From: Oceanidesulfovibrio indonesiensis
Lineage (GTDB): Bacteria > Desulfobacterota > Desulfovibrionia > Desulfovibrionales > Desulfovibrionaceae
Length of the DNA stretch: 64,000 nucleotides
Assembly: GCF_007625075.1 (NCBI RefSeq)
Contig: NZ_QMIE01000013.1
Coordinates: forward strand, 1-64,000
Direction of reading: 5' to 3'
The notes beneath the pieces were generated by a model that was not told the DNA's origin, made no database searches, and was given only the letters and a program-made list of their open reading frames with translations. The position numbers were made by a program, and so were the translations under genes. Shown one piece after another: positions 1-64,000 of this stretch (its first letter is position 1; each line of letters begins with the position of its first letter).

Positions 1-243
1 CTGTTCTGTCGCCGGATCGCTCAGGTTGTACCAGCGTTGCAGCAACAGGACTTGGAACATGGGCAAAGGCGGGCACGCGGGAGTGACCACGGAATTGGCT
101 TTTCGCTTGAGCTTTGGTGTGAGGAAGGCCTGGATCGGCAGCCAGTCGATGACAGCGTCGATTTCGTCGAGAAAAGTGTGACTGGTCCGACGCCTGCCCA
201 TGAAGTAATCCCCAAGCCGAGGTCCTTTGCTGCGCGCGCTCAT
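1..243 (-). CDS. IS5-type transposase, N-terminal part, runs off the window
   Basis: This is the first 81 codons of a DDE transposase; the rest lies outside the window. The start (MSARSKGPRLGDYF) follows a good ribosome site, AGAGGAGG, read on the minus strand. The motif LLLQRWYNLSDPA near residues 66-78 is typical of the DUF772 N-terminal domain of IS5-family transposases. The visible part is intact, with no frameshift. The element is distinct from the decayed IS that follows. Its inner end must lie between this start and the integrase fragment, but I could not define its terminal repeat. Family call is secure at the level of IS5-like; the catalytic DDE residues are not visible. Confidence 0.75.
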   Translation of the reverse strand, partial: MSARSKGPRLGDYFMGRRRTSHTFLDEIDAVIDWLPIQAFLTPKLKRKANSVVTPACPPLPMFQVLLLQRWYNLSDPATEQ

Positions 244-348
244 ACCAGCCTCCTCTTTGAAGAGACAATACTAAATATATCAGGATAATAAAAGCAAAAT
301 CAGACTATTGTTCCATGCAGAGGTCTCTAGTCGATTAAGAGGATTGCC

Positions 349-771
349 ATGCCCCTTACGGATGCCACGGTCAAAGCGGCCAAACCGCAGAACAAGCTCT
401 ACTCGCTTCATGACGAACGCGGGTTGTCTTTGGAGGTAGCGCCCAACGGCACCAAACGCTGGCGCTTCCGATTTCAACTCAATGGCAGACGTAACAGGCT
501 TTCTCTTGGCGTCTACCCCGAAGTGCGATTGAAAGACGCCCACGTTCAACGGGATGAAATGCGGATTCTCATATCCAAGGGCGTCGATCCGGCAAAGCAT
601 CGCGCTCAGGAACGGGAGCAAAAGAAGGGACACAATACGTTCGAGGCCGTGGCTCGGGAATGGTTTTCAAAGTTCTCGTCCAATTGGACCGAGGGACATG
701 GCCAGACGATCTCCACAAAGTGCGCCTCAAAATCCTGCGGGAGCGGCCCCTGTTCCAGGGCCTGTTTCTAA
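349..771 (+). pseudogene. Tyrosine integrase, P4 type, N-terminal fragment
   Basis: The first roughly 110 codons are the arm-type DNA-binding domain (DUF4102 family) of a P4-like prophage or island integrase: it begins MPLTDATVKAAKP and carries DERGLSLEVAPNGTKRWRFR and LSLGVYPEVRLKDA. The sequence then loses family character and the reading frame ends in a TAA that lies inside the inverted repeat of the downstream IS. The catalytic domain (R, H-x-x-R, Y) is absent from the window. The gene is therefore dead, truncated by the IS insertion or by later deletion. Integrases of this kind mark genomic islands usually placed at tRNA genes, but I saw no tRNA next to it. Confidence 0.8.
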
Positions 772-1574
772 AAAATATCTATATTTTGCTCACGGTTGTG
801 GCACTCTCCCTCCATGAGCCGACACGAAATCTCCGACGACCTTTGGCATCGGCTTGAACCCCATGTGCGGCCAACACGCACCCCCCCTCGGACGGCCCAA
901 CGCGGACACCCGCCGTATTCTCAATGTGGTCATCTGGGTTTTGCGCCCGGGGCCCCGTGGCGCGATTTGCCTGAAGAATTCGGGCCTTGGCAGAAGGTGT
1001 AGAAGCTCTTCAACGCGTGGTCCAAATTCGGGGTCTGGGCGACCATCCTTAAGGCTCTCTGTGGGGAGGCGGACTTCGAGTCCATTATCCACGATGGTAC
1101 GTATGTCAGAGCGCACCAGCATGCGCCCGGAGCCGGGGGGGCGGCGAAAACCGGGCCATCGACCGTAGTCGAGGCCTGTTGACGACCAAAAATCCACGCC
1201 ACAGTGGATGCATTGGGCAATCTACTGCATCTCGAACTCAACGGGGGCAACATGCATGACAGCGTCATGGATCAGGTGATGATCAATGGCTTTGCGGCGG
1301 AGTTCACCATCGCTGATAAAGCGTATGATGCCGATGAGATAGTTGCGATAGTTCTTAATCAAGACAGTGTCCCTGTTATTCCGTCGAGGAGCAATCGTCC
1401 AAGCGGGAGCACGACAATGCATCTGTACAAGGAGCGACACTTGTCGAGTTTTTTTCTGCAAAATCAAAGAGTTCAGACGCATCGCAACGCGATTTGAAAA
1501 GTTGGAGAAAACCTTTCTGACCATTCTCACCATCGCTTCATGTCTGATTTGGCTGCGATGATTTAGAAACAGGC
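760..1574 (+). mobile_element. Degenerate IS5-family insertion sequence
   Basis: A perfect 13-bp terminal inverted repeat, GCCTGTTTCTAAA, lies at 760-772 and in reverse complement at 1562-1574. Between the ends is one broken transposase gene. The size of about 815 bp and the split transposase frames fit the IS427-like subgroup of IS5. I see no convincing target duplication: the left flank reads CCAGG and the right flank ACTAG. That suggests one flank was rearranged after insertion, in line with the integrase not resuming on the right side. Confidence 0.85.
814..1561 (+). pseudogene. IS5-family transposase, broken by frameshifts and a stop
   Basis: Pieces of one transposase can be read across several frames. 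They are: MSRHEISDDLWHRLEPHV from 814; a shifted piece with TRRILNVVIWVLRPG; then GAPWRDLPEEFGPWQKV, ended by TAG at 1000-1002. After the stop the same frame continues with LFNAWSKFGVWATILKAL and IIHDGTYVRAHQHAPGA. A later frame carries NMHDSVMDQVMINGFAAEFT and IADKAYDADE, and the last one KIKEFRRIATRFEKLEKTF to TGA at 1559-1561. The order matches IS5/IS427 transposases, which often use programmed frameshifting. Here the several shifts and the stop make it inactive. Confidence 0.85.
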
Positions 1575-2238
1575 ACTAGTCATGCCCCTTGATCCTTTTG
1601 GCGCCTTGTACTCGAACATCCTTGAACAGACTGTGAAAATGACTTTTGCAACGGCCAGTTAGCGCCACGCCTGCTTCGTTTTCCTCGCCGGGACCTGTCC
1701 GCTCAAACTCTTCGATACGACCGGTCTCGTGAATGGCTCTGCCGAGGAGCCCCAGGCCGAGCCCCCTTTCTCATCTCATTCCGGCAACCCGCCGCCCCGT
1801 ATTGCATGGGAGCAGAACACTCCGCCTTCTCGCTCCCATGTAAATGCAATTCCCTTCTCCCTTTCTCTCCCCAGGCATTGCTCCTTGCCAGGTAGTTGAA
1901 ATCCCTTGGATTCTAATTGCCTGAAAAGTTCCTCCCTCACGCATCCTTATATGCGTATCGCCTTGGGACTTTTCTTGCGCAATGCCAGCGCTGATTTCGA
2001 ATAGCCTGCTCGGAAATGACTTCCTCACCGGTCAGTTCGACCTAGGCCACCCTTCATTCTCTTCTCTCAATATCTGCCGTCCAGACTCGCATGCAGCCGA
2101 TTTCCGTCTTGTCTTCAGCAACCTGAAGACAAGTTTACAGTGCATGAACGTTCCCTTGCTCTTTTGCATACTTCCTTACGTTCCTTAATGGATATATCGC
2201 CGCAAGCCGCACGTATATATTTGCAAAGGAGATCATAC
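1575..2238. other. Gene-poor stretch between the IS and the flagellar locus
   Basis: No convincing gene. On the minus strand, codons from about 1770 down to a TAG at 1576-1578 read openly as a protein-like tail (for example RAIHETGRIEEFERTGPGEE), but a TGA in the same frame at 1771-1773 cuts it off and no start is visible. This may be a relic. The right part holds a strong hairpin (separate entry) and presumably the promoter of the flagellar genes, which I could not assign to a sigma-54 or sigma-28 consensus. Confidence 0.4.
2108..2133 (+). promoter_or_regulatory. Perfect 11-bp hairpin upstream of the flagellar operon
   Basis: CTTGTCTTCAG and its exact reverse complement CTGAAGACAAG flank the loop CAAC. 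The sequence TTTACAG follows, so it lacks the long T-run of a classic terminator. It lies about 105 bp before the first gene of the operon. It could be a leader element, a weak terminator for read-through from the mobile region, or an operator. Confidence 0.5.
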
Positions 2239-2511
2239 ATGAGGGTACGTGTTGAAAAATACATTCACGACACCGGCATTCGAATATGGGGAGGAACTAT
2301 TGAAGAAGGACTCTCCAGAAATTCGTACATGTGCCCTGGGCACAACACTATAGCTGCATATCTCGACAAAAAACTTCCTGCCAAAGCCAGGAAGGCAGTT
2401 GAAGACCATATGGCCTCCTGCAAGGAGTGCAGAATCGAAGCAATGGAGCTCAGAAAAATAATAGCATCAACAAACTCTACCTGTGAAATGGAGGAGATGT
2501 ATGGATATTGA
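2239..2511 (+). CDS. Small HC2 zinc-finger (anti-sigma-like) protein
   Basis: A soluble 90-residue protein. Residues 32-64 hold Cys32, His35, His57, Cys61 and Cys64, in the H-x(3)-C-x(2)-C layout (HMASCKEC) of the putative zinc-finger family zf-HC2. That domain is best known at the N-terminus of anti-sigma factors such as RsrA/ChrR-type ZAS proteins. There is no membrane segment. The start was chosen for the AAAGGAG site nine bases upstream; longer starts lack one. Its last 11 bases overlap flgD, so the two are translationally coupled. An ECF-like sigma gene lies at the other end of the flagellar locus, which makes an anti-sigma role possible but unproven. Confidence 0.7.
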   Translation: MRVRVEKYIHDTGIRIWGGTIEEGLSRNSYMCPGHNTIAAYLDKKLPAKARKAVEDHMASCKECRIEAMELRKIIASTNSTCEMEEMYGY

Positions 2512-3181
2512 GTCTATTCTGCAATCAACAGTATATTCTTCATCGTCAAGCTCTTCGACAACTTCTTCGACAGAATTGTCTGATGATGACTTCTTGACGC
2601 TGTTCATTGCCCAACTGGAGAACCAGGATCCCCTGAACCCCATGGAGAACACCGATATGCTCGCCCAGCTCGCCCAGTTTTCCACTGTGGAGCAGCTCAC
2701 CTCCATGAACCAAAGCATCAAGACCCTGGTCCAGCAATCCAATGCCCAGATCATCAATTCCGCCGTCAGCTACATCGGCATGGATGTGGTGGCTGAGGGC
2801 AACACCGTCAGCGTGAGTGAAAGCGTCGTCAGCCCGCTCTACTACTCCCTGCCGGAGGATGCCGACCAGGCCATGGCCTACATCTACAACGAAAGCGGCA
2901 ACATCGTGGACAGCGTGATGCTGAGTGAGCTCAAAGCCGGCGACCATACCTTTCAGTGGGACGGCCTGAGTTCCAATGGAGAGCAGGTTCCGAGCGGAAA
3001 TTATTCCGTGGGCATTGTTGCCATCGACGACCTGGGCGACCTGATCTCCGTCTCCACATTGTGCCAGGGCAATGTCGTGGGGATGGCCAGCCAGAACGGC
3101 AGCACGGTTTTCCAGCTCGATGACGGCCGCTACGTGGACATGATGTCCATCTCCCAAGTCTACAGTCCCTCCGCTGCCTAG
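2501..3181 (+). CDS. flgD: Flagellar hook capping protein FlgD
   Basis: FlgD sits at the tip of the growing hook and guides FlgE subunits into place, then is discarded. The 226-residue product has the family hallmark near residues 27-60, DDFLTLFIAQLENQDPLNPM followed by the FSTVEQLTSMN segment, and a FlgD Ig-like domain later (LKAGDHTFQWDGLSSNGEQV). The N-terminus is Ser/Thr-rich, as usual for this exported scaffold. The ATG at 2501 is preceded by GGAGGAG; an upstream in-frame ATG at 2483 is less likely. It overlaps the HC2 gene and lies 21 bases before flgE. Length is normal. Confidence 0.95.
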   Translation: MDIESILQSTVYSSSSSSSTTSSTELSDDDFLTLFIAQLENQDPLNPMENTDMLAQLAQFSTVEQLTSMNQSIKTLVQQSNAQIINSAVSYIGMDVVAEGNTVSVSESVVSPLYYSLPEDADQAMAYIYNESGNIVDSVMLSELKAGDHTFQWDGLSSNGEQVPSGNYSVGIVAIDDLGDLISVSTLCQGNVVGMASQNGSTVFQLDDGRYVDMMSISQVYSPSAA

Positions 3182-3202
3182 CGGGAGGCGAGGAGCACTT
3201 CC

Positions 3203-4795
3203 ATGAGCACCCTGACTGGCGCCATGTACACGGGCATTTCCGGCCTCACCACCCACAGCAAAGGCATCTCCGTGGTGGGCAACAACCTGGCGAACTCCAA
3301 CACTCTTGGCTACAAGGCCACATCCATTCAATTCGAGGACCTGTTCTACTCCTCAATAAATACGGCCAACGGCGCCGACCAGATCGGGCACGGCTCCACG
3401 GTCTCCACCCTCTACAGCAACTTTTCGCAAGGTTCTTACCAGTCTTCGTCCTCGGTGACCGACGTGGCCGTATCCGGCAAGGGCTTCTTCATCGTCACGA
3501 ACCCAGCCACCGGAAAAACATACTACACCCGCTCCGGCAATTTCACATTCAATGATGACGGATACCTCGTCAACGCACAGGGGTACCGAGTCCAAGGGTG
3601 GGAGGCCGACCCTTCGCACAATGGTCGGGGCGTCAGCACCATAGGCGCATTGGGCGACATCCAGCTCGACGACCTGCAATCACCGCCCCAGGCCACGTCG
3701 CTCATGACAATGCTCGTCAACCTCGACAAGGACAGCGAGGAACGCTCGGCAAACACCACGAATCCGTTCTTCGCTCTGCAGCAGGAGTGGGACGGCACAG
3801 CCGATCCGCCGTTGGGCGAAACGAGGTACACATACCAGACCTCCATGGTTGTGTATGACGAAGCCGGTGGCTCCCATGAAGTCACCGTGTACTTCGATCC
3901 GGTCCAGGACGACGCCGTGGTCAGCGACGCGGGCGGCGGCCAGGTCTGGGAGTACATCGTCACCTGCAATCCTTCGGAGGACGGCCGGACCATCGATGGT
4001 CAGGAGCTTTCCGGAACGTCCAGCGCCGGTCTTCTCATGACCGGCACCCTCACCTTCGATTCCTCCAGCCAACTCACCGGCATCACCGCTTTCACGCTGG
4101 CCGACACGGCCACAGGCGATCTGCACAACCTCTCCAACTGGACGCCTGCCGACATCGACGACGACGGCCTGCCCATATTCACGGCCAACTTTTCGGGATC
4201 GGAAGACGCCAGCCACACCGGCGCGGCAGGAGCCGTGAACATCGGCCTCAACTTCGGCGTGCATAACAGAACACCGGCCGCCACCGGATGGGACGGCGCC
4301 GTCGCCAATGCGGCTGCCGTGGGCACTGACATCAACAACCTCTTCAACTTCACGGATCCGGTGTTCGGCGCCAACGCCTCCACTTCCTACGACACGTCGT
4401 CCTCCACCCTGAGCAGAAACCAGGACGGCTACCCCCCGGGATTTCTGGACACCGTGGAGATCGACAAGAACGGCGTCGTTTCCGGCGTGTTCACCAACGG
4501 CGAGACCCTGGAGCTCTTTGTCATCGGCCTGGCGGACTTCGCCAACTATCAGGGCCTCATCAGCGAAGGGGGCAACCTTTTCTCCGCCAGCGGGGATTCC
4601 GGGCTGCCCATCACGGGCATCGCCGGCACCAACGGATTCGGCAGCATTTCCTCCAACACTCTGGAGCAATCCAACGTGGACTACTCGGGGGAGATGGTGG
4701 ACCTCATCCGCTTCCAGCGCGGCTACCAGGCCAACTCCAAGGTCATCACCACCGTGGACTCCCTGCTTCAGGAAGCCATCAACCTGAAGCGTTAG
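3203..4795 (+). CDS. flgE: Flagellar hook protein FlgE
   Basis: The hook structural protein, exported by the flagellar type III system to build the universal joint. The N-terminus (MYTGISGLTTHSKGISVVGN, then NNLANSNTLGYKA) is the conserved flagellar rod/hook D0 motif. The C-terminus (LEQSNVDYSGEMVDLIRFQR, then GYQANSKVITTVDSLLQEA) is the matching D0/D1 coiled-coil segment. At 530 residues it is longer than the enterobacterial protein but usual for deltaproteobacterial hooks, with a large variable domain between about residues 170 and 420. The start follows GAGGCGAGGAG. It is part of the flgD-E-K-L-fliD run with gaps of 8-21 bases. Confidence 0.97.
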   Translation: MSTLTGAMYTGISGLTTHSKGISVVGNNLANSNTLGYKATSIQFEDLFYSSINTANGADQIGHGSTVSTLYSNFSQGSYQSSSSVTDVAVSGKGFFIVTNPATGKTYYTRSGNFTFNDDGYLVNAQGYRVQGWEADPSHNGRGVSTIGALGDIQLDDLQSPPQATSLMTMLVNLDKDSEERSANTTNPFFALQQEWDGTADPPLGETRYTYQTSMVVYDEAGGSHEVTVYFDPVQDDAVVSDAGGGQVWEYIVTCNPSEDGRTIDGQELSGTSSAGLLMTGTLTFDSSSQLTGITAFTLADTATGDLHNLSNWTPADIDDDGLPIFTANFSGSEDASHTGAAGAVNIGLNFGVHNRTPAATGWDGAVANAAAVGTDINNLFNFTDPVFGANASTSYDTSSSTLSRNQDGYPPGFLDTVEIDKNGVVSGVFTNGETLELFVIGLADFANYQGLISEGGNLFSASGDSGLPITGIAGTNGFGSISSNTLEQSNVDYSGEMVDLIRFQRGYQANSKVITTVDSLLQEAINLKR

Positions 4796-4805
4796 GAGAA
4801 CGAGG

Positions 4806-6890
4806 ATGATCAATTCGCTGTTGAGCCTGGGAGAACAGGCGCTCATGAACGCCCAGGTGGGCATTTCGGTGACAGGCAACAACATCGCCAACATCGATAC
4901 AGCCGGCTATGCGCGGCGCACCGTTACATACGCTACCAACGGCTCCATCTCGGTAAACGGAGTGAGCATCGGCACAGGCGCCTCGGTTGAGCAAATCCGC
5001 CGCAACTACGACACCCTCCTCGAATCCAGTTATCTCGCAGCGAACAGCCAGTCCGCAGCCTGGGCGGCCATGGCAAAAACACTGTATAATGTCGAGTCGC
5101 TGTTCAACCAGAGCGACAACTACGGCGTGTCCACCGCACTCGATACCTTCCTGAACAGCCTGGCAGCGCTGGAAGATACGCCTCGCGACGCCGCCGCCCG
5201 GCAGGAACTGTTAAGCTACGCCGAAACCCTCGTGGACAGTCTGGCGATAATCGACGCGTCCCTCAAAGACTCACTCGCATCTCTGGAAAAGGATGTGGCC
5301 AGCGGTGTGGTTGAGGCGAACGCGCTCATGAAGCAGATCGCCCAGCTCAATGCGGACATAACCAGACATCCGGACAATCTGGAGCTTCAGGACCAGCGGG
5401 ATACGGCCATCCGCGCGCTCTCCGATCTGGTGGACGTGCAGGTGCTGCGCGAGGACGACACCAACGTGACCGTGCTGACTACCAGCGGCCAACCCCTGGT
5501 GGACGGAATCCACGCCTACGAGCTGTCCTGGGAGCAACCTCAGGTCCAAACGGATCTGATAGCCGGGTCCGACTTTGACGGCGCGCTCTACTTCAGCGGG
5601 ACGAGCTCGGACGAGTTGCTCGTCCAGTTCACTTCCGCCGGACCTGCCGACGGCTCGGCTTCGGCCGCCACCTTCCGCGTGTCCATGGACGGCGGCAATA
5701 CCTGGCTGACGGACGAGGATGGCGCGATCATGGAGTTCAGGGCCGGCGGCTATGACGACCGGGTGGAGGTAGCCGGCGTGGAGCTATGGTTCGGCCAAAG
5801 CCATGACTCCAGCGCAACGGCCACCACCGACATCTCCGCCAAAGATTCCTTCAGCGTCATGCCAAAATACGGCCTGTACTGGCACGCCACCACCGGAGGC
5901 AAGGTCAACATCACGCCCATCGAAGGCAACGGCGCGAACAATCGCCTGTCCGGAGGCAAGCTCGCCGGCCTCATTACAGCTCGCGACGAAGGCATCTTGG
6001 CCTACGCAGAGGAACTGGATGCGCTTGCCCACGAACTGATCTGGCAGATGAACTTCCAGCATAGCCAGGGTGCCGGACTCGAACATTATGTTGCCACCAC
6101 TGCAAGCTACCAGACGAAGGACACAACCGCCCCCCTTGCGGCCAGCTCCCTGCCCTATGCGAGCCGTCTCCAGTCCGGCGGGCTGGCGTTCGCCTTCTAC
6201 AATGAAAGCACAGGCGAGAGTCTGGGCGTGGAATCGCTGGACTTCTCCACCGTCACTCCCGGCACGGCGACCTTCGATCCTGAAACTCACTCTCTCCAAG
6301 ATGTTGTCGACGCGATCAATGCAAGCTTTCCCGGCCTCTTGCAGGCAAGCATCCAGGACGGGCGGCTGCAACTCTCGGCCGAGGACGGGGTAGAGTTCGA
6401 GTTTGCCGGCGACAGCAGCGGACTGCTCGCCGCTCTCGGGCTCAACACGTTTTTCTCGGGCAGCGATGTTTCGAACATGGCCATCGACTCACGGGTCGCA
6501 ACGAACACGAACCGGATAAACGCCGCCGTGGTGGACGGTTCCGGCGCCGTGGCAGCCGGAGACAACTCCAACGCGCTGGCGCTGGCCGCTCTGGCAGACA
6601 AGAGCGTCACTCTGGACTGCCTGCATTCGAGCACGTCGCAATCCATAGCGGAACACCTCCACGCCCTGACGGCCAAAGTAGGCGCGGACACGGACACCGC
6701 AGCCCGCAACTATACCCTGACTTCCACCCTGGCCGCCGACCTGAACGCCAGACAGGAGGAGGTAGCCGGCGTGAGTATGGATGAGGAGCTGACGAACCTC
6801 ATGCGTTACCAGCAGGCATATCAGGCGGCAAGTCGGCTCATCCAGACGACAAGCGAGATGTTCGACACCCTCATGTCTCTGAAATCCTGA
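4806..6890 (+). CDS. flgK: Hook-filament junction protein FlgK (HAP1)
   Basis: FlgK joins the hook to FlgL and the filament. The 694-residue product starts with SLGEQALMNAQVGISVTGN and NNIANIDTAGYARRTV, the flagellar N-terminal motif, and ends with VSMDEELTNLMRYQQAYQAA plus a typical terminal helix (RLIQTTSEMFDTLMSLKS). These are the paired coiled-coil ends of HAP1. The start follows AGGAGAACGAGG. It lies 10 bases after flgE and 8 before flgL. It is longer than the E. coli protein because of an enlarged middle domain. Confidence 0.96.
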   Translation: MINSLLSLGEQALMNAQVGISVTGNNIANIDTAGYARRTVTYATNGSISVNGVSIGTGASVEQIRRNYDTLLESSYLAANSQSAAWAAMAKTLYNVESLFNQSDNYGVSTALDTFLNSLAALEDTPRDAAARQELLSYAETLVDSLAIIDASLKDSLASLEKDVASGVVEANALMKQIAQLNADITRHPDNLELQDQRDTAIRALSDLVDVQVLREDDTNVTVLTTSGQPLVDGIHAYELSWEQPQVQTDLIAGSDFDGALYFSGTSSDELLVQFTSAGPADGSASAATFRVSMDGGNTWLTDEDGAIMEFRAGGYDDRVEVAGVELWFGQSHDSSATATTDISAKDSFSVMPKYGLYWHATTGGKVNITPIEGNGANNRLSGGKLAGLITARDEGILAYAEELDALAHELIWQMNFQHSQGAGLEHYVATTASYQTKDTTAPLAASSLPYASRLQSGGLAFAFYNESTGESLGVESLDFSTVTPGTATFDPETHSLQDVVDAINASFPGLLQASIQDGRLQLSAEDGVEFEFAGDSSGLLAALGLNTFFSGSDVSNMAIDSRVATNTNRINAAVVDGSGAVAAGDNSNALALAALADKSVTLDCLHSSTSQSIAEHLHALTAKVGADTDTAARNYTLTSTLAADLNARQEEVAGVSMDEELTNLMRYQQAYQAASRLIQTTSEMFDTLMSLKS

Positions 6891-6898
6891 GGTGCACC

Positions 6899-8392
6899 AT
6901 GCGCGTATCCTTCAATATGATCTACAATCAGTCTGTGTCCGGCATGAACAGCCGGCTCGCCGAGATGATGCGGCTCAACGAGCAGAGCGCTTCGCAGAAA
7001 AAACTCAACCGGCCTTCGGACGACCCGGCCGGTATGGCGCGCAGTCTGGACCTGCGTTCCGCCCAGAGCGCCATGGATCAGTATCTGGAGAATATCGACA
7101 CAGCCGAGGCATGGCTCACCCAGGCAGACGACGAACTGAGGCTGGCCAGCAATGCGGTCACCCGGCTGAAGGAGATCGCCGAACAAGCCGCCACCGGTAC
7201 GTACTCGAACGACCAGCGCGAGATGATCGCAGCCGAGGCCCGTGAGCTCATGGCCGAGCTCGTGAGCATCGCCAACAGCGAGTTCGTCGGGGACTCCATC
7301 TTCGCCGGCTCCAAAATCGACACCAACGCCTACGCGCTGGGGCTGGGCGCCACGGTGCGCGACGCCGAGGGCGAATCCCTGGAGGTGCTGGCGGTCACAG
7401 GCAACTCGAACTCCACGACGTATATCGAGTTCCTCGATTCCGGCCAGGTTGGCGCGGACACCCTGAGATACCGCTACACAACCGACAACGGCGACACCTG
7501 GCAGAATGCCGAACTCGCGGCAGGAGACACGACAATCGTCTGCGGCGGCGTCCGGACCGAGATCGCAGCCGGCTCCACCGTTGCCGCAACCAGCGAAGAA
7601 GGCGCAGGCGACGGCAGCGTTCTCTGGCTCCGGCCTGCGGCCTACTACCAGGGCAACGTGGAGGGAGATGCCGAGGTTGTGCACCACGGCGTGTCACCAA
7701 TCGCGGCCGAGGCTCAAGGCGTTTTTTCTTCCAACGTATTGGTGCGAGTGGACTCCGGAGGCACACTGCCCGGACCCATCGAATATTCATACAGCACAAA
7801 CGGCGGGAGTACCTGGAGTTCCGGCCACACCACCTCGGACGCCACATTTGGAATCCCCGGCGGTTACGTGGAGCTGGCATCCAACGGCGGCGACACCCTG
7901 GCTGCGGGCGACCAGTTTCTCGTGCAGCCCCAGAAGGCTGCGATACTCGTGGACATCAGCCCCTCCAGCACTGTGCAGATCAACAGTATAGGCAAAGACA
8001 TCTTCGGCGGACTGTACACACCTGTCGGCGAAAGCCAAGCCGTAGCGGCCGTTCCTTCGGAAGAAAACCTCCTGGAAACCGTGGGCGAGTTGGTGGGCTA
8101 CCTGGAGACAAACAACCAGGACGGCGCTGCGGAGTGTCTGGACAAACTCTCCGGCGCTCATGCGCGGCTCACCGTGGCCCTGGGCGATATCGGCGGCCGC
8201 GAGACACGACTGGAGTTTGCGCGCAACAGCGTGGAAACCATCAAGGCCACCACGGCGGCAAATATTTCCGACATCGAAGATGTGGACATCACACAGCTGA
8301 CCATCGACCTGGCCAAAGCCGAGTACGCGTACCAGGCCGTGCTGAGAAGCAGCAGCCAGATCATGAACCTCAGCCTTCTCGACTATATCTGA
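6899..8392 (+). CDS. flgL: Hook-filament junction protein FlgL (HAP3)
   Basis: FlgL is the second junction protein, between FlgK and flagellin. The N-terminus (MRVSFNMIYNQSVSGMNSRL, then LNRPSDDPAGMARSLDLRS) is the flagellin-like D0/D1 region, and the C-terminus (DVDITQLTIDLAKAEYAYQA, then VLRSSSQIMNLSLLDYI) is the matching helix. At 497 residues it is larger than the roughly 300-residue E. coli FlgL, with an inserted middle domain at about residues 160-370. The start follows TGAGG. In many Desulfovibrio genomes, from memory, csrA and fliW follow flgL; here fliD follows directly. Confidence 0.93.
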   Translation: MRVSFNMIYNQSVSGMNSRLAEMMRLNEQSASQKKLNRPSDDPAGMARSLDLRSAQSAMDQYLENIDTAEAWLTQADDELRLASNAVTRLKEIAEQAATGTYSNDQREMIAAEARELMAELVSIANSEFVGDSIFAGSKIDTNAYALGLGATVRDAEGESLEVLAVTGNSNSTTYIEFLDSGQVGADTLRYRYTTDNGDTWQNAELAAGDTTIVCGGVRTEIAAGSTVAATSEEGAGDGSVLWLRPAAYYQGNVEGDAEVVHHGVSPIAAEAQGVFSSNVLVRVDSGGTLPGPIEYSYSTNGGSTWSSGHTTSDATFGIPGGYVELASNGGDTLAAGDQFLVQPQKAAILVDISPSSTVQINSIGKDIFGGLYTPVGESQAVAAVPSEENLLETVGELVGYLETNNQDGAAECLDKLSGAHARLTVALGDIGGRETRLEFARNSVETIKATTAANISDIEDVDITQLTIDLAKAEYAYQAVLRSSSQIMNLSLLDYI

Positions 8393-8403
8393 GGAGAAAC
8401 ACC

Positions 8404-10107
8404 ATGACGGAATACTGGTCCGGGTCCATCACCTTCACCGGCCTAGGCAGCGGCACAGACTTCGAAACCATCATCGAAGCCACCATGAACGTAGAGAGCT
8501 ACCGGCTCAATCGCATGCAGGCCTGGGGCGAGCAATGGAAATCCAAGCTTGAACTGGTCCAGGGGGTCAGCTCCGAGCTCGCTCTGTACAAGACCCAGCT
8601 GGAAGCCATGAACACCACGAACGAATTCCTTACCAAGACGGCTTCCAGCACGAATTCTACCGTGGTCACGGCAACTGCCGGCGCCGATGCGCAGGAAGGG
8701 ACCCATTCCATCGAAGTGCTGCAGAAGGCCCAGAACGATATCTGGAGCACTACCACGGGCTGGGAAAAGCCGGGCAGCGTCATCACTGATACGGACACCG
8801 TGTTCACCGTGGAGTACGGCGGCAAAACCCTGGAGATCAACGTCCCTTCCGGCACCACCCTGGAAGGCTTCGCACGCCTTGTCAACAACGACGCCGACAT
8901 GGGCAAGGCCGTGCGCGCAAATATCATTGATGACGGCGACGAGTTGCACCTGCAGTTGCGAGGCATGGATCAGGGCGCCGACAATACGGTGACCATCGTG
9001 GACCATGGAGCAAACGGCATCCCGGGCCTGTCCCCTGATGATTTTCAGCACAACCAAGTCGCCCAGAACGCCAAAATCAAGGTGGACGGCTACCCCAAGG
9101 GCGAGGACGACTGGATAGAACGGGACAGCAATACCTTCAGCGATGTCATCGAGGGCCTCACCATCACCCTGCACGGCGTCAGCTATGGTGCAGCGGTGGA
9201 TTTGAACGTGACCACGGACATGGATGCGGTCATCGCCAACATCGAAAATTTTCTGGAGCGCACCAACGCCATCCGCGACGCCATCACCGCCCTGGACAAG
9301 GACATGAACCTTACGGACAGCGAAGGCAACGCCGTGAACACCACCGGTTATCAGGTGCGCGGCAATTACGGCATGAATATCATCAAGCAGACCCTCCAGG
9401 ACATCCTCGCTTCCAAAGGCCTCGGATTCGCCTACTACGACCCGGAGAACAACTCGGGCGACCCTTACGCGAGCTTTGTTTCCATAGGCATTACCACGGA
9501 TGCGGACGAAAACTCCCAGACATTCGGCCATCTGGTGATCGACTACGAGGAATTGGAGAAGGCGCTCACCCAGGACCCGGACGCCGTGGCCAGGCTTTTC
9601 GCCGCGGAGAACGACGGTGTCTCGTACGACACGACGGTATCGTACGGCTCCTCGGTCAAAAGCATCACCAAACCCGGAGAGTACGAAGTGGCGTATACGG
9701 TTCAGGACGGCAAAATCGTCAGTGCAACCATCGGCGGCGAGAAGGCGAACATCGACGGCTGGAGCATCACGGGAGTCGCCGGCGACGGCGCCGGCCTGTC
9801 TGTGACCGCTAACATGCACGTGGACGGCGAGTACACCGGTACGGTCTACCTGCGCCAGGGCAAGATAAACCAGACCCTCAACGCCCTGAGCTCTTTCACC
9901 TCGTCCGAGAACGGCACCCTGAAGATCATCGAGGACAGCTATCAGACCATCATAGACAACAACGAAAAGGCCATGGACAGCGAAAAGGCGCGCCTGGAAC
10001 TGAAACGCCAGAATCTTGTGGAGCGTTACGCCGCCCTGGAAAGCCTGCTCGGGCAGTACGATGGCATCAGCACTTCGCTGGAATCCATGATCAACGACCT
10101 TGAGTAA
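8404..10107 (+). CDS. fliD: Flagellar filament cap protein FliD (HAP2)
   Basis: FliD caps the filament tip and promotes flagellin folding and insertion. The 567-residue protein begins with the family motif ITFTGLGSGTDFETIIEATM (residues 8-27), then MQAWGEQWKSKLELVQGV, and ends with a coiled coil (residues about 510-567: EKARLELKRQNLVERYAALE). The ATG was chosen because it follows TGAGGAGAAACACC and removes an unrelated upstream extension of the open frame. It is the last plus-strand gene of the operon and is followed by a strong terminator shared with flagellin. Confidence 0.95.
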   Translation: MTEYWSGSITFTGLGSGTDFETIIEATMNVESYRLNRMQAWGEQWKSKLELVQGVSSELALYKTQLEAMNTTNEFLTKTASSTNSTVVTATAGADAQEGTHSIEVLQKAQNDIWSTTTGWEKPGSVITDTDTVFTVEYGGKTLEINVPSGTTLEGFARLVNNDADMGKAVRANIIDDGDELHLQLRGMDQGADNTVTIVDHGANGIPGLSPDDFQHNQVAQNAKIKVDGYPKGEDDWIERDSNTFSDVIEGLTITLHGVSYGAAVDLNVTTDMDAVIANIENFLERTNAIRDAITALDKDMNLTDSEGNAVNTTGYQVRGNYGMNIIKQTLQDILASKGLGFAYYDPENNSGDPYASFVSIGITTDADENSQTFGHLVIDYEELEKALTQDPDAVARLFAAENDGVSYDTTVSYGSSVKSITKPGEYEVAYTVQDGKIVSATIGGEKANIDGWSITGVAGDGAGLSVTANMHVDGEYTGTVYLRQGKINQTLNALSSFTSSENGTLKIIEDSYQTIIDNNEKAMDSEKARLELKRQNLVERYAALESLLGQYDGISTSLESMINDLE

Positions 10108-10137
10108 AACGCAATACGCGCCTTCCTGCAAAAAACG

Positions 10138-10167
10138 AGACGGCTCCGAACAGTTCCGGAGCCGTCT
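10138..10167. terminator. Bidirectional intrinsic terminator between fliD and flagellin
   Basis: The stem AGACGGCTCCG / CGGAGCCGTCT has a short loop. It is flanked by AAAAAACG on the left and TTTG on the right, so U-rich tails exist for both directions. It sits between the convergent ends of fliD and the flagellin gene. Confidence 0.9.
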
Positions 10168-10193
10168 TTGCGTATGGCGGATATGCCGGGGGC

Positions 10194-11069
10194 CTAGCCA
10201 AGAAGCTTCAACGCCATCTGCGGCAGCGAGTTGGCCTGGGAGAGCATGGCCACCGCGGATTGCGTGAGCACCTGCTGCCGAACGAACTCCGTCATCTCAA
10301 GGGAGACGTCCACATCGGAGATGCGGGACTCGGCCGCCTGCAGGTTCTCGGACTGGATTTGCAGGTTTGAGATGGTGTTCTCAAGTCTGTTCTGAAGTGC
10401 GCCGAGGTTGGCGCGGATGTTGTCCTTGGAGATGATGGCCTGTTCGATTGCCGCCAGGGCTTCCTGCGCAGCCTGCTGCGTGGATATGGAGTTGCCGGCC
10501 GACGTTCCCAGACCGAGCGCTTCGGCTGTGGAAGTGCCGATCTGGATGTAATAGTAATCCTCGGCCGAATCGTTGCCGGTGCCGAAGTGGATCTTCATCT
10601 TGCCGGTGGACTGCATGCCCGAACCGTTGTGGGTGCTCGAAGACAGATTGCCGTTGAGCAGGTATACGCCGTTGAAATCCGTGGCGTTGGCGATACGGGT
10701 GATTTCCGAAGCCATTGCCTGATACTCGGAGTCGATGATCAGACGCTGATCGGAGTTGTAGGTGCCTGTGGCCGCCTGCTCGGCCAGCTCCTTCATGCGG
10801 ATCAGCTTTTCGTCGATGACCTGCAAGGCGCCGTCTGCGGTCTGGATGAGGCTGATGCCGTCGTTCGCGTTGCGTACGCCCTGGTTCAGGGCCGCGATAT
10901 CCGACCGCATGAGCTCGCGGATGGCGAGGCCTGCTGCGTCGTCGGCAGCGGTGTTGATCCGCAGGCCCGAAGACAACCGTTGGGTTGAAGTGGACAGGTT
11001 GCTGTATGCAGTGCTCAGGTTGCGCGCAACATTGGCCGCCATCAGGTTGTGATTTATCACCAGACTCAT
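10194..11069 (-). CDS. fliC: Flagellin
   Basis: The filament subunit, 291 residues, close to the minimal flagellin length of D0/D1 domains with a short variable region. The N-terminus (MSLVINHNLMAANVARNLST, then LSSGLRINTAADDAAGLAIR) and C-terminus (SDVDVSLEMTEFVRQQVLTQ, then SAVAMLSQANSLPQMALKLLG) are textbook flagellin. The start follows AAGGAGGAGTGTC. The minus-strand leader between this gene and the sigma gene is about 115 bases and holds several GGA triplets, which could be CsrA sites; I found no clear sigma-28 or sigma-54 promoter. It may be one of several flagellin genes in the genome. Confidence 0.96.
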   Translation of the reverse strand: MSLVINHNLMAANVARNLSTAYSNLSTSTQRLSSGLRINTAADDAAGLAIRELMRSDIAALNQGVRNANDGISLIQTADGALQVIDEKLIRMKELAEQAATGTYNSDQRLIIDSEYQAMASEITRIANATDFNGVYLLNGNLSSSTHNGSGMQSTGKMKIHFGTGNDSAEDYYYIQIGTSTAEALGLGTSAGNSISTQQAAQEALAAIEQAIISKDNIRANLGALQNRLENTISNLQIQSENLQAAESRISDVDVSLEMTEFVRQQVLTQSAVAMLSQANSLPQMALKLLG

Positions 11070-11185
11070 GACACTCCTCCTTGAATGTATGCAGTGTTGA
11101 ACAAACGTGGATGCCGTCCAAATGGCCTCCAGTGTTCACTTCGAACATTCGCGGAAAAGTCATCAGTTTCAGAACATCACAATTC

Positions 11186-11869
11186 CTACGATATTCCAAT
11201 ATGTTGAGCTATCTTTGCACTACTTTGCATGCGCTTTGCGTTTCTTGACTGTTCCTTGACTCCGTCTTTGCATTCATCCTGCCGCGTATAGTGCCAACGC
11301 AGACGCATGAGCGCGCTGTTGCGGAGACTGCGCACAGTCTGGGGATGGACGTCCATGAGCTCAGCTATCTCGTTGGTGCCGGCATCTTTTTCGAACGCCA
11401 GGTGCAGTACGTATGTCTGGCGAGGCGAAAGCACGCCGCGCGGCAGAGCGAGCATGCCGCCTTCTTCTTCCTGCACGGCTAATATCTGCTCCACTTCCTC
11501 CGGGGACATCTGCACCGTGTGCTTGCGGTTGCGCAGATGGTCCAGCGCCGCGCTCCGCGCCACCACGCACAGCCACGTTGAAAGCGAGCTGCGTTCAGGG
11601 TCATACGTGCGCAGCAGCTTGTACTCGCTGCGCACCAGTCGGAAGTATACTTCCTGAACTACCTCGTCCGTATCCGTCTCCAGCTCGTGGTAGGAATTTT
11701 TTGCCGCCCGCTGCCGCAACTTCCAGCGCACCGCCCTGCGCAATAACGGACCATATTCGATGAGGAACTGCCGCCAGGCTTTATCGTCGCCGGCCAGACA
11801 AGCCTCCAGATCGGTTGAAATCACCGTTGTGCTATGGCTGATATTCCTTGAAGTGATTGCTTTCCGCAT
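11186..11869 (-). CDS. ECF-like sigma-70 family RNA polymerase sigma factor
   Basis: A 227-residue alternative sigma factor. Region 2 shows DEVVQEVYFRLVRSEYKLLR, then STWLCVVARSAALDHLRNRK (promoter melting and -10 recognition). Region 4 shows LSPRQTYVLHLAFEKDAGTN, then EIAELMDVHPQTVRSLRNSA (-35 recognition helix-turn-helix). Domain order and the lack of region 3 fit an ECF-type factor. The start follows AGAAGGAG. It is transcribed towards flagellin with a gap of about 115 bases and is divergent from the response-regulator gene. No anti-sigma gene is adjacent; the nearest candidate is the HC2 protein at the far end of the flagellar locus. Confidence 0.88.
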   Translation of the reverse strand: MRKAITSRNISHSTTVISTDLEACLAGDDKAWRQFLIEYGPLLRRAVRWKLRQRAAKNSYHELETDTDEVVQEVYFRLVRSEYKLLRTYDPERSSLSTWLCVVARSAALDHLRNRKHTVQMSPEEVEQILAVQEEEGGMLALPRGVLSPRQTYVLHLAFEKDAGTNEIAELMDVHPQTVRSLRNSALMRLRWHYTRQDECKDGVKEQSRNAKRMQSSAKIAQHIGIS

Positions 11870-12115
11870 AATGAGAACTCCTTCTGCGTGCGTTCATTGC
11901 GCTTCTTGTTTCGTGGCGGGCATTCTTTGCCCCCCGCATCCGGAAAGTGCAGAGAGAACGCCCAACTACCTTCAGATCCGCATAAGTATGCTGAAGAGCT
12001 TCCAAAATACGCTTTACAATTCTTAAGTGTTGCCGGTCCGTTATTGGTCTTATCCTTGCTTGTGAACTACCTGTCGCATCGTGCGGCAATCGTGCTGACA
12101 ACCGAAGAATGGACA

Positions 12116-12868
12116 ATGCATAGAATCGTACTCATCGACGACGACGCCGAGCTGTGCTTCATGCTCGAAGAATACTTCCGCGGCGAAGGCTTCCTCGTGC
12201 ATTCGTATTATGACGGTGCATCCGGATTGGAGGCAGTTCTGTCCGAGGAATGGGATCTTCTTATTCTGGACGTCTGCCTGCCGGACCGAAACGGGTTCGA
12301 GTTGCTGGGGCAGCTGCGTATGGAGTCGAACCTGCCCGTGCTTATGCTCACAGGCCGCAGCGATGTCGTGGACAAGGTCGTCGGCCTGGAGATCGGCGCG
12401 GACGACTACCTGGCTAAACCCTTCGAGCCACGGGAACTGCTGGCCCGGGTCCGGGCCCTGACTCGACGCAGCCGCAGGCGCAGCGCATCTTCGGCGGAGA
12501 TCAAGACCGTCATGGCCGGGGACATCGTGCTGAACACGGGCACACGCAGGGTGTACGTGAACGGCACAGAGGTTCGTCTGACCAACGCCGAGTTCATCAT
12601 TCTGCAGATGTTGCTCTCAGCCCAGGGCAATCTGGTGAGCCGTGAGGATATCTCCAGGATCGCTCTCAACCGGGAGCTTGCGCCTTTCGACCGCAGCATC
12701 GACGTGCACATAAGCAACCTGCGCCGCAAACTGGGTTCTCCGCCCTGGGGCGGCGCCCGCATCGCCACCATACGCGGAGCCGGGTATCTGTACACGGCCT
12801 TCGAACCGTCCGATGATGAATTCGCCAAAGATGAGCGCTGCGCCCACGGTTCCGGGGGGAAGGAGTAG
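12116..12868 (+). CDS. OmpR-family response regulator, CpxR-like
   Basis: A 250-residue DNA-binding response regulator. The receiver domain (about 1-120) starts IVLIDDDAELCFMLEEYF and has the phosphoacceptor Asp in LLILDVCLPDRNGFELL, the conserved Thr in LMLTGR and Lys in YLAKPF. The winged-helix domain follows (SIDVHISNLRRKLG, IRGAGYLYT). The opening and the LLILDVCLPDRNG segment resemble CpxR. The ATG was chosen at the start of receiver homology; the ribosome site is weak. The kinase gene begins two bases after its stop. Confidence 0.93.
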   Translation: MHRIVLIDDDAELCFMLEEYFRGEGFLVHSYYDGASGLEAVLSEEWDLLILDVCLPDRNGFELLGQLRMESNLPVLMLTGRSDVVDKVVGLEIGADDYLAKPFEPRELLARVRALTRRSRRRSASSAEIKTVMAGDIVLNTGTRRVYVNGTEVRLTNAEFIILQMLLSAQGNLVSREDISRIALNRELAPFDRSIDVHISNLRRKLGSPPWGGARIATIRGAGYLYTAFEPSDDEFAKDERCAHGSGGKE

Positions 12869-12870
12869 AA

Positions 12871-14310
12871 ATGCGCGTCTGGCTGCTCCGCGTCCTCGTT
12901 TTCCTGCTCATCACTCTTGGCGCCGCCGTTATCTCAATCGTGGTCTATGACCATGCGGTGAACCAGAAGGATATGTTCCGGTTTCGCGCGCTGCACAGAA
13001 GCGAAGTCCTCAAGAACGTAGGGCGCTTGCTGCTGGAATGGCGCAGAAACGGCGCCGAGGCGGCCACCCGTGAGTATCTTGATGAACAGCGTAAACTGGG
13101 ACGCATCTACACCCTGCTCGACTCCAAGGGCACAGTGCTCGCCGGTGCGCAGCTGAACGAGGATCTGCGCGATCTGGCGAGGCGGGCAATGGATAACGAC
13201 GGATACGCAATTCCTGAAACGGCGCATGATTTTTTCGCCCCGCCCATGCGTCCTCCCTCCATGGAGGCTTTTGTCTTCCGCGGCCGCGACAAGGCCGAGT
13301 ACGTCCTGGCCCTGACCAACAAAGCCAAGGAAACACCCCCTCCAGGAAAACCCAAACCGCTCGTGTTCATCGTTCTTGGCGCATGCGTGGCCGCTTTCGT
13401 GCTGTACGCCCTGTTCCGCATCTCCACCACCGCCACCCGGGAACTGCGCGCGGCCATGCGGCTGCTGGGCCAGGGAGATTTCGGCGTCCGGGTGGACTCG
13501 GCCCTGGAACGCCGCAACGATACGTTCTCAAAGCTCGCCAGGGACTTCAATGCAACCGTGACAAGTCTTGCTGGCAAACAGGCCGAACAACGGTACATGA
13601 TCGCGGACCTCGCCCATGACATGCGATCATCCCTCACCCGCATGGCCCTGGCCATGGAACTCGCCAGCAATACCAGCCCGGACAAAGCTGCCCGGCTCCA
13701 GAGCCGCATCAAGGCCGACTCGGACAAACTGAACACCATATCCGAGCAACTCATGCATCACGTCCGTCAGCAGTGGAACGAGGCCCGACGAATACCGCTC
13801 CGTCTGGCCGTTGTACTGCGCTCACTTGCGCGGGAGCTGGATACGCAGGCGCGTGAGCAGGGCAAACGCGTGGTGTTCGTCCACCGCGGAGGTTGCCGCG
13901 TGCTGGGCAACGAACCCCAGATCGCCAGCATGGTGCGGAACATCGCAGCCAACGCACTACGGCACTCTCCGGCAAGCGGCGAGGTCCGCATCTTTCTTGA
14001 GCGCGATGCCGAAGCCGGAGCTGCGCGCATCGTTATCGAGGACGATGGCCCCGGTTTGCCTCAGGAAATGCTGCGGGAAGTCTTCGAACCATTCAGGCAG
14101 GGAGAAAACAGCGGCGAATCCGGCCTCGGGCTGGCCATCGCCAAACTGGTGTGCGAAAGGCACGGCGGGTCCATCACCCTGGATAACCGTCCCGAACGCG
14201 GTTTACGGGCTACAATTCTGCTGCCGCTCATGTATCTTGAACGTGCGGAACAATCCATAGACTCCGAACCCCAGTCAGAGACCGCAGCATGGGCTGGCGC
14301 TGAGCAGTAA
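12871..14310 (+). CDS. Membrane sensor histidine kinase, CpxA-like
   Basis: A 479-residue partner of the preceding regulator. A transmembrane helix spans about residues 5-27, followed by a periplasmic sensor region of some 130 residues with a Pro-rich stretch (APPMRPP), and a second helix at about 164-184 (PLVFIVLGACVAAFVLYALF). A HAMP-type linker follows. The phosphoacceptor is His249 in DLAHDMRSSLTRM. The ATPase domain has the N box (VRNIAANALRHSP), G1 (EDDGPGLP) and G2 (GLGLAIAKLV). CpxA-type kinases often sense envelope stress; the ligand here is unknown. The start follows GGAAGGAG. Confidence 0.93.
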   Translation: MRVWLLRVLVFLLITLGAAVISIVVYDHAVNQKDMFRFRALHRSEVLKNVGRLLLEWRRNGAEAATREYLDEQRKLGRIYTLLDSKGTVLAGAQLNEDLRDLARRAMDNDGYAIPETAHDFFAPPMRPPSMEAFVFRGRDKAEYVLALTNKAKETPPPGKPKPLVFIVLGACVAAFVLYALFRISTTATRELRAAMRLLGQGDFGVRVDSALERRNDTFSKLARDFNATVTSLAGKQAEQRYMIADLAHDMRSSLTRMALAMELASNTSPDKAARLQSRIKADSDKLNTISEQLMHHVRQQWNEARRIPLRLAVVLRSLARELDTQAREQGKRVVFVHRGGCRVLGNEPQIASMVRNIAANALRHSPASGEVRIFLERDAEAGAARIVIEDDGPGLPQEMLREVFEPFRQGENSGESGLGLAIAKLVCERHGGSITLDNRPERGLRATILLPLMYLERAEQSIDSEPQSETAAWAGAEQ

Positions 14311-14609
14311 CGAGAGCAGATCGGGGATTCCTGCCTGTGGGCTGGCTGAACAGCCTCGGCCGCAGCTGTGCGTTGCGCTTCGGTCAGTCCCCACTGCCTT
14401 TGCGAAATCTGGACATGCCGGACGTGACACGATTCGCGGACAACTGTACGCTGCTTGTACATTCCACCGAAATTGCCCGCCCATCCGCAACATCCACGCA
14501 TCGCCGGAATGCTCGGACTGCGCGGAGTTCAAAAAAACGCCGCCAGGACTGCTGCATGACGACACCGCTTGCACAGTCCCACAAAAGCTGCCCTCGGAGT
14601 CAACTCAAT

Positions 14610-17312
14610 ATGAGCGACCTCAAGAAAATAACAACAACATGCACCAGAGACTGCCCCAACACCTGCGGCTTGATCGCCACCGTGGAAGGCGGCCGCATCG
14701 CATCGCTGAAGGGTGACCCGGACCACCCTTATACACGGGGCACTGCCTGTGTGAAGGCTGCCCGTTACATCGACCGCGTATACAGCAGAGAGCGCGTGAC
14801 CCGCCCCATGATCCGCGAGAACGGGGCATGGCGCCATACATCCTGGGACGAGGCGTTCGCCCTTATCGCGGCCAGAATGAAGTCCATCCGCGACGAGTCA
14901 GGGCCGGAGGCGATCCTCTACTACCAGGGATACGGCGAACGCACCGCGCTCAAGCTGCTCAACCGCTACTTCTTCAACCTCTTCGGCGGCGTCACCACCC
15001 TGCGCGGCTCCCTCTGCGGCGGCACCGGCCAGGCGTCTCAGAATCTGGACTTCGGCGAGCGCATCTCCCACGACCCCCTGGATCATTACAACAGCAACTC
15101 CATGGTGCTCTGGGCGCGCAACCCCGTATCAACGAACATCAGCCTCGTGCCAATCATTCGCGAGATCAAGAAACGCGGCGGCCGCATCGTGCTGATCGAT
15201 CCGGTGAAGACCAGGACCGTCGCTCTCGCCGATCTGCATATCACGCCGCGTCCCGGCCGCGACGTCTACCTCGCCATGGCCGCGGCCAAGCTCATCCTCG
15301 CCCTCGGCGCACAGGATGACGAATTTCTTGAGAACCGCGCCGAAGGCTTCGAACAGTACCGGGACATCCTCTCCCGTTACTCTGTCATGGAGCTTTGCGA
15401 CCTGGCCGACGTGCCTATGGATCAGGTGGTCTCGCTGGCCGACATCTTTATGGGCCAGGGCCCCACATCCATTCTGCTCGGCTGGGGGCTGCATCGCCAT
15501 AAGTCCGCACACCTTTCCATCCGAGCAATCGACGCCCTCGCCGCCATCGCCGGCACCATCGGCATGCCCGGCGGCGGTGTGAGCCAGGGTTTTGAAGAGT
15601 ACGGCCCGTACGACCAGAGCTGGTGGGGCGATGACCTGAATCCGCCGCGTCGCACCCTGCTTGTATCCACGGTAGGCGAGGAAATCCTCAACGCGGACGA
15701 GCCGCCCATCCGCATGATTTACGTGACGGCCTCCAACCCCGTGTGCATGGCTCCGAATTCGGCCAAGGTCGCGCAAGCCTTTCGCAAGGCCGAGTTTGTG
15801 GTCTACTCAGGTCATTTCATGGACGATACAGCCGACCGCGCCGACGTTTTCCTGCCCGCCACCACGTTCCTGGAAGAGGATGACGTGATGGCCACCTATG
15901 GCCACAACTGGGTGGGCCCGGTGAATCGCGCCATCCCACCCGTGGGCGAGTGCAGGTCCGAATTCGAAATGTTTCAGGATCTTGCCGGGCACTTCGATTT
16001 CGCGGATCGCTTCCGCCTGGATGCTGCGGCCTGGATCGAAAAAATATGCGCACCCATATGGCGGCAGGGCTGCTCGCCGGAACAGTTGCGCCGCGGCGCG
16101 TTCCGCCTTGATGCACCCATGGTCCCTTATAAGGACAAGACGTTCCCAACACCGTCCGGCAAGTTCCGGTTCATGACAGAGTTCGACCCGGCCGAGGTGA
16201 ATGGTGCTGATGAGGCGTATCCATACAAGCTCATAACCTCCGCGCCCCACGCGTACATCTGTTCCGAACGCACCATGGCGGAACACGATCCGCTGCCCGT
16301 AATACGGCTCCACCCGGACGAAGCGGCCCAGCGTGGCCTGGAAGACGGCTCCCTGGTGCTGCTCCGCAGCCAGTATGGCGCGGTCAGGGCAAAGCTCCGG
16401 ACGGAAAACGGCATGCGGCGCGACGTTGTGGCGGCCGAACGCGGCGGCTGGATCAAGGCGGGCCACGGCCTGAATCTGCTGACCCGGGATATGTCCAGCA
16501 CGGTGGGCATGGGAACGCCATATTATGAGACCACGGTATCCGTGGAGCGCTGCGCGGATCCATGGTCCGCGCAGCCGCGTATTCTCGTCGTCCAGAACCA
16601 CGAACACGCTGCGCCAGCGGCTCTGGGCAGGGAGCTGGAACGCATGGGCGCAGCGCTGGACATACGCATGCCGTTCGAGGGCGATGCGCTACCCGAAACC
16701 CCGGAAAACCACGCCGGCCTCGTGGTTCTGGGCGGACCGCAACACGCCTTCGACGATGCGGACAACCCCTACTTCGCACCGCTTATGCGGCTCATGCGGA
16801 AGTTCGATGCGCAGCGCAAGCCTGTGGCCGGCGTCTGCCTTGGCTGCCAGCTGCTCGCACGGGCCTGGGGCGGCCGTCACCGCAATTGCGGCACCTTTGA
16901 ATTTGGATTCACCGAACTCAGCCTGACCACGGAAGGCGAAAACGATCCGATACTCGGCGGCCCGCTGCCGCGGCTTATGGAGTTCCACGAAGACAGCTTC
17001 ATCCCGCCTGAAGGAGCAACGCTCCTGGCCACGGGTGAATCCTGCGAAAACCAGTGTTTCCGCATCGGCAATGCATCATACGGATTCCAGTTCCGCTTCG
17101 AGGTGGACTCCAAAATATTAGACAATCTACTCACGCTTTTCAGAGGCGGCGAGATGGAAAAATACAACAATTATCTGGACAAATACGATGGCTGTATCTT
17201 CGAATCCATGGAGGCCGAACTGCCCCTGCTCCTGGAAGAATCGCAGGATTTCTGCCGCCGCGTAGCGGAGAACTGGCTGAAACTCTGCGCCGATGACATC
17301 GAAACTCAATAG
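14610..17312 (+). CDS. Molybdopterin oxidoreductase fused to a glutamine amidotransferase-like domain
   Basis: A 900-residue fusion. Residues 1-60 bind a 4Fe-4S cluster through Cys11, Cys15, Cys19 and Cys47. Residues about 60-560 are the molybdopterin domain (LRGSLCGGTGQASQNLDFGE with a candidate Mo-ligand Cys), and about 560-690 the dinucleotide-binding cap (TPSGKFRF, LHPDEAAQRGLEDGSLVLL). Residues about 695-900 resemble class I glutamine amidotransferases. They keep the nucleophile Cys743 (GVCLGCQLL) and a Glu at 831, but the catalytic His is Arg829 (GFQFRFEV). There is no Tat signal, so the enzyme is cytoplasmic; the substrate is unknown. The start follows GGAGTCAACTCAAT. The 299 bases before it hold no gene I could support. 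Confidence 0.85.
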   Translation: MSDLKKITTTCTRDCPNTCGLIATVEGGRIASLKGDPDHPYTRGTACVKAARYIDRVYSRERVTRPMIRENGAWRHTSWDEAFALIAARMKSIRDESGPEAILYYQGYGERTALKLLNRYFFNLFGGVTTLRGSLCGGTGQASQNLDFGERISHDPLDHYNSNSMVLWARNPVSTNISLVPIIREIKKRGGRIVLIDPVKTRTVALADLHITPRPGRDVYLAMAAAKLILALGAQDDEFLENRAEGFEQYRDILSRYSVMELCDLADVPMDQVVSLADIFMGQGPTSILLGWGLHRHKSAHLSIRAIDALAAIAGTIGMPGGGVSQGFEEYGPYDQSWWGDDLNPPRRTLLVSTVGEEILNADEPPIRMIYVTASNPVCMAPNSAKVAQAFRKAEFVVYSGHFMDDTADRADVFLPATTFLEEDDVMATYGHNWVGPVNRAIPPVGECRSEFEMFQDLAGHFDFADRFRLDAAAWIEKICAPIWRQGCSPEQLRRGAFRLDAPMVPYKDKTFPTPSGKFRFMTEFDPAEVNGADEAYPYKLITSAPHAYICSERTMAEHDPLPVIRLHPDEAAQRGLEDGSLVLLRSQYGAVRAKLRTENGMRRDVVAAERGGWIKAGHGLNLLTRDMSSTVGMGTPYYETTVSVERCADPWSAQPRILVVQNHEHAAPAALGRELERMGAALDIRMPFEGDALPETPENHAGLVVLGGPQHAFDDADNPYFAPLMRLMRKFDAQRKPVAGVCLGCQLLARAWGGRHRNCGTFEFGFTELSLTTEGENDPILGGPLPRLMEFHEDSFIPPEGATLLATGESCENQCFRIGNASYGFQFRFEVDSKILDNLLTLFRGGEMEKYNNYLDKYDGCIFESMEAELPLLLEESQDFCRRVAENWLKLCADDIETQ

Positions 17313-17655
17313 GCGTCGCAGTATCTCTCAGGAACGGCGGGCCAAAGCTCCCCCAGCGTCTGGCATGGCTTCGCACGGTTCGGATTCGCGCGCGTTCAAG
17401 CGGCTGTAACGGTTCGAGACATCCCGGACCATTTCCGGCTCCGGTTTACGAGGAACCATCTCCATTTATTCTGCGCAGGCACATCTGGTCGTTCAAAAGG
17501 CCATTGCAACGCCTTGCAGTCGGAGTTTTTCGTGCCTGAGAACGAAAGCCCGCTGTGTGCCGGCTTTTGCACCGACCCACAGCGGGCGAATGGAGCAACC
17601 TACTATTATGGGAACAGAAGGTTAATAGCGATTCGTTCCCATCAACAGCTGTCTG
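17313..17655. other. Intergenic region between convergent genes
   Basis: No gene supported. It separates the fusion oxidoreductase from nrfA and holds the nrfA-side hairpin listed separately. A short stretch resembling a tRNA T-arm (GGTTCGAGACATCC) lacks the rest of a tRNA. Confidence 0.6.
17548..17587 (-). terminator. Terminator for nrfHA
   Basis: The inverted repeat GCCCGCTGTG / CACAGCGGGC is 10 bp with a 20-base loop that may fold further. On the minus strand it is followed by TTTCGTTCTC. It lies about 70 bases beyond the nrfA stop. The weak T-run lowers confidence. Confidence 0.6.
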
Positions 17656-19215
17656 TTAGTGCGCGTTTTCCGAGGTCAGACGTTCGTTCCCTTCCCACAC
17701 CTTTTCCGATTCGGGCAAGAGCGGGATGTACTCGAACCACTTGTGGCTGGCCATGTGGTCGGGATCCATCTGCAATTCACGGCTGTGCTCCAGAATCGGC
17801 GGTACGATCTCACGAATATCCCCGGCAAGGTCTCTGGCCGTTGTGAACGAGGCTGCCTCGACGGCCTTGTCGATGGCCTTCTGGCTGTACTGCTGGGAAC
17901 TGGCAAGGGTGTCCAGGGACTTGGTTGGGTTGTGGAAACCCGCGCTGTTTTCAGCGGAAATAAGATCCCAGAAGAACTGACCCTTACGGCACATTTCCCG
18001 CGCCTCGATCATCAGTTCGTCATAGTTGAAAGGCTTCGGTCCAGTGTACTCGCTGGCCATGCGTATCGCTTCATGCGCTTTGACCGAAAGATCCTGAGCG
18101 ATCAACAGCTGATTCCAGACTTTCTCCTGGCTGGAGATTACGCGCTCGCGGAGATATTCGGGGGTCTTGTCCGTATGGCACTGCCGACATGCTTTCATGT
18201 CGGGGTCTTTGAGGGGCGAGGTCCAGTGGTGGTTGGAGATCTTCTTTTTGCCGTCCAGTCTCACGTAAGGCATGTGACAGTCCGAACACCCTACCCCGGC
18301 GGCTCCGTGCGAGCCGTTATACCACATCTCGTATTCGGGGTGCTGCGCCTTGAGCATCGGGGTTTTGGAAACCGGATGGACCCAGTCCACAAAGTTTCCT
18401 TCGAACCCGGGGATATTCGTATCGCCCGTGTTCTTGTAGTATTCATACATATCTTCCGGGTCCTTGCCTTTGGCCCACGGGAAAATCGGTTTCTTGGCCG
18501 CCCCGAACTTTTCGTCCTGGAAGTAGTACTCTACGTGACACTGCCCACACACGAGTGCTCTTTGTTCATTGCGAGGCAGCTCGGAAAAATTCTTGCCCTC
18601 GGATTCCAGATGAGCCTTGAGTGGAACCGAGTACAGCCGGAGCTCCATATCCTTGGGATCATGACAGTTGGCGCATCCTATGGTGTTTTCATCCAGGTCG
18701 ACATCCTCGCGGAATTCATTGAAATCCTTGACCCAGAACGAATCGCCGTATTCGTCCGTCCATTCGAGCATCTTGGTCCCTTTGCAATTCCAACACGTCG
18801 AAGGAAGTCCGGCTTTTTCGGAAAAACGGTTGATGCGATCAATCTCAAGAATATCCTTCAAAGCATAGGTGTGTCCTCTGGCTCTCCGGTATTCGTAGCT
18901 GAACGGATACCCGAGCCACAGGTTCTTCAAGTATGGCTGGGCATACTTATATCCTTCAGGCAAAGGATTCACACCATCGTTTTTGTTGTGGTTAACGGAA
19001 CCTCCGTATTCCGTCATTATTTCAGATTCATCATTGCGCAGGTACGTTTCATAATGCAAAGGAAACTCGGATTTGAATGCCGAGTTCTTTATTTCATCTG
19101 ATGATAGATTTGTTTCATACGTCGGTGTAGTCGGTTCGGAAACATCCGAGCATCCGATTGCTACAAGCAGCAACCCGGTAAGAACAGCCCAAGAGAAAAA
19201 CATATGCTTACGCAT
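17656..19215 (-). CDS. nrfA: Ammonia-forming cytochrome c nitrite reductase, catalytic subunit NrfA
   Basis: Reduces nitrite to ammonium with six electrons on the outer face of the cytoplasmic membrane. The 519-residue protein has a lipoprotein signal ending at Cys22 (LLLVAIGC), so it is membrane-anchored, as in Desulfovibrio NrfA. Five haem sites are visible: CWNCK (the lysine-ligated active-site haem diagnostic of NrfA), CANCH, CGQCH, CSDCH and CRQCH. The active-site region KTPMLKAQHPEYEMWYNGSH is also present. The start follows AAAAGGAG and overlaps the nrfH end by 8 bases, showing coupling. Confidence 0.97.
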   Translation of the reverse strand: MRKHMFFSWAVLTGLLLVAIGCSDVSEPTTPTYETNLSSDEIKNSAFKSEFPLHYETYLRNDESEIMTEYGGSVNHNKNDGVNPLPEGYKYAQPYLKNLWLGYPFSYEYRRARGHTYALKDILEIDRINRFSEKAGLPSTCWNCKGTKMLEWTDEYGDSFWVKDFNEFREDVDLDENTIGCANCHDPKDMELRLYSVPLKAHLESEGKNFSELPRNEQRALVCGQCHVEYYFQDEKFGAAKKPIFPWAKGKDPEDMYEYYKNTGDTNIPGFEGNFVDWVHPVSKTPMLKAQHPEYEMWYNGSHGAAGVGCSDCHMPYVRLDGKKKISNHHWTSPLKDPDMKACRQCHTDKTPEYLRERVISSQEKVWNQLLIAQDLSVKAHEAIRMASEYTGPKPFNYDELMIEAREMCRKGQFFWDLISAENSAGFHNPTKSLDTLASSQQYSQKAIDKAVEAASFTTARDLAGDIREIVPPILEHSRELQMDPDHMASHKWFEYIPLLPESEKVWEGNERLTSENAH

Positions 19216-19678
19216 CTGCGGCACTCCTTTTGGATATCGGCTTCTTTGGGGAGTGAGGGACATGCCGATGGCAGTCTGTACAATACGTCTTGCTTTGCAT
19301 GACTGTGCCTGTTGTCGCGCTATGGCACCGCACGCAGTTGGCCTGAGTGACGTCCTTGGTTTCCTCACCGGGGTGAATGAGATCCGGAATGGACTTGGTC
19401 GCCGTGGCCCAGATATCCCGTACTCCTTCCTTCGTCTTGAACGGAATCTTTGCAAGGATATCGTTTGGCGCGTGGCACTCGTTGCAAGCCAACTCCGCAT
19501 GGACCGATTGTTTGTGGGTCAAGGCTGCCTCCGACATGGAATGACATCCGCCGCAGAACATCGCCTTGTCGGTGGTGGTCATGGCTACGGCTGCGCTTAC
19601 AGTCAGCACTACTCCAAGAGCTATCGCCGGTAGTGTGTAACGCCATATCCGGCCGCTATCACGGGGTTTCCGGGCCAT
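19208..19678 (-). CDS. nrfH: Cytochrome c nitrite reductase quinol dehydrogenase NrfH
   Basis: A membrane-anchored tetrahaem cytochrome of the NapC/NirT family that takes electrons from menaquinol and passes them to NrfA. The 156-residue protein has one N-terminal transmembrane helix (about residues 13-33, YTLPAIALGVVLTVSAAVAM) and four haem motifs: CGGCH, CNECH, CVRCH and CTDCH. Haem 1 is followed by SMSEA, so Met49 could be the haem ligand known from D. vulgaris NrfH. It is first in the nrfHA operon; the start follows GGAGGGAAGG. Confidence 0.96.
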   Translation of the reverse strand: MARKPRDSGRIWRYTLPAIALGVVLTVSAAVAMTTTDKAMFCGGCHSMSEAALTHKQSVHAELACNECHAPNDILAKIPFKTKEGVRDIWATATKSIPDLIHPGEETKDVTQANCVRCHSATTGTVMQSKTYCTDCHRHVPHSPKKPISKRSAADA

Positions 19679-20237
19679 CCTTCCCTCCTTTCATTGCAAT
19701 GCACCCTCATTCCTCATTTCATCCAAAACAAAATCTCGCTCTCACCAACAAATTCAACCTTCAAAGATTGCGCCCAACCCCATTCCAACCTATGGAGTCT
19801 TTCAATCCATTGCCATGGCTGAACCTCAACCCCACTTCATGACATTCGCTGAAAAATTAAACCAATTATACCTTTTCAGGCTTCTTTTGCAACAAATGAA
19901 TATTACGTACTCGACTGTCGGGTAAATGAAACCGCCTCACCAACACTCCTTGCGCACTCGAAATTGTCACATGGCGCATGCGCTCTGCGCGAGTGCTCTC
20001 CGATCTGATGTCTTCCCGTACCCGGAAATACGGCAACAAGGATGGAACCGCAGGGGAAGAGGCCGCTTCACTGGCAATTTCTGCTCCTGGCAATCCCTCA
20101 CGAACTGTAGGAAATTTACGCTTTCCCCTGCATTCATTTCACGTTATGCAACACCAAAACAACCTGCATCGGCTTCGTAGCAACGCCGCGAATCCGGTTG
20201 CGTCGCATATGCATCGGAATGACTCAGAGGGGGGACG
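19679..20237. other. Divergent intergenic region, nrfHA and chemoreceptor leaders
   Basis: No gene supported on either strand. It contains the likely nrfHA promoter (separate entry) and the upstream region of the soluble chemoreceptor. I looked for a palindromic nitrite/NO regulator site such as an HcpR-like TTGTGAC repeat and found only an unpaired TTGTCACATGG. Confidence 0.6.
19865..19892 (-). promoter_or_regulatory. Sigma-70-like promoter for nrfHA
   Basis: On the minus strand TTGCAA and a perfect TATAAT are 16 bases apart. Transcription would start near 19858, giving a long leader of about 180 bases before nrfH. The surroundings are AT-rich compared with neighbouring DNA. Confidence 0.55.
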
Positions 20238-21650
20238 ATGTTTTTTGGGCAGAAGAAAACATTTACGGAATTCAGCGTTTTGGCGGACCAGGGACTTTAC
20301 AGGCAAGCCGTCGACACCCTGAGCGGGAAGGGAAACGGCATCGAGCCTCTTGCGCAAGGCGCCCGGACCATATTGAACGAACTCGAGTTCGCGCGCTCCA
20401 TCATCAACAGCATCACCACACCATTCGTCGTAGTGGACACTGAAGAAACGTTGTGCATCACCAACGCGGGACTCCTCGAAATCCTCGGCCAGTCCGGCAA
20501 GCCCGAGGATTACTATGGCTGGAATGTGGCGGAATTCTTCTACGGCGACCGCACTCGCAAGACCGTGCTTTCCACGGCCATGGAGGACAGGAAGCCCATC
20601 CGCAAGGAGGTGGATTTCGCCTCCCGCGACGGCCGCAAACTCACTATCCAGATCGACGCCATGCCGCTCCTGCGCGAAGGCGACGGCGCCTTGCTCGGCG
20701 CCATCTGCATCTACCTGGACGTCTCCGAGCTGCGCGGCAAGGAGGCCGAAATCTGCGAGCAGAACGAGATTATCAGCCGCGCAGCGCAGCGGGCCAACGC
20801 CGTGGCGGACAACCTCGCCTCGGCCGCAGACGAGTTGGCCGCCCAGGTGGAGCAGACCCGCGCCACCACAGACGAGCAGCGCGGCCGCACAGGCGAGGTG
20901 GCCAGCGCCACGCAGCAGATGAGCGCGTCCATTCAGGAAGGCGCCGAGAATGCGCGCTCAGTCACCGAACTGGCCGAGAACTCCCGCACCAAGGCCGGCG
21001 AGGGCGCCGCCGAGGTGGAACGCACCCAGCAGGTCATTCTCGGCGTGCGGGACGAAGCCGAAGCCCTCAAAGAAGATATGACCCGGCTCGGCGAGCACGC
21101 CGAGCGCATCGGCAGCGTGATGAACGTGATCAACGACATCGCGGACCAGACCAATCTGCTCGCCCTCAATGCGGCTATCGAAGCGGCCCGAGCCGGCGAG
21201 GCAGGCCGCGGCTTCGCCGTGGTGGCGGACGAGGTGCGCAAGTTGGCCGAAAAGACAATGCAGGCCACCAAGGAAGTAGGCGAAGTGGTCCGGGCCATCC
21301 AGAGCAGCGCCCAGCAGAGCCAGACGTCCACGGAGTCCGCCGTGGCGTCGGTCATGCGTGGCGTGGAATCCGCCAACGCGGCCGGCGAGAAGATCCAGGA
21401 AATTCTCGCGCTCATCGAGCAGACCACGGAGCGCGTGCACGGCATTGCCGATGCGGTGCAGCAGCAGTCCCAGGCCAGCGACCAGGTATCGGAAGCGGCC
21501 AACTACATCCTCAGCTCGGCCGATGAAACCGCTACGGCCATGGACGAATCAGCCCGCGCCGTGAGCGAGCTGGCCCGTATGGCGAGCGATCTGAAAAGCA
21601 TCATCGAAGACATGCAGGCCGAATCCAGGGATGAATGCGAAACATCCTGA
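20238..21650 (+). CDS. Soluble PAS-containing methyl-accepting chemotaxis protein
   Basis: A cytoplasmic chemoreceptor of 470 residues that would control CheA. There is no transmembrane segment or HAMP domain. Residues about 50-170 form a PAS domain (SIITPF-like [20 protein letters not shown], then the [11 protein letters not shown] end), which could bind a haem, flavin or small ligand. The signalling domain has the conserved hairpin tip [20 protein letters not shown], then [18 protein letters not shown]. The start follows GAGGGGGGACG. Placement next to nrfHA suggests, weakly, a redox or nitrogen-oxide input. Confidence 0.93.
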
Positions 21651-21698
21651 TTTTGTTTTTGAAATAACACGCGCGCAAGCGCCGTCCGGATGCAGGAA

Positions 21699-21729
21699 AA
21701 GGGACTCGGCTCAGACGGCCGGGTCCCTT
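21699..21729. terminator. Terminator between the chemoreceptor and porin genes
   Basis: The stem AAGGGACTCGG / CCGGGTCCCTT has one wobble pair and a 9-base loop, with TGTTTCG after it. It sits between convergent genes and may serve both. Confidence 0.75.
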
Positions 21730-21815
21730 GTTTCGTATCGTCAACGAGTTTGCACAGGCTCCGGTGCTTCCTTCCTCACCACCTGCCTCATCCAAAACCT
21801 GGACTCAGTATTCCG

Positions 21816-23336
21816 CTAAAACGTGTATTTCAGCCCCAGCGCCGCTTTCCAGGCAGTGCCCACATCCTGGTTTATCCAGACGTCGCTGCCGTAATTCACG
21901 TGCACCATGCCCGTCTCCAGTTGCAATTCGAGATTCTCGAACAGCTTGTAGTACGTATCGAAGTTGACCTCGAACATGCTGTCTTCCGTGGTCAGGGGGA
22001 TGTCGGCGATGGTGGTCTCCATGGGCGGTGTCACGTAACCGGCAGGCACCGGCATCGGCGAGCCTTTGTAGCCGAGGATGAGACTCGGACTGGTAAGACC
22101 CACGATGCGCCGGCTGTCCGGATCGTTGGTGCCCTGCGCATAGAGGAAACGCACGGTATGGTGCAGGTCCTCCATGAAGGTGATGTCTTTGAGCGCGAAG
22201 CGCAGACCCCACATGCCGGCAGGCGATGCGCTCACCAAACCTTCCCACGGCAGCATGCGCGTGCCCACGAAGCCGAAACTTGTGGGGCCGAACGCCCGCA
22301 CCGAGCTCAGGGTGGGCAGTTGTTCCGAACCGTTTCGCCAGGAGCCGTCCTCGCCCGTGGCGTACCATCCGAAAAGCGAGAGCGTAAGCATGTCCAGCTT
22401 GTAGTCCAGCTCCGCGCCCACGTAGAGACCGCGGCGGTCCAGCGCGGCGTTTGTCGCCTCGACCGAGCCGTAGAGCGCCTCCACGGCGATCTCGAACGGG
22501 TCAAACATGGTGATCTCGGCCGCGGTGCCGGCCCACCAGACGTAGAAGTGGCTCTGATCGTTTATATAGCGGGAGATGAACGGCTGGCCGAGGTAGGCGA
22601 GCCCCGCGGAGAACGCTGGAGAGAGCATCCGCGGAAAACCCGCCAGTCCCTGATCGCGGAACACGTCCCGCCCGGAGGCGATGAACATGGCATACGGGGT
22701 GACCGACCACCCTTCTCCCGTGACGGGGACCATGAGCGCGAAATAGTCCATTTCGTCGATGCGGGATGAGCCCTTGGACACTACGTTGTTCGCGTCCAGA
22801 TCGTACAGCCTTGTCCAGAACGCTGTGACGCTGACAGCATCGCTAAAGCGGTACATGGCCGAAACGCCGGCTGCGTCGGCGTCCACCAGTACAAAGCCCA
22901 GACCGATGTTCGGGTTGGTGACGCCCTGGATGCCCACGCGGAAGGTGAGGTCGGTATCCGGAATGTCGAACTCGATGAAGGCGCGCTTGGTCTCCACGTT
23001 CACGCCGTCCGCGCCGAGCGCGCCGCCGGAGCCTCTGCCCACGGCGCCGCCGCGTCCCCACTGCAACTCGCCGATCTCGATATGATAGACGCCGCGCAGG
23101 TGTTCACTGGCCACGAAATCCACCTGCACGCGGATACGCTGCCTGGCGTGGAATCCGTCACGGGACTGGTCGAGCGGACCGGTGCCGTAGAGATTGCCAT
23201 TCTCGTCGTAGCGGAAAGAGAAGAGATACTCGCCTTTGGCGCTTACCTCCAACGCATGCGACGTTTCAGCCGACGTGCCCAGGATCACGGTGAGACACAG
23301 AATGGCGATGCAACGGACGACTGACAGATTTGACAC
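21816..23336 (-). CDS. Outer-membrane homotrimeric porin, Desulfovibrio type
   Basis: A 506-residue beta-barrel porin for passive uptake of small solutes. An export signal is visible (CIAILCLTVILGTSAETSHA), then the mature start LEVSAKGEYLFSFRYDENGN, typical of the abundant porins of Desulfovibrionaceae. Alternating hydrophobic strands run to the C-terminal WKAALGLKYTF, ending in Phe as required for barrel assembly. It stands alone, divergent from the HDOD gene. Such porins usually occur in many paralogous copies per genome. Confidence 0.88.
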   Translation of the reverse strand: MSNLSVVRCIAILCLTVILGTSAETSHALEVSAKGEYLFSFRYDENGNLYGTGPLDQSRDGFHARQRIRVQVDFVASEHLRGVYHIEIGELQWGRGGAVGRGSGGALGADGVNVETKRAFIEFDIPDTDLTFRVGIQGVTNPNIGLGFVLVDADAAGVSAMYRFSDAVSVTAFWTRLYDLDANNVVSKGSSRIDEMDYFALMVPVTGEGWSVTPYAMFIASGRDVFRDQGLAGFPRMLSPAFSAGLAYLGQPFISRYINDQSHFYVWWAGTAAEITMFDPFEIAVEALYGSVEATNAALDRRGLYVGAELDYKLDMLTLSLFGWYATGEDGSWRNGSEQLPTLSSVRAFGPTSFGFVGTRMLPWEGLVSASPAGMWGLRFALKDITFMEDLHHTVRFLYAQGTNDPDSRRIVGLTSPSLILGYKGSPMPVPAGYVTPPMETTIADIPLTTEDSMFEVNFDTYYKLFENLELQLETGMVHVNYGSDVWINQDVGTAWKAALGLKYTF

Positions 23337-23616
23337 CCCTTCCCCCTGGGCTCAAGTTGCTGTGTTGCATATATCGAAACACCTGTTTCTGTTGAAGCTT
23401 TTGAAACAAACCATGCCTGGTTGTCAAGACACGGGGCGTTTGGCCGATATAATCCCAGGAGGCGAACAAGCGCTCCCGAAAAGAGGTCGTCCCGCTATTG
23501 CCCAGGCAAGGGGCAGAATTGCTTCCCAGAACTGAGAATCGACGAACCATATGTCGGCGTGGTATCGGGTGTTTGCAGTCGCGGCCGATGCGTCTTGAAC
23601 CCCAAAGCATGGCAGT

Positions 23617-24915
23617 GTGACACTCATGGGTCTGGTCAACGTCAGCGATCTCAAAGAAGGCATGGTCCTTGCCGAGGATCTCGTCACCCCGAAAGGCCGT
23701 TTCCTGCTGGGCAAGGGGGTCGAGATATCCAGGAAGCACATCATGATCATGAAGAGCTGGGGCGTGACCGAGGCGGACATCGTCGGCGCCAGTCGCGAGG
23801 ACGCGGCTGCTGAGACCATCGCCTCCCTGAACCCGGTTAACATGGATCAGGCCGAGGTGGAGGTGGAGGCGCTCTTCGCCAATGCGAACACCGACCATCC
23901 GGCAATGGCCGAGCTCAAACGATTGAGCATCATCCGCACTGCGCAGATGCTCGACCGCGGCGAGGAGTTCCGGGCTCCCAGGCCCCTAAGCCGGGAGGAA
24001 GTCCAGGAACTGGAAGATCTGAAGCAATCCGTCAAAGCCGCTCCGCCTCTGGCTGACCTCGTGAATCGCCATGTGGAGCTCGTTTCCTTTCCGGACATCT
24101 ACCTGCGCATCGTGGAAGTGCTCAGCGATCCCTTGAGCTCGGCGTCCCACCTTGCAGACGTTGTGGCCAAGGACCCCAGTCTTTCCACCAAGCTGCTGCG
24201 CCTTGTGAACAGCCCGTTCTACGGCTTTCCTTCCAGAATCGAATCAATCAGCCGGGCCATCAGCCTGATTGGCTCCCGGGATGTGACGAACCTGGCCCTC
24301 GGCATTTCGGTGCTCAACTACTTCAACAAGATTCCGCCGGAATCGCTGGATGTGCGCTCCTTCTGGCTGCACTCCATCACCTGCGGCATCGTGGCAAGGA
24401 CCATCGCCTCGCAAAAGGTCGGCCTCACCGAAGAGCGCTTCTTCGTGGCCGGCCTCATCCACGATATCGGCCGCCTCACGCTCATCAAGGAGTTGCCGGA
24501 CGGATTCCGGCTCGCCATGCTCATCTCTCGGGCGGAACGCATCGCCCTGCACGAGGCCGAGCGGGAAGTGTTCGGCTACAACCATGCCCAGGTCGGGGGC
24601 ATGATCTTCAAGAAATGGCGTTTCCCTCCCACTTTGGAACGGCCCATTCGCTTCCACCACAAGCCGGAAAGCTCCATGAACCTCCTGGAACCCGCCATCA
24701 TCCACGTGGCCGACCTCATTGCCGTGGCCATGCACCTGGGTACGGGCGGTTCCTACTTCGTCCCCACCCTGCAGGAAGAAGCCTGGGACATTCTGGGACT
24801 GAGCACCGGCGTGCTGCAACTTGCCCTGACGCAGGCGGACCGGCACATCGGCGAGATAGAACGGACGTTCTTCATGGCCATGAACGGCGAGGGGGTGGTG
24901 TATGGGCGAGGATGA
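23617..24915 (+). CDS. HDOD-domain signalling protein
   Basis: A 432-residue protein. Residues about 1-120 resemble the N-terminal segment often found before HD-type domains ([20 protein letters not shown]), followed by a linker. The HDOD domain covers about 145-345: LPDIYLRI-like [35 protein letters not shown], and the partial HD motif [14 protein letters not shown] domains are non-catalytic or unproven relatives of HD-GYP phosphodiesterases and act in signalling. Start is GTG at 23617 or, just as likely, ATG at 23626; no strong ribosome site decides. Its end overlaps the hybrid kinase by 14 bases, so the two are coupled. Confidence 0.88.
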
Positions 24916-27484
24916 ACACACCCGCATCAAACAGCTCGAAGAACAGAACGCACGGCTCAGCGAAGAAAAGTCCATAGCTCTGGACGCGCTGGAAATGGCA
25001 ACGACCCTGGGCACGTTCGAGACACGGCTCGACGAGCACGGCGGCGTCCAGACGCTGGTTCGCGAAACGGCCACCCGCGCATCCTCCCTGTTCCGGCTCG
25101 AAGCGGTCGGCGTATACCTCGCCAACGAAGATGACGCATCCTTCGACCTGGCTTACTGCGACCCGGAGGACTACGGCGATTGGTTCGAACCGGAACTCGA
25201 AGCGCTCATCGAGGACGGCACGTTCGCATGGGCGCTCTACCGCAACAAGCACGTCATCGTCTCCACCCGCAACGAACAGGGACGGCTCCTGCTCCATGCC
25301 ATCGCCACGGCCTCCCATGGCAGGGGCATGTTCGTGGGCCTGCTGAAACAGCCGGAACGGGAGATATACGACATCTCCTATTCCCTGCTCACGAACATTC
25401 TGCTCTCGGCCGCTCACGCCCTGGAGAACGTCTATCTGTTCATGGCCCTCAAGCAGGTCAAGGACTCCCTTGAAATGCAGGTTGCGGAACGCACGCGCGA
25501 TATCAGACGTTCCCACCAGGAATTGGAAAAAGCCCTGGCCAACTCCGAAAAACTCGCACGCGAAGCCGAGATCGCCAACAACGCCAAGACAGAGTTCCTG
25601 GCGCGCATGAGCCACGAGATACGAACCCCCATCAACTCCATCCTCGGCATGGCCGAACTGCTCTGGGAAACCGAACTGACGCCCACGCAGAAGGACTACG
25701 TCCAGACTTCCCGCTCATCCGGCGAAATGCTCCTCGACATCATCAACGACATCCTCGACTTCGCGCGCATCGAAGCCGGCGAGGTGCTGCTGGAGAACGT
25801 GCCCTTCGACGTGCTGGATGGTGTGGAGGATGTCTGCCGCGTACTCGCGTTCCGCGCCCATGAAAAGAACATCGATCTCTACTGGCGGGTTGCTCCGGAC
25901 ACCGTCACCCATGCCGGCGGCGATCCCAAACGGCTCTCCCAGGTGCTGCTCAACCTGGTGGGCAACGCCGTGAAGTTCACGGCCCATGGTGAAGTCGTTC
26001 TGGAGGTCAAGCCGCTCGCCCCGGGCGACCTGCCCAAGGACGCGCCCCGCTGCGTGTCCCGCTCCCCCCATTTCTACCTGCTCTTTTCCGTCACGGACAC
26101 GGGGGTGGGCATCCCGGAAGACAAACAGGCCCTCATCTTCGAGCACTTCTCCCAGGCGGATTCATCCACCACCAGACGCTTCGGCGGCAGCGGGCTCGGC
26201 CTGGCCATCTGCAAAAAGCTCGTGGAGCTCATGGGCGGTCACATCTGGGTGCGCAGCACTCCCGAAAAGGGCTCGACCTTCTCCTTCTGCGTGCGCCTTC
26301 AGGAGGTCGAATCCTCGGCGCCCCTGTACGCCCAGGGTTCCACCACTCTTTCGGGCGCTCATGTGCTCATTGTGGATGCGAACCACAATGTCGCCGCGCA
26401 CCATTCGCTGCTGCTCGAACTTTCCGGAGCCCGCACGATCATCCAGCACGAGCAGGATGGCGCCGTGCGGGCAGTGGCCCAGGCCCAAGCCGACGCCGAC
26501 CCTTTCGACTGCGTGCTGCTCAACTATGACGCGAACGATGAATTCCAAATGCTGCGCGCCATTTCCGCCACAGCATCGAACATGCTTCCGGCGGTCATGC
26601 TCCTTTCCGCCCTGGACGGCAGCGCCGTGGTGGACAAGGCGGCTCGCACAGGAGTCGCCGCGCACATGGTGCGGCCATGCAGACGTCGCGAATTGGTGGA
26701 ATCCGTGGGAATGGCGATTCGCCGGAAGGGTAGCCCGGTTTCACGCTCAGTGACGACAGACGATATCCGGCTGCCGGCCATGCGCGTCCTGCTGGTGGAG
26801 GACCACCTGCCGAACCGACGTATCGTGCAGCTTTTTCTCAAAGACGGTCCGCTCTTGCTCGATGTGGCCGGCGACGGCGCCGAGGCTGTGTGCATGGCCC
26901 GCGAAACTGCTTACGACCTCGTGCTCATGGACATGGAAATGCCGGTCATGGACGGCCTCGAAGCCACCAGGACAATCCGCCAGGAGGAGAAGCATTCGGG
27001 CCGCGCGGCCGTGCCCATCGTCGCGCTCACGGCGCATGCGCTTGACAGCGAGCGCCGTCGATGCCTGGACGCCGGGTGCGACGCCTTTGTTTCCAAGCCG
27101 GTGCGCAAGAGCGAGCTGCTCGAAACCATCGCAAGGTTCGCCCCGACCGCGTCCGCAACATGCCCGTCGTCGCAAGACCTCGACGGTCACATTGTCAACG
27201 TGCCAAAGGGATTGGAAGACCTGATTCCGCAGTATCTGGAATCGCTCTACAACGACATGGCCGCCATGCAGGAGGCGCTGGCCGCCGAAGACTACGAAAA
27301 TCTGCGTCGACTCGGACACAGCCAGAAAGGCAGCGCCCCGGCGTACGGGTTCTACCGCGTCGCCGAACTCGGAATCTGCATCCAGCAAGCGGCCGAGGCA
27401 AAAAACCAGGCCGAAGCCGCCCTGTTTCTGGCCGAACTGGACGACTACGTGAAGAACGTGCGGATAATGACCGAGGAAGGCTGA
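24902..27484 (+). CDS. Hybrid histidine kinase with two receivers and an Hpt domain
   Basis: An 860-residue soluble phosphorelay protein. Domains in order: an N-terminal GAF-like sensor (about 30-190), a coiled coil (195-225), HisKA with phosphoacceptor His238 ([15 protein letters not shown]), ATPase ([40 protein letters not shown]), a first receiver (about 480-600), a second receiver with Asp677 ([15 protein letters not shown]), and a C-terminal Hpt domain with His806 ([15 protein letters not shown]). The first receiver has Asn where the phosphoacceptor Asp is expected ([10 protein letters not shown]), so it is probably not phosphorylated. No membrane segment is seen. The architecture resembles BarA-like kinases without the membrane part. 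Confidence 0.92.
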
Positions 27485-27488
27485 GCGT

Positions 27489-28301
27489 TTACATGAGCTC
27501 GGGGACCCAGCCCATGCGCTTGAGGTCGTCCAGATGCTTGTGACGGAAACGCAGCACCTGCTGCGTGAGCTGCTTGACGTTGAACGGCTTTACCAGAAAA
27601 CCCTGGATGTTGTAGCGCAGACAGTCCTTCACGATCTCCTCCTTGCTGTGCGCGGAGGCGATGACGATTGTGGTGGCGATGTCGGAACGCGCGTCGCGCA
27701 TTTCCCTGAGGAAATCGAGCCCGCTCATGCCCGGCAACTCGAGGTCGAGAATGATGATCTGCGGCGAGTGCTTTTCGAGATATGTGAGAGCGTCGTCGCC
27801 GCTCTCGGCGACATGCACGGCGAACAGATCGTCATCAAGAAATCGTTCGTACAGGGCTGATATTTTTCGATCATCCTCCACGACGAGCACCCCGAGCGGC
27901 ACGTCGGGGCCGGCATCTTCCCCACGCGGGGCGTTATGGCTCTCCAGGATCGCATCGTTGAGGCTGCGCAGGTCGAATGGCTTGGTGAGGTATCCCTGGA
28001 TATCGTAATCCTTGAACTGCGCGCTGACATCCTCTCTGCTGCTGGCGGAGGCGATTATCACGCTCGTTCGCGCATCGTTCCGCCCGCTCCGTATCTCGTT
28101 GAGCACATCCAGGCCGGACATGTCGGGAAGGTTGATGTCCAGTATGATGATGTCCGGCTTGAGGATTTCGTGCGCATCGAGGGCTCGCCGACCGTTGGTG
28201 ACGATGGTGACGTCAAAAAGATCTTCCGAAAGGAACTTCGTATAGAGCGCGGCGACCTTCCTGTCGTCCTCGACGATGAGCAGAGTTTGCTTCTGGGGCA
28301 C
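27489..28301 (-). CDS. Tandem receiver-domain response regulator
   Basis: A 270-residue protein made of two CheY-like receivers with no output domain. The first (about 1-125) has LIVEDDRKVAAL, the acceptor Asp in IIILDINLPDMSG and TKPFDL. The second (about 137-260) has LVVEDDRKISAL, IILDLELPGMSG and VKPFNVKQL. The halves are clearly similar, pointing to an internal duplication. It converges on the hybrid kinase, with only four bases between the stops, and could serve as its phosphate partner or sink. It lies divergent from the downstream chemoreceptor gene. Confidence 0.9.
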   Translation of the reverse strand: MPQKQTLLIVEDDRKVAALYTKFLSEDLFDVTIVTNGRRALDAHEILKPDIIILDINLPDMSGLDVLNEIRSGRNDARTSVIIASASSREDVSAQFKDYDIQGYLTKPFDLRSLNDAILESHNAPRGEDAGPDVPLGVLVVEDDRKISALYERFLDDDLFAVHVAESGDDALTYLEKHSPQIIILDLELPGMSGLDFLREMRDARSDIATTIVIASAHSKEEIVKDCLRYNIQGFLVKPFNVKQLTQQVLRFRHKHLDDLKRMGWVPELM

Positions 28302-28627
28302 GTGCAGTTACTCGAATTCCAGACAGTTGCGGATGTGAAGTCGGCCGGCGCCGTGTTGGTGGACGGAACCTATCAAAGACCACGCCGGAAAGAAAGGACA
28401 CCGGACGCGCATGTGGCTCGGCAGGCCACAGCAGAAGGCTCTGCGCGCCAATCTCGCCCTGCCCTGGTGCGTGATGGATTCTTCGACAGCCCCCAAACCC
28501 GCATGCGCGGTGGTGGTTACCGACTTCCCCGGAACCGCGTGACACGCGAACGCAACTTTTCCCTGAGCAAGAATGCTGTTAATGCTGTTCCCAGGCGGCT
28601 CAACCAACATCCCCATGGAGGCCTTGA
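28302..28627. other. Divergent intergenic region
   Basis: No gene supported. It must hold the promoters of the double-receiver gene (minus) and the membrane chemoreceptor (plus). I see no clear consensus promoter or strong hairpin. Confidence 0.5.
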
Positions 28628-30826
28628 ATGACAATGAGCATCCGCGTGCGACTGCTCTTCCTCGGAATCGGCGTTATCCTCGCCCTGTCCGTGCTTGCAG
28701 GCATCAACTACTTCAATGGCCGATCCGTTTCCGCCACCATGGAGGAGAACAAGCGCAATCTGCAGGAGAGCAATCTTGCGCAACGGATGCGCGAAAACAC
28801 GCTGACTCTCAATCTCCTCGCCATGGACGCCATCGTGGACAGGGATGAGGGAATGGACCAGGAGCTTCTCGCGGAAATGCAAGCCGTTGCCGCCAGGTTG
28901 CGGGCAAACTACCCGACGCTCAGGAATATGGTTAAGGACCCTGAACTTCAGGAGCCGCTGCAGGCCCTCGGTCCGCGCATCGACAAACTGGTCGAACTCG
29001 TGCTCACTGACCTTGTCGAGCTCATTAAAGACAGCGCCGGAGCCCTGCAGGCCCTGGAAGACAATTTTCAGGACATATACGCACGCATGGACTCACAGAG
29101 CATGCAGTTGCGCGCCTACCTCCAGATTCTTGAACAGGCATTTCTCGAACGTCGCGAGGCGGCTACCCTCCCCGGCATATGGGAACGCTACGACGAGGCC
29201 GTTCGCAAGGTTCGCGAGGCCCAGCTCGCCAACGTCAAGACGTTGCTCGTGGCTTTGGAGATGCTCAACGAAAGGCACACAGGCGAGGTCTCGGCGCAAC
29301 GACGCCAGGAGCTCCATGATTACGGCGAATTCCTGACGGCCAGCATCGAAGATCTCGGCGGCTATGCACGCTCCGGCGATGAAAAAGATGCTCTCGCCAA
29401 TATCGACGAGCTCGTCCCGTCTTTTCTGCGGACCATCTCGGTGGAGTTGCCCGGAACGATCTCGGAATCCCATATCGAGCGCCTCGGCATCATCGGCGCG
29501 TTCGCCGGCATGGACGACGGCATCGACGAAACAGCAGGCAAGATCGACGCTGCGCTTGGCAGCATCATGGAAAACTCCCTCCAGGACCTGGAAAGCTCCA
29601 GCACAGCGCTGGAAACGCTCGTAACTCGTTCCAGCACGGTCGGCGTGACGATCTTCGTGGTGGTCGTCGCAGTGGTCGCTGGGGTCATGTTCCTCATCAT
29701 CCGGTCCATTCTGGTTCCCCTCGGCCGGACCGTGGATTTTGCCGACGCCGTGGCTGCGGGCGATCTCAACCGAGAACTCAACGTCCGCAGAAAGGACGAA
29801 CTCGGCCGGCTTGCCGACGCCTTGCGCCGCATGGTGGGCGAACTCAAGGATAAGATCCGCCAGTCCGACGACCAGAAACGCGAGGCCGAAGAGCAGTCAG
29901 CCCGCGCTCGCGAAGCCATGGAGGAAGCCAGGGCCGCGCAGGAGCAGGCCGAACGAGCGAAACGGCAGGGCATGCTCGAGGCCGCCGGGCGCCTGGACAC
30001 CATCGTAGCCAGCCTGTCCACTTCCGCGGAACAGCTCTCCGCCCAGATAGAGCAGGCAACCCGAGGTTCTGCGCAGCAAAGTGAGCGCGCCTCCGAGACC
30101 GCAACGGCCATGGAGGAGATGAACGCCAGCGTGCTGGAAGTGGCGCGCAACGCATCCGAGGCTGCCGAAAGCGCCGATTCCGCCAGGGGCAACGCCGTTG
30201 ATGGCGAACGCGTCGTAAGTGAGGTGGTCACCTCCATCCAGGACGTTTCCAGGCGCACTGCGACCATGAAATCGAGCCTCGACTCCCTGGGCCGCCGTGT
30301 CGAGGAGATCGGCAACATCATGAACGTGATCACGGACATCGCCGACCAGACCAACCTGCTCGCACTGAACGCAGCCATCGAAGCTGCGCGTGCAGGCGAG
30401 GCCGGCAGGGGATTCGCCGTGGTCGCGGACGAAGTCCGCAAGCTGGCGGAAAAAACCATGACCGCCACCAGGGAAGTGGGACAGGCCATCACAGCCATCC
30501 AGAGCGAAACCCACGAGACTGTAGACTCCATGGATGAAGCCGCGGCTGCCGTTGAGCAGTCCACCGGCTTTGCCGAACAGGCCGGCGCAGCGTTGCAGAA
30601 GATCGTGAAGATCGTGGAAGCCACCTCGGACCAGGTTCGCTCCATCGCCACTGCTTCCGAGCAGCAGTCCTCGGCGAGCGAGGAGATCAACCGCGCCGTG
30701 GAGGACGTCAACCGCATTTCCGACGAGACTTCACGCGGCATGAACGAGGCGGAACAGGCCGTGAGAAACCTGGCTGAGATGAGCTCCCGCCTGGCCGCGC
30801 TCATCGAGGAAATGCGCCAGGGATAA
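28628..30826 (+). CDS. Transmembrane methyl-accepting chemotaxis protein
   Basis: A 732-residue chemoreceptor. A transmembrane helix at about 7-27 is followed by a long, mostly helical periplasmic sensor (about 30-335, MCP-type four-helix bundle by appearance), a second helix at about 338-360 ([20 protein letters not shown]) and a HAMP domain ([20 protein letters not shown]). The kinase-control hairpin includes [20 protein letters not shown], then [18 protein letters not shown]. The C-terminus lacks a CheR/CheB-binding pentapeptide. ATG at 28628 follows GGAGG; a second ATG two codons on is equally possible. It ends 25 bases before the gamma-glutamyltransferase-like gene. Confidence 0.95.
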
Positions 30827-30851
30827 ACGGCTGCCGCAAGGAGATCGAACC

Positions 30852-32525
30852 ATGCCCCACGGACTCAATCTGACTGACCCTGACCTCGCCTTCCGGTCCA
30901 GACGCTCACCCGTATGCGGAACGCGTCACGCCGCCGCATCCAGCCAGCCCCTGGCCACAATGGCCGGGTTGAAAGTTCTGGATCAGGGCGGCAGCGCCGC
31001 GGACGCCGCCGTGGCCATGGCCGCCGTGCTCGCCGTGGTGGAACCCTGCTCCACCGGGCTCGGGGGCGACGCCTTCGCGCTCTACTACGAGGCCTCGACC
31101 AGGAAAGTGCACGCGCTCAACGGCTCTGGCCGATCCCCGGCCGCCCTCACGCCGGCGCTTCTGGCCTCCAGGGGCGTCGAGGGAGCCATCCCTGCCCTCT
31201 CTCCCCTGGCCGTCACCGTGCCCGGTGCGTGCGGCGCCTGGAGCGACCTTTCGCAGCGGTTCGGCCGCCTCGGTCTGGGCCACTGCCTGGAGCAGGCCGT
31301 GGAGCTTGCGGACAAAGGGTTCGCCATCGGTCCGGTCACGGCCGCATTGTGGCGCAGCGGCGCCGAAAACCAACTCATGCCGGCTGGCGATCCCGGCGAC
31401 CTCATGCCCGGCGGACGCACCCCGAACGCCGGTGAAATCATCACAAATCCGTCGCTTGCAGGCGTGCTTAAACGCATCTCCATGGAGGGGCCGGCCGGCT
31501 TCTACGACGGCGAGATAGCCGGCGTCATCGCCCGCGTCGTGCAGGCTCATGGAGGCGTGCTCGCGCCGGACGACCTCGCCCGGCACATGGAGCAGAACCA
31601 GAGCGAAGGCGTATGGAGCGAATCCGTATCCGGCGCCCTCGGCGATGTCCTTATTCACGAATGTCCGCCCAACGGCCAGGGGCTCGTGGCGCTCATCGCC
31701 CTGGCCATTCTCCAGGAAATGGACGCCGACCTCTCCAGCCCGGAGCCCACAGCACGGGACTGCCATCTCATGGTGGAAGCGTTGCGTCTGGGGTTCGCCG
31801 ATGCGCACCGTCATCTCGCCGATCCGCGGTTCATGACCATGACTTCGGAAGAATTGCTGGCGCCGAAACGCATTGCCGAACTGGCCTGCCTTGTTGATCC
31901 GGAAAAATGCACGGACCTGCCGGCCGGCTCGCCTCCCGGGACCTCAGAAACCGTCTATTTCTGCGTTGTGGACGCCAAGGGCAACGCCTGCTCCATGGTC
32001 AACTCCAACTATCTCGGCTTCGGCACGGGCATCGTGCCGCCCGGGCTCGGTTTTTCGCTCCAGAACCGCGGGGCCAACTTCACGCTGGAGGCCGGCCACC
32101 CCAACCAGGCGGGCCCGGACAAGCGGCCGTACCACACCATCATACCGGCCATGGCAACCCGCGCCCACGACGGCGCCTTGCTCGGCCCGTTCGGAGTGAT
32201 GGGCGGCTTCATGCAGCCGCAGGGGCACGTGCAGGTGGCTGTGAACCTCTTCTGCAGAGGCGGCGGTCTGGATCCACAAAAGGCGCTGGATTTGCCCCGC
32301 TTCTGCATTCCGGACGGCGACCCGGCAGCTGGCGTGGTCCTGGAAGACGGCATGGACATCAAGATCACCCTCGGGCTGGCCGGGACCGGCCACATGCTCG
32401 GCACAGTCTCCGGCATTGAGCGCTCGCTGTTCGGCCGCGGGCAGGTGATCCTGCGGGACCCGGAAAGCGGTTGCCTGGCCGCCGGGAGCGATCCGCGCGC
32501 CGACGGGCTGGCTCTGGCCCGCTGA
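30852..32525 (+). CDS. Gamma-glutamyltransferase family protein, cytoplasmic
   Basis: A 557-residue Ntn-hydrolase of the gamma-glutamyltransferase family, which cleaves glutathione or gamma-glutamyl or acyl amides after autocatalytic cleavage before a Thr. The large subunit begins with ASSQPLATMAGLKVLDQGGS, and the motif VEPCSTGLGGDAFALYY matches the family. The likely nucleophile is Thr367 in ETVYFCVVDAKGN. The MGGFMQPQGHVQ motif of the small subunit is present. No signal peptide is seen, unlike periplasmic Ggt; this resembles YwrD-like members. The physiological substrate cannot be told from sequence. It lies between a chemoreceptor and a TRAP transporter. Confidence 0.9.
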   Translation: MPHGLNLTDPDLAFRSRRSPVCGTRHAAASSQPLATMAGLKVLDQGGSAADAAVAMAAVLAVVEPCSTGLGGDAFALYYEASTRKVHALNGSGRSPAALTPALLASRGVEGAIPALSPLAVTVPGACGAWSDLSQRFGRLGLGHCLEQAVELADKGFAIGPVTAALWRSGAENQLMPAGDPGDLMPGGRTPNAGEIITNPSLAGVLKRISMEGPAGFYDGEIAGVIARVVQAHGGVLAPDDLARHMEQNQSEGVWSESVSGALGDVLIHECPPNGQGLVALIALAILQEMDADLSSPEPTARDCHLMVEALRLGFADAHRHLADPRFMTMTSEELLAPKRIAELACLVDPEKCTDLPAGSPPGTSETVYFCVVDAKGNACSMVNSNYLGFGTGIVPPGLGFSLQNRGANFTLEAGHPNQAGPDKRPYHTIIPAMATRAHDGALLGPFGVMGGFMQPQGHVQVAVNLFCRGGGLDPQKALDLPRFCIPDGDPAAGVVLEDGMDIKITLGLAGTGHMLGTVSGIERSLFGRGQVILRDPESGCLAAGSDPRADGLALAR

Positions 32526-32920
32526 TTCCGCACAGGATGCGGCGCCTGCGCTCGGTGGGGGCGAGCGCTGAGCGGCCACTCGTCGTCCACGCGTGGCCTT
32601 CAGTTATGACAGCATGAATTGCGACCGCGCATTTCGCCGCTGCTTCATCGCCTCGCCGGATTTTTCCCTCGGACCGAATATTATTCGGCCGAGCCTGAGT
32701 CATTAATCCCCATGCATCCAGCACTGACGCCGGTCGACCCGATGTTTCCTGCCGGACTGGAAAATCCGGCCGTTTTCGTATAGTAGTTCATTTTCGCGAC
32801 TCAGATTTAACAAATTCGACAGGACTGAGCCCGCAACTCTTGTCCGCCTATATTGCTTCTCGCCATTTTCAGGACGATCCGCACATCCACAACCCATCAG
32901 ACACATAGGAGAAGTGGCAT
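32526..32920. other. Intergenic region before the TRAP transporter, with a palindrome
   Basis: No gene supported. Two features stand out: a 7-bp stem GCGCTCG / CGAGCGC at 32548-32568, perhaps a weak terminator of the preceding gene, and the perfect palindrome CCGAATA-T-TATTCGG at 32674-32688, which could be an operator for the transporter. Confidence 0.5.
32674..32688. promoter_or_regulatory. 15-bp palindrome, possible operator
   Basis: CCGAATA and TATTCGG are exact reverse complements around a central T. It lies about 235 bases upstream of the TRAP binding-protein gene in otherwise gene-free DNA. A dimeric regulator could bind it. Occurrence by chance is possible but unlikely for a perfect 7-bp half-site with this spacing. 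Confidence 0.4.
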
Positions 32921-33910
32921 ATGCACCAACGTATTCTCTCGGTTCTCATCGCCTGCGCAATCGTCTTCGCCGTAGCAGCCCCGCAGGCCGCGCAGGCAGA
33001 CGACAAGAACCTCATCATCGCCACGGCGACAACCGGCGGCACCTATTATCCCGTTGGCGTGGCCATTGGCACCCTTCTCTCCATCAAGCTCGCCAAAGAC
33101 CAGGGCGTCACCGCCACGGCCATCAACTCGGCCGGCTCCGGCGAGAACATCCAGATGCTCAAGAACAAGGAAGCCGACCTCGCCATTCTGCAGGCGCTTT
33201 TCGGCCTGAACGCATTCGAAGGCAAGGGGCCATACGAGGGCAAAGCATTCAAGGAGTTCAACTCCATCACCATGCTCTGGGAAAATGTGGAGCACTTCGC
33301 CCTGCTTAACAAATTTGCCAATACCGGAACCATTACCGATCTCAAAGGTCTGGACGCCAAATTCTCCATCGGCAAGCGCGGCAGCGGCACCGAGGGTTCC
33401 GGCCGCACAATCCTGACGGCCCTCGACATCGATCCCGAATCTCTGAGCCTTGAGTACCTTGGCTACAATCCGTCGGCTCAAGCCATGATGGACGGCCGCA
33501 TTGGGGCAGCGAACATCCCCGCCGGCCCTCCCGCCGCCGCCATCACCCAGCTCTACGCCCAACTCGGCTCCAAAGACGTGACCGTCCTCGACTTCACGGA
33601 CGAGCAACTCGAAACCATCAATGCAGACTACCCCATCTGGAACCGTTTCGTGATCAAGGCCGGCACCTATCCCGGCCAGGAAAAGGACATCAACACCATC
33701 TCCCAGCCGAACTTCCTGGCTTGCCGCGCCGATCTTGATGAAGAAACCGTGTACCAGATCACCAAGACCATCTACGAAAACCTGCCGTTCCTGCACAACA
33801 TCCACAAGGCCACCGAAGCCATGAGCCTGGAACGTGCAACCAAGGGGCTGCCAGCACCGCTGCATCCCGGCGCGGAACGGTACTATCGTGAAGCCGGCGT
33901 GATCGAGTAA
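32921..33910 (+). CDS. TRAP transporter solute-binding protein, TAXI family
   Basis: The periplasmic binding subunit of a TRAP transporter. The 329-residue precursor has a Sec signal (LIACAIVFAVAAPQAAQA, cleavage near residue 26) and the TAXI-family motif IIATATTGGTYYPVGVAIGT. SIGKRGSGTEGSGRTIL and the PAGPPAAAI segment fit the family. Known or suspected ligands of TAXI proteins include glutamate and dicarboxylates; the ligand here is not predictable. The start follows CATAGGAGAAGTGGCAT. The permease gene lies downstream after an intergenic region with two hairpins. Confidence 0.94.
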   Translation: MHQRILSVLIACAIVFAVAAPQAAQADDKNLIIATATTGGTYYPVGVAIGTLLSIKLAKDQGVTATAINSAGSGENIQMLKNKEADLAILQALFGLNAFEGKGPYEGKAFKEFNSITMLWENVEHFALLNKFANTGTITDLKGLDAKFSIGKRGSGTEGSGRTILTALDIDPESLSLEYLGYNPSAQAMMDGRIGAANIPAGPPAAAITQLYAQLGSKDVTVLDFTDEQLETINADYPIWNRFVIKAGTYPGQEKDINTISQPNFLACRADLDEETVYQITKTIYENLPFLHNIHKATEAMSLERATKGLPAPLHPGAERYYREAGVIE

Positions 33911-34270
33911 CGCGCCCCATTCGAGCGATACCCCGTGGGGGGCTTAGCGCCCCCCGCGTTGTATGCCGGCTCGATGCGTCCCGATCCATCACCCCCTGGA
34001 CAGCCTGGTTTCGCACAGGCCCGCAACAGGGAGATTGCCGCCCGGAACCTGGACGACCGTGCGAAAATCGACACGGTCCATTGGTCGCTCCCATGCTGGC
34101 GAACAGGGGCTCCCCTTATGACTGCTCCTCAGTCATAAGGACGGCCGCGCCCCGGCGGTCCATGCGGCAGATGTCGCAGGAGCATGAAGGAAACGGCTCC
34201 AGGCAATAATCCCGCAAGACGCCGATGTATTTCGTCTGGTGTCTTTCATATTCAATAAAGGCTCATTTTC
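33911..34270 (+). other. Intergenic region with two hairpins inside the TRAP operon
   Basis: No gene supported. The first hairpin, CGTGGGGGGC / GCCCCCCGCG (33934-33958), begins 24 bases after the binding-protein stop. The second, CTTATGACTG / CAGTCATAAG around CTCCT (34115-34139), is a perfect 10-bp stem. Neither has a long T-run. Together they probably stabilise the upstream message or partly stop transcription, so that more binding protein than permease is made. Confidence 0.55.
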
Positions 34271-36223
34271 ATGACGGATTTGCTGAACGCTTCCGCCACG
34301 TCACAGGAGCGCACTCAAAAGGACATCGACAGCGAGACCCTGGCGATAAAGCGCGTGCTCTCCGGCCCGACGGCCAAGATCGTGTATTTCGTGGGCATCA
34401 TCTGCTCGCTGTTCCACATCTGGATCAACACATTCGGCATCATGCCGGAGATACAGCGCAATGCGGTCCACTACTCGCTTCTGCTGTTTCTCGGCTTCCT
34501 GCAATACCCACTCCTCAAGCGGAAATCCGACAAATCCATCGGCATCGATTACGTTCTGGCGATCCTCGCCTTTGCCGTGGGCCTGTACCTTGTTTTCTTC
34601 GAGGATGCGCTGCACGCTCGCAACGAGGTTCCCATATTGCCCGACCTCATAGCGGCCGGACTCGCCATCGTACTCATTCTGGAGATCACCCGCCGCACCA
34701 CGGGCCTGCTCATTCCCGCCCTGTCGGTCTTCTTTCTTTCGTACTCGCTGTTTCTCGGTAAATATTTCAACGGATTGTGGCACTTTCCCGGCGTCACCAT
34801 AGAACGGTTGCTTTATCGCATGTACTTCGCGCCGGACGGCCTCTTCGGCACCATCGCCACCATATCCTCCACCTTCGTCTTTCTGTTCGTGCTTTTCGCG
34901 GCGTTTCTCATCAAGTCCGGAGCTGGCGAATTCATCATCAATCTCGCCATGGCGCTCATGGGCCGGCTTACGGGCGGGCCGGCCAAGATGGCGGTATTCG
35001 CCAGCGGCATCATGGGGTCCATTTCCGGCAGCGCAGTGGCAAACACTGTAGGCACCGGCTCCATCACCATCCCAATGATGAAGCGCATCGGTTTCAAACC
35101 GAAGTTCGCCGGAGGCGTGGAGGCTGCGGCCTCCACCGGCGGCCAGCTCATGCCGCCCATCATGGGCGCGGGCGCGTTCATCATGAGCCAGTGGACGCAG
35201 ATACCTTACCTGACCATTGTGGGCGTGGCCTTCATACCCGCCTTCATGTACTTCATCTCGGTCGCTTTCTTCATCCACCTGCGGGCCAAGCGCCGCGGCA
35301 TAGAGCCATTGACCAGGGACGAGATTCCCAAGGTCCGGGAGGTGCTCAAGCAAGGCTGGAACTACTTCATCCCCATCATCGTGCTCATCGGCCTGCTCAT
35401 GCTGCGCTACACGCCCACATTCGCGGCATGCGGCGGCATAGCCTCCATCGTGGTGGCGAGCTGGCTGAACAAGCACACCCGCATGGGCCTCAAGGATATC
35501 CTGGACGCCCTCTCCCTGGGCTCGCAGAACATGGTCACCACCGGTATCATCCTGCTCTGCTCGGGCATCGTCGTCGGCGTGGTGCTTATGGTGGGCATGG
35601 GCATCAAGTTCTCCATGCTCATACAGGACATCTCGGGCGGCAGTCTCATGCTGACCATCGCGCTCGTGGCGCTGGCCTCGCTCATTCTGGGCATGGGCCT
35701 GCCGGTGACTGCCTCATACATTGTGCTTGCAGTGCTGGCCGCGCCGGCTATGACCATGCTCGGCACGTCCACCATCGCCGCGCACATGCTCATCTTCTGG
35801 TACTCCCAGGATGCCAACGTCACACCGCCGGTCTGCCTGGCGGCGTACAGCGCCGCCGGCATTGCGGGGTCGAAACCCTTGCCAACCGGACTGGAGTCAT
35901 GGAAACTTGCAAAAGGGTTGTACATAATACCGCTGCTTTTCTGCTACACGCCCATCCTGTTCGAAGGGCCGCTGTGGCAGGTCATCGAGACGGCCGTGCT
36001 CGGTCTGGGAGGGCTCTATTGCTTCGCGGTATTCTTCGAAGGCTACAACCAGCGCATGCTGAACTGGCCGGCGCGTTTCCTCTACCTGGCCTGTGCAGCC
36101 GCCATGCTCTGGCCGGACATGCGGCTGCACGCCGTGGGCGCCGCCGTTTTCCTGACCGGCTCCGCCCTTGAACTCACAGTGTTCAGACCGGTCCAGCCGG
36201 CCGTTGCAATCCAAAAGGAGTAG
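34271..36223 (+). CDS. TRAP transporter fused permease, DctQ-DctM type
   Basis: The membrane subunit of the TRAP-TAXI system, 650 residues with the small (DctQ-like, about 1-160) and large (DctM-like, about 165-640) subunits fused, as is normal for TAXI systems. Many hydrophobic helices are visible. Family motifs in the large part include MGSISGSAVANTVGTGSITI and the AASTGGQLMPPIMGAGAFIM segment, and VTPPVCLAAYSAAGIAGSKP near the C-terminus. Transport is driven by an ion gradient, usually Na+. ATG follows a weak site (AAAGGCTCATTTTC). Confidence 0.95.
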   Translation: MTDLLNASATSQERTQKDIDSETLAIKRVLSGPTAKIVYFVGIICSLFHIWINTFGIMPEIQRNAVHYSLLLFLGFLQYPLLKRKSDKSIGIDYVLAILAFAVGLYLVFFEDALHARNEVPILPDLIAAGLAIVLILEITRRTTGLLIPALSVFFLSYSLFLGKYFNGLWHFPGVTIERLLYRMYFAPDGLFGTIATISSTFVFLFVLFAAFLIKSGAGEFIINLAMALMGRLTGGPAKMAVFASGIMGSISGSAVANTVGTGSITIPMMKRIGFKPKFAGGVEAAASTGGQLMPPIMGAGAFIMSQWTQIPYLTIVGVAFIPAFMYFISVAFFIHLRAKRRGIEPLTRDEIPKVREVLKQGWNYFIPIIVLIGLLMLRYTPTFAACGGIASIVVASWLNKHTRMGLKDILDALSLGSQNMVTTGIILLCSGIVVGVVLMVGMGIKFSMLIQDISGGSLMLTIALVALASLILGMGLPVTASYIVLAVLAAPAMTMLGTSTIAAHMLIFWYSQDANVTPPVCLAAYSAAGIAGSKPLPTGLESWKLAKGLYIIPLLFCYTPILFEGPLWQVIETAVLGLGGLYCFAVFFEGYNQRMLNWPARFLYLACAAAMLWPDMRLHAVGAAVFLTGSALELTVFRPVQPAVAIQKE

Positions 36224-36421
36224 ACGGGATTCCTCTGGCTGCGCTAGTATAACGAAGTAATTACTGGGAGCAGATATTTATTGCATTGACGCTCCCCAAT
36301 TTTATGGAAGAGCTCTCTGCGAGTGAGAAGCCTACGGCGCCGGCTGAAGAAGCGACGCACCGTGCATTGCCGCTCCAGTTCGCACCACGCAACCAGCAAA
36401 CAATCTTCAAGGCGAGGACCC

Positions 36422-37018
36422 ATGCGCGCACTCCGAATGATCCCCCTGCTCGTCTGCCTGCTGATCCTCTGCGCAGGACCGGCGGCTGCCACGTCTACGG
36501 CGTCCGAGGATACGTTCAAACTCGAAGAAGGCTTCCAGGGCTACCCTTGGGGCGTGACCCCGGACGAGTTGGAAGGCTTCCAGAAGATCGGCACCAAGAA
36601 CAATGCCGATTTCTACGTCTGCATCTGCGTCACGTATCTTATCGAAGACATCTCGGTTCCTCAGGTTGTTTACGGATTTGTGGACAACAAGCTTTACGGC
36701 GTGTTCATCGACATCGAGGACCAGAGCGTTTTCGACAAGCTGCTCGCCTACATCACCAAGACGTACGGCGAACCCCGCGTCAAGGAGGAGGCCAGCGAAA
36801 TAGTGCACCGCTGGAATGTGGGAGACGTGAAGATCAAGCTCAAGGACGACCTCGCCAAGGGCGACCGCAAACTATCCTTCTATTATTCTCCGCTTTCTCG
36901 CCAGGTGGAACTTTCGCCGTTCCGCAAGACAGACCCCGAGGACGAGCCGCGGCCCATGTCCTGGACGCCGCCCACGGGCAAGCAAAAACCGGTGAGCATC
37001 CCGCTGCTCAGCTTCTAG
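36422..37018 (+). CDS. Exported protein of unknown function
   Basis: A 198-residue protein with a Sec signal peptide (IPLLVCLLILCAGPAAA). The mature part starts with a compact domain (FQGYPWGVTPDELEGFQKIG, then YLIEDISVPQVVYGFVDNKL, then DKLLAYITKTYGEPRVKEEA) whose layout recalls small secreted proteins that compare a value along a short alpha/beta fold. The C-terminus is Pro/Lys-rich. I do not recognise a named family. The start follows AAGGCGAGGACCC. The next gene, also exported, begins 27 bases later, so the two form a likely operon. Confidence 0.7.
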   Translation: MRALRMIPLLVCLLILCAGPAAATSTASEDTFKLEEGFQGYPWGVTPDELEGFQKIGTKNNADFYVCICVTYLIEDISVPQVVYGFVDNKLYGVFIDIEDQSVFDKLLAYITKTYGEPRVKEEASEIVHRWNVGDVKIKLKDDLAKGDRKLSFYYSPLSRQVELSPFRKTDPEDEPRPMSWTPPTGKQKPVSIPLLSF

Positions 37019-37045
37019 CGCCGCCGGTCAGGCAGGAGACATTTC

Positions 37046-37462
37046 ATGCATAAGCTATCCGCGGTGTTCGTGATTTTCACAGCGCTCGCTCTCGCTGTTC
37101 TCTTCACGCTGCCTTCGCATGCTCAAGAATGCCCACCCGGGACGGCGTGGTTCAGAGGAAAATGCCGACCTGTTTTCCCGGAATCTCCTACGCCGCCCAC
37201 CCAGGGCCGGATGATGGAGGTCACGGCCTCGGCGCTGAACATGCGCTCCTGCCCCAGCACGCGATGCGCCGTGGTGGGCGTGCTGCGGAATGGCCAGATT
37301 GTGGAAGTGCTGGGCAACGACGAGGGGTTCAGCCGCATTACCGTGCCGAACTCCGGCGCGACGGGATGGGTCTCGGACCGTTACCTCGCGCCTACTCGCC
37401 ATTTCCCTACGCCGGGAACCGGTCCGGGGCGCCCCCCCCTCACGGAACCGCGCTACGAATAG
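37046..37462 (+). CDS. Exported SH3-domain protein
   Basis: A 138-residue protein with a Sec signal (FVIFTALALAVLFTLPSHAQ). Residues about 55-115 are a bacterial SH3 domain of the SH3_3 type: VTASALNMRSCPSTRCAVVG, GQIVEVLGNDEGFSRI and GATGWVSDRYL. Such domains in the periplasm usually bind peptidoglycan or assist envelope enzymes. A Cys-rich N-terminal segment (ECPPGTAWFRGKCRP) and a Pro-rich tail flank it. It probably shares a message with the preceding exported protein and is closed by the terminator that follows. Confidence 0.85.
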   Translation: MHKLSAVFVIFTALALAVLFTLPSHAQECPPGTAWFRGKCRPVFPESPTPPTQGRMMEVTASALNMRSCPSTRCAVVGVLRNGQIVEVLGNDEGFSRITVPNSGATGWVSDRYLAPTRHFPTPGTGPGRPPLTEPRYE

Positions 37463-37487
37463 CTCTGAAACTGCAATTCGCATTGCA

Positions 37488-37536
37488 AACGGCGTGGAGC
37501 GAGCGGACATTATCCGCCCTCCGCGCCGTTTTTTTT
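37488..37536 (+). terminator. Rho-independent terminator
   Basis: The stem AACGGCGTGGAG / CTCCGCGCCGTT has one wobble pair, with an inner GCGGA/TCCGC hairpin, and is followed by eight T residues. It closes the two-gene exported-protein operon. Confidence 0.9.
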
Positions 37537-37566
37537 CCGCGGTGGCCTTCAGAATAGAAAAACGAT

Positions 37567-37782
37567 TCAACGAAGCGCTTTGATCAGCTCTTGCACGGTT
37601 CGCTTCACCGTATCGTTGCACAAGGCGACCGGGTCGATGCCGATGCTCAGAATGGCCTTGCACGACGGGCAGAAGTAGCTGACGCCATTAAACATCCGGT
37701 GGAAATTCTGGTTGACCTCGACAGGTTCAATCTCAACGCTTATCAAGCGTTTCTCGCAATGAGGGCACTTTCCTTTGGTCAT
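37567..37782 (-). CDS. Small zinc-ribbon-like protein
   Basis: A 71-residue soluble protein with two CxxC pairs, CPHC (residues 6-9) and CPSC (residues about 38-41), spaced like a zinc ribbon. The rest is mixed (LISVEIEPVEVNQNFHRMFN, then a helical end VKRTVQELIKALR). Function unknown. The start was set at the ATG after GAGGAGGGAGCA rather than at the longer open frame. It stands alone between two plus-strand terminating units and the FHA gene. It resembles the other small CxxC protein next to gpmI only in its Cys pattern. Confidence 0.75.
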   Translation of the reverse strand: MTKGKCPHCEKRLISVEIEPVEVNQNFHRMFNGVSYFCPSCKAILSIGIDPVALCNDTVKRTVQELIKALR

Positions 37783-38111
37783 TGCTCCCTCCTCTACCAA
37801 TAGATGAATATATCTAAACACATCAAACAGCAAGGTGTATACAATAAAAATTTCATGTGAGACTGTATTTTATGCACGATGTCGTGCAGGTGCTGCCGAC
37901 GCCCCTCACTTTACCTCGCGACGGCATGACGCTGTCTGGCTGGTGCCCCGCCGACACAGGAAATGCAATGGTGCTGCCAGACGTCGCTGGCCGGGCCGGG
38001 AAGAGCATCGGGCATCAGTTCGCCACTGCGACTGCGCCGGATAAACGTGCAAAAAAATAGCGAGGCCCCTTGCGAGGCCCCGCCCTGATCGAAAAAAAGC
38101 AACCGTGACGG
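37783..38111. other. Intergenic region
   Basis: No gene supported. A direct repeat GCGAGGCCCC occurs twice in tandem near 38060-38081, just before poly-A tracts, close to the end of the FHA gene. It may form part of that gene's terminator on the minus strand, but I could not draw a stable stem. Confidence 0.4.
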
Positions 38112-38507
38112 CTACTTGATGATCTCGTAATGAACGACGTGCTTGATCTCGTCGATCTGGCTCTGTCCCAGACTCATGGTGCCGGAGCCTTCGAGAAAGG
38201 CTTTGCCGCCATGCACCAGAGTGGGCTCGCCGTCTTCGGGATGGATGTAGGTGCCGTTGGCGCTGTGGTCCGTGAACACGTAGCGATCTCTCAGCAGTTC
38301 GACGGAAGCGTGGCGACGTGAAACATAGTTGTACGGAATGACTATCTGGCTGGAACTGTCCCGGCCCAGGGAGGCCTTTCGCGGCATGTCCTTGTCCGGC
38401 CCTATCTCGATGCGCTGGTCATCGTAGACCAGAACCAGAGTGCCCACGGCCGGGCTCTTCACTTCAGCCTGTCCCTTGGAGGTGTGCGCCTTGTCGGTGT
38501 CTGCCAT
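38112..38507 (-). CDS. FHA-domain protein
   Basis: A 131-residue protein consisting mainly of a forkhead-associated domain, which binds phosphothreonine peptides. The hallmark residues are in SLGRDSSSQIVIP (Gly-Arg), NYVSRRHASVE (Ser-x-x-His) and DHSANGTYI (Asn-Gly). The N-terminal 25 residues are charged and likely disordered. No Ser/Thr kinase or phosphatase is adjacent. The start was set at the ATG after AGGATGCCCACTC. The domain ends near the C-terminus (DEIKHVVHYEIIK). Confidence 0.88.
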   Translation of the reverse strand: MADTDKAHTSKGQAEVKSPAVGTLVLVYDDQRIEIGPDKDMPRKASLGRDSSSQIVIPYNYVSRRHASVELLRDRYVFTDHSANGTYIHPEDGEPTLVHGGKAFLEGSGTMSLGQSQIDEIKHVVHYEIIK

Positions 38508-39122
38508 GAGTGGGCATCCTGCTAGGAAGATTCGTTGTGCAAAGTGGTGCCTCGAACTGTCCCGTAGCCGCCAATTCTCATTCATACTATGCTACAACGC
38601 GCCCGGAAGCAAGTTGTTGAAAAATCATCCCGTATCTTCGGTGTGTTGTGCTTTTGCGCAGACATTGTCCATCTGCTCGCGCGGGACATTGAGAATTGCC
38701 CACGGAAAGTGACGGAAACTCCCGTAAACTCATGAACCGTCAGCGTCCCCCCTGACTCATGCCTGCGCAGATTATGCCCGGCACACAGGAGTCCTTCCTT
38801 CAACGTCACAGGTCGACACCACAGCGAGCCTGTTTTGTGTTCGAAAAATCATCCTTATTTTAGAGCGTCGCCAAAAAAAACCTCAGGACCCGGCGTGAAA
38901 AATACTCAAGACGATGCGTACTTTTGGTATACGAGGGTCAGAGCTATTTTAAGCAACACAGCAACCCGACGTATTTCAACAGTCTGCTGCCGGTGCTGCC
39001 AGCCATGAACTTCGCCTGTGGCGCAAAACATAACGGCGCGAGGATCGCCAGACCCCCGCGCCGTTCATTAGCGTCGATTTGAGGCAATGCCGTACTGACC
39101 AACGGCTACCGCGACATGCGCG
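38508..39122. other. Long intergenic region with a dispersed repeat
   Basis: No gene supported. The right half holds one copy of a dispersed repeat (separate entry), and near 38608 there is another fragment of its end (GTTGAAAAATCATCC). The remainder near ilvC shows no recognisable element. Confidence 0.6.
38838..38992. repeat. Dispersed intergenic repeat, copy A
   Basis: The right end, AAGCAACACAGCAACCCGAC and then GTATTTCAACAGTCTGCTG, closely matches the right end of a second element near 58.3 kb. The left end starts near GTTCGAAAAATCATCC. The two ends are imperfect inverted repeats (GTTGAAAAAT-type against TTTCAACA-type), so the unit looks like a small palindromic non-autonomous repeat. 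The middle, with TACTTTTGGTATACG, is AT-richer than the genes around it. Confidence 0.6.
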
Positions 39123-40719
<1,597 letters not shown>

Positions 40720-40731
40720 GTGCACCTTCCT

Positions 40732-42447
40732 TTAGACGAGGAGCATTTCGGTGAGCGACGCGCCAGCGGGGACCATGGGGTAGACGTTCTCCTCCTTGGT
40801 CACGCGGACGTCGACGATGACGGCCTTGGGCAGTTTGAAGGCTTCTTCGAGCACGGGCTTCACGTCCTCGGGCTCGGTAATGCGGAATCCTTCGGCGCCG
40901 TAGGCTTTTGCCAGAGCCACGAAATCGGGCTGCGCGTCCATGCACGTGGCGCAGTAGTTCTTGGCGTAGAACAGCTCCTGCCACTGACGCACCATGCCCA
41001 GATAGTTGTTGTTCAGGATCACGATCTTCACTGGCAGGTTGTTGCACACCGCGGTGATGAGCTCCTGTATGTTCATCTGGATGGAACCGTCGCCGGCGAT
41101 GTCCACCACGAGCTTGTCCGGAAAGGCGAGTTGCGCGCCTATAGCCGCGGGAAAGCCGTAGCCCATGGTGCCCAGGCCGCCGGAGGTGAGCAGCGTGCGC
41201 GGCTTGTTGTACTTGTAGAACTGCGCCGCCCACATCTGGTTCTGGCCAACCTCGGTGGCGATGATCGCATCGCCCCTGGTGATCTCGTAGATGGTCTCAA
41301 CCACATATTGGGGTTTGATCTTGCCGGCATCGGGCTCGTTTTCGCAGCCCGTGTCCGTCCGGTAGGTCAGCGGATGGGTTTTCATCCATTCCTGCACCCG
41401 GACCACCCAAGGCTCATTGGCTTTCTTGTAGTCCTTCTCGCCTAAGCGCTCTCGCACCAGCTCCTTGAAACCCTTGAGGGCTTCGCGGCAGTCAGCGACT
41501 ACAGGGACGTCCACCCGCACGTTTTTGCGGATCGAGGTGGGGTCGATGTCCACATGAACGATCTTGGCTTCCGGAGCGAAGGTGGCGAGTTTGCCGGTAA
41601 CCCGGTCGTCGAACCGCGCGCCCACAGCGATCATCACGTCGCAGTTGTTGATGGCCATGTTGGCGGCGTAGGTTCCATGCATGCCGAGCATACCCAGGAA
41701 CAACGGGTCGTCTCCCGGAAAGGCGCCCAATCCCATGAGCGTGGCCGTGACCGGGATATTCAAGTTTCTTGCCAGCCAGGCAAGCTCCTCGCTGCCGTCC
41801 GAAGAAATGACTCCGCCCCCCACGTAGAACAGGGGCCGCTCGGCCGCGAGAAACATATCCACGGCCTTCTTCACCTGCAGTTTGTTCGGCTTGATGGTGG
41901 GGTTGTAGCTGCGCATCTTCACGGTCTTGGGATAGACGAATTTTGTCTTGGCCTGCACCACATCTTTGGGCAGATCAATGAGCACAGGGCCAGGCCGGCC
42001 CGAGCGCGCAAGATAGAACGCCTCACGGATGACGGTCGCGAGCTGGTCGATGTCCTTCACCAGGTAGTTGTGCTTGGTGCACGGCCGCGTGATGCCGACG
42101 ATGTCCACCTCCTGAAAGGCGTCGTTGCCGATCAGCGGGGTGGGCACCTGGCCGGTGATCACGACCATTGGAATGGAATCGCAGTACGCATTCGCGATGC
42201 CCGTCACGGTGTTCGTAGCGCCCGGGCCGGAGGTGACCAGAGCCACGCCTACTTTACCCGAGGCGCGCGCATACCCGTCCGCGGCGTGTACCGCGCCCTG
42301 TTCGTGGCGCACCAGTACGTGCCGTAGCGGGAACCGCGGGATAGCGTCATAGATGTCGATGACCGCGCCGCCCGGGAATCCGAAGACGACGTCGACGCCT
42401 TCGCGCTTCAAGCACTCGAGAAGTATCTCGGCTCCGGTATGTTCCAT
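40732..42447 (-). CDS. ilvB: Acetolactate synthase large (catalytic) subunit
   Basis: The thiamine-diphosphate enzyme that condenses two pyruvates, or pyruvate with 2-oxobutyrate. The 571-residue protein has the catalytic Glu in AIYHE-like [20 protein letters not shown], the FAD/central domain ([20 protein letters not shown]), and the ThDP motif [20 protein letters not shown] followed by [16 protein letters not shown]. It is first of the three ilv genes and lies one base after the DUF465 gene, so the run yggT-DUF167-DUF465-ilvBNC may be one transcript. Confidence 0.98.
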
Positions 42448-42448
42448 G

Positions 42449-42679
42449 TTATTTCTCCGTTGTGCGGTACCTGTCCAATATGCCCTGTATCTTGGTTTTT
42501 CCGCTCAGTTTTTTCTTCTTGATTTCGCTTATTGTCTTCTGATCACTCGGCGAGAGGCCGGACTTGCTCTCGAGCTTCTGCAACTGCTGCTCGTAGAAGA
42601 GGTGCTCCTCCCAGAGCGCTTTGAGTTCGGCGTCGTGCTCCTTGTGCTTCTCCAGCAGGTCTAGATCACGCTGTTCCAT
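42449..42679 (-). CDS. DUF465 (YdcH-like) small coiled-coil protein
   Basis: A 76-residue, highly charged helical protein: [20 protein letters not shown], then [20 protein letters not shown] and [10 protein letters not shown]. This is the pattern of the YdcH/DUF465 family, whose role is not established. The start was set at the ATG after AAGGAGAAGCTCC. It lies one base before ilvB, which suggests shared transcription, although a role in amino-acid synthesis is not implied. Confidence 0.8.
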
Positions 42680-42704
42680 GGAGCTTCTCCTTGTTGTGAG
42701 GTGG

Positions 42705-43070
42705 TTATCCGTTGTCGCCCGGCACAAGCCTGTCCCAGGCGGGTTCAGAGTTGGACGCGATTGCCAGCGTCTTGGCGCGGCACGTGTGGCCTTTCACGAG
42801 TTCCACATCGCGCTGTTTGAGCCCCAGCAGCCTGGCCACGTATTTGACAAGCGCCTTGTTGGCCTTGTTCTCCACGGCGGGCGCGCTGAGCTTGAGCTTA
42901 AGCCGGCCCTGGAACAAGCCTGCGGGCTCGTTCCGCGAGGCGCCTGGCTGAACCCACACGTCGATCAACCAGTCGCCGCTCCCGGCGCTGTGGGCGAATT
43001 CGGGCCGCCTGTTCGCGGCCCCTTGGGAGTGGGTTGCGGATATCTCGCTTGCGGCCAAACGTTTCTCCAA
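42705..43070 (-). CDS. DUF167 (YggU-like) protein
   Basis: A protein of about 117-121 residues of the DUF167 family. Conserved features are DVWVQPGASRNEPAGLFQGR and LKLKLSAPAVENKANKALVK, then AKTLAIASN. The family folds into a small alpha/beta domain; its function is unknown. Only TTG starts are available: one at 43070 and one at 43058 preceded by GGAG with a six-base gap, which I find slightly more likely. It follows yggT by about ten bases, the usual bacterial order. Confidence 0.85.
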   Translation of the reverse strand: MEKRLAASEISATHSQGAANRRPEFAHSAGSGDWLIDVWVQPGASRNEPAGLFQGRLKLKLSAPAVENKANKALVKYVARLLGLKQRDVELVKGHTCRAKTLAIASNSEPAWDRLVPGDNG

Positions 43071-43079
43071 TTCGAATCG

Positions 43080-43379
43080 CTACATGGAATGCGCCAGCTG
43101 GACCAGCGAACGAACGAGGAAAACTTGCAGGAACTGAATAGCAAGCAGAACCACAATGGGGGACAGATCGAAACCGCCGACCATGACGAAGGGAATCCAC
43201 CGCCGGATGCGATAGAACACAGGCTCTGTCAGGGTGCGTAGCGCCCGTACAATGGGGTTGTACGGATCTGGGTTCACCCAGGAAAGCAGCGCAGAAATAA
43301 TGACGATCCAGAAATACGCCGTCAGAACAATACTGAGAACTGTAGCCAAACCCTCAAGAAAATTTCCAAAAAGGAACAT
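43080..43379 (-). CDS. YggT family membrane protein
   Basis: A 99-residue integral membrane protein with two hydrophobic helices (about residues 11-34 and 70-92) separated by the family signature SWVNPDPYNPIVRALRTLTE, then PVFYRIRRWIP. YggT proteins are linked by context to osmotic or cell-division functions, not proven. The start follows AAGGATGGTGCG. It is followed by DUF167, DUF465 and the ilv genes on the same strand. Confidence 0.92.
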   Translation of the reverse strand: MFLFGNFLEGLATVLSIVLTAYFWIVIISALLSWVNPDPYNPIVRALRTLTEPVFYRIRRWIPFVMVGGFDLSPIVVLLAIQFLQVFLVRSLVQLAHSM

Positions 43380-43468
43380 CGCACCATCCTTGTACGTGAC
43401 GAAACAGGGCGACTCCCGATCATAATCCTGGGAGTCATTCTTTCACCGGTTGCCGAATCAAATCAAGC

Positions 43469-43509
43469 AAAAAAAAAATTTACAGCTCCTGGCAGCCTAC
43501 GGGCAGCTG
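43469..43509 (-). terminator. Probable terminator at the end of the HAD gene
   Basis: On the minus strand CAGCTGCCCGTAGGCTGCCA followed by GGAGCTG can fold with CAGCT/AGCTG as the outer stem and GCC/GGC inside, followed by the stop TAA and a run of ten T. The stem lies inside the last codons of the gene. The fold is modest, the T-run strong. Confidence 0.5.
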
Positions 43510-44181
43510 CAATATCCTGGCAAGACTGTTGACGAGATGACGATAATCCCGCACGTGCGCATCTGCAAGCAGGGACTCGTCGCCAAAAGCCCAGAACGGC
43601 ACGCCGGCGAGTCTCGCCGTGGCCTGATCCACCTCCGTATCGCCCACGAACGCCACCTCCTCCGGGTGCGCGCCCCACACTCTCAGGATGTGCGTGAGCT
43701 GGTCCGGGTGCGGCTTGGGCCGCTTCTTCAGCGCCGTCATCACCGGGAAAAAGTATCGCTGCAGGCCGAACATGCTGATCACCCGGTCCATGGTCGTGGA
43801 GCGGTTGGTGGCCACAGCCATTTTCAGTCCTGCGGTCTGGCACCATCTGAGCGCCGGCAGCAAGCCGTCCATGGCGCGCAGGTGCGGCAGGATGTCGCGC
43901 ATGTAGTCCACCTGCTGCAGCACATCCGGAATGCGGTGGTGCAGATACTGCGGCACGATGTACTCCACGGACTGCCTGGCCGTGCGACTGTGCACATAGG
44001 CGAGCTGCTCAGGCGTCATGGGCTCCAGCCCGAGCTTCTCCAGGATCATGTTATAATAGACCCGGTTCGACTCCATGGTGTCCAGCAGGACGCCGTCGCA
44101 ATCGAAGATCAGTCCTTTGATCGGCCGGGGGTGATGGAACGTGTTGCCGTGTCCCTCGCGGTTGCGCAATGTCAGACGCAT
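43480..44181 (-). CDS. HAD-superfamily phosphatase, phosphoglycolate-phosphatase-like
   Basis: A 233-residue haloacid dehalogenase-type hydrolase. Motif I with the nucleophile Asp is LIFDCDGVLLDTM, motif II is AVATNRST (Thr), motif III Lys is in KKRPKPHPDQL, and motif IV is VAFVGDTEVDQATARLAGVP. The helical cap lies between motifs I and II, as in subfamily IA (Gph, PgmB). The substrate cannot be told. The start at the ATG after GGAGAACGC replaces a longer open frame. It lies 28 bases downstream of an unknown gene on the same strand. Confidence 0.9.
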   Translation of the reverse strand: MRLTLRNREGHGNTFHHPRPIKGLIFDCDGVLLDTMESNRVYYNMILEKLGLEPMTPEQLAYVHSRTARQSVEYIVPQYLHHRIPDVLQQVDYMRDILPHLRAMDGLLPALRWCQTAGLKMAVATNRSTTMDRVISMFGLQRYFFPVMTALKKRPKPHPDQLTHILRVWGAHPEEVAFVGDTEVDQATARLAGVPFWAFGDESLLADAHVRDYRHLVNSLARILQLPVGCQEL

Positions 44182-44209
44182 GCGTTCTCCAGAATGTCTC
44201 GTTTTCGAT

Positions 44210-45067
44210 CTAAACGGCCCAGAGCACCAGCCGACGCACTTCGCCGAGCCACCCCATGTCCTCCGGCAACCTGGACCTGCCGGTGAGCTGCCAGCACGGT
44301 GCGGCGTACTCCACAAGCCCCGGCGCCGGAGCATCCGCAATGGGCCTGGCCTCCAGACCTCGCTCGTCCAGCTCCCCCGCTATGCGCGGATCCCAGGCGA
44401 AAAACGCCGCAGTCGCAGGCAGGAAGAAAGCCATTTTCTCCGCAGCGAGCTCCCAGCCCAGGGTGTCCACCTCGAGCACTCCGGGAATGCCGGCCACGGA
44501 AAGCGGCAGGCTACCCGCTTCGTCGTCATCTTCGTCGTCCCCGCGGTCAAGCGCCGCATCGAGACGCTGCTGCAACGCATCCACCTTGCCGGAGGCTTCG
44601 GCAATTTCCAGATAACGTTCCTCCGCGGCCCAGGCCAGAAGCAACGTGAGCTGACAGCTCTGCGCCATGGCGCGTGCGTGTATGGCCGGGTTGTCGGCCG
44701 CCGTTCCGGCGTCCGGCATGTTGCCGTGGCTGCGCACGAACTGCGCGAGTTCGGCCATCTCGACGGCGGGCTGTTGCGCGCTGCCGGCGTAGTACTCTTC
44801 CAGACCCTTGGCAGCATACGCCGCAAGCTGGCCGGGTTTGCCAAAGCTCTCTCCGAACTCCTGCATGGAACGCAGGGCTCCGCGCGCCGCCTGTCTGTCG
44901 AAAGGCAGCGACTCAGGCCGATAGAACTTCGCGCTCTGCTCACGCGGCGCAAGGCCGGGATCGAAAAAACGCACCGGCAGCGGCAGCGATTGCAGCGCCT
45001 CGGGCGCAGCCTCGGGATGCATGTGCGGAATGGCCACAAAAGCCGGCGTCGCATCGTCGTTGGTCAT
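44210..45067 (-). CDS. Protein of unknown function
   Basis: A 285-residue soluble protein I do not recognise. It is rich in Ala, Glu and Leu, mostly helical, with an acidic run in the middle (DRGDDEDDDEAG). No signal peptide, membrane segment or metal motif. Segments such as HARAMAQSCQLTLLLAWAAE and WELAAEKMAFFLPATAAFFA suggest a packed helical fold. The start follows AGGAGTGACAGCA. It lies five bases after the next unknown gene (upstream on the minus strand), so the two form an operon ahead of the HAD gene and may cooperate. Confidence 0.75.
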   Translation of the reverse strand: MTNDDATPAFVAIPHMHPEAAPEALQSLPLPVRFFDPGLAPREQSAKFYRPESLPFDRQAARGALRSMQEFGESFGKPGQLAAYAAKGLEEYYAGSAQQPAVEMAELAQFVRSHGNMPDAGTAADNPAIHARAMAQSCQLTLLLAWAAEERYLEIAEASGKVDALQQRLDAALDRGDDEDDDEAGSLPLSVAGIPGVLEVDTLGWELAAEKMAFFLPATAAFFAWDPRIAGELDERGLEARPIADAPAPGLVEYAAPCWQLTGRSRLPEDMGWLGEVRRLVLWAV

Positions 45068-45072
45068 TGCTG

Positions 45073-45516
45073 TCACTCCTCTTCCGGTTCGTTGTCGCCC
45101 GCCGGTATGGCGCGGTCCACTGTCTCTCTTCGGGAAATATAATAAGCGCACACTCCGCTGCACCGCGGCAGCGCGAGCATGCACAGATCGCCATGCACAT
45201 GCGTGCAGGCTATTGCCGGCGCCTCATCGGACTCCGCGTCGCCCGCAATGAGTTCAAAATTGCGGCACTGCGTCCCACGACGAATCATCGTTTCCAGGCG
45301 GCGCTCCCAGATATGGCTGGCCTGTTCATCGTCCAGCCCGAAGGCGTCGACGCGGTCGATGAGCGCATCGAAGGCATTTTCCCAGCGTTTCAGCACAGAG
45401 CAGCGGAATTCTTGATTGAGCCCCGGGTTAATCCGTTCCTCGCGCATGCACCGGCCGCTGTTCCAGAAGACGCAGTTTCGCCCGGGAAATGCGGAGATCT
45501 TGGAGTGTGGGCTCAT
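45073..45516 (-). CDS. Cys-rich protein of unknown function
   Basis: A 147-residue protein with several Cys: CVFWNSGRCMREERINPGLN near the N-terminus, then Cys in EFRCSVLKRW, CRNF, ACTHVHGDLCML and PRCSGVCAYY. The number and spacing suggest metal or cluster binding, although no named motif fits. The acidic tail is GDNEPEEE. The start is uncertain: the chosen ATG has only a weak site, and the frame is open upstream to 45651. It is followed within five bases by another unknown gene. Confidence 0.65.
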   Translation of the reverse strand: MSPHSKISAFPGRNCVFWNSGRCMREERINPGLNQEFRCSVLKRWENAFDALIDRVDAFGLDDEQASHIWERRLETMIRRGTQCRNFELIAGDAESDEAPAIACTHVHGDLCMLALPRCSGVCAYYISRRETVDRAIPAGDNEPEEE

Positions 45517-45698
45517 CTGCAACAACCTGCCTGACGTCGCCGGGACGAAATACAACCGGATAAGACCCGGCCGCGCCGTGCCCGAAAGAGGAGATGTGTA
45601 GCCCGACTCGCCGTGTGAAGCAAGTGTTCCGCTCTGCTCCTTGACCTGCAATGTGGGCGGGTGTATGACCTCGCCAACACCCTGCGGAGGAATGAAAT

Positions 45699-45923
45699 AT
45701 GATCGGTGGATTTGGTATATGGGAGTTATTGATCGTCCTGCTCATCGTCCTCGTCATTTTCGGCGCGAACAAGCTGCCCGAGATCGGCGGCGGCATGGGC
45801 AAGGCCATCCGCAACTTCAAGAAAGCGACCACGGAACCGGAGGAAATCGACGTGACCCCTTCCGACAAGAAGGAAAAGGAAGAAGAGGACACCGAGAAGA
45901 AGAAAGACAGCTCCTCCGAGTAG
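45699..45923 (+). CDS. tatA: Sec-independent translocase component TatA
   Basis: A small Tat pore protein, 74 residues. The N-terminal helix ([20 protein letters not shown]), the hinge [16 protein letters not shown] and the amphipathic helix RNFKKATTE are typical of TatA/E. The tail is charged ([15 protein letters not shown]). The start follows GCGGAGG. It stands alone; tatBC are not in the window. Its terminator is shared with the convergent exported-protein set whose first gene, an amidase, carries a Tat signal. Confidence 0.95.
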
Positions 45924-45953
45924 CGCCCCGTACTTCGGGACAAATTTCGACAA

Positions 45954-45990
45954 AAACCCCGGAATGGCACGCCGCCGTTCCGGGGTTTTG
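45954..45990. terminator. Bidirectional terminator after tatA
   Basis: AAAACCCCGGAA and TTCCGGGGTTTT pair exactly around a 13-base loop, with T-rich flank (TTTTGTTTC) on the right and A-rich flank on the left. It serves tatA and the convergent exported protein. Confidence 0.9.
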
Positions 45991-46019
45991 TTTCTTCTTG
46001 AAATATCTGTATCACGTGC

Positions 46020-47345
46020 TCAGTGCAGGGGCGTTTCGCCTTCAGCGCCACCCTGATCCCGCCACCGGGGACCGTAGCCGGACGATTCGCCGGCCCCGGG
46101 TTCGCGCTCAGGACTCTGTGAAGGTGCCGGCTCGACCGCCCTTCCGGGTTGCGAGGAATCCCCTGCCCTGTTCGTGATGGAATCAGCCAGCGAGTCCACA
46201 ATGTCGTCCACGTCGGTCCCCTGCTGTATGGTTTTGGAAGCATCCTGTTCGACATCTTGCAGAGCGTCGTCCAATTGATCGGCCACCTCCGCTGATTCGC
46301 CCTCGATGATGACAGGATCCGCCGGCGCGCTCTCGGCCCCCGCTGTCGCATTCACCAGTCCACTGGCCGGTTCCGGCGGTGCTTCCAGCGCCAGAGTGTA
46401 GCTCAGATTGCGTCCGGCGATGTATTCGTCGATGCGTTGCTTGAGCGCGTTGGGCTGCTTTGCGGTAAGGCTCCAGGTGGCGGTTATGGATTTCGCGCCG
46501 AAATGCATGTCCCCGAACACCACATTCTGGACCTCTGCTGGCCAGCTCTTCAGCTGCACGTCGAAGGCTTCCACAGCGTCCAGGCTGGTCCACCCCCGCA
46601 CGGTGAGCCTGCCGCGCGCGTCGGCCAGGGCTTCTTCCCCAAGACCATTGGCCGCGGCCGCAGCAAGCAGAGGGTCCTGTTCATACCGGCCGGCGAAATA
46701 CTCGCCCCACAGCGCGAGCCACACGGACGGCAGACTCTCGCTGCTCCGATTCAGGGCGCCGGAATCGGCGTCCAGCGTCCCCTTCCACGCATCCCCTTCC
46801 CTGGCGATGGTCATCTTGGGCTTTACGCCGGGACGCTGGTCCAGCCCCATGAGCATGGCCAGTTGATCGATATTCTGGATCTGCTCGGCCGAGGCGCCCT
46901 GAATGCTGCGCGAGTAGCCGAGGTCGAAATGCGCGGTGGCGAACAGGCCGAGCTGACGCAGCCACTGCTTGAGGCTGCGATTGTTGACCTGCACGTCAAA
47001 CACGCGCACCACAGTGCCGTTCTCCTCGCGCGACTCCAGCTCCGAATAACTGACGACGAATCCTGTGGTCCGGTCCGCAAGCATGCGGTCCAGCATGGCG
47101 CGCCTGGAATTGTCTATGGGGGCGGGCAGAATGCTGTGCGCAGCGTCGATCACGGCCTGGCGCAGGGCGCGGTCCACGATGGAGTCCTGCCCGTTCGTTG
47201 CAGCAGTTGTCGCGTTGGCGTCCTGCGGAGAGGACACGACGATTTCCACCACAGCCGCGGCGGCCTGATTCTGAACCAGAAGCGATGCGGAGACGACAAC
47301 GGCCGCCATCAGCAGACAAGCGGCCGTCCTGAATGATCTTCTCAT
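46020..47345 (-). CDS. Exported protein of unknown function
   Basis: A 441-residue exported protein (signal AACLLMAAVVVSASLL). The N-terminal half (about 40-300) has the arrangement ALRQAVIDAAHSIL, FVVSYSELESREENGTVV, VFDVQVNNRSLKQWLRQLG. This resembles the way LPP20/FlgT-like and DUF2066-like periplasmic proteins begin, but the match is by eye and weak. The last 120 residues are acidic and Pro/Ser-rich, likely disordered (DALQDVEQDASKTIQQGTDV). No clear ribosome site. It is last of the five-gene exported set on this strand. Confidence 0.7.
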   Translation of the reverse strand: MRRSFRTAACLLMAAVVVSASLLVQNQAAAAVVEIVVSSPQDANATTAATNGQDSIVDRALRQAVIDAAHSILPAPIDNSRRAMLDRMLADRTTGFVVSYSELESREENGTVVRVFDVQVNNRSLKQWLRQLGLFATAHFDLGYSRSIQGASAEQIQNIDQLAMLMGLDQRPGVKPKMTIAREGDAWKGTLDADSGALNRSSESLPSVWLALWGEYFAGRYEQDPLLAAAAANGLGEEALADARGRLTVRGWTSLDAVEAFDVQLKSWPAEVQNVVFGDMHFGAKSITATWSLTAKQPNALKQRIDEYIAGRNLSYTLALEAPPEPASGLVNATAGAESAPADPVIIEGESAEVADQLDDALQDVEQDASKTIQQGTDVDDIVDSLADSITNRAGDSSQPGRAVEPAPSQSPEREPGAGESSGYGPRWRDQGGAEGETPLH

Positions 47346-47366
47346 GTGATTTTCAATGCGCCAGGC

Positions 47367-48542
47367 CTACCATGTGTTGAGTTCCGTTTTCAGCGCGCTC
47401 ACGGCGAGCGCGGCTTCCGCCCCGGAAAGGGGTGCCAGGGGATCGAACCGCCCCTGCCTGGCGTTTGTGGCGAGCAGGCCCCTGGTGGTCACGAGCATCA
47501 CCGCATTGAAAAATGCATGATCGGGCCTCACGTCGACGAAGGGGCTTTGCCGGCCAATATACCGGGTCGCCAAGGAGTCGTCTCCGGAAGCCCGGACGAT
47601 GATGTCTTCCAATATCATAGCCCCTTCCGCCTTGGAAAGAGCAACATCCGGCTTGAACTGGCCGCCGTGGAACGGCTGCAGCCCGCGCACGCCGTACCGT
47701 GTCACTGCTTCGATGTCCGCGCGCAGGGGGTGGTTGGCCACATCCTGCAATACCGTCCCCCCCTCGGAGGCCGCCGCCGCGCCGGCATCCAGGAACTCGC
47801 TGCCGACCGGCTCGGTTTTTTCATAGAGACGTCCCACGCCCAGTTCCTCCACGAGCAGAGCTGCCATGTCAGCGCGAGTGATCTGCTCCGTCAGGGCGAT
47901 GCGGATACCCACATTCGTCTTCAGCGCAGCACGACGAATCATCTGCACGGCGCGCCAGCGCGCTTCGGCCCGCTCGACATACTGCTGGTTGGACGGGTTT
48001 GCGGACAGGACCCGCGAGAACATGTTCTCGGCGCAGTCCATATCCAGCGCCTGCAGGCACGCCTCGCCGCGATAGAAATTCAAAGGGGCCGGATCGAGTC
48101 CGCCATTTTTCTCCACCAGCCTCGCACCCTTCTTCCACACGCTATCGGATCTCTTGAGCAGTGTTTCGGCGGCAAGCTGACCGTTGCGCGTCGCCCACGT
48201 CATGGCGCGGAGGGCGGCTACGTGCGCGAAGAGCTCCTCACTCGGGTCGGCTGCTTCGTCCAGCCCGTCATCCACATAATCTTCGCCGTCACGCCAATTG
48301 CCGATGGCGGCGAGAGCGACGCCCTTGCCCGCCAGCGCCGGACCATAGTCCGGATCGAGCTCCAGTGCGACATCAAAGGACGCCTGCGCCTGATGCGGCG
48401 CGCCCTTGTCCAGACTGGCCATGCCAACATCCACATGGTGCGCCGGCGTGTCCAGCATGGACTGCGGCTGCCGCGGCTGCTTGCCGCAGCCAACCGCCAG
48501 CAGCGCAACCATAAAAATGCTGATCCAACAGGTTACTCTCAT
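47367..48542 (-). CDS. Lipoprotein with TPR and SLH-like repeats
   Basis: A 391-residue lipoprotein with a lipobox ending at Cys19 (ALLAVGC). Residues about 35-190 contain TPR-like helices (ASLDKGAPHQAQASFDVALE, then LDPDYGPALAGKGVALAAIG). Residues about 215-390 contain three S-layer-homology-like repeats: TRADMAALLVEELGVG, then DVANHPLRADIEAVTRYGVR and FKPDVALSKAEGAMILEDI, then VDVRPDHAFFNAVMLVTTRG with FDPLAPLSGAEAALAV. SLH modules bind cell-wall polymers; in Gram-negatives they may attach outer-membrane proteins to peptidoglycan. It lies between two other exported proteins on one strand. Confidence 0.8.
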   Translation of the reverse strand: MRVTCWISIFMVALLAVGCGKQPRQPQSMLDTPAHHVDVGMASLDKGAPHQAQASFDVALELDPDYGPALAGKGVALAAIGNWRDGEDYVDDGLDEAADPSEELFAHVAALRAMTWATRNGQLAAETLLKRSDSVWKKGARLVEKNGGLDPAPLNFYRGEACLQALDMDCAENMFSRVLSANPSNQQYVERAEARWRAVQMIRRAALKTNVGIRIALTEQITRADMAALLVEELGVGRLYEKTEPVGSEFLDAGAAAASEGGTVLQDVANHPLRADIEAVTRYGVRGLQPFHGGQFKPDVALSKAEGAMILEDIIVRASGDDSLATRYIGRQSPFVDVRPDHAFFNAVMLVTTRGLLATNARQGRFDPLAPLSGAEAALAVSALKTELNTW

Positions 48543-48680
48543 TGTTCACCATATCCTGTGAAAATACGTGCGCCATACTCCAGGAGACGCCGCCTAACGG
48601 GCGCCCTGCCAGAGAGTATTACTCCTGGACCCGCAAAAGAGTCCAAGAAATCACGGGGCCCCGGCAGCCGGAGGCAATCT

Positions 48681-49571
48681 TCAATCCAGCACAATCATGA
48701 CCCGGCATTTTTCCAGAAAGTCCTCATTGGCCGCCAGGGTGCGTAGCACGGCGGCGTCCTCGTTGGAAATGACGAGGTCGGTCCTGGCCTTGCCGGCCAC
48801 GCGCAGCGCCTTGATGCTATGAGGATTCCCCCCCACGCGCGGGTTGTCCAGCGCGGACTGCGCATCTTTGGCATACCCGGCCATGCCCTGCTGGATGGCG
48901 TATTCACGGCTGACGAACCTGGCGCCGTACACCTCGTTGCCGTCCTCGTCATACAGCCTGGGACTCATGGCCGGCCGAGCGCCCAGGCCGGAGGCATCCA
49001 CCACAAGGCCGGAGACCTCGCCGGAAGGCTGCTGGGCCGGGATTGGATCGACAGGAGCCAGAGACGCGACCTGTTCGCCAGCAAGAGGTTCGGGCTCGAC
49101 CTGCCTGCTTTGCGCCGGAGCGGTATTGACCGGGGCGTTCGTGGCAGAGCCGGGTTCTTCCATGGGCATCAGCAGCTCGGCGAGTGTGCCGTGCAGATTC
49201 ATGCCAACGGTGACTTCCACGGAGCCGTCATCCATCTCGCGCGCGCCAAGAATCTGCGAATGGCTGAGCATGCCGTTGATGCGGGACTCCACGCGGTCGC
49301 TGGAGACCATGTAGTCCTCCACCCGCGTCACGGAATCGATCTGCACGCCCTTCACCGTTTCCAGCAGCTTGCGCCGGGCGTCGATGGTTCCGCAGCGAAG
49401 CGCCATGGCCCGCCGCTGGGCGGAACTCATCGCCTTCATGGGCGAGGTGCCAATGCCCACGGCTGTGATGCGCCCCTTGTCCCAGTCCACCTGGGCGGCG
49501 GCTGGAGCAGCCAGACCGATCACGCAACCCAGCACTGCCAGCGCGATGATCATGCGAAAGTGATGCAACAT
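48681..49571 (-). CDS. LPP20/FlgT-like exported protein
   Basis: A 296-residue exported protein with a signal (IIALAVLGCVIGLAAPAAA). Residues about 25-130 match the pattern of LPP20 and FlgT N-terminal domains: ITAVGIGTSPMKAMSSAQRR, AMALRCGTIDARRKLLETVK and the VQIDSVTRVEDYMVSSDRV segment, then DGSVEVTVGMNLHG. The second half holds a variable Pro-rich linker (EPEPLAGEQV) and an unrecognised domain (LVVDASGLGARPAMSP; TDLVISNEDAAVLRTLAANE). FlgT-like proteins build extra flagellar base structures in some bacteria, but no such genes are near. The start follows AAGGAGTGGAGAA. Confidence 0.8.
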   Translation of the reverse strand: MLHHFRMIIALAVLGCVIGLAAPAAAQVDWDKGRITAVGIGTSPMKAMSSAQRRAMALRCGTIDARRKLLETVKGVQIDSVTRVEDYMVSSDRVESRINGMLSHSQILGAREMDDGSVEVTVGMNLHGTLAELLMPMEEPGSATNAPVNTAPAQSRQVEPEPLAGEQVASLAPVDPIPAQQPSGEVSGLVVDASGLGARPAMSPRLYDEDGNEVYGARFVSREYAIQQGMAGYAKDAQSALDNPRVGGNPHSIKALRVAGKARTDLVISNEDAAVLRTLAANEDFLEKCRVMIVLD

Positions 49572-49684
49572 TTCTCCACTCCTTGGATTCAAATCGTACC
49601 CGCGCAATCACGACGCGGTTTGAGCATTCGCCCCTTAGGCGCTTCAATGTGTATTATGGTTTCAACTTGCCTCATGGCGCATCC

Positions 49685-50590
49685 TCATTGCCCGAGTGAT
49701 GCCTGCCGCCGCTCAAGCCGACGCAGATAGAACGCCGCCGCGCGATTGTGCGGCTCGAACCGCTGCGCCTTGCGCCAGTGGAGCATGGCGCGGGCCGTGT
49801 CCCCGGTTTCTTGCAGCTCCAGAGCCTTCTGGCCAAAGACGGTAGCGAGGTTGGCGCGCAACTCCGCATCGTGCGGGCTCACGTCCAATCCGCAGTGCCA
49901 TGTTTCGATTGCCTCTTCCACGTACCCTTCATTGAAGTAGAGCCAGCCCAATGCGTCCAAGGCGTCCAGATGGTTCGGCGCAATGGCGAGGCACCGTTCG
50001 AATTCCAGCCTCGCGCTGGCAGCCATGTCCTCGGCCATGAACGCCCGGCCGAGACGGTAATGGATCTCGGCATCGTCCGCATGCTCCCCGGCGGACTGCG
50101 CATCACGAAAATGCGACACGGCAGCAGCACGGTTGCCGGCCGCCGCCTCCATCACGCCCAGAAAGTAATGCGCGTTGGCGTCCTGCGGCTCGGCGTCCAG
50201 GGCTCGCATAAAGCAGTCGCGCGCAGCGTCCTCGTTCCCGGCGTCCAGATGCAGGACCCCGCGCCAGACCAGGGCGAAGACATTGTTCGGCTCACACGTG
50301 AGCACATGTTCCAGGTAACGCGCGGCCTCCGCGCGTTTCGCCTGTTTCATGTAGATGAGGCCGAGCTGGCACGCCGCGTATGTGTTGCCCGGATCGGCTT
50401 CGAGTTCGCCTCGAAAAATCTTCTCCGCCGCATCGAGCTCGCCCGCTTCGTGCAGCGCCGCCGCTTCCACGATATGGTCCGTACCGCTCACGGCGTCAGT
50501 ATCGGCAGCCAGCGCCGGCATGAGCGCCACGATGACCAGCAGCGTCAGAACGAATGTCACCACGATGAGGACGGACACGCGCTTGCTCAT
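49685..50590 (-). CDS. Exported TPR protein
   Basis: A 301-residue protein made mostly of tetratricopeptide repeats, a scaffold for protein contacts. A signal or anchor helix is at residues 8-29 (LIVVTFVLTLLVIVALMPAL). Repeats include AACQLGLIYMKQAKRAEAAR, ALVWRGVLHLDAGNEDAARD, AHYFLGVMEAAAGNRAAAVS, IHYRLGRAFMAEDMAASARL and ALGWLYFNEGYVEEAIETW, seven or so in all. The start follows GGAAGGGGGAGGC and overlaps the amidase stop by four bases (ATGA), proving co-translation. It probably recruits the amidase or other set members. Confidence 0.88.
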   Translation of the reverse strand: MSKRVSVLIVVTFVLTLLVIVALMPALAADTDAVSGTDHIVEAAALHEAGELDAAEKIFRGELEADPGNTYAACQLGLIYMKQAKRAEAARYLEHVLTCEPNNVFALVWRGVLHLDAGNEDAARDCFMRALDAEPQDANAHYFLGVMEAAAGNRAAAVSHFRDAQSAGEHADDAEIHYRLGRAFMAEDMAASARLEFERCLAIAPNHLDALDALGWLYFNEGYVEEAIETWHCGLDVSPHDAELRANLATVFGQKALELQETGDTARAMLHWRKAQRFEPHNRAAAFYLRRLERRQASLGQ

Positions 50591-51795
50591 GCCTCCCCCT
50601 TCCTGGATTGCTCCGCCAGCGTCGCCACGCCGTGCGCGACGGCCATGGCTATCCGGGATCGCGTTTCGGGCTGTCCGAGCTCGCGCCCTTCCGAAGGGTT
50701 GGAAACGAATCCCGTCTCCAGAAGCACGGCCGGCATGCGTGCATGACGCAACACATAGAAATCCGCCGCGTGCACGCCACGGTCTCGCATGTCCAGATTT
50801 TGAGACAAACTGCTCTGCAGCACCGCACCGGCGCGGGCGCCCTGCTCCCAGTGGCGTTTGCTCTGCCAGCGCGCGAGAATGGTTTCCACGTCTACGGCAT
50901 GGGCTGGCCGCCAGTCCTGTGCGCGCTTTCCGGAAGCATGGGCCGTTCGAACATGCTCTTTGTCCAGGGAAAGGACCGCATTTTCCATGGCAGCCACCCG
51001 CGCCGCCTCGCGACTGGTGGCGCGGGATGCGCAATAATATGTCTCGACGCCGTGGGCCGAGCGTTTCCGGCTCGCATTCGCATGACAGGATATGAAAATG
51101 TCGGCGGCGTGGCGGTTGGCCAGAGCCGTCCGCGCCGAAAGCGGCAGGTAGTAATCGTCCGTACGGGTGAGAAACACGCGGACGCCTGGGAATTCTTCCT
51201 CAATGGCGCGCGCTGTACGGCGCGCCACGTCGAGCGCCACATCCTTTTCCTGCAATCCATCCGGACCGACGGCGCCGGGGTCGAAACCGCCATGGCCGGG
51301 ATCAAGTACAACGCGCAAGGAGCCGGTTCGGCCATCGGTCAGCGCGGCCTTTTCCCGCTGGGCCTTCAGTTCCAGGGGCGACGTAACCGACGCGCCGTCT
51401 TCAGAGACTTTCGCGGAGTCCTGTCCGGCACCTTCCGGTTGTCTTTCCCGCATCCAGGATTCCATAAGCCGGCCGTACTCATCATCCGATGCAGTGGCTG
51501 CGGCGGCATGCAATGCTTCGGTGGCTCTGGCGTGGTCGCCGACAGCAAGATACGCACGGCCCAACAGATTGGTGAGCCAGGGATCGTCCGGTTGCATGGC
51601 CAGAGCGCGGCCGATGACGGCCAAGGCTTCCCCCGGCTTGCCGGCAGCGAGAAGATTTTGCCCCTCAATGCCGAGGGCGACGGCCTCCTGACTTTCAGCG
51701 GCGCATGCAGAATAGTTTCCCGGCAAAGGCGCAAGCATGCCCACAAGGCCGAAGGCCCCGGCGATAAGGAATGATCTTCTGGTGATAGGCGTCAT
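50587..51795 (-). CDS. N-acetylmuramoyl-L-alanine amidase with Tat signal
   Basis: Cleaves the amide bond between muramic acid and the peptide in peptidoglycan. The 402-residue precursor has a twin-arginine signal (TRRSFLIAGAFGLVGML), a TPR-like region (about 45-100) and an Amidase_3 domain (about 155-390). Zinc and catalytic residues are visible: His in VVLDPGHGGFDPGA, Glu in GLQEKDVALD, His in FISCHANAS and Glu in AVLLETGFVSN. It is AmiC-like; no AMIN domain was seen. It is the first gene of the exported set and overlaps the TPR gene. The start is weakly supported by GGGAG at eleven bases. Confidence 0.92.
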   Translation of the reverse strand: MTPITRRSFLIAGAFGLVGMLAPLPGNYSACAAESQEAVALGIEGQNLLAAGKPGEALAVIGRALAMQPDDPWLTNLLGRAYLAVGDHARATEALHAAAATASDDEYGRLMESWMRERQPEGAGQDSAKVSEDGASVTSPLELKAQREKAALTDGRTGSLRVVLDPGHGGFDPGAVGPDGLQEKDVALDVARRTARAIEEEFPGVRVFLTRTDDYYLPLSARTALANRHAADIFISCHANASRKRSAHGVETYYCASRATSREAARVAAMENAVLSLDKEHVRTAHASGKRAQDWRPAHAVDVETILARWQSKRHWEQGARAGAVLQSSLSQNLDMRDRGVHAADFYVLRHARMPAVLLETGFVSNPSEGRELGQPETRSRIAMAVAHGVATLAEQSRKGEA

Positions 51796-51987
51796 CGTGC
51801 GATACGGCTCCCTTGTCCGACCATGTCCCGACGGCCGGACGCGACGATTTCTGCCGGTTTCTCTGCAAAAAGCGTCCCATCATATTAATCAGCGACTGAC
51901 ATTCCCTCCATCTTGCCGACATTCCGCCGCAATGCTAGGTGCATGGGAGAGTCGCCTTGTCTGCCACACGTTCCCAGGAGGTTGCCC

Positions 51988-52479
51988 ATGCACATCTATC
52001 TCATGCAGCACGGCGCGGCGTTTCCCAAAGAGGTCGATCCCGAGCAGCCGCTGAGCCCGGTGGGCGCCGAGCAGGTGGAATCGTCCGCCAAGGCCATGAA
52101 ATCGCTCGGCATCAAGCCTGAAGTAATCATCGCCAGCCCCAAAAAGCGTTCCCGCCAGACGGCGGCGCGCGTGGCCGCCGCATTGGGCGTTCCGGAAAGC
52201 GACATCATGGTCAGCGAGGCGGTGAAGGCCACGGCCAACAGCTATGTGACTCTGGAATTCCTCGCCGGACTGCCGCGCGTCGAATCTGTCCTCATCGCCG
52301 GACACCTGCCCAATCTGGAACGGCTCGCCGCCCTGTTCGTGGCCGCGGACGGGAAGGCTTCCATCGCCTTCCAGAACGGCGGGCTCACCTGCATCGACGC
52401 GCCCCGCCTGGAAAACGGCCAGGGCACACTCTTATTTCATATCACACCCAAGCATCTCCGCGCTATCGCGGGGGCATAG
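51988..52479 (+). CDS. sixA: SixA-type phosphohistidine phosphatase
   Basis: A 163-residue histidine-phosphatase-superfamily protein, similar to SixA, which removes phosphate from Hpt domains in phosphorelays. The motif at residues 7-9 is Gln-His-Gly (YLMQHGAA) rather than the usual Arg-His-Gly; His8 is the catalytic His. Other superfamily features are present: IIASPKKRSRQTA and VLIAGHLPNL with the second His. The start follows CAGGAGGTTGCCC. The DUF429 gene begins three bases later. Because the window encodes an Hpt-bearing hybrid kinase, an interaction is possible but speculative. Confidence 0.85.
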   Translation: MHIYLMQHGAAFPKEVDPEQPLSPVGAEQVESSAKAMKSLGIKPEVIIASPKKRSRQTAARVAAALGVPESDIMVSEAVKATANSYVTLEFLAGLPRVESVLIAGHLPNLERLAALFVAADGKASIAFQNGGLTCIDAPRLENGQGTLLFHITPKHLRAIAGA

Positions 52480-52482
52480 CGG

Positions 52483-53229
52483 ATGCTGCTCATAGGAGTC
52501 GACTGCGCCGCCGACCCCCGAAACGTCGGGGTATCTTTTGGAACGCTCGCCGATAACGCCGTCTGCGTGGAGAGGGTTTTTTCGGGACGAAATCGGGACT
52601 CCATAATCGACAACATCGGCAGCGCCATTCGCGCGAACGCCGGCCCCGCCCTGCTCTGCCTGGATGCACCGCTCGGCTGGCCGCATGCATTGGGCAACGA
52701 ACTCGCCACTCACACTGCCGGCGCGCCGCTCAAGGCCACCGCTGATCAATTATTTGCGCGGGAAACTGACCGTTTCGTCCGCCAGGTGCTGGGCAAACGG
52801 CCGCTGGAGGTGGGCGCGAATTTCATCGCCCGCACGGCGCGCGCCGCCCTCGGTCTGCTGGAATCAATTCGCGAGGTGGCGGATCAGCCCATCCCCTTGG
52901 GCTGGGAACCGTTACGGAAAAACGACGGTTGCGCCGCCCTGGAGACCTACCCGGCCGCCGTGCTTGCCTGTCGCGGCCTCACCCTGCCCGGCTACAAAAA
53001 GGATCGGGCAAAACGCGAGCAGGTTCTGGCGAGCCTGTCTGCGGAACTTCATATTTCTGACGATTTGCGCGCCGCCGCCCTGTCCACCGAACACGCTCTG
53101 GACGCTGTGCTCTGCCTCGTTGCCGGCATGGATTTCCAGCATGGACTGACTTTGGCTCCAACGCCGGAGCTTCAGGAAGCAGCGAAGAAAGAGGGATGGA
53201 TTTGGGTGAGACGAAAATGCGAATATTAG
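52483..53229 (+). CDS. DUF429 family protein
   Basis: A 248-residue protein of the DUF429 family, which adopts an RNase-H-like fold in relatives, so a nuclease role is possible but not shown. The opening LLIGVDCAADPRNVGVSFGT, the LLCLDAPLGWP motif and ETYPAAVLA are characteristic. It starts three bases after sixA and probably shares its message. It ends near a GC-rich repeat that contains terminator-like hairpins. Confidence 0.82.
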   Translation: MLLIGVDCAADPRNVGVSFGTLADNAVCVERVFSGRNRDSIIDNIGSAIRANAGPALLCLDAPLGWPHALGNELATHTAGAPLKATADQLFARETDRFVRQVLGKRPLEVGANFIARTARAALGLLESIREVADQPIPLGWEPLRKNDGCAALETYPAAVLACRGLTLPGYKKDRAKREQVLASLSAELHISDDLRAAALSTEHALDAVLCLVAGMDFQHGLTLAPTPELQEAAKKEGWIWVRRKCEY

Positions 53230-53240
53230 ATTGCTGGCGT

Positions 53241-53316
53241 TCCCTAGCGCTAAACAGGGTCCAGGGAGCAGTGTTCCCTGGCGGGGGGGTCGAGGGGCGG
53301 AGCCCCTCGTTTTAGC
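53241..53316. repeat. GC-rich hairpin repeat, copy 1
   Basis: Reads CCAGGGAGCAGTGTTCCCTGG, one hairpin, then GAGGGGCGGAGCCCCTC, a second one, followed by GTTTTAGC. A related arrangement occurs near 59.85 kb. Such composite hairpins are common between genes in many GC-rich bacteria and can act as terminators. Confidence 0.6.
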
Positions 53317-53327
53317 AAGACAAAAAA

Positions 53328-53570
53328 TCACAGAAAATCAGGATCCACGCCGGCGCGGCCGTTGGACAGCATGATCTTGACGAACTGAACGGATTTGTCA
53401 TCCACGGGCACGATGGGGAAGTGTCCCTTGCAGGCGTCGCACTGCGCCATGGTGGGTTGCGTGGGGCCGATAAGCGGCACCTGGCGCTGGCAGAACGGGC
53501 AGGGGTAGAAGAAAACGAGCTCCATGGAGCTCGGGCGGACCGGCGTCAGCGGTTTGTCGTTTTTCGGCAT
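53328..53570 (-). CDS. Small CxxC protein
   Basis: An 80-residue soluble protein with CPFC and CDAC pairs about 20 residues apart (PCPFCQRQVPLIG, MAQCDACKGHFPIVPV), a zinc-ribbon or redox arrangement. The C-terminus is DDKSVQFVKIMLSNGRAG. Function unknown. Its start overlaps the 3' end of gpmI by 25 bases, with GGAGGG upstream, so it is translated with gpmI. The overlapping long frame in gpmI is an artefact. Confidence 0.75.
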   Translation of the reverse strand: MPKNDKPLTPVRPSSMELVFFYPCPFCQRQVPLIGPTQPTMAQCDACKGHFPIVPVDDKSVQFVKIMLSNGRAGVDPDFL

Positions 53571-55135
53571 GATTCGACACCCTCCACGATGAGGGTTTCT
53601 CCTTGCATGGGTTCGGGTTTGGCTACGCCCCAGAGGTCCAGAATGGTGGGGGCGACGTCGCCGAGTTTGCCTTCGCGCAGCGCCACGCCTTGCGAGCCCG
53701 GGCTGACGAGCACGAGCGGCACAGGGTTGGTGGAATGCGCGGTCATCACATCGCCGTGGATGTCGAGCATCTCCTCGGCATTGCCGTGGTCCGCGGTGAC
53801 GATGGCCTGGCCGCCGGACTCGACGACCGTCCGAACAAGCCTGCCGACGCAGGCGTCCACGGCCTCGCACGCCTTGATGGCAGCCGGAATGATGCCGGTG
53901 TGCCCCACCATGTCCAGGTTCGCCAGATTACAAACCACAAGGCTGTATTGCCCGCTGTTCCAGGCTTCCACGAGCTTGTCCGTCACTTCGGCGCAGCTCA
54001 TCTCGGGCTTCTCATCGTACGTGGCCACCTCGCGAGGCGACGGCACCATGATGCGGTCCTCGCCCTCGAACGGCTCCTCGCGGCCACAGTTGAAGAAGTA
54101 GGTGACGTGGGCGTATTTTTCGGTTTCGGCGATGCGCAGCTGCTTCAGCCCAAGCTCCGAGACGACCTCGCCCAGCACCTCATCGAAGGATTCCGGCGGG
54201 AACGCGGCCAAGACGCCCAGCCCGGTGAGATCGGCCGAGTATTCGGTCATGGTGGCGTAGCCGACGAGTTTTGGAAGCTTGTCGCGCTCGAACCCATCGA
54301 AATCCGGGTCGTTGAACGCGTAAGACAGCTCGCGGGCGCGGTCCGCCCGGAAGTTGAAAAAGAACACGCCATCACCGTCCTTGATGACGCCCTGCGGCTC
54401 GCCGTCGGCGTCCACCATGACCCGGGGCTTGATGAACTCGTCGTTCTCGCCGGCCTCGTAGGCGTCCCGAACAGCCTGGACCGGATCGGTCACCCGTTCG
54501 CCTTCGGCTTGGGTGAGCGCCTTGTACGCCAACTCCACGCGGTCCCATCGTTTGTCGCGATCCATGGCGTAGTAGCGGCCGGAGATGACGCCTACGCGGC
54601 CCGCGCCTGTCCGTTGGAAAATATCCATGAGCTGTTCCATGTAGCTCACGCCGGACCGGGGCGGGGTATCGCGGCCGTCCATCCAGGCATGCACCACCAC
54701 ATCCACGCCGGCATCGGCGCAGATTTGCAGAAGCGCTTCGAGATGGCGGATATGGCTGTGCACGCCGCCGTCCGAGAGCAGGCCCATGAGGTGGAGCGTG
54801 CCGCCGGATTGTCTGGTATTTTCGATGACGTCGGCCAGGGCCTCATGGTCGGCCAGGGTGTTTTCCTCGATGGCCACGTCGATGCGCAACATGTCCTGCA
54901 TTATCACTCGGCCGGCGCCGAGGTTCATGTGGCCGACCTCGGAGTTGCCCATGAAACCGTCCGGCAGCCCCACGGCCCGGCCTGAGCACGTGATGGATGT
55001 GGAGGGCCACTCGGCCAGCAGGCGGTCGAGTTCCGGTGTGTCCGCGCGATAGAAGGCGTTGCCTTGTGAATCCGGAGCTTCGCCCCAGCCGTCGAGTATG
55101 AGCAGGAGCGTAGGACGGGGGGAGTTCTCGGGCAT
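53546..55135 (-). CDS. gpmI: 2,3-bisphosphoglycerate-independent phosphoglycerate mutase
   Basis: Interconverts 3- and 2-phosphoglycerate in glycolysis, with two metal ions (Mn2+). The 529-residue protein shows TLLLILDGWGEAPDSQGNAF with the metal Asp, the catalytic Ser in FMGNSEVGHMNLGAGR, and DGRDTPP and TADHGNAEEM near the C-terminus. Length is normal. ATG at 55135 was chosen; an in-frame GTG directly precedes it. The start overlaps the rsfS stop by one base, so the two are translationally coupled. Confidence 0.97.
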   Translation of the reverse strand: MPENSPRPTLLLILDGWGEAPDSQGNAFYRADTPELDRLLAEWPSTSITCSGRAVGLPDGFMGNSEVGHMNLGAGRVIMQDMLRIDVAIEENTLADHEALADVIENTRQSGGTLHLMGLLSDGGVHSHIRHLEALLQICADAGVDVVVHAWMDGRDTPPRSGVSYMEQLMDIFQRTGAGRVGVISGRYYAMDRDKRWDRVELAYKALTQAEGERVTDPVQAVRDAYEAGENDEFIKPRVMVDADGEPQGVIKDGDGVFFFNFRADRARELSYAFNDPDFDGFERDKLPKLVGYATMTEYSADLTGLGVLAAFPPESFDEVLGEVVSELGLKQLRIAETEKYAHVTYFFNCGREEPFEGEDRIMVPSPREVATYDEKPEMSCAEVTDKLVEAWNSGQYSLVVCNLANLDMVGHTGIIPAAIKACEAVDACVGRLVRTVVESGGQAIVTADHGNAEEMLDIHGDVMTAHSTNPVPLVLVSPGSQGVALREGKLGDVAPTILDLWGVAKPEPMQGETLIVEGVESCRKTTNR

Positions 55136-55569
55136 CACTCGTCCTCGTCGCCAAAGTCCCCGTCATCGGGTCGACCGGAACTCTCGTCCGCAATGCCGGT
55201 GTCCAGACGGCCGGCGCCGGCCCACAGCCCTTCCAGATTGAAGAGTGAGCGGCCCTCGCCCTGGAAGATGTGGATGAGCAGGTCGTTGAGGTCCATAAGA
55301 ATCCACAGTCCGCCTTTGTAGCCTTCCATACCGAGATACTCGATGTTCTCGTCGCGGCACTTGTCCAGCACGGCGTCGGCCAGCGCCTTGGCGTGGCGGG
55401 CGGACGTCGCGGATACCAGAATGGCGGCTTCGGTGGGAGTGGGCTGCCGGGAAAGATCCAGGGCGATGATCTCGCGGCCCTGCTTCTCATACAGCAGGCC
55501 GGCAAGCAGGCGGACCTTTTCGGCCGTGGGGATCGCGGAGAATTTCTTTTCAGGTACGGTCAATGCCAT
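55135..55569 (-). CDS. rsfS: Ribosome silencing factor RsfS
   Basis: Binds ribosomal protein uL14 and stops subunit joining in slow growth. The 144-residue protein has the DUF143 core: LLYEKQGREIIALDLSRQPT, FVVASGTS-like AILVSATSARHAKALADAVL, and GGLWILMDLNDLLIHIFQGE. The C-terminal tail is acidic. It is coupled to gpmI and lies after the nitroreductase on the same strand. The start site is weak. Confidence 0.94.
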   Translation of the reverse strand: MALTVPEKKFSAIPTAEKVRLLAGLLYEKQGREIIALDLSRQPTPTEAAILVSATSARHAKALADAVLDKCRDENIEYLGMEGYKGGLWILMDLNDLLIHIFQGEGRSLFNLEGLWAGAGRLDTGIADESSGRPDDGDFGDEDE

Positions 55570-55619
55570 GGTCTATGGTATCCCTCGTGTGTGGGTGATC
55601 TGTCATTGGGTTATCGGCG

Positions 55620-56222
55620 TCAGCCCTTGGCCTGGTAACGCGCCAGAATGATATCGTCGAGGGCACGTTTCGGCACGCGGTGCAGGCCCTCGCCGTCGCG
55701 GTAGTACTTGATGGAGCCGTCAGCCGCAAGGGGCTCGGTCCGTACGTCCTCGGCAGGCTCGCCCAGGGCGACGACCAGAAGGATGGAGAGGTTCTCCGGC
55801 AGCTCCAGGATGGTGGCCAGCTTCTTGCGCTGCACGTTGCCGAGGATGCACGCGCCCAGGCCTTTTTCGGCCGCGCCGAGCTGCAACGCCAGGGCGGCGA
55901 TGCCATGGTCGCAGTCAATACTCTTGGCGATGTCCGAGTCGCCGAGGATCACGGCATACGCGGCAGGGCGCTCGCCCTCGGCCGGTCCGGGCCAATCCTT
56001 GAGGTAGGCGGCCCAGCCCAGGCAATCGAAGATCCTGGCGTTGGTGACAGGATCGTTGGACAGCACGTACCTGAGCGGCTGGAGGTTGCCGCCTGAAGGC
56101 GTGAGCCGCGCCGTATCCACCAGCGCCTCCAGGGTCTCCATGGAAACCGGGGAGGACTCGCGATACCGGCGCACCGTGCGCGCCTTGGCCACAAGGCTAT
56201 GGAAATCGATTGGCGTAGACAT
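55620..56222 (-). CDS. Nitroreductase family protein
   Basis: A 200-residue FMN-dependent oxidoreductase of the nitroreductase family. Features: ARTVRRYRESSPVSMETLEA, SGGNLQPLRYVL and GIAALALQLGAAEKGLGACI, then LSILLVVALGEPAED. Members reduce nitroaromatics, quinones or flavins with NAD(P)H; this one's substrate is unknown. The start was set at the domain boundary, with no strong ribosome site. It precedes rsfS and gpmI by about 50 bases on the same strand. Confidence 0.88.
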   Translation of the reverse strand: MSTPIDFHSLVAKARTVRRYRESSPVSMETLEALVDTARLTPSGGNLQPLRYVLSNDPVTNARIFDCLGWAAYLKDWPGPAEGERPAAYAVILGDSDIAKSIDCDHGIAALALQLGAAEKGLGACILGNVQRKKLATILELPENLSILLVVALGEPAEDVRTEPLAADGSIKYYRDGEGLHRVPKRALDDIILARYQAKG

Positions 56223-56475
56223 CCCAACAACGTTACTGGATTCCCCTGCTGCTGGCAACGTTCCGGCCCTGCTGAGGCAACGCCTCGGCAAAACGACGCA
56301 TTGCTTTGCCCTGGCAATCAGAAAACACCCCCACTGCACGAATCAAATGCAAGAATAGTATTCTGCGGACCTGCCGAATGCGCTATACTGGCGTCTCGCC
56401 CCCATCACCGCTTTTGCCCTTTCCGTATGCCTCGTGCTATGACGTCGCATTCAAATCACTCCGGGAGTCACGTGC

Positions 56476-58227
56476 ATGCAGCCGAAAATCATGGAGGAAC
56501 GATACGGTCGATTCAAGGAATCTGCCCTCACCCTGTTCTCTACACTCCACGAACTCGCCGTCGAGGTTGGCGAAACGCACGCCAAGGAAGCGGCGCGCGA
56601 CCTCGTCACCTCCATCAACGAACCGTTTCTTTTTGTTGTCGTGGGCGAGGTGAAGGCAGGCAAGTCCAGCTTCATCAACGCCCTGCTCCAGGACGACGTC
56701 TGCGAAGTCGCTCCAGACCCCTGCACCGACGCCATCCAGAAGATCGTCTACAGCGACGAGCCCTATACGCGCGAGATTTCCCAGGCCCTGCGGGAGATGG
56801 GCCGGCCTGCGCCTATTCTGCGGGACATCGCCATCGTGGACACGCCGGGCACGAACACACTGATCGCCCACCACCAGGAAGTCACGGAAGGTTTCATTCC
56901 CCGGGCCGATCTGGTGATTTTCGTGTTCCCGGCCATCAATCCCTACACCAAGACAGCGTGGGAGTTTTTCGACTTCGTCCACCGCGACTGGCACAAGAAG
57001 ATCGTGTTCGTGCTCCAGCAGGCGGACCGCGCAACGGATCGCGAGTTGGAGATCAACACAAGGCGCGTTCGGGAGCTCGCCGGCGAACGCGGTATTTCTG
57101 AACCACGCATCTTCGCCGTGTCGGCCCAGGAATCCCGCGTCAATCCGGAAGCCGGCGGCATGGAAGCCATCTGGCGGGCCATCCGCGAGACCGTCACTGG
57201 CGGCCGGCACTACCTGCTCAAAATGCATTCCCTGCTGGAGACCGCATTGCACGCCCACGAGTTGCTCGGCACGGAGCTCTCACGCCAGCGCGAGGCTCTG
57301 GAGCAGGACCGCAAGGAGCAGGCCCTCGTGCTGGAGTACCTCGCCCTTGGCGAGAAAGGCTCCCTGGCCGACCTGGAAGCCATTGTGGACCGCAGTCTGG
57401 CGGCATACGACCGCGAAGCGGCAGCCGCCGTGAGCGAGTTCGAGGAAGGGCTCGGCCTGTTCAGCCTGCTGTCAAATTCGTTCAAAGCCGTCACCGGTCG
57501 CAAGAATAATCTCAAGCGCTGGCTGGAAGATATCAACCGTCGTTTCGAGGAACGCTTCGCCAAGGAGATGGAGATCATCACCAACCGCGCCGCCGGAGAG
57601 CTCGCCTCCGGCATGGGCAAGGTGGTGGACGGTCTACTCGGTCAGTTGGAACGCTCGGCCAGCCGCGTGCCGCCTGGGGTAAAATCCCGCGATGTGGCCG
57701 CCGACCGCCTGGCCGTGGTCCGGCAGGTGACGGACAACGTCTTCAGACTCCGGGAAAAGCCGGCCGCAACCGGCGCGCTCTCTCCGGACGAGCTGCGCAA
57801 GCTCGGCGACCGCACCGTGGTGGGGGGGTTCATCACCGCCGTGGGAGCGATCATCGCGGCCTCGGCCCACGCCGTGGTTTTCGACGTTACCGGCGGGCTG
57901 GTGACCACCGCCGGGGCGATCATCGCCCTCAACGCCATCGCCTTCAAGCGCCGAGGGGCTATACGCGCATTCCGCGAGTCCTTCGAGCAGGGGCGCGACA
58001 GGCTCGAAGAAGAACTGCGCGAACGCCTGGCCGGCGAAGTGGAGACAGTCTACCAGGACCTCAAAGAAGCCTTCGAACCACTTTTCAGCCATGTGGCCAC
58101 CCAGGAAAAGCGCGTGGGCGAACTGGGCGGACGGCACGAGGCCATCGGCACGGACCTTCGCGCCGAGCTGGGCAGACTGGACGAGCTGGAAACGAACGAC
58201 GCCCGGACAGGGACCGACGGTTCGTGA
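56476..58227 (+). CDS. Bacterial dynamin-like GTPase
   Basis: A 583-residue large GTPase of the bacterial dynamin family, expected to bind and remodel membranes. G1 is GEVKAGKSS (57-65), G2 a Thr in PCTDA, G3 DTPG (122-125). G4 is unusual: VLQQADRATD lacks the N/TKxD form. The middle region (about 240-440) is long and helical. A pair of hydrophobic stretches at about 452-490 (VVGGFITAVGAIIAASAHAV, then GGLVTTAGAIIALNAIAF) looks like a membrane hairpin paddle. The tail is coiled coil. It is single, not paired as in many dynamin operons. The start follows GGGAG. Confidence 0.88.
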   Translation: MQPKIMEERYGRFKESALTLFSTLHELAVEVGETHAKEAARDLVTSINEPFLFVVVGEVKAGKSSFINALLQDDVCEVAPDPCTDAIQKIVYSDEPYTREISQALREMGRPAPILRDIAIVDTPGTNTLIAHHQEVTEGFIPRADLVIFVFPAINPYTKTAWEFFDFVHRDWHKKIVFVLQQADRATDRELEINTRRVRELAGERGISEPRIFAVSAQESRVNPEAGGMEAIWRAIRETVTGGRHYLLKMHSLLETALHAHELLGTELSRQREALEQDRKEQALVLEYLALGEKGSLADLEAIVDRSLAAYDREAAAAVSEFEEGLGLFSLLSNSFKAVTGRKNNLKRWLEDINRRFEERFAKEMEIITNRAAGELASGMGKVVDGLLGQLERSASRVPPGVKSRDVAADRLAVVRQVTDNVFRLREKPAATGALSPDELRKLGDRTVVGGFITAVGAIIAASAHAVVFDVTGGLVTTAGAIIALNAIAFKRRGAIRAFRESFEQGRDRLEEELRERLAGEVETVYQDLKEAFEPLFSHVATQEKRVGELGGRHEAIGTDLRAELGRLDELETNDARTGTDGS

Positions 58228-58230
58228 CTG

Positions 58231-58373
58231 GCTGTTGAAAAATCCATTTTTGCAGGCAGATCAAAAAGATTCGAATGCATGGCGCGAAATAGATCAAGAC
58301 TGAAGCCCGCTCCCTGTATGAGAAGTTTTTTGAAGCAACGCAGCAATCAGACCTTTTTCAGCAGTTTGCTGAC
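58231..58373. repeat. Dispersed intergenic repeat, copy B
   Basis: Begins CTGGCTGTTGAAAAATCC and ends CAGCAATCAGACCTTTTTCA then GCAGTTTGCTG. The ends are imperfect inverted repeats (CTGTTGAAAAA against TTTTTCAGCAG). The right end matches copy A near 38.9 kb over about 39 bases with few differences. The middle is AT-rich and non-coding. It could be a small non-autonomous transposable element or a REP-like unit. Confidence 0.65.
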
Positions 58374-58489
58374 CGGATAAATCGGCATTTGGATGCCCCT
58401 GCTCTTGACCGCAGGCAGCGGCGTGGGGCATCCACACGGATATTTTGACAACGCAGCACGATTCCCATTACGCCAAGGAGCCCGCTACG

Positions 58490-59791
58490 ATGATCTACGA
58501 CGTGGACAAGGAGACCCTCCCCCGCGAAGACATGGAGGCCTTGCAACTCCGCCGCCTCAAGGACCTGTGCGAACGCGTGTATTCGCGCGTGCCCTTCTAC
58601 AAGAAAAAGTTCGACGAAGCCGGCATCACCCCGGCTGACATCCGTTCCCTGAGCGACATCAAGTACCTGCCCTTCACCGAAAAGCAGGATCTGCGCAACC
58701 ACTACCCGTACGGCCTGTTCGCCGTGCCCAAGGAGAACATCGTGCGGCTGCACGCCTCCAGCGGCACCACCGGACGCGCCACCGTGGTGGGCTATACCCA
58801 GCGCGACCTGGACAACTGGGCCGACTGCATGGCCCGCTCCTTCATGGCGGCAGGCGCCACGCGCAAGGACATCATCCACAACGCCTACGGTTACGGCCTG
58901 TTCACGGGCGGCCTGGGCGCGCACTACGGCGCGGAGCGTCTGGGCGCCACCGTAGTGCCTGTATCCGGCGGCGCCACCCGGCGGCAGATATCCCTGCTCA
59001 AGGATTTCGGCCCCACGGTCATCTGCTGCACGCCGTCCTACATGGTCTTTCTGCACGAAACTGCGCGGGAGATGGGAATAGACTTCAAGGAGCTGCCTTT
59101 GCGCATCGGCGTCTTCGGGGCCGAGCCCTGGACCGACGAGATGCGCCGCGACATCGAATCCAAAACCGGCATCACTGCCGTGAACATCTACGGCCTCTCG
59201 GAGGTCATGGGACCCGGCGTAGCCATGGAATGCCACGAGGCGCAGTGCGGCATGCACATCTACGAGGACCACTTCCTGCCCGAGATCATCAACCCCTCCA
59301 ACGGCGAGCAGATGGCTCCCGGCGAGGACGGCGAACTCGTCTTCACCACGCTCACCAAGGAAGGCATCCCGCTCATCCGCTATCGCACCCGCGATCTCAC
59401 CAACCTGGACTACACACCGTGCGTCTGCGGCCGCTCCACCGTGCGCATGGGCCGCATCAAAGGCCGCTCGGACGACATGCTCATCATCCGCGGGGTCAAC
59501 GTCTTCCCCTCGCAGATCGAAAGCCTGCTTCTGGAGACCGCCGGCCTCACCCCGCACTACCAGATCATCGTCAGCCGCCAGGGCGCTATGGACACCATGG
59601 AAGTGCAGGTGGAAGTGGACGAAAAGATGTTCTCGGACGAGATCAAGTATCTGCAGCGCCGCGAACGCGAGATACAGAACAACATCAAGGAGTTCCTCGG
59701 CGTAACGGCGTCCGTGAAGCTTGTGGAGCCGCAGTCCATCGAACGCAGCGTGGGCAAGGCCAAACGCGTCATCGACAAGCGCGGCGAGTAA
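58490..59791 (+). CDS. Phenylacetate-CoA ligase family protein
   Basis: A 433-residue acyl-adenylate-forming enzyme that activates phenylacetate or a related aromatic acid with CoA. The AMP-binding motif is [17 protein letters not shown], then [20 protein letters not shown] and the C-terminal [20 protein letters not shown]. Length matches PaaK. In Desulfovibrio such genes often serve indolepyruvate/phenylacetate formation from amino acids; that is inference. The start follows AAGGAGCCCGCTACG, inside a longer open frame. Confidence 0.93.
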
Positions 59792-59821
59792 CTACAGATT
59801 ATAATGCTCTTTAAGGGCACT

Positions 59822-59944
59822 CTTGGGTGGACGCTGTCCCCCAAGCCCCTTGCCAGCGGGCTATGCTCCCTGGGCCCTGTACTGGAGGTCCGGGGACCAT
59901 AGGTCCCCGGCGGGTGTCTGAGGGCGGAGTCCTCAGGAGAAACC
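59822..59944. repeat. GC-rich hairpin repeat, copy 2
   Basis: Contains GGTCCGGGGACC and CATAGGTCCCCGG, then CTGAGGGCGGAGTCCTCAG, which mirrors the order of hairpins in the copy near 53.27 kb. The copies differ in bases but share the layout, including the run GGGCGGAGTCC against GGGCGGAGCCC. It may terminate transcription of both flanking genes. Confidence 0.5.
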
Positions 59945-59947
59945 TGA

Positions 59948-60679
59948 CTACGGCATGAAGCCTTCGAACACATACGCATCCGCCCAGGTGCGCGCCGCGG
60001 CCAGGGCGGCAGGGCTTTTCAGCGTCCAGGTGATGAGCGACACGTCCTGCAACCCCAGCCTGGCGACCCAGGCGTCCGGCTGGCATTCGTGATGCACGGA
60101 CACGGCGTGCGGCTTGGACAGTTTGTGGTGCCAGCGCTCGCGGCGGTGCTGTGCTTCGCCTATTGGACCCGGCGGACACGGCCCGATGATCAGACACCGA
60201 GGCAGGTGCGGCGCGTGCTCGGCAAACCAGTTGACGGACAACCCCTGGAACGAGGCGACCAGGACCGGCCCATTATAGCGCGAAAGCAGTTCCGCCACGG
60301 CGGCTTCCAAAGCGCCGACCCGACCGGACGGCTTGAGCTCCAGATACAGCGGCGCCTTGCCGCGCACCATGGCGAGCACGGTATTCAGAAACGGAATGGA
60401 GTGCCGACCCGGACCGCGCAACTGCAGGAACTGAAGCGCGGCAGCGTCGGACTCTTCAATGATTCCGGCAGCGCCGGTCATGCGTTCCAGGGCCTCGTCG
60501 TGGAACACGGCCACTCGGCCGTCTGCCGTGAGTCTGAGGTCGAGCTCTATACCATAGCCGGCGTCTATGGCCGCTCCGAAGGCGGCTATGGAGTTCTCCG
60601 GCTTGTTCGGCCCATGCAATCCTCGGTGCGCGAACAGCGCGCCATCCAACCAGTCGAGCATTCCTGCGCCTTTATCCAT
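59948..60679 (-). CDS. Glycerophosphodiester phosphodiesterase family protein
   Basis: A 243-residue TIM-barrel enzyme that hydrolyses glycerophosphodiesters to glycerol-3-phosphate and an alcohol. Catalytic and metal residues are visible: ALFAHRGLHGPNKPENSIAA (His-Arg, Glu-Asn), IELDLRLTADGRVAVFHDEA (Glu-Leu-Asp, His-Asp) and LYLELKP. No signal peptide, so cytoplasmic (UgpQ-like). The start is uncertain: this ATG, one 18 bases on, or one 48 bases upstream; none has a strong site. Divergent from the acyl-CoA ligase. Confidence 0.88.
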   Translation of the reverse strand: MDKGAGMLDWLDGALFAHRGLHGPNKPENSIAAFGAAIDAGYGIELDLRLTADGRVAVFHDEALERMTGAAGIIEESDAAALQFLQLRGPGRHSIPFLNTVLAMVRGKAPLYLELKPSGRVGALEAAVAELLSRYNGPVLVASFQGLSVNWFAEHAPHLPRCLIIGPCPPGPIGEAQHRRERWHHKLSKPHAVSVHHECQPDAWVARLGLQDVSLITWTLKSPAALAAARTWADAYVFEGFMP

Positions 60680-60738
60680 GTTGCAGTGAACGGTACCGCG
60701 GCCCCCAAAGAACATTTCAGGCAACAATACACGTGTTT

Positions 60739-62427
60739 ATGATACACCCACACATAATGGACAACACTAACGAACACATACGGCCCTGGTTCGACAGCTA
60801 CGACCCGGAGGTCCCGACGCGTCTCGGATTCAGGCCCACCCCTCTGTACGCGTATCTGGACGACGCCGCCAGAAAAAATCCGCGCCATACAGCCCTGCTC
60901 TTCCAGAACTACCGCCTCTCCTACGGCGCGCTTCTGGAAAAAGCCGAGCGCGTGGCCGCCGGACTCGTCGATGCGGGACTTGCTCCGGGCGACCGCGTCG
61001 CGGTGATGCTTCCGAATCTGCCCCAGACCATCATCGCCTTTTGGGGCGTGCTCAAGGCCGGCGGCGTGCTCGTCATGATCAATCCACTGGCCATGGAAAA
61101 GGAGCTGACCCATCAGATAGGATACTCCGGCGCGCGGTTCCTCATCACGCTCCAGCGGCTTTGGGAGCGCGTGGCCCCGCTGGCCGAACAGCTCAGCCTG
61201 GAACGCACCTACCTGACCACCATCGCCGACGGCCTCGCCTTTCCCAAAAACTGGCTCTACACCCTCTCGCGCCGGCGCGAAGGGTTCAAGCCGCCCGCCT
61301 ACGACGGCTCCACGCTCCTTCCCTGGAAAGCGCTGGTGAATACGCGCCGCCGGGAGGCCGGACGGGTGGGTGATCCCGAAGAATCACTGGCCTGCATCCA
61401 GTACACAGGCGGCACCACCGGGCTGCCCAAGGGGGCCATGCTCACCCATGCAAATCTCTCATACAACGTCAGCCAGTGCGTGGCGGTTATTCACGGCCTG
61501 GAGCCGAGCAATGAAACGTTCCTGGGGCTGCTGCCGTATTTCCACGTGTACGGTCTCACAGTGTGCATCGCCCTGCCCACGGCGGTAAGCGCATCCATGC
61601 TGCCGTTCCCTCGCTTTGCGCCGATCGACGTCCTGGAGGCCATCCGCAAACACAGCCCCACGGTATTTCCTGGCGCGCCTGCCGTGTATATTGCGCTCAT
61701 GCGCCAGAAAAATCTGTCGGAGTACGACCTGAGTTCGCTCAAATACTGCATCTCAGGATCGGCTCCCATGCCAGTGGAAGCGCTCAAGCGGTTCCAGGAC
61801 CTCACCGGCGCCGGCATCCTGGAAGGCTTCGGCCTCACGGAGACCTCCCCGGTCACCCACCTGAACCCCTTGCAGGGAACGCGGAAGATTGGCTCCATCG
61901 GCCTGCCCCTGCCGGATACGGACTGCCGCATCGTGCATATGGAGACCGGGGAGGACCTGCCCCCGGGCGAGCCTGGCGAGCTGCTCATCAAAGGCCCGCA
62001 GGTGATGCGCGGCTACTGGAACAAACCTGAGGAAACGGCCGAGGTGCTGCGCGACGGCTGGTTCGCCACCGGCGACATCGCCACCATGGACCCGGACGGC
62101 TATTTCCGCATCGTAGACCGCAAGAAAGACATGATCATCACGGCGGGGTACAACGTCTACCCCCGCGAGGTGGAGGAAACGCTCATGGAGCATCCGGCCG
62201 TGAAGGAAGCGGCCGTGGTGGGCAGGAACCATCCCACACGCGGCGAGTCGGTGGTGGCATACGTCGTGCCGGAAGGCGGAGCGGACATCACCGCGTCGGA
62301 ACTCATCGGCTGGTGTCGTGGCAAGATCGCCCCGTACAAGGTGCCGCGCGAGGTGGTCATGCGGGAGGATCTGCCGAAATCGGTAATCGGCAAACTGCTC
62401 CGAAAGGAGTTGCGTACGGGGTCGTAG
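60739..62427 (+). CDS. Long-chain fatty acid--CoA ligase
   Basis: A 562-residue FadD-like acyl-CoA synthetase. The AMP-binding core is QYTGGTTGLPKGAMLTHANL, followed by GFGLTETSPVTHLNP, DGWFATGDIATMDPDGYFRI and VDRKKDMIITAGYNVYPREV, and the catalytic Lys is near the C-terminus (LPKSVIGKLLRKEL). Start uncertain: GTG at 60733, ATG at 60739 or ATG at 60757; no clear ribosome site. Role: activation of fatty acids for lipid use or degradation. Confidence 0.94.
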   Translation: MIHPHIMDNTNEHIRPWFDSYDPEVPTRLGFRPTPLYAYLDDAARKNPRHTALLFQNYRLSYGALLEKAERVAAGLVDAGLAPGDRVAVMLPNLPQTIIAFWGVLKAGGVLVMINPLAMEKELTHQIGYSGARFLITLQRLWERVAPLAEQLSLERTYLTTIADGLAFPKNWLYTLSRRREGFKPPAYDGSTLLPWKALVNTRRREAGRVGDPEESLACIQYTGGTTGLPKGAMLTHANLSYNVSQCVAVIHGLEPSNETFLGLLPYFHVYGLTVCIALPTAVSASMLPFPRFAPIDVLEAIRKHSPTVFPGAPAVYIALMRQKNLSEYDLSSLKYCISGSAPMPVEALKRFQDLTGAGILEGFGLTETSPVTHLNPLQGTRKIGSIGLPLPDTDCRIVHMETGEDLPPGEPGELLIKGPQVMRGYWNKPEETAEVLRDGWFATGDIATMDPDGYFRIVDRKKDMIITAGYNVYPREVEETLMEHPAVKEAAVVGRNHPTRGESVVAYVVPEGGADITASELIGWCRGKIAPYKVPREVVMREDLPKSVIGKLLRKELRTGS

Positions 62428-62567
62428 TGCATCTATTACCCCTCATATGTTCGTTCCCCAACCATAAGCCCCGGCGGACCATACGGCGAATGACGCCGGA
62501 CACGAAGTTAAAACAAAATCCTTGCTGGATACAATGGTACGAAGCAATTCTCGTTGAAGGATAATTC

Positions 62568-64000
62568 ATGCTCGTCATTCTTATCAGCTTCGCTTTTGGA
62601 TTTGGATGGATTCTGGCCCGCATCGGCCTGCCGCCCATGGTCGGCTTTCTCGTCGCTGGTTTTGCCTATAATTTCGCTGGACTGACGCCGCCTGACGGAT
62701 TGGATCTCGTCGCAGATCTCGGCATCACCCTGCTTCTGTTCTCCATCGGCCTCAAGCTGGACGTGCGCAGCCTCCTGAAAGCTGAAGTCTGGGCCAGCGC
62801 GACCATGCAAATGCTGGCGACCACGGTGTTCATGTGCGGCGTATTGTTCCTGGGGCAACGGCTCTTCACTTCGGAGCTCTTGGCCATGTCCTGGTCGACC
62901 CTATTGATCCTTGCCTTTGCGCTATCTTTTTCCAGCACCGTTTTTGCGGTCAAAGTTCTGGAGGACAAGGGCGACCTCTTCGCATTGTACGGCAAGATCG
63001 CTATCGGCATCCTGATCATGCAGGACCTGTTCGCGGTCCTGTTCCTCAGCGCATCGGGGGGCAAGATCCCGAGCATCTGGGCGTTGTGCCTTCTGGGGTT
63101 GCCGCTGATGCGCCCCATCCTTTTCCGATTGCTGGACCTCGCCGGCCGCGGGGAGCTGTTCGTGCTCTGCGGGCTGTTCATCGCCCTCGGCGTTGGCGCG
63201 GAGTTGTTCTCCCTGGTGGGGTTGAAGCCCGACCTTGGCGCACTGATTATTGGCGGACTGCTCGCGACATATCCGCGGGCTTCGGAACTTTCCCGCGCTT
63301 TGTTCAGCTTCAAGGAGCTCATGCTGGTCGGATTTTTCCTGTCCATAGGCATGACCGGGCTGCCGACATGGGAAATGCTCATCGCCGCGGCGCTGCTGTG
63401 CCTCATTTTGCCGTTCAAGACCGGCATATACCACGCCGTCGTGAGCCTTTTCGGGTTGCGTGCGCGCACCAGCCTGTTCGCATCCCTGGCGCTGACGAAC
63501 TATTCGGAATTCGGGTTGATCGTGGCCGCAATCGCTGTGGGACAAGGGGTGCTTTCCCCCGAGTGGTTGATGATCACGGCCATGACCGTGAGCCTGAGCT
63601 TTGCGATATCCGCGCCGCTGAGCGCCAACGCCGAGTTCCTGTACAGAAAAATGCACGGCTGGCTGTGCCGCTTCGAGCGAGATTCCTGCCATCCGCTCGA
63701 AGAGCCCATAGATCTGAGCTCCATGCGGGTGGTGATCATGGGCTTGGGTCGGATAGGGACCGGTGCGTACGACGAACTGCGGGAAGTCTATGGCAATGCG
63801 ATATGCGGGGTCGAACATGCGCCGGACCGGGTGGACCACAATCGGGAGCAAGGCCGGAACGTGATCCTTGCCGACGCCTGCGACACGGAGTTCTGGCTCA
63901 AACTGCGCACAGACGAACAACTGGAACTGGTGATTCTGGCAATGCCGAAGCATCATGGCAACATGTATGCCGCGCAGCAGATCCGCAATCTGGGAATCCA
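62568..64000 (+). CDS. Kef-type monovalent cation:proton antiporter, cut by the window end
   Basis: A CPA2-family membrane protein, 477 codons visible. About a dozen hydrophobic helices span residues 1-370, with the family motifs ARIGLPPMVGFLVAGF near the N-terminus and GLKPDLGALIIGGLLA later. A TrkA-N-like Rossmann domain begins near residue 385 (MRVVIMGLGRIGTGAYDELR) and binds NAD or NADH as a gate. It exchanges K+ or Na+ for H+, often as a stress-response efflux. The start follows GAAGGATAATTC. The 3' end lies outside the window. Confidence 0.92.
   Translation, partial: MLVILISFAFGFGWILARIGLPPMVGFLVAGFAYNFAGLTPPDGLDLVADLGITLLLFSIGLKLDVRSLLKAEVWASATMQMLATTVFMCGVLFLGQRLFTSELLAMSWSTLLILAFALSFSSTVFAVKVLEDKGDLFALYGKIAIGILIMQDLFAVLFLSASGGKIPSIWALCLLGLPLMRPILFRLLDLAGRGELFVLCGLFIALGVGAELFSLVGLKPDLGALIIGGLLATYPRASELSRALFSFKELMLVGFFLSIGMTGLPTWEMLIAAALLCLILPFKTGIYHAVVSLFGLRARTSLFASLALTNYSEFGLIVAAIAVGQGVLSPEWLMITAMTVSLSFAISAPLSANAEFLYRKMHGWLCRFERDSCHPLEEPIDLSSMRVVIMGLGRIGTGAYDELREVYGNAICGVEHAPDRVDHNREQGRNVILADACDTEFWLKLRTDEQLELVILAMPKHHGNMYAAQQIRNLGI

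Follow-up and report, generated by a model that had tools for sequence, protein, structure and literature searches.

Organization of the fused gene

The stretch of Oceanidesulfovibrio indonesiensis DNA analysed here (64,000 nt, hereafter the window) carries a gene in which a molybdopterin oxidoreductase is joined to a class I glutamine amidotransferase (GATase)-like domain, together with the broken end of a radical SAM gene. The features of the locus are as follows:

14394..14609, + strand: frameshifted 3' remnant of a radical SAM gene (tblastn, DNA alignment)
14610..17312, + strand: fused gene, molybdopterin oxidoreductase plus class I GATase-like domain (900 aa, one open frame)
14610..16544, + strand: molybdopterin oxidoreductase part, residues 1-645 (Pfam, invariant cysteines, dN/dS 0.13)
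16575..17132, + strand: class I GATase-like domain, about residues 656-841 (Pfam, alignments, dN/dS 0.16)
17133..17309, + strand: C-terminal tail, residues 842-900 (shared with fused relatives)

As the initial annotation had it, both parts lie in a single uninterrupted frame, which runs from an ATG at 14610 to a stop at 17312 and encodes 900 aa. The Pfam search that it had proposed places four domains in this one protein, all above curated cut-offs: PF04879 (residues 5-59), PF00384 (62-459) and PF01568 (557-639), which bear out the claim of a complete molybdopterin part, and PF00117 (697-833) in the GATase part, with 33.4 bits against a cut-off of 22.8. Peptidase_C26 (PF07722, PuuD-type γ-glutamyl hydrolase) falls below its cut-off in the GATase domain (17.3 against 20.5 bits), and the C-terminal tail had no match in a Pfam search. 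No obvious Tat signal was seen by eye at the N terminus, in agreement with the earlier reading. Proteins 55-78% identical over almost the full length of the fusion occur in many genomes, so the joining of the two parts is not due to chance. When the structure of the GATase domain was predicted alone and without an alignment, the mean pLDDT was 34. The possibility that the whole gene is a pseudogene was considered and rejected: the frame is open, the Fe-S and Mo residues are retained, and pairwise dN/dS is 0.13 and 0.16 for the two parts.

Distribution of the fusion

Within the class, 76 of 348 genomes match the protein at E <= 1e-150. The triad reading and the tree were based on 56 of these, 52 of which form one clade while 4 serve as an unfused outgroup; the other 20, also unfused and 46-52% identical, were judged from table rows and left out of the tree. 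In two members of the clade (G282 and G076) a contig end cuts off the gene, and both stand outside the counts given below. A sample of the phylum yielded matches in 7 of 395 genomes, with full-length matches confined to the window's family; the three matches from outside the family (G559, G576 and G517) stop at residues 645-651. Partial matches to the protein occur in 1267 of 72,556 plasmid records, none of which covers more than 80% of it in one place. A search of contigs for related loci gave only four relatives, all of the molybdenum half and all remote (24-43% identity), and no hint of function came from the gene neighbourhoods of distant homologues in Peptoclostridium and Agrobacterium.

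The catalytic triad of the GATase domain

The initial annotation had reported that the GATase domain keeps Cys and Glu residues of a catalytic triad and has Arg in place of the catalytic His. The codons confirm this: Cys743 (TGC, 16836-16838) and Glu831 (GAG, 17100-17102) are kept, Arg829 (CGC, 17094-17096) occupies the His position, and the window protein thus has no Cys-His-Glu triad. CGC is one transition away from the His codon CAC. Of 31 fused proteins, the window's included, 30 have His in the Arg829 column and only that of the window has Arg, and the full triad is found in 29 of the 30 aligned fused relatives, the exception being L037 (genome G310), where Cys is replaced by Ser. The suggested comparison with related GATases agrees: alignments cover five of the 22 matched sequences, all of them solved class I GATases, and each of the five has His in the Arg829 column. 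Stand-alone class I GATases such as PDB 9xfs and 3m3p have the same domain, with Cys and Glu placed alike in five alignments, but are separate proteins with His where the window has Arg; γ-glutamyl peptidase 1 is a weaker match to the GATase domain than either of these two.

Judged from the alignments, then, the Arg829 substitution is private to this genome. Its conservation had been proposed as a sign of a new function, and this idea fails, because all 30 aligned fused relatives have His. His in the homologues had been named as damaging to the annotation, and it is indeed seen (30/30); since the homologues with His are themselves fused genes, the architecture is genuine and conserved. It was also remarked that the His usually found after the nucleophile is Cys (Cys746) in the window, which is literally correct but unimportant, as this column reads A in 16, C in 14 and S in 1 of the 31 fused proteins, while each of the five aligned solved relatives has A, G or S there. 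With the triad broken, the earlier suggestion that the domain is inactive appears sound, and the hydrolase proposed below is probably dead in the window copy. When a catalytic residue is missing in one genome, its relatives should be consulted before new chemistry is claimed.

A conserved operon upstream of the fusion

In 11 of 15 fused loci with 11-20 kb of context, the fusion gene stands last in a fixed order: C45 hydrolase, substrate-binding protein (SBP), two permeases, two ATPases, radical SAM protein, fusion. The C45 hydrolase, SBP, radical SAM protein and one of the two ATPases were identified by family search, and the permeases by eye and by their place in the order. The operon was seen in none of five unfused loci (0/5), for which 11-20 kb of context was available except at L055, with only 1.4 kb upstream. 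Of 15 stretches further upstream, each taken from an operon-bearing genome, all 15 have a glutamine-synthetase (GS)-like gene at the head of the operon. In two inspected upstream stretches, a PAS histidine kinase and an NtrC-type regulator were noted by eye on the opposite strand.

Across the 348 genomes of the class, 25 have the SBP (limit E 1e-100), 27 the radical SAM gene (limit E 1e-30; only a fragment in G291) and 27 the GS-like gene (limit E 1e-120). Operon genes are thereby present in 28 genomes (the fragment excluded, and with G213 counted by its GS-like gene), and the molybdenum gene is present in 28 of these 28; absence is defined by the same E limits, which a diverged operon, or one lying in an assembly gap, could escape. 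The fusion with its operon is a real and conserved arrangement, and neither the fusion nor the pathway is described in the titles and abstract beginnings of the literature searched.

The families that best match the GS-like protein are type III GS, type I GS and γ-glutamylputrescine synthetase, and it scores well under all their cut-offs; for the γ-glutamylputrescine synthetase equivalog NF045547 the values are 226.7 against 650 bits. Its ammonia-flap column is Phe in 15 of 15 proteins, where the aligned structures have Glu (PDB 7tdp) or Leu (PDB 8wwu); we take the Glu of PDB 7tdp to be Glu327. In the Asp50 column, all 15 proteins retain Asp. In the portion of the report available, neither Glu327 nor Asp50 is conserved in PauA7 and GlnA4, two γ-glutamyl-amine synthetases (PMC6529630). 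The residue pattern of such synthetases is thus only half present here, since both residues are lost in that account and only the flap Glu is lost in the operon protein.

Integrity of the GATase domain and presence of the operon

Of the 28 operon-bearing genomes, 27 have a readable GATase domain, and Cys-His-Glu is intact in all 27. In the same clade, 23 genomes without the operon are readable; 12 of them have an intact triad, 3 a broken one (H829R in the window, C743S in G310, and C743R plus E831G in G296) and 8 no GATase domain, so that the triad is intact in 39 of 42 readable domains overall. The difference between 27/27 and 12/23 has a Fisher p of 3.6e-5; with genomes at least 90% complete only, the counts are 19/19 and 10/20 (p 4e-4). 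Because relatives are not independent, the events were also counted on a maximum-likelihood tree, some nodes of which are poorly supported (42-78). All six GATase defects or losses fall on operon-less branches, which make up 30% of the clade's tree length, giving a chance probability of 0.296^6 = 7e-4 under a loss-only model; this model implies 16 operon losses, some of which could instead be gains by transfer, and this would weaken the value. Decay of the domain after operon loss is not automatic, as shown by the 12 operon-less genomes with an intact triad; these also indicate that the domain may be of use without the operon, or that its decay may still lie ahead. The co-loss pattern supports a hydrolase role for the putative enzyme, and the operon-less lineages would provide an example of a fused protein in which one domain loses its client while the other is kept.

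A Cys-Arg-Glu site with new chemistry in the window species could be argued from the retention of Cys and Glu in a constrained domain. Arg is found, however, in 1 of 31 fused proteins and coincides with the absence of the operon, and two other operon-less lineages have altered different triad residues, as decay predicts; we regard new chemistry as barely credible. Arg829 looks like decay by point mutation or like a sequencing error. The initial annotation had also offered a non-catalytic role for the domain, as a ligand sensor or binding module. The window, G310 and G296 do retain the domain with a broken triad, and that of the window is still strongly constrained, but the triad is intact in 27/27 readable operon-bearing genomes and in 39/42 domains overall, and 8 of 23 readable operon-less genomes have lost the domain altogether. 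Positive support for a sensor or partner-binding role was not found among these data, and such a role is very unlikely. That the domain accompanies a GS-like operon points instead to catalysis.

The catalysis could be that of a true glutamine amidotransferase, which would channel ammonia from glutamine towards the molybdenum site or a different enzyme. This fits a class I GATase domain whose Cys-His-Glu triad is intact in 39 of the 42 copies that could be read, and it fits the classic layout of an amidotransferase fused to a second catalytic domain, of which GuaA is an example. The domain is linked, though, to a GS-like ligase with Phe in the ammonia-flap column, the synthesis and hydrolysis of glutamine within one operon would be futile, and we know of no ammonia-using molybdopterin enzyme in the DMSO-reductase-type family. 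We consider an amidotransferase distinctly unlikely and prefer a hydrolase that acts on the product of the GS-like enzyme, as set out below.

The window locus as a probable orphan of the operon

In operon-bearing relatives, a radical SAM gene directly precedes the fusion gene. The window has only the frameshifted remnant at 14394..14609, which was detected by tblastn (E 6e-4 in the window and 3e-7 in a 1.5-kb upstream stretch) and whose DNA alignment scores 74, compared to a maximum of 42 in 200 shuffles. Searches of the window's genome for the C45 hydrolase, operon SBP, radical SAM and GS-like genes gave no match with an operon-like score; the matches there are weak and to other proteins. A relative of the same genus, G001, has the complete operon at the corresponding place: a downstream chemotaxis gene and the gene after it (21816-23336, without a match in a Pfam search) follow in the same order in both genomes, so the window and G001 share this locus. 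The two-component, sigma-factor and flagellar genes upstream in the window had no tblastn match in two stretches of G001 that were searched. The upstream flank is thus not shared with the same-genus relative, and the event may have been more than a simple deletion. The best reading of the window copy is an orphan of the operon.

The evidence for decay of the window GATase domain beyond Arg829 is mixed. The GATase domain has 17 private substitutions in the window and 15 in G001, the molybdenum half 31 and 29, and the tail 6 and 3, with 26 further sites in the GATase domain and 12 in the tail left undecided. Private changes at otherwise invariant columns number 3 in the window and 2 in G001, out of 60 such columns in the GATase part, and again 3 and 2, out of 255, in the molybdenum part. 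Pairwise dN/dS of the GATase domain is 0.16 with respect to the same-genus relative. Because the domain is otherwise not clearly decayed, Arg829 may be very recent or may be a sequencing error. Under an error in sequencing or assembly, the window GATase would be normal; the single transition that separates CGC from CAC, the His in 30/30 relatives, the constraint on the remainder of the domain and an assembly split into 330 contigs all agree with this. Against it, the operon was not found in the window genome and its radical SAM fragment is decayed, which makes a true loss of His plausible, and two other operon-less relatives also show triad changes. An error is on balance unlikely, but well within reach, and the His loss is recent, tolerated or an error.

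The molybdenum half

All 31 fused proteins have the cysteines of the [4Fe-4S] cluster (C11, C15, C19 and C47) and the putative Mo ligand C136. In formate dehydrogenases, a His follows the Mo-ligand (Se)Cys. Like formate dehydrogenase H (FdhH) and other enzymes of the DMSO-reductase family, the fusion has Fe4S4, molybdopterin and dinucleotide-binding domains, all above cut-off, and its two best solved relatives are formate dehydrogenases. Unlike FdhH, which aligns His there, all 31 fused proteins have Gly137 next to the putative ligand Cys136, and the protein scores far under the cut-off of the FdhA equivalog TIGR01591 (261.8 against 666.25 bits). Because of this score and of Gly in place of His, the molybdenum half is assigned to the DMSO-reductase family and not to the formate dehydrogenases; it may be akin to the uncharacterised MopB_3 group.

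In the window, the molybdenum half is still under constraint, with a pairwise dN/dS of 0.13 with respect to the same-genus relative. It is retained in genomes that lack the operon or the GATase domain, so it need not share the operon's pathway and probably serves a function of its own, whether original or acquired later.

Proposed pathway and comparison with known systems

We think it probable, with moderate confidence, that the ancestral operon encoded a γ-glutamylation pathway for an amine-type compound, and that the window lineage lost first the operon and then the catalytic His. An ABC importer (SBP, two permeases and two ATPases) would take up the compound, from which the C45 amide hydrolase may release the amine. 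The GS-like enzyme would then join glutamate through its γ-carboxyl to the amine at the expense of ATP, and the radical SAM protein, the molybdenum half or both would carry out an oxygen-free redox change of the glutamylated compound. The fused GATase domain, as a γ-glutamyl hydrolase with a Cys-His-Glu triad, would finally remove the tag and return glutamate. In the window lineage, the operon would have gone, leaving the broken radical SAM piece; the GATase domain, now without a client, would have had its catalytic His changed to Arg, a change that probably left the hydrolase dead, while the molybdenum half would have kept its own role. Of all this, the conserved fusion, the triad pattern with and without the operon, the radical SAM remnant and the GS-like gene with its altered flap residue are observed; the amine substrate, the order of the steps, the hydrolase activity and the redox reaction at molybdenum are inferred, and the assignment of the GATase domain to a γ-glutamyl hydrolase and of the molybdenum half to a redox step is drawn from analogy with known systems.

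Amine breakdown through a γ-glutamyl tag is known mainly from oxygen-dependent or flavin/NAD pathways. In the Puu pathway, γ-glutamylation by a GS-like enzyme is followed by oxidation of the tagged amine and hydrolysis of the tag. More tentatively, and with somewhat less than an even chance of being right, the operon may represent an anaerobic version of γ-glutamylation, in which a molybdopterin enzyme with its own fused γ-glutamyl hydrolase stands in for an oxidase that depends on oxygen or flavin, the molybdenum half of the window orphan having since been repurposed. A single protein would then both convert the tagged amine in a redox reaction and take off the tag, and anaerobic γ-glutamyl amine breakdown would be tied to defined, testable proteins.

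Precedents for such a pathway can be found in several systems. A pathway of tagging, oxidation and tag hydrolysis has been proposed for ethanolamine, with γ-glutamylation by GlnA4, in the portion of the report available (PMC6529630). The Puu and GlnA4 pathways thus resemble the proposal in adding the tag first, oxidising next and removing the tag last; they differ in using other dehydrogenases where the operon has a molybdenum oxidoreductase, and the GS-like and GATase proteins of the operon are under the cut-offs of the putrescine system. According to the excerpts at hand, pairs of GS-like and GATase-like proteins make and hydrolyse γ-glutamylanilide, and glutamylation is known for aniline and 1-naphthylamine (PMC11335346, PMC4539516). 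AtdA1-AtdA2 and NpaA1-NpaA2, as described in the same excerpts, resemble the operon in that a γ-glutamyl ligase, a GATase-like hydrolase and an oxidoreductase are clustered (PMC11335346, PMC4539516). The Atd and Npa systems use a Rieske-type dioxygenase and a separate GATase-like protein, as far as these descriptions go, whereas the operon has a molybdopterin-GATase fusion along with the C45 hydrolase, importer and radical SAM protein.

The closest counterpart of the importer lies on a plasmid of Rhizobium sp. ACO-34A (CP021374), which encodes an SBP 81% identical to that of the operon. The SBP is followed by permeases, ATPases, a stand-alone GATase, a GS-like enzyme and an amidase, with serine hydroxymethyltransferase (SHMT) nearby. 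The class I GATase is 33% identical to the window domain and has the His in place, and the GS-like protein is about 40% identical to that of the operon. The cluster thus shares with the operon the importer layout and the presence of a GATase and a GS-like enzyme; it differs in that the GATase stands alone and an amidase and SHMT take the place of the C45 hydrolase, radical SAM protein and molybdenum enzyme. The next-best importers in the SBP search (about 40% identity) have neither a GATase nor a GS-like enzyme among their listed neighbours. Since the importer and the GATase/GS-like pair recur together in a distant bacterium, the Rhizobium cluster and the operon probably share a γ-glutamyl-based use of one substrate.

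Possible relics of the fusion and apparent operon decay

In four genomes, weak matches to the GATase domain were detected at similar places 3' of the stop codon of a shortened molybdenum gene: L055 (genome G054), L094 (G063), L095 (G060) and L096 (G061), with E values of 3e-5 to 9e-4. The L096 alignment, which spans residues 650 to 713 of the fusion protein, passes through a stop. These post-stop matches resemble remnants of a fusion that has since been lost. Operon loss appears to be at an early stage at L100 in genome G291, where the radical SAM gene 5' of the fusion is truncated, covering residues 169–318 of the radical SAM query, and stands beside a GATase domain whose Cys-His-Glu triad is intact.

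Genome G216 carries a fused gene plus a second, unfused copy at ~52% identity (the copies being L105 and G216:C28:254109-256100), and therefore the four unfused relatives used as the outgroup for the tree may be a parallel family.

Flanking genes and a distant importer

Two gene groups flank the fusion in the window:

11186-14310, 5' of the fusion: sigma-70-like factor, OmpR-type regulator and histidine kinase
17656-19678, (-), adjoining the fusion: cytochrome c552 (NrfA-type) and NapC/NirT-type cytochrome genes

The cytochrome genes had no match in the two stretches searched from a same-genus relative (L048 and L119). The regulators differ in type from the NtrC-type pair adjoining the operon in two relatives.

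An importer cluster is also present on the Rhizobium sp. ACO-34A plasmid CP021374 (190950-202068; L080 and L083), followed by genes in the order GATase, GS-like, amidase and glyA. Its substrate-binding protein shares 81% identity with the operon's counterpart, and the shared importer likely reflects transfer between distant bacteria.
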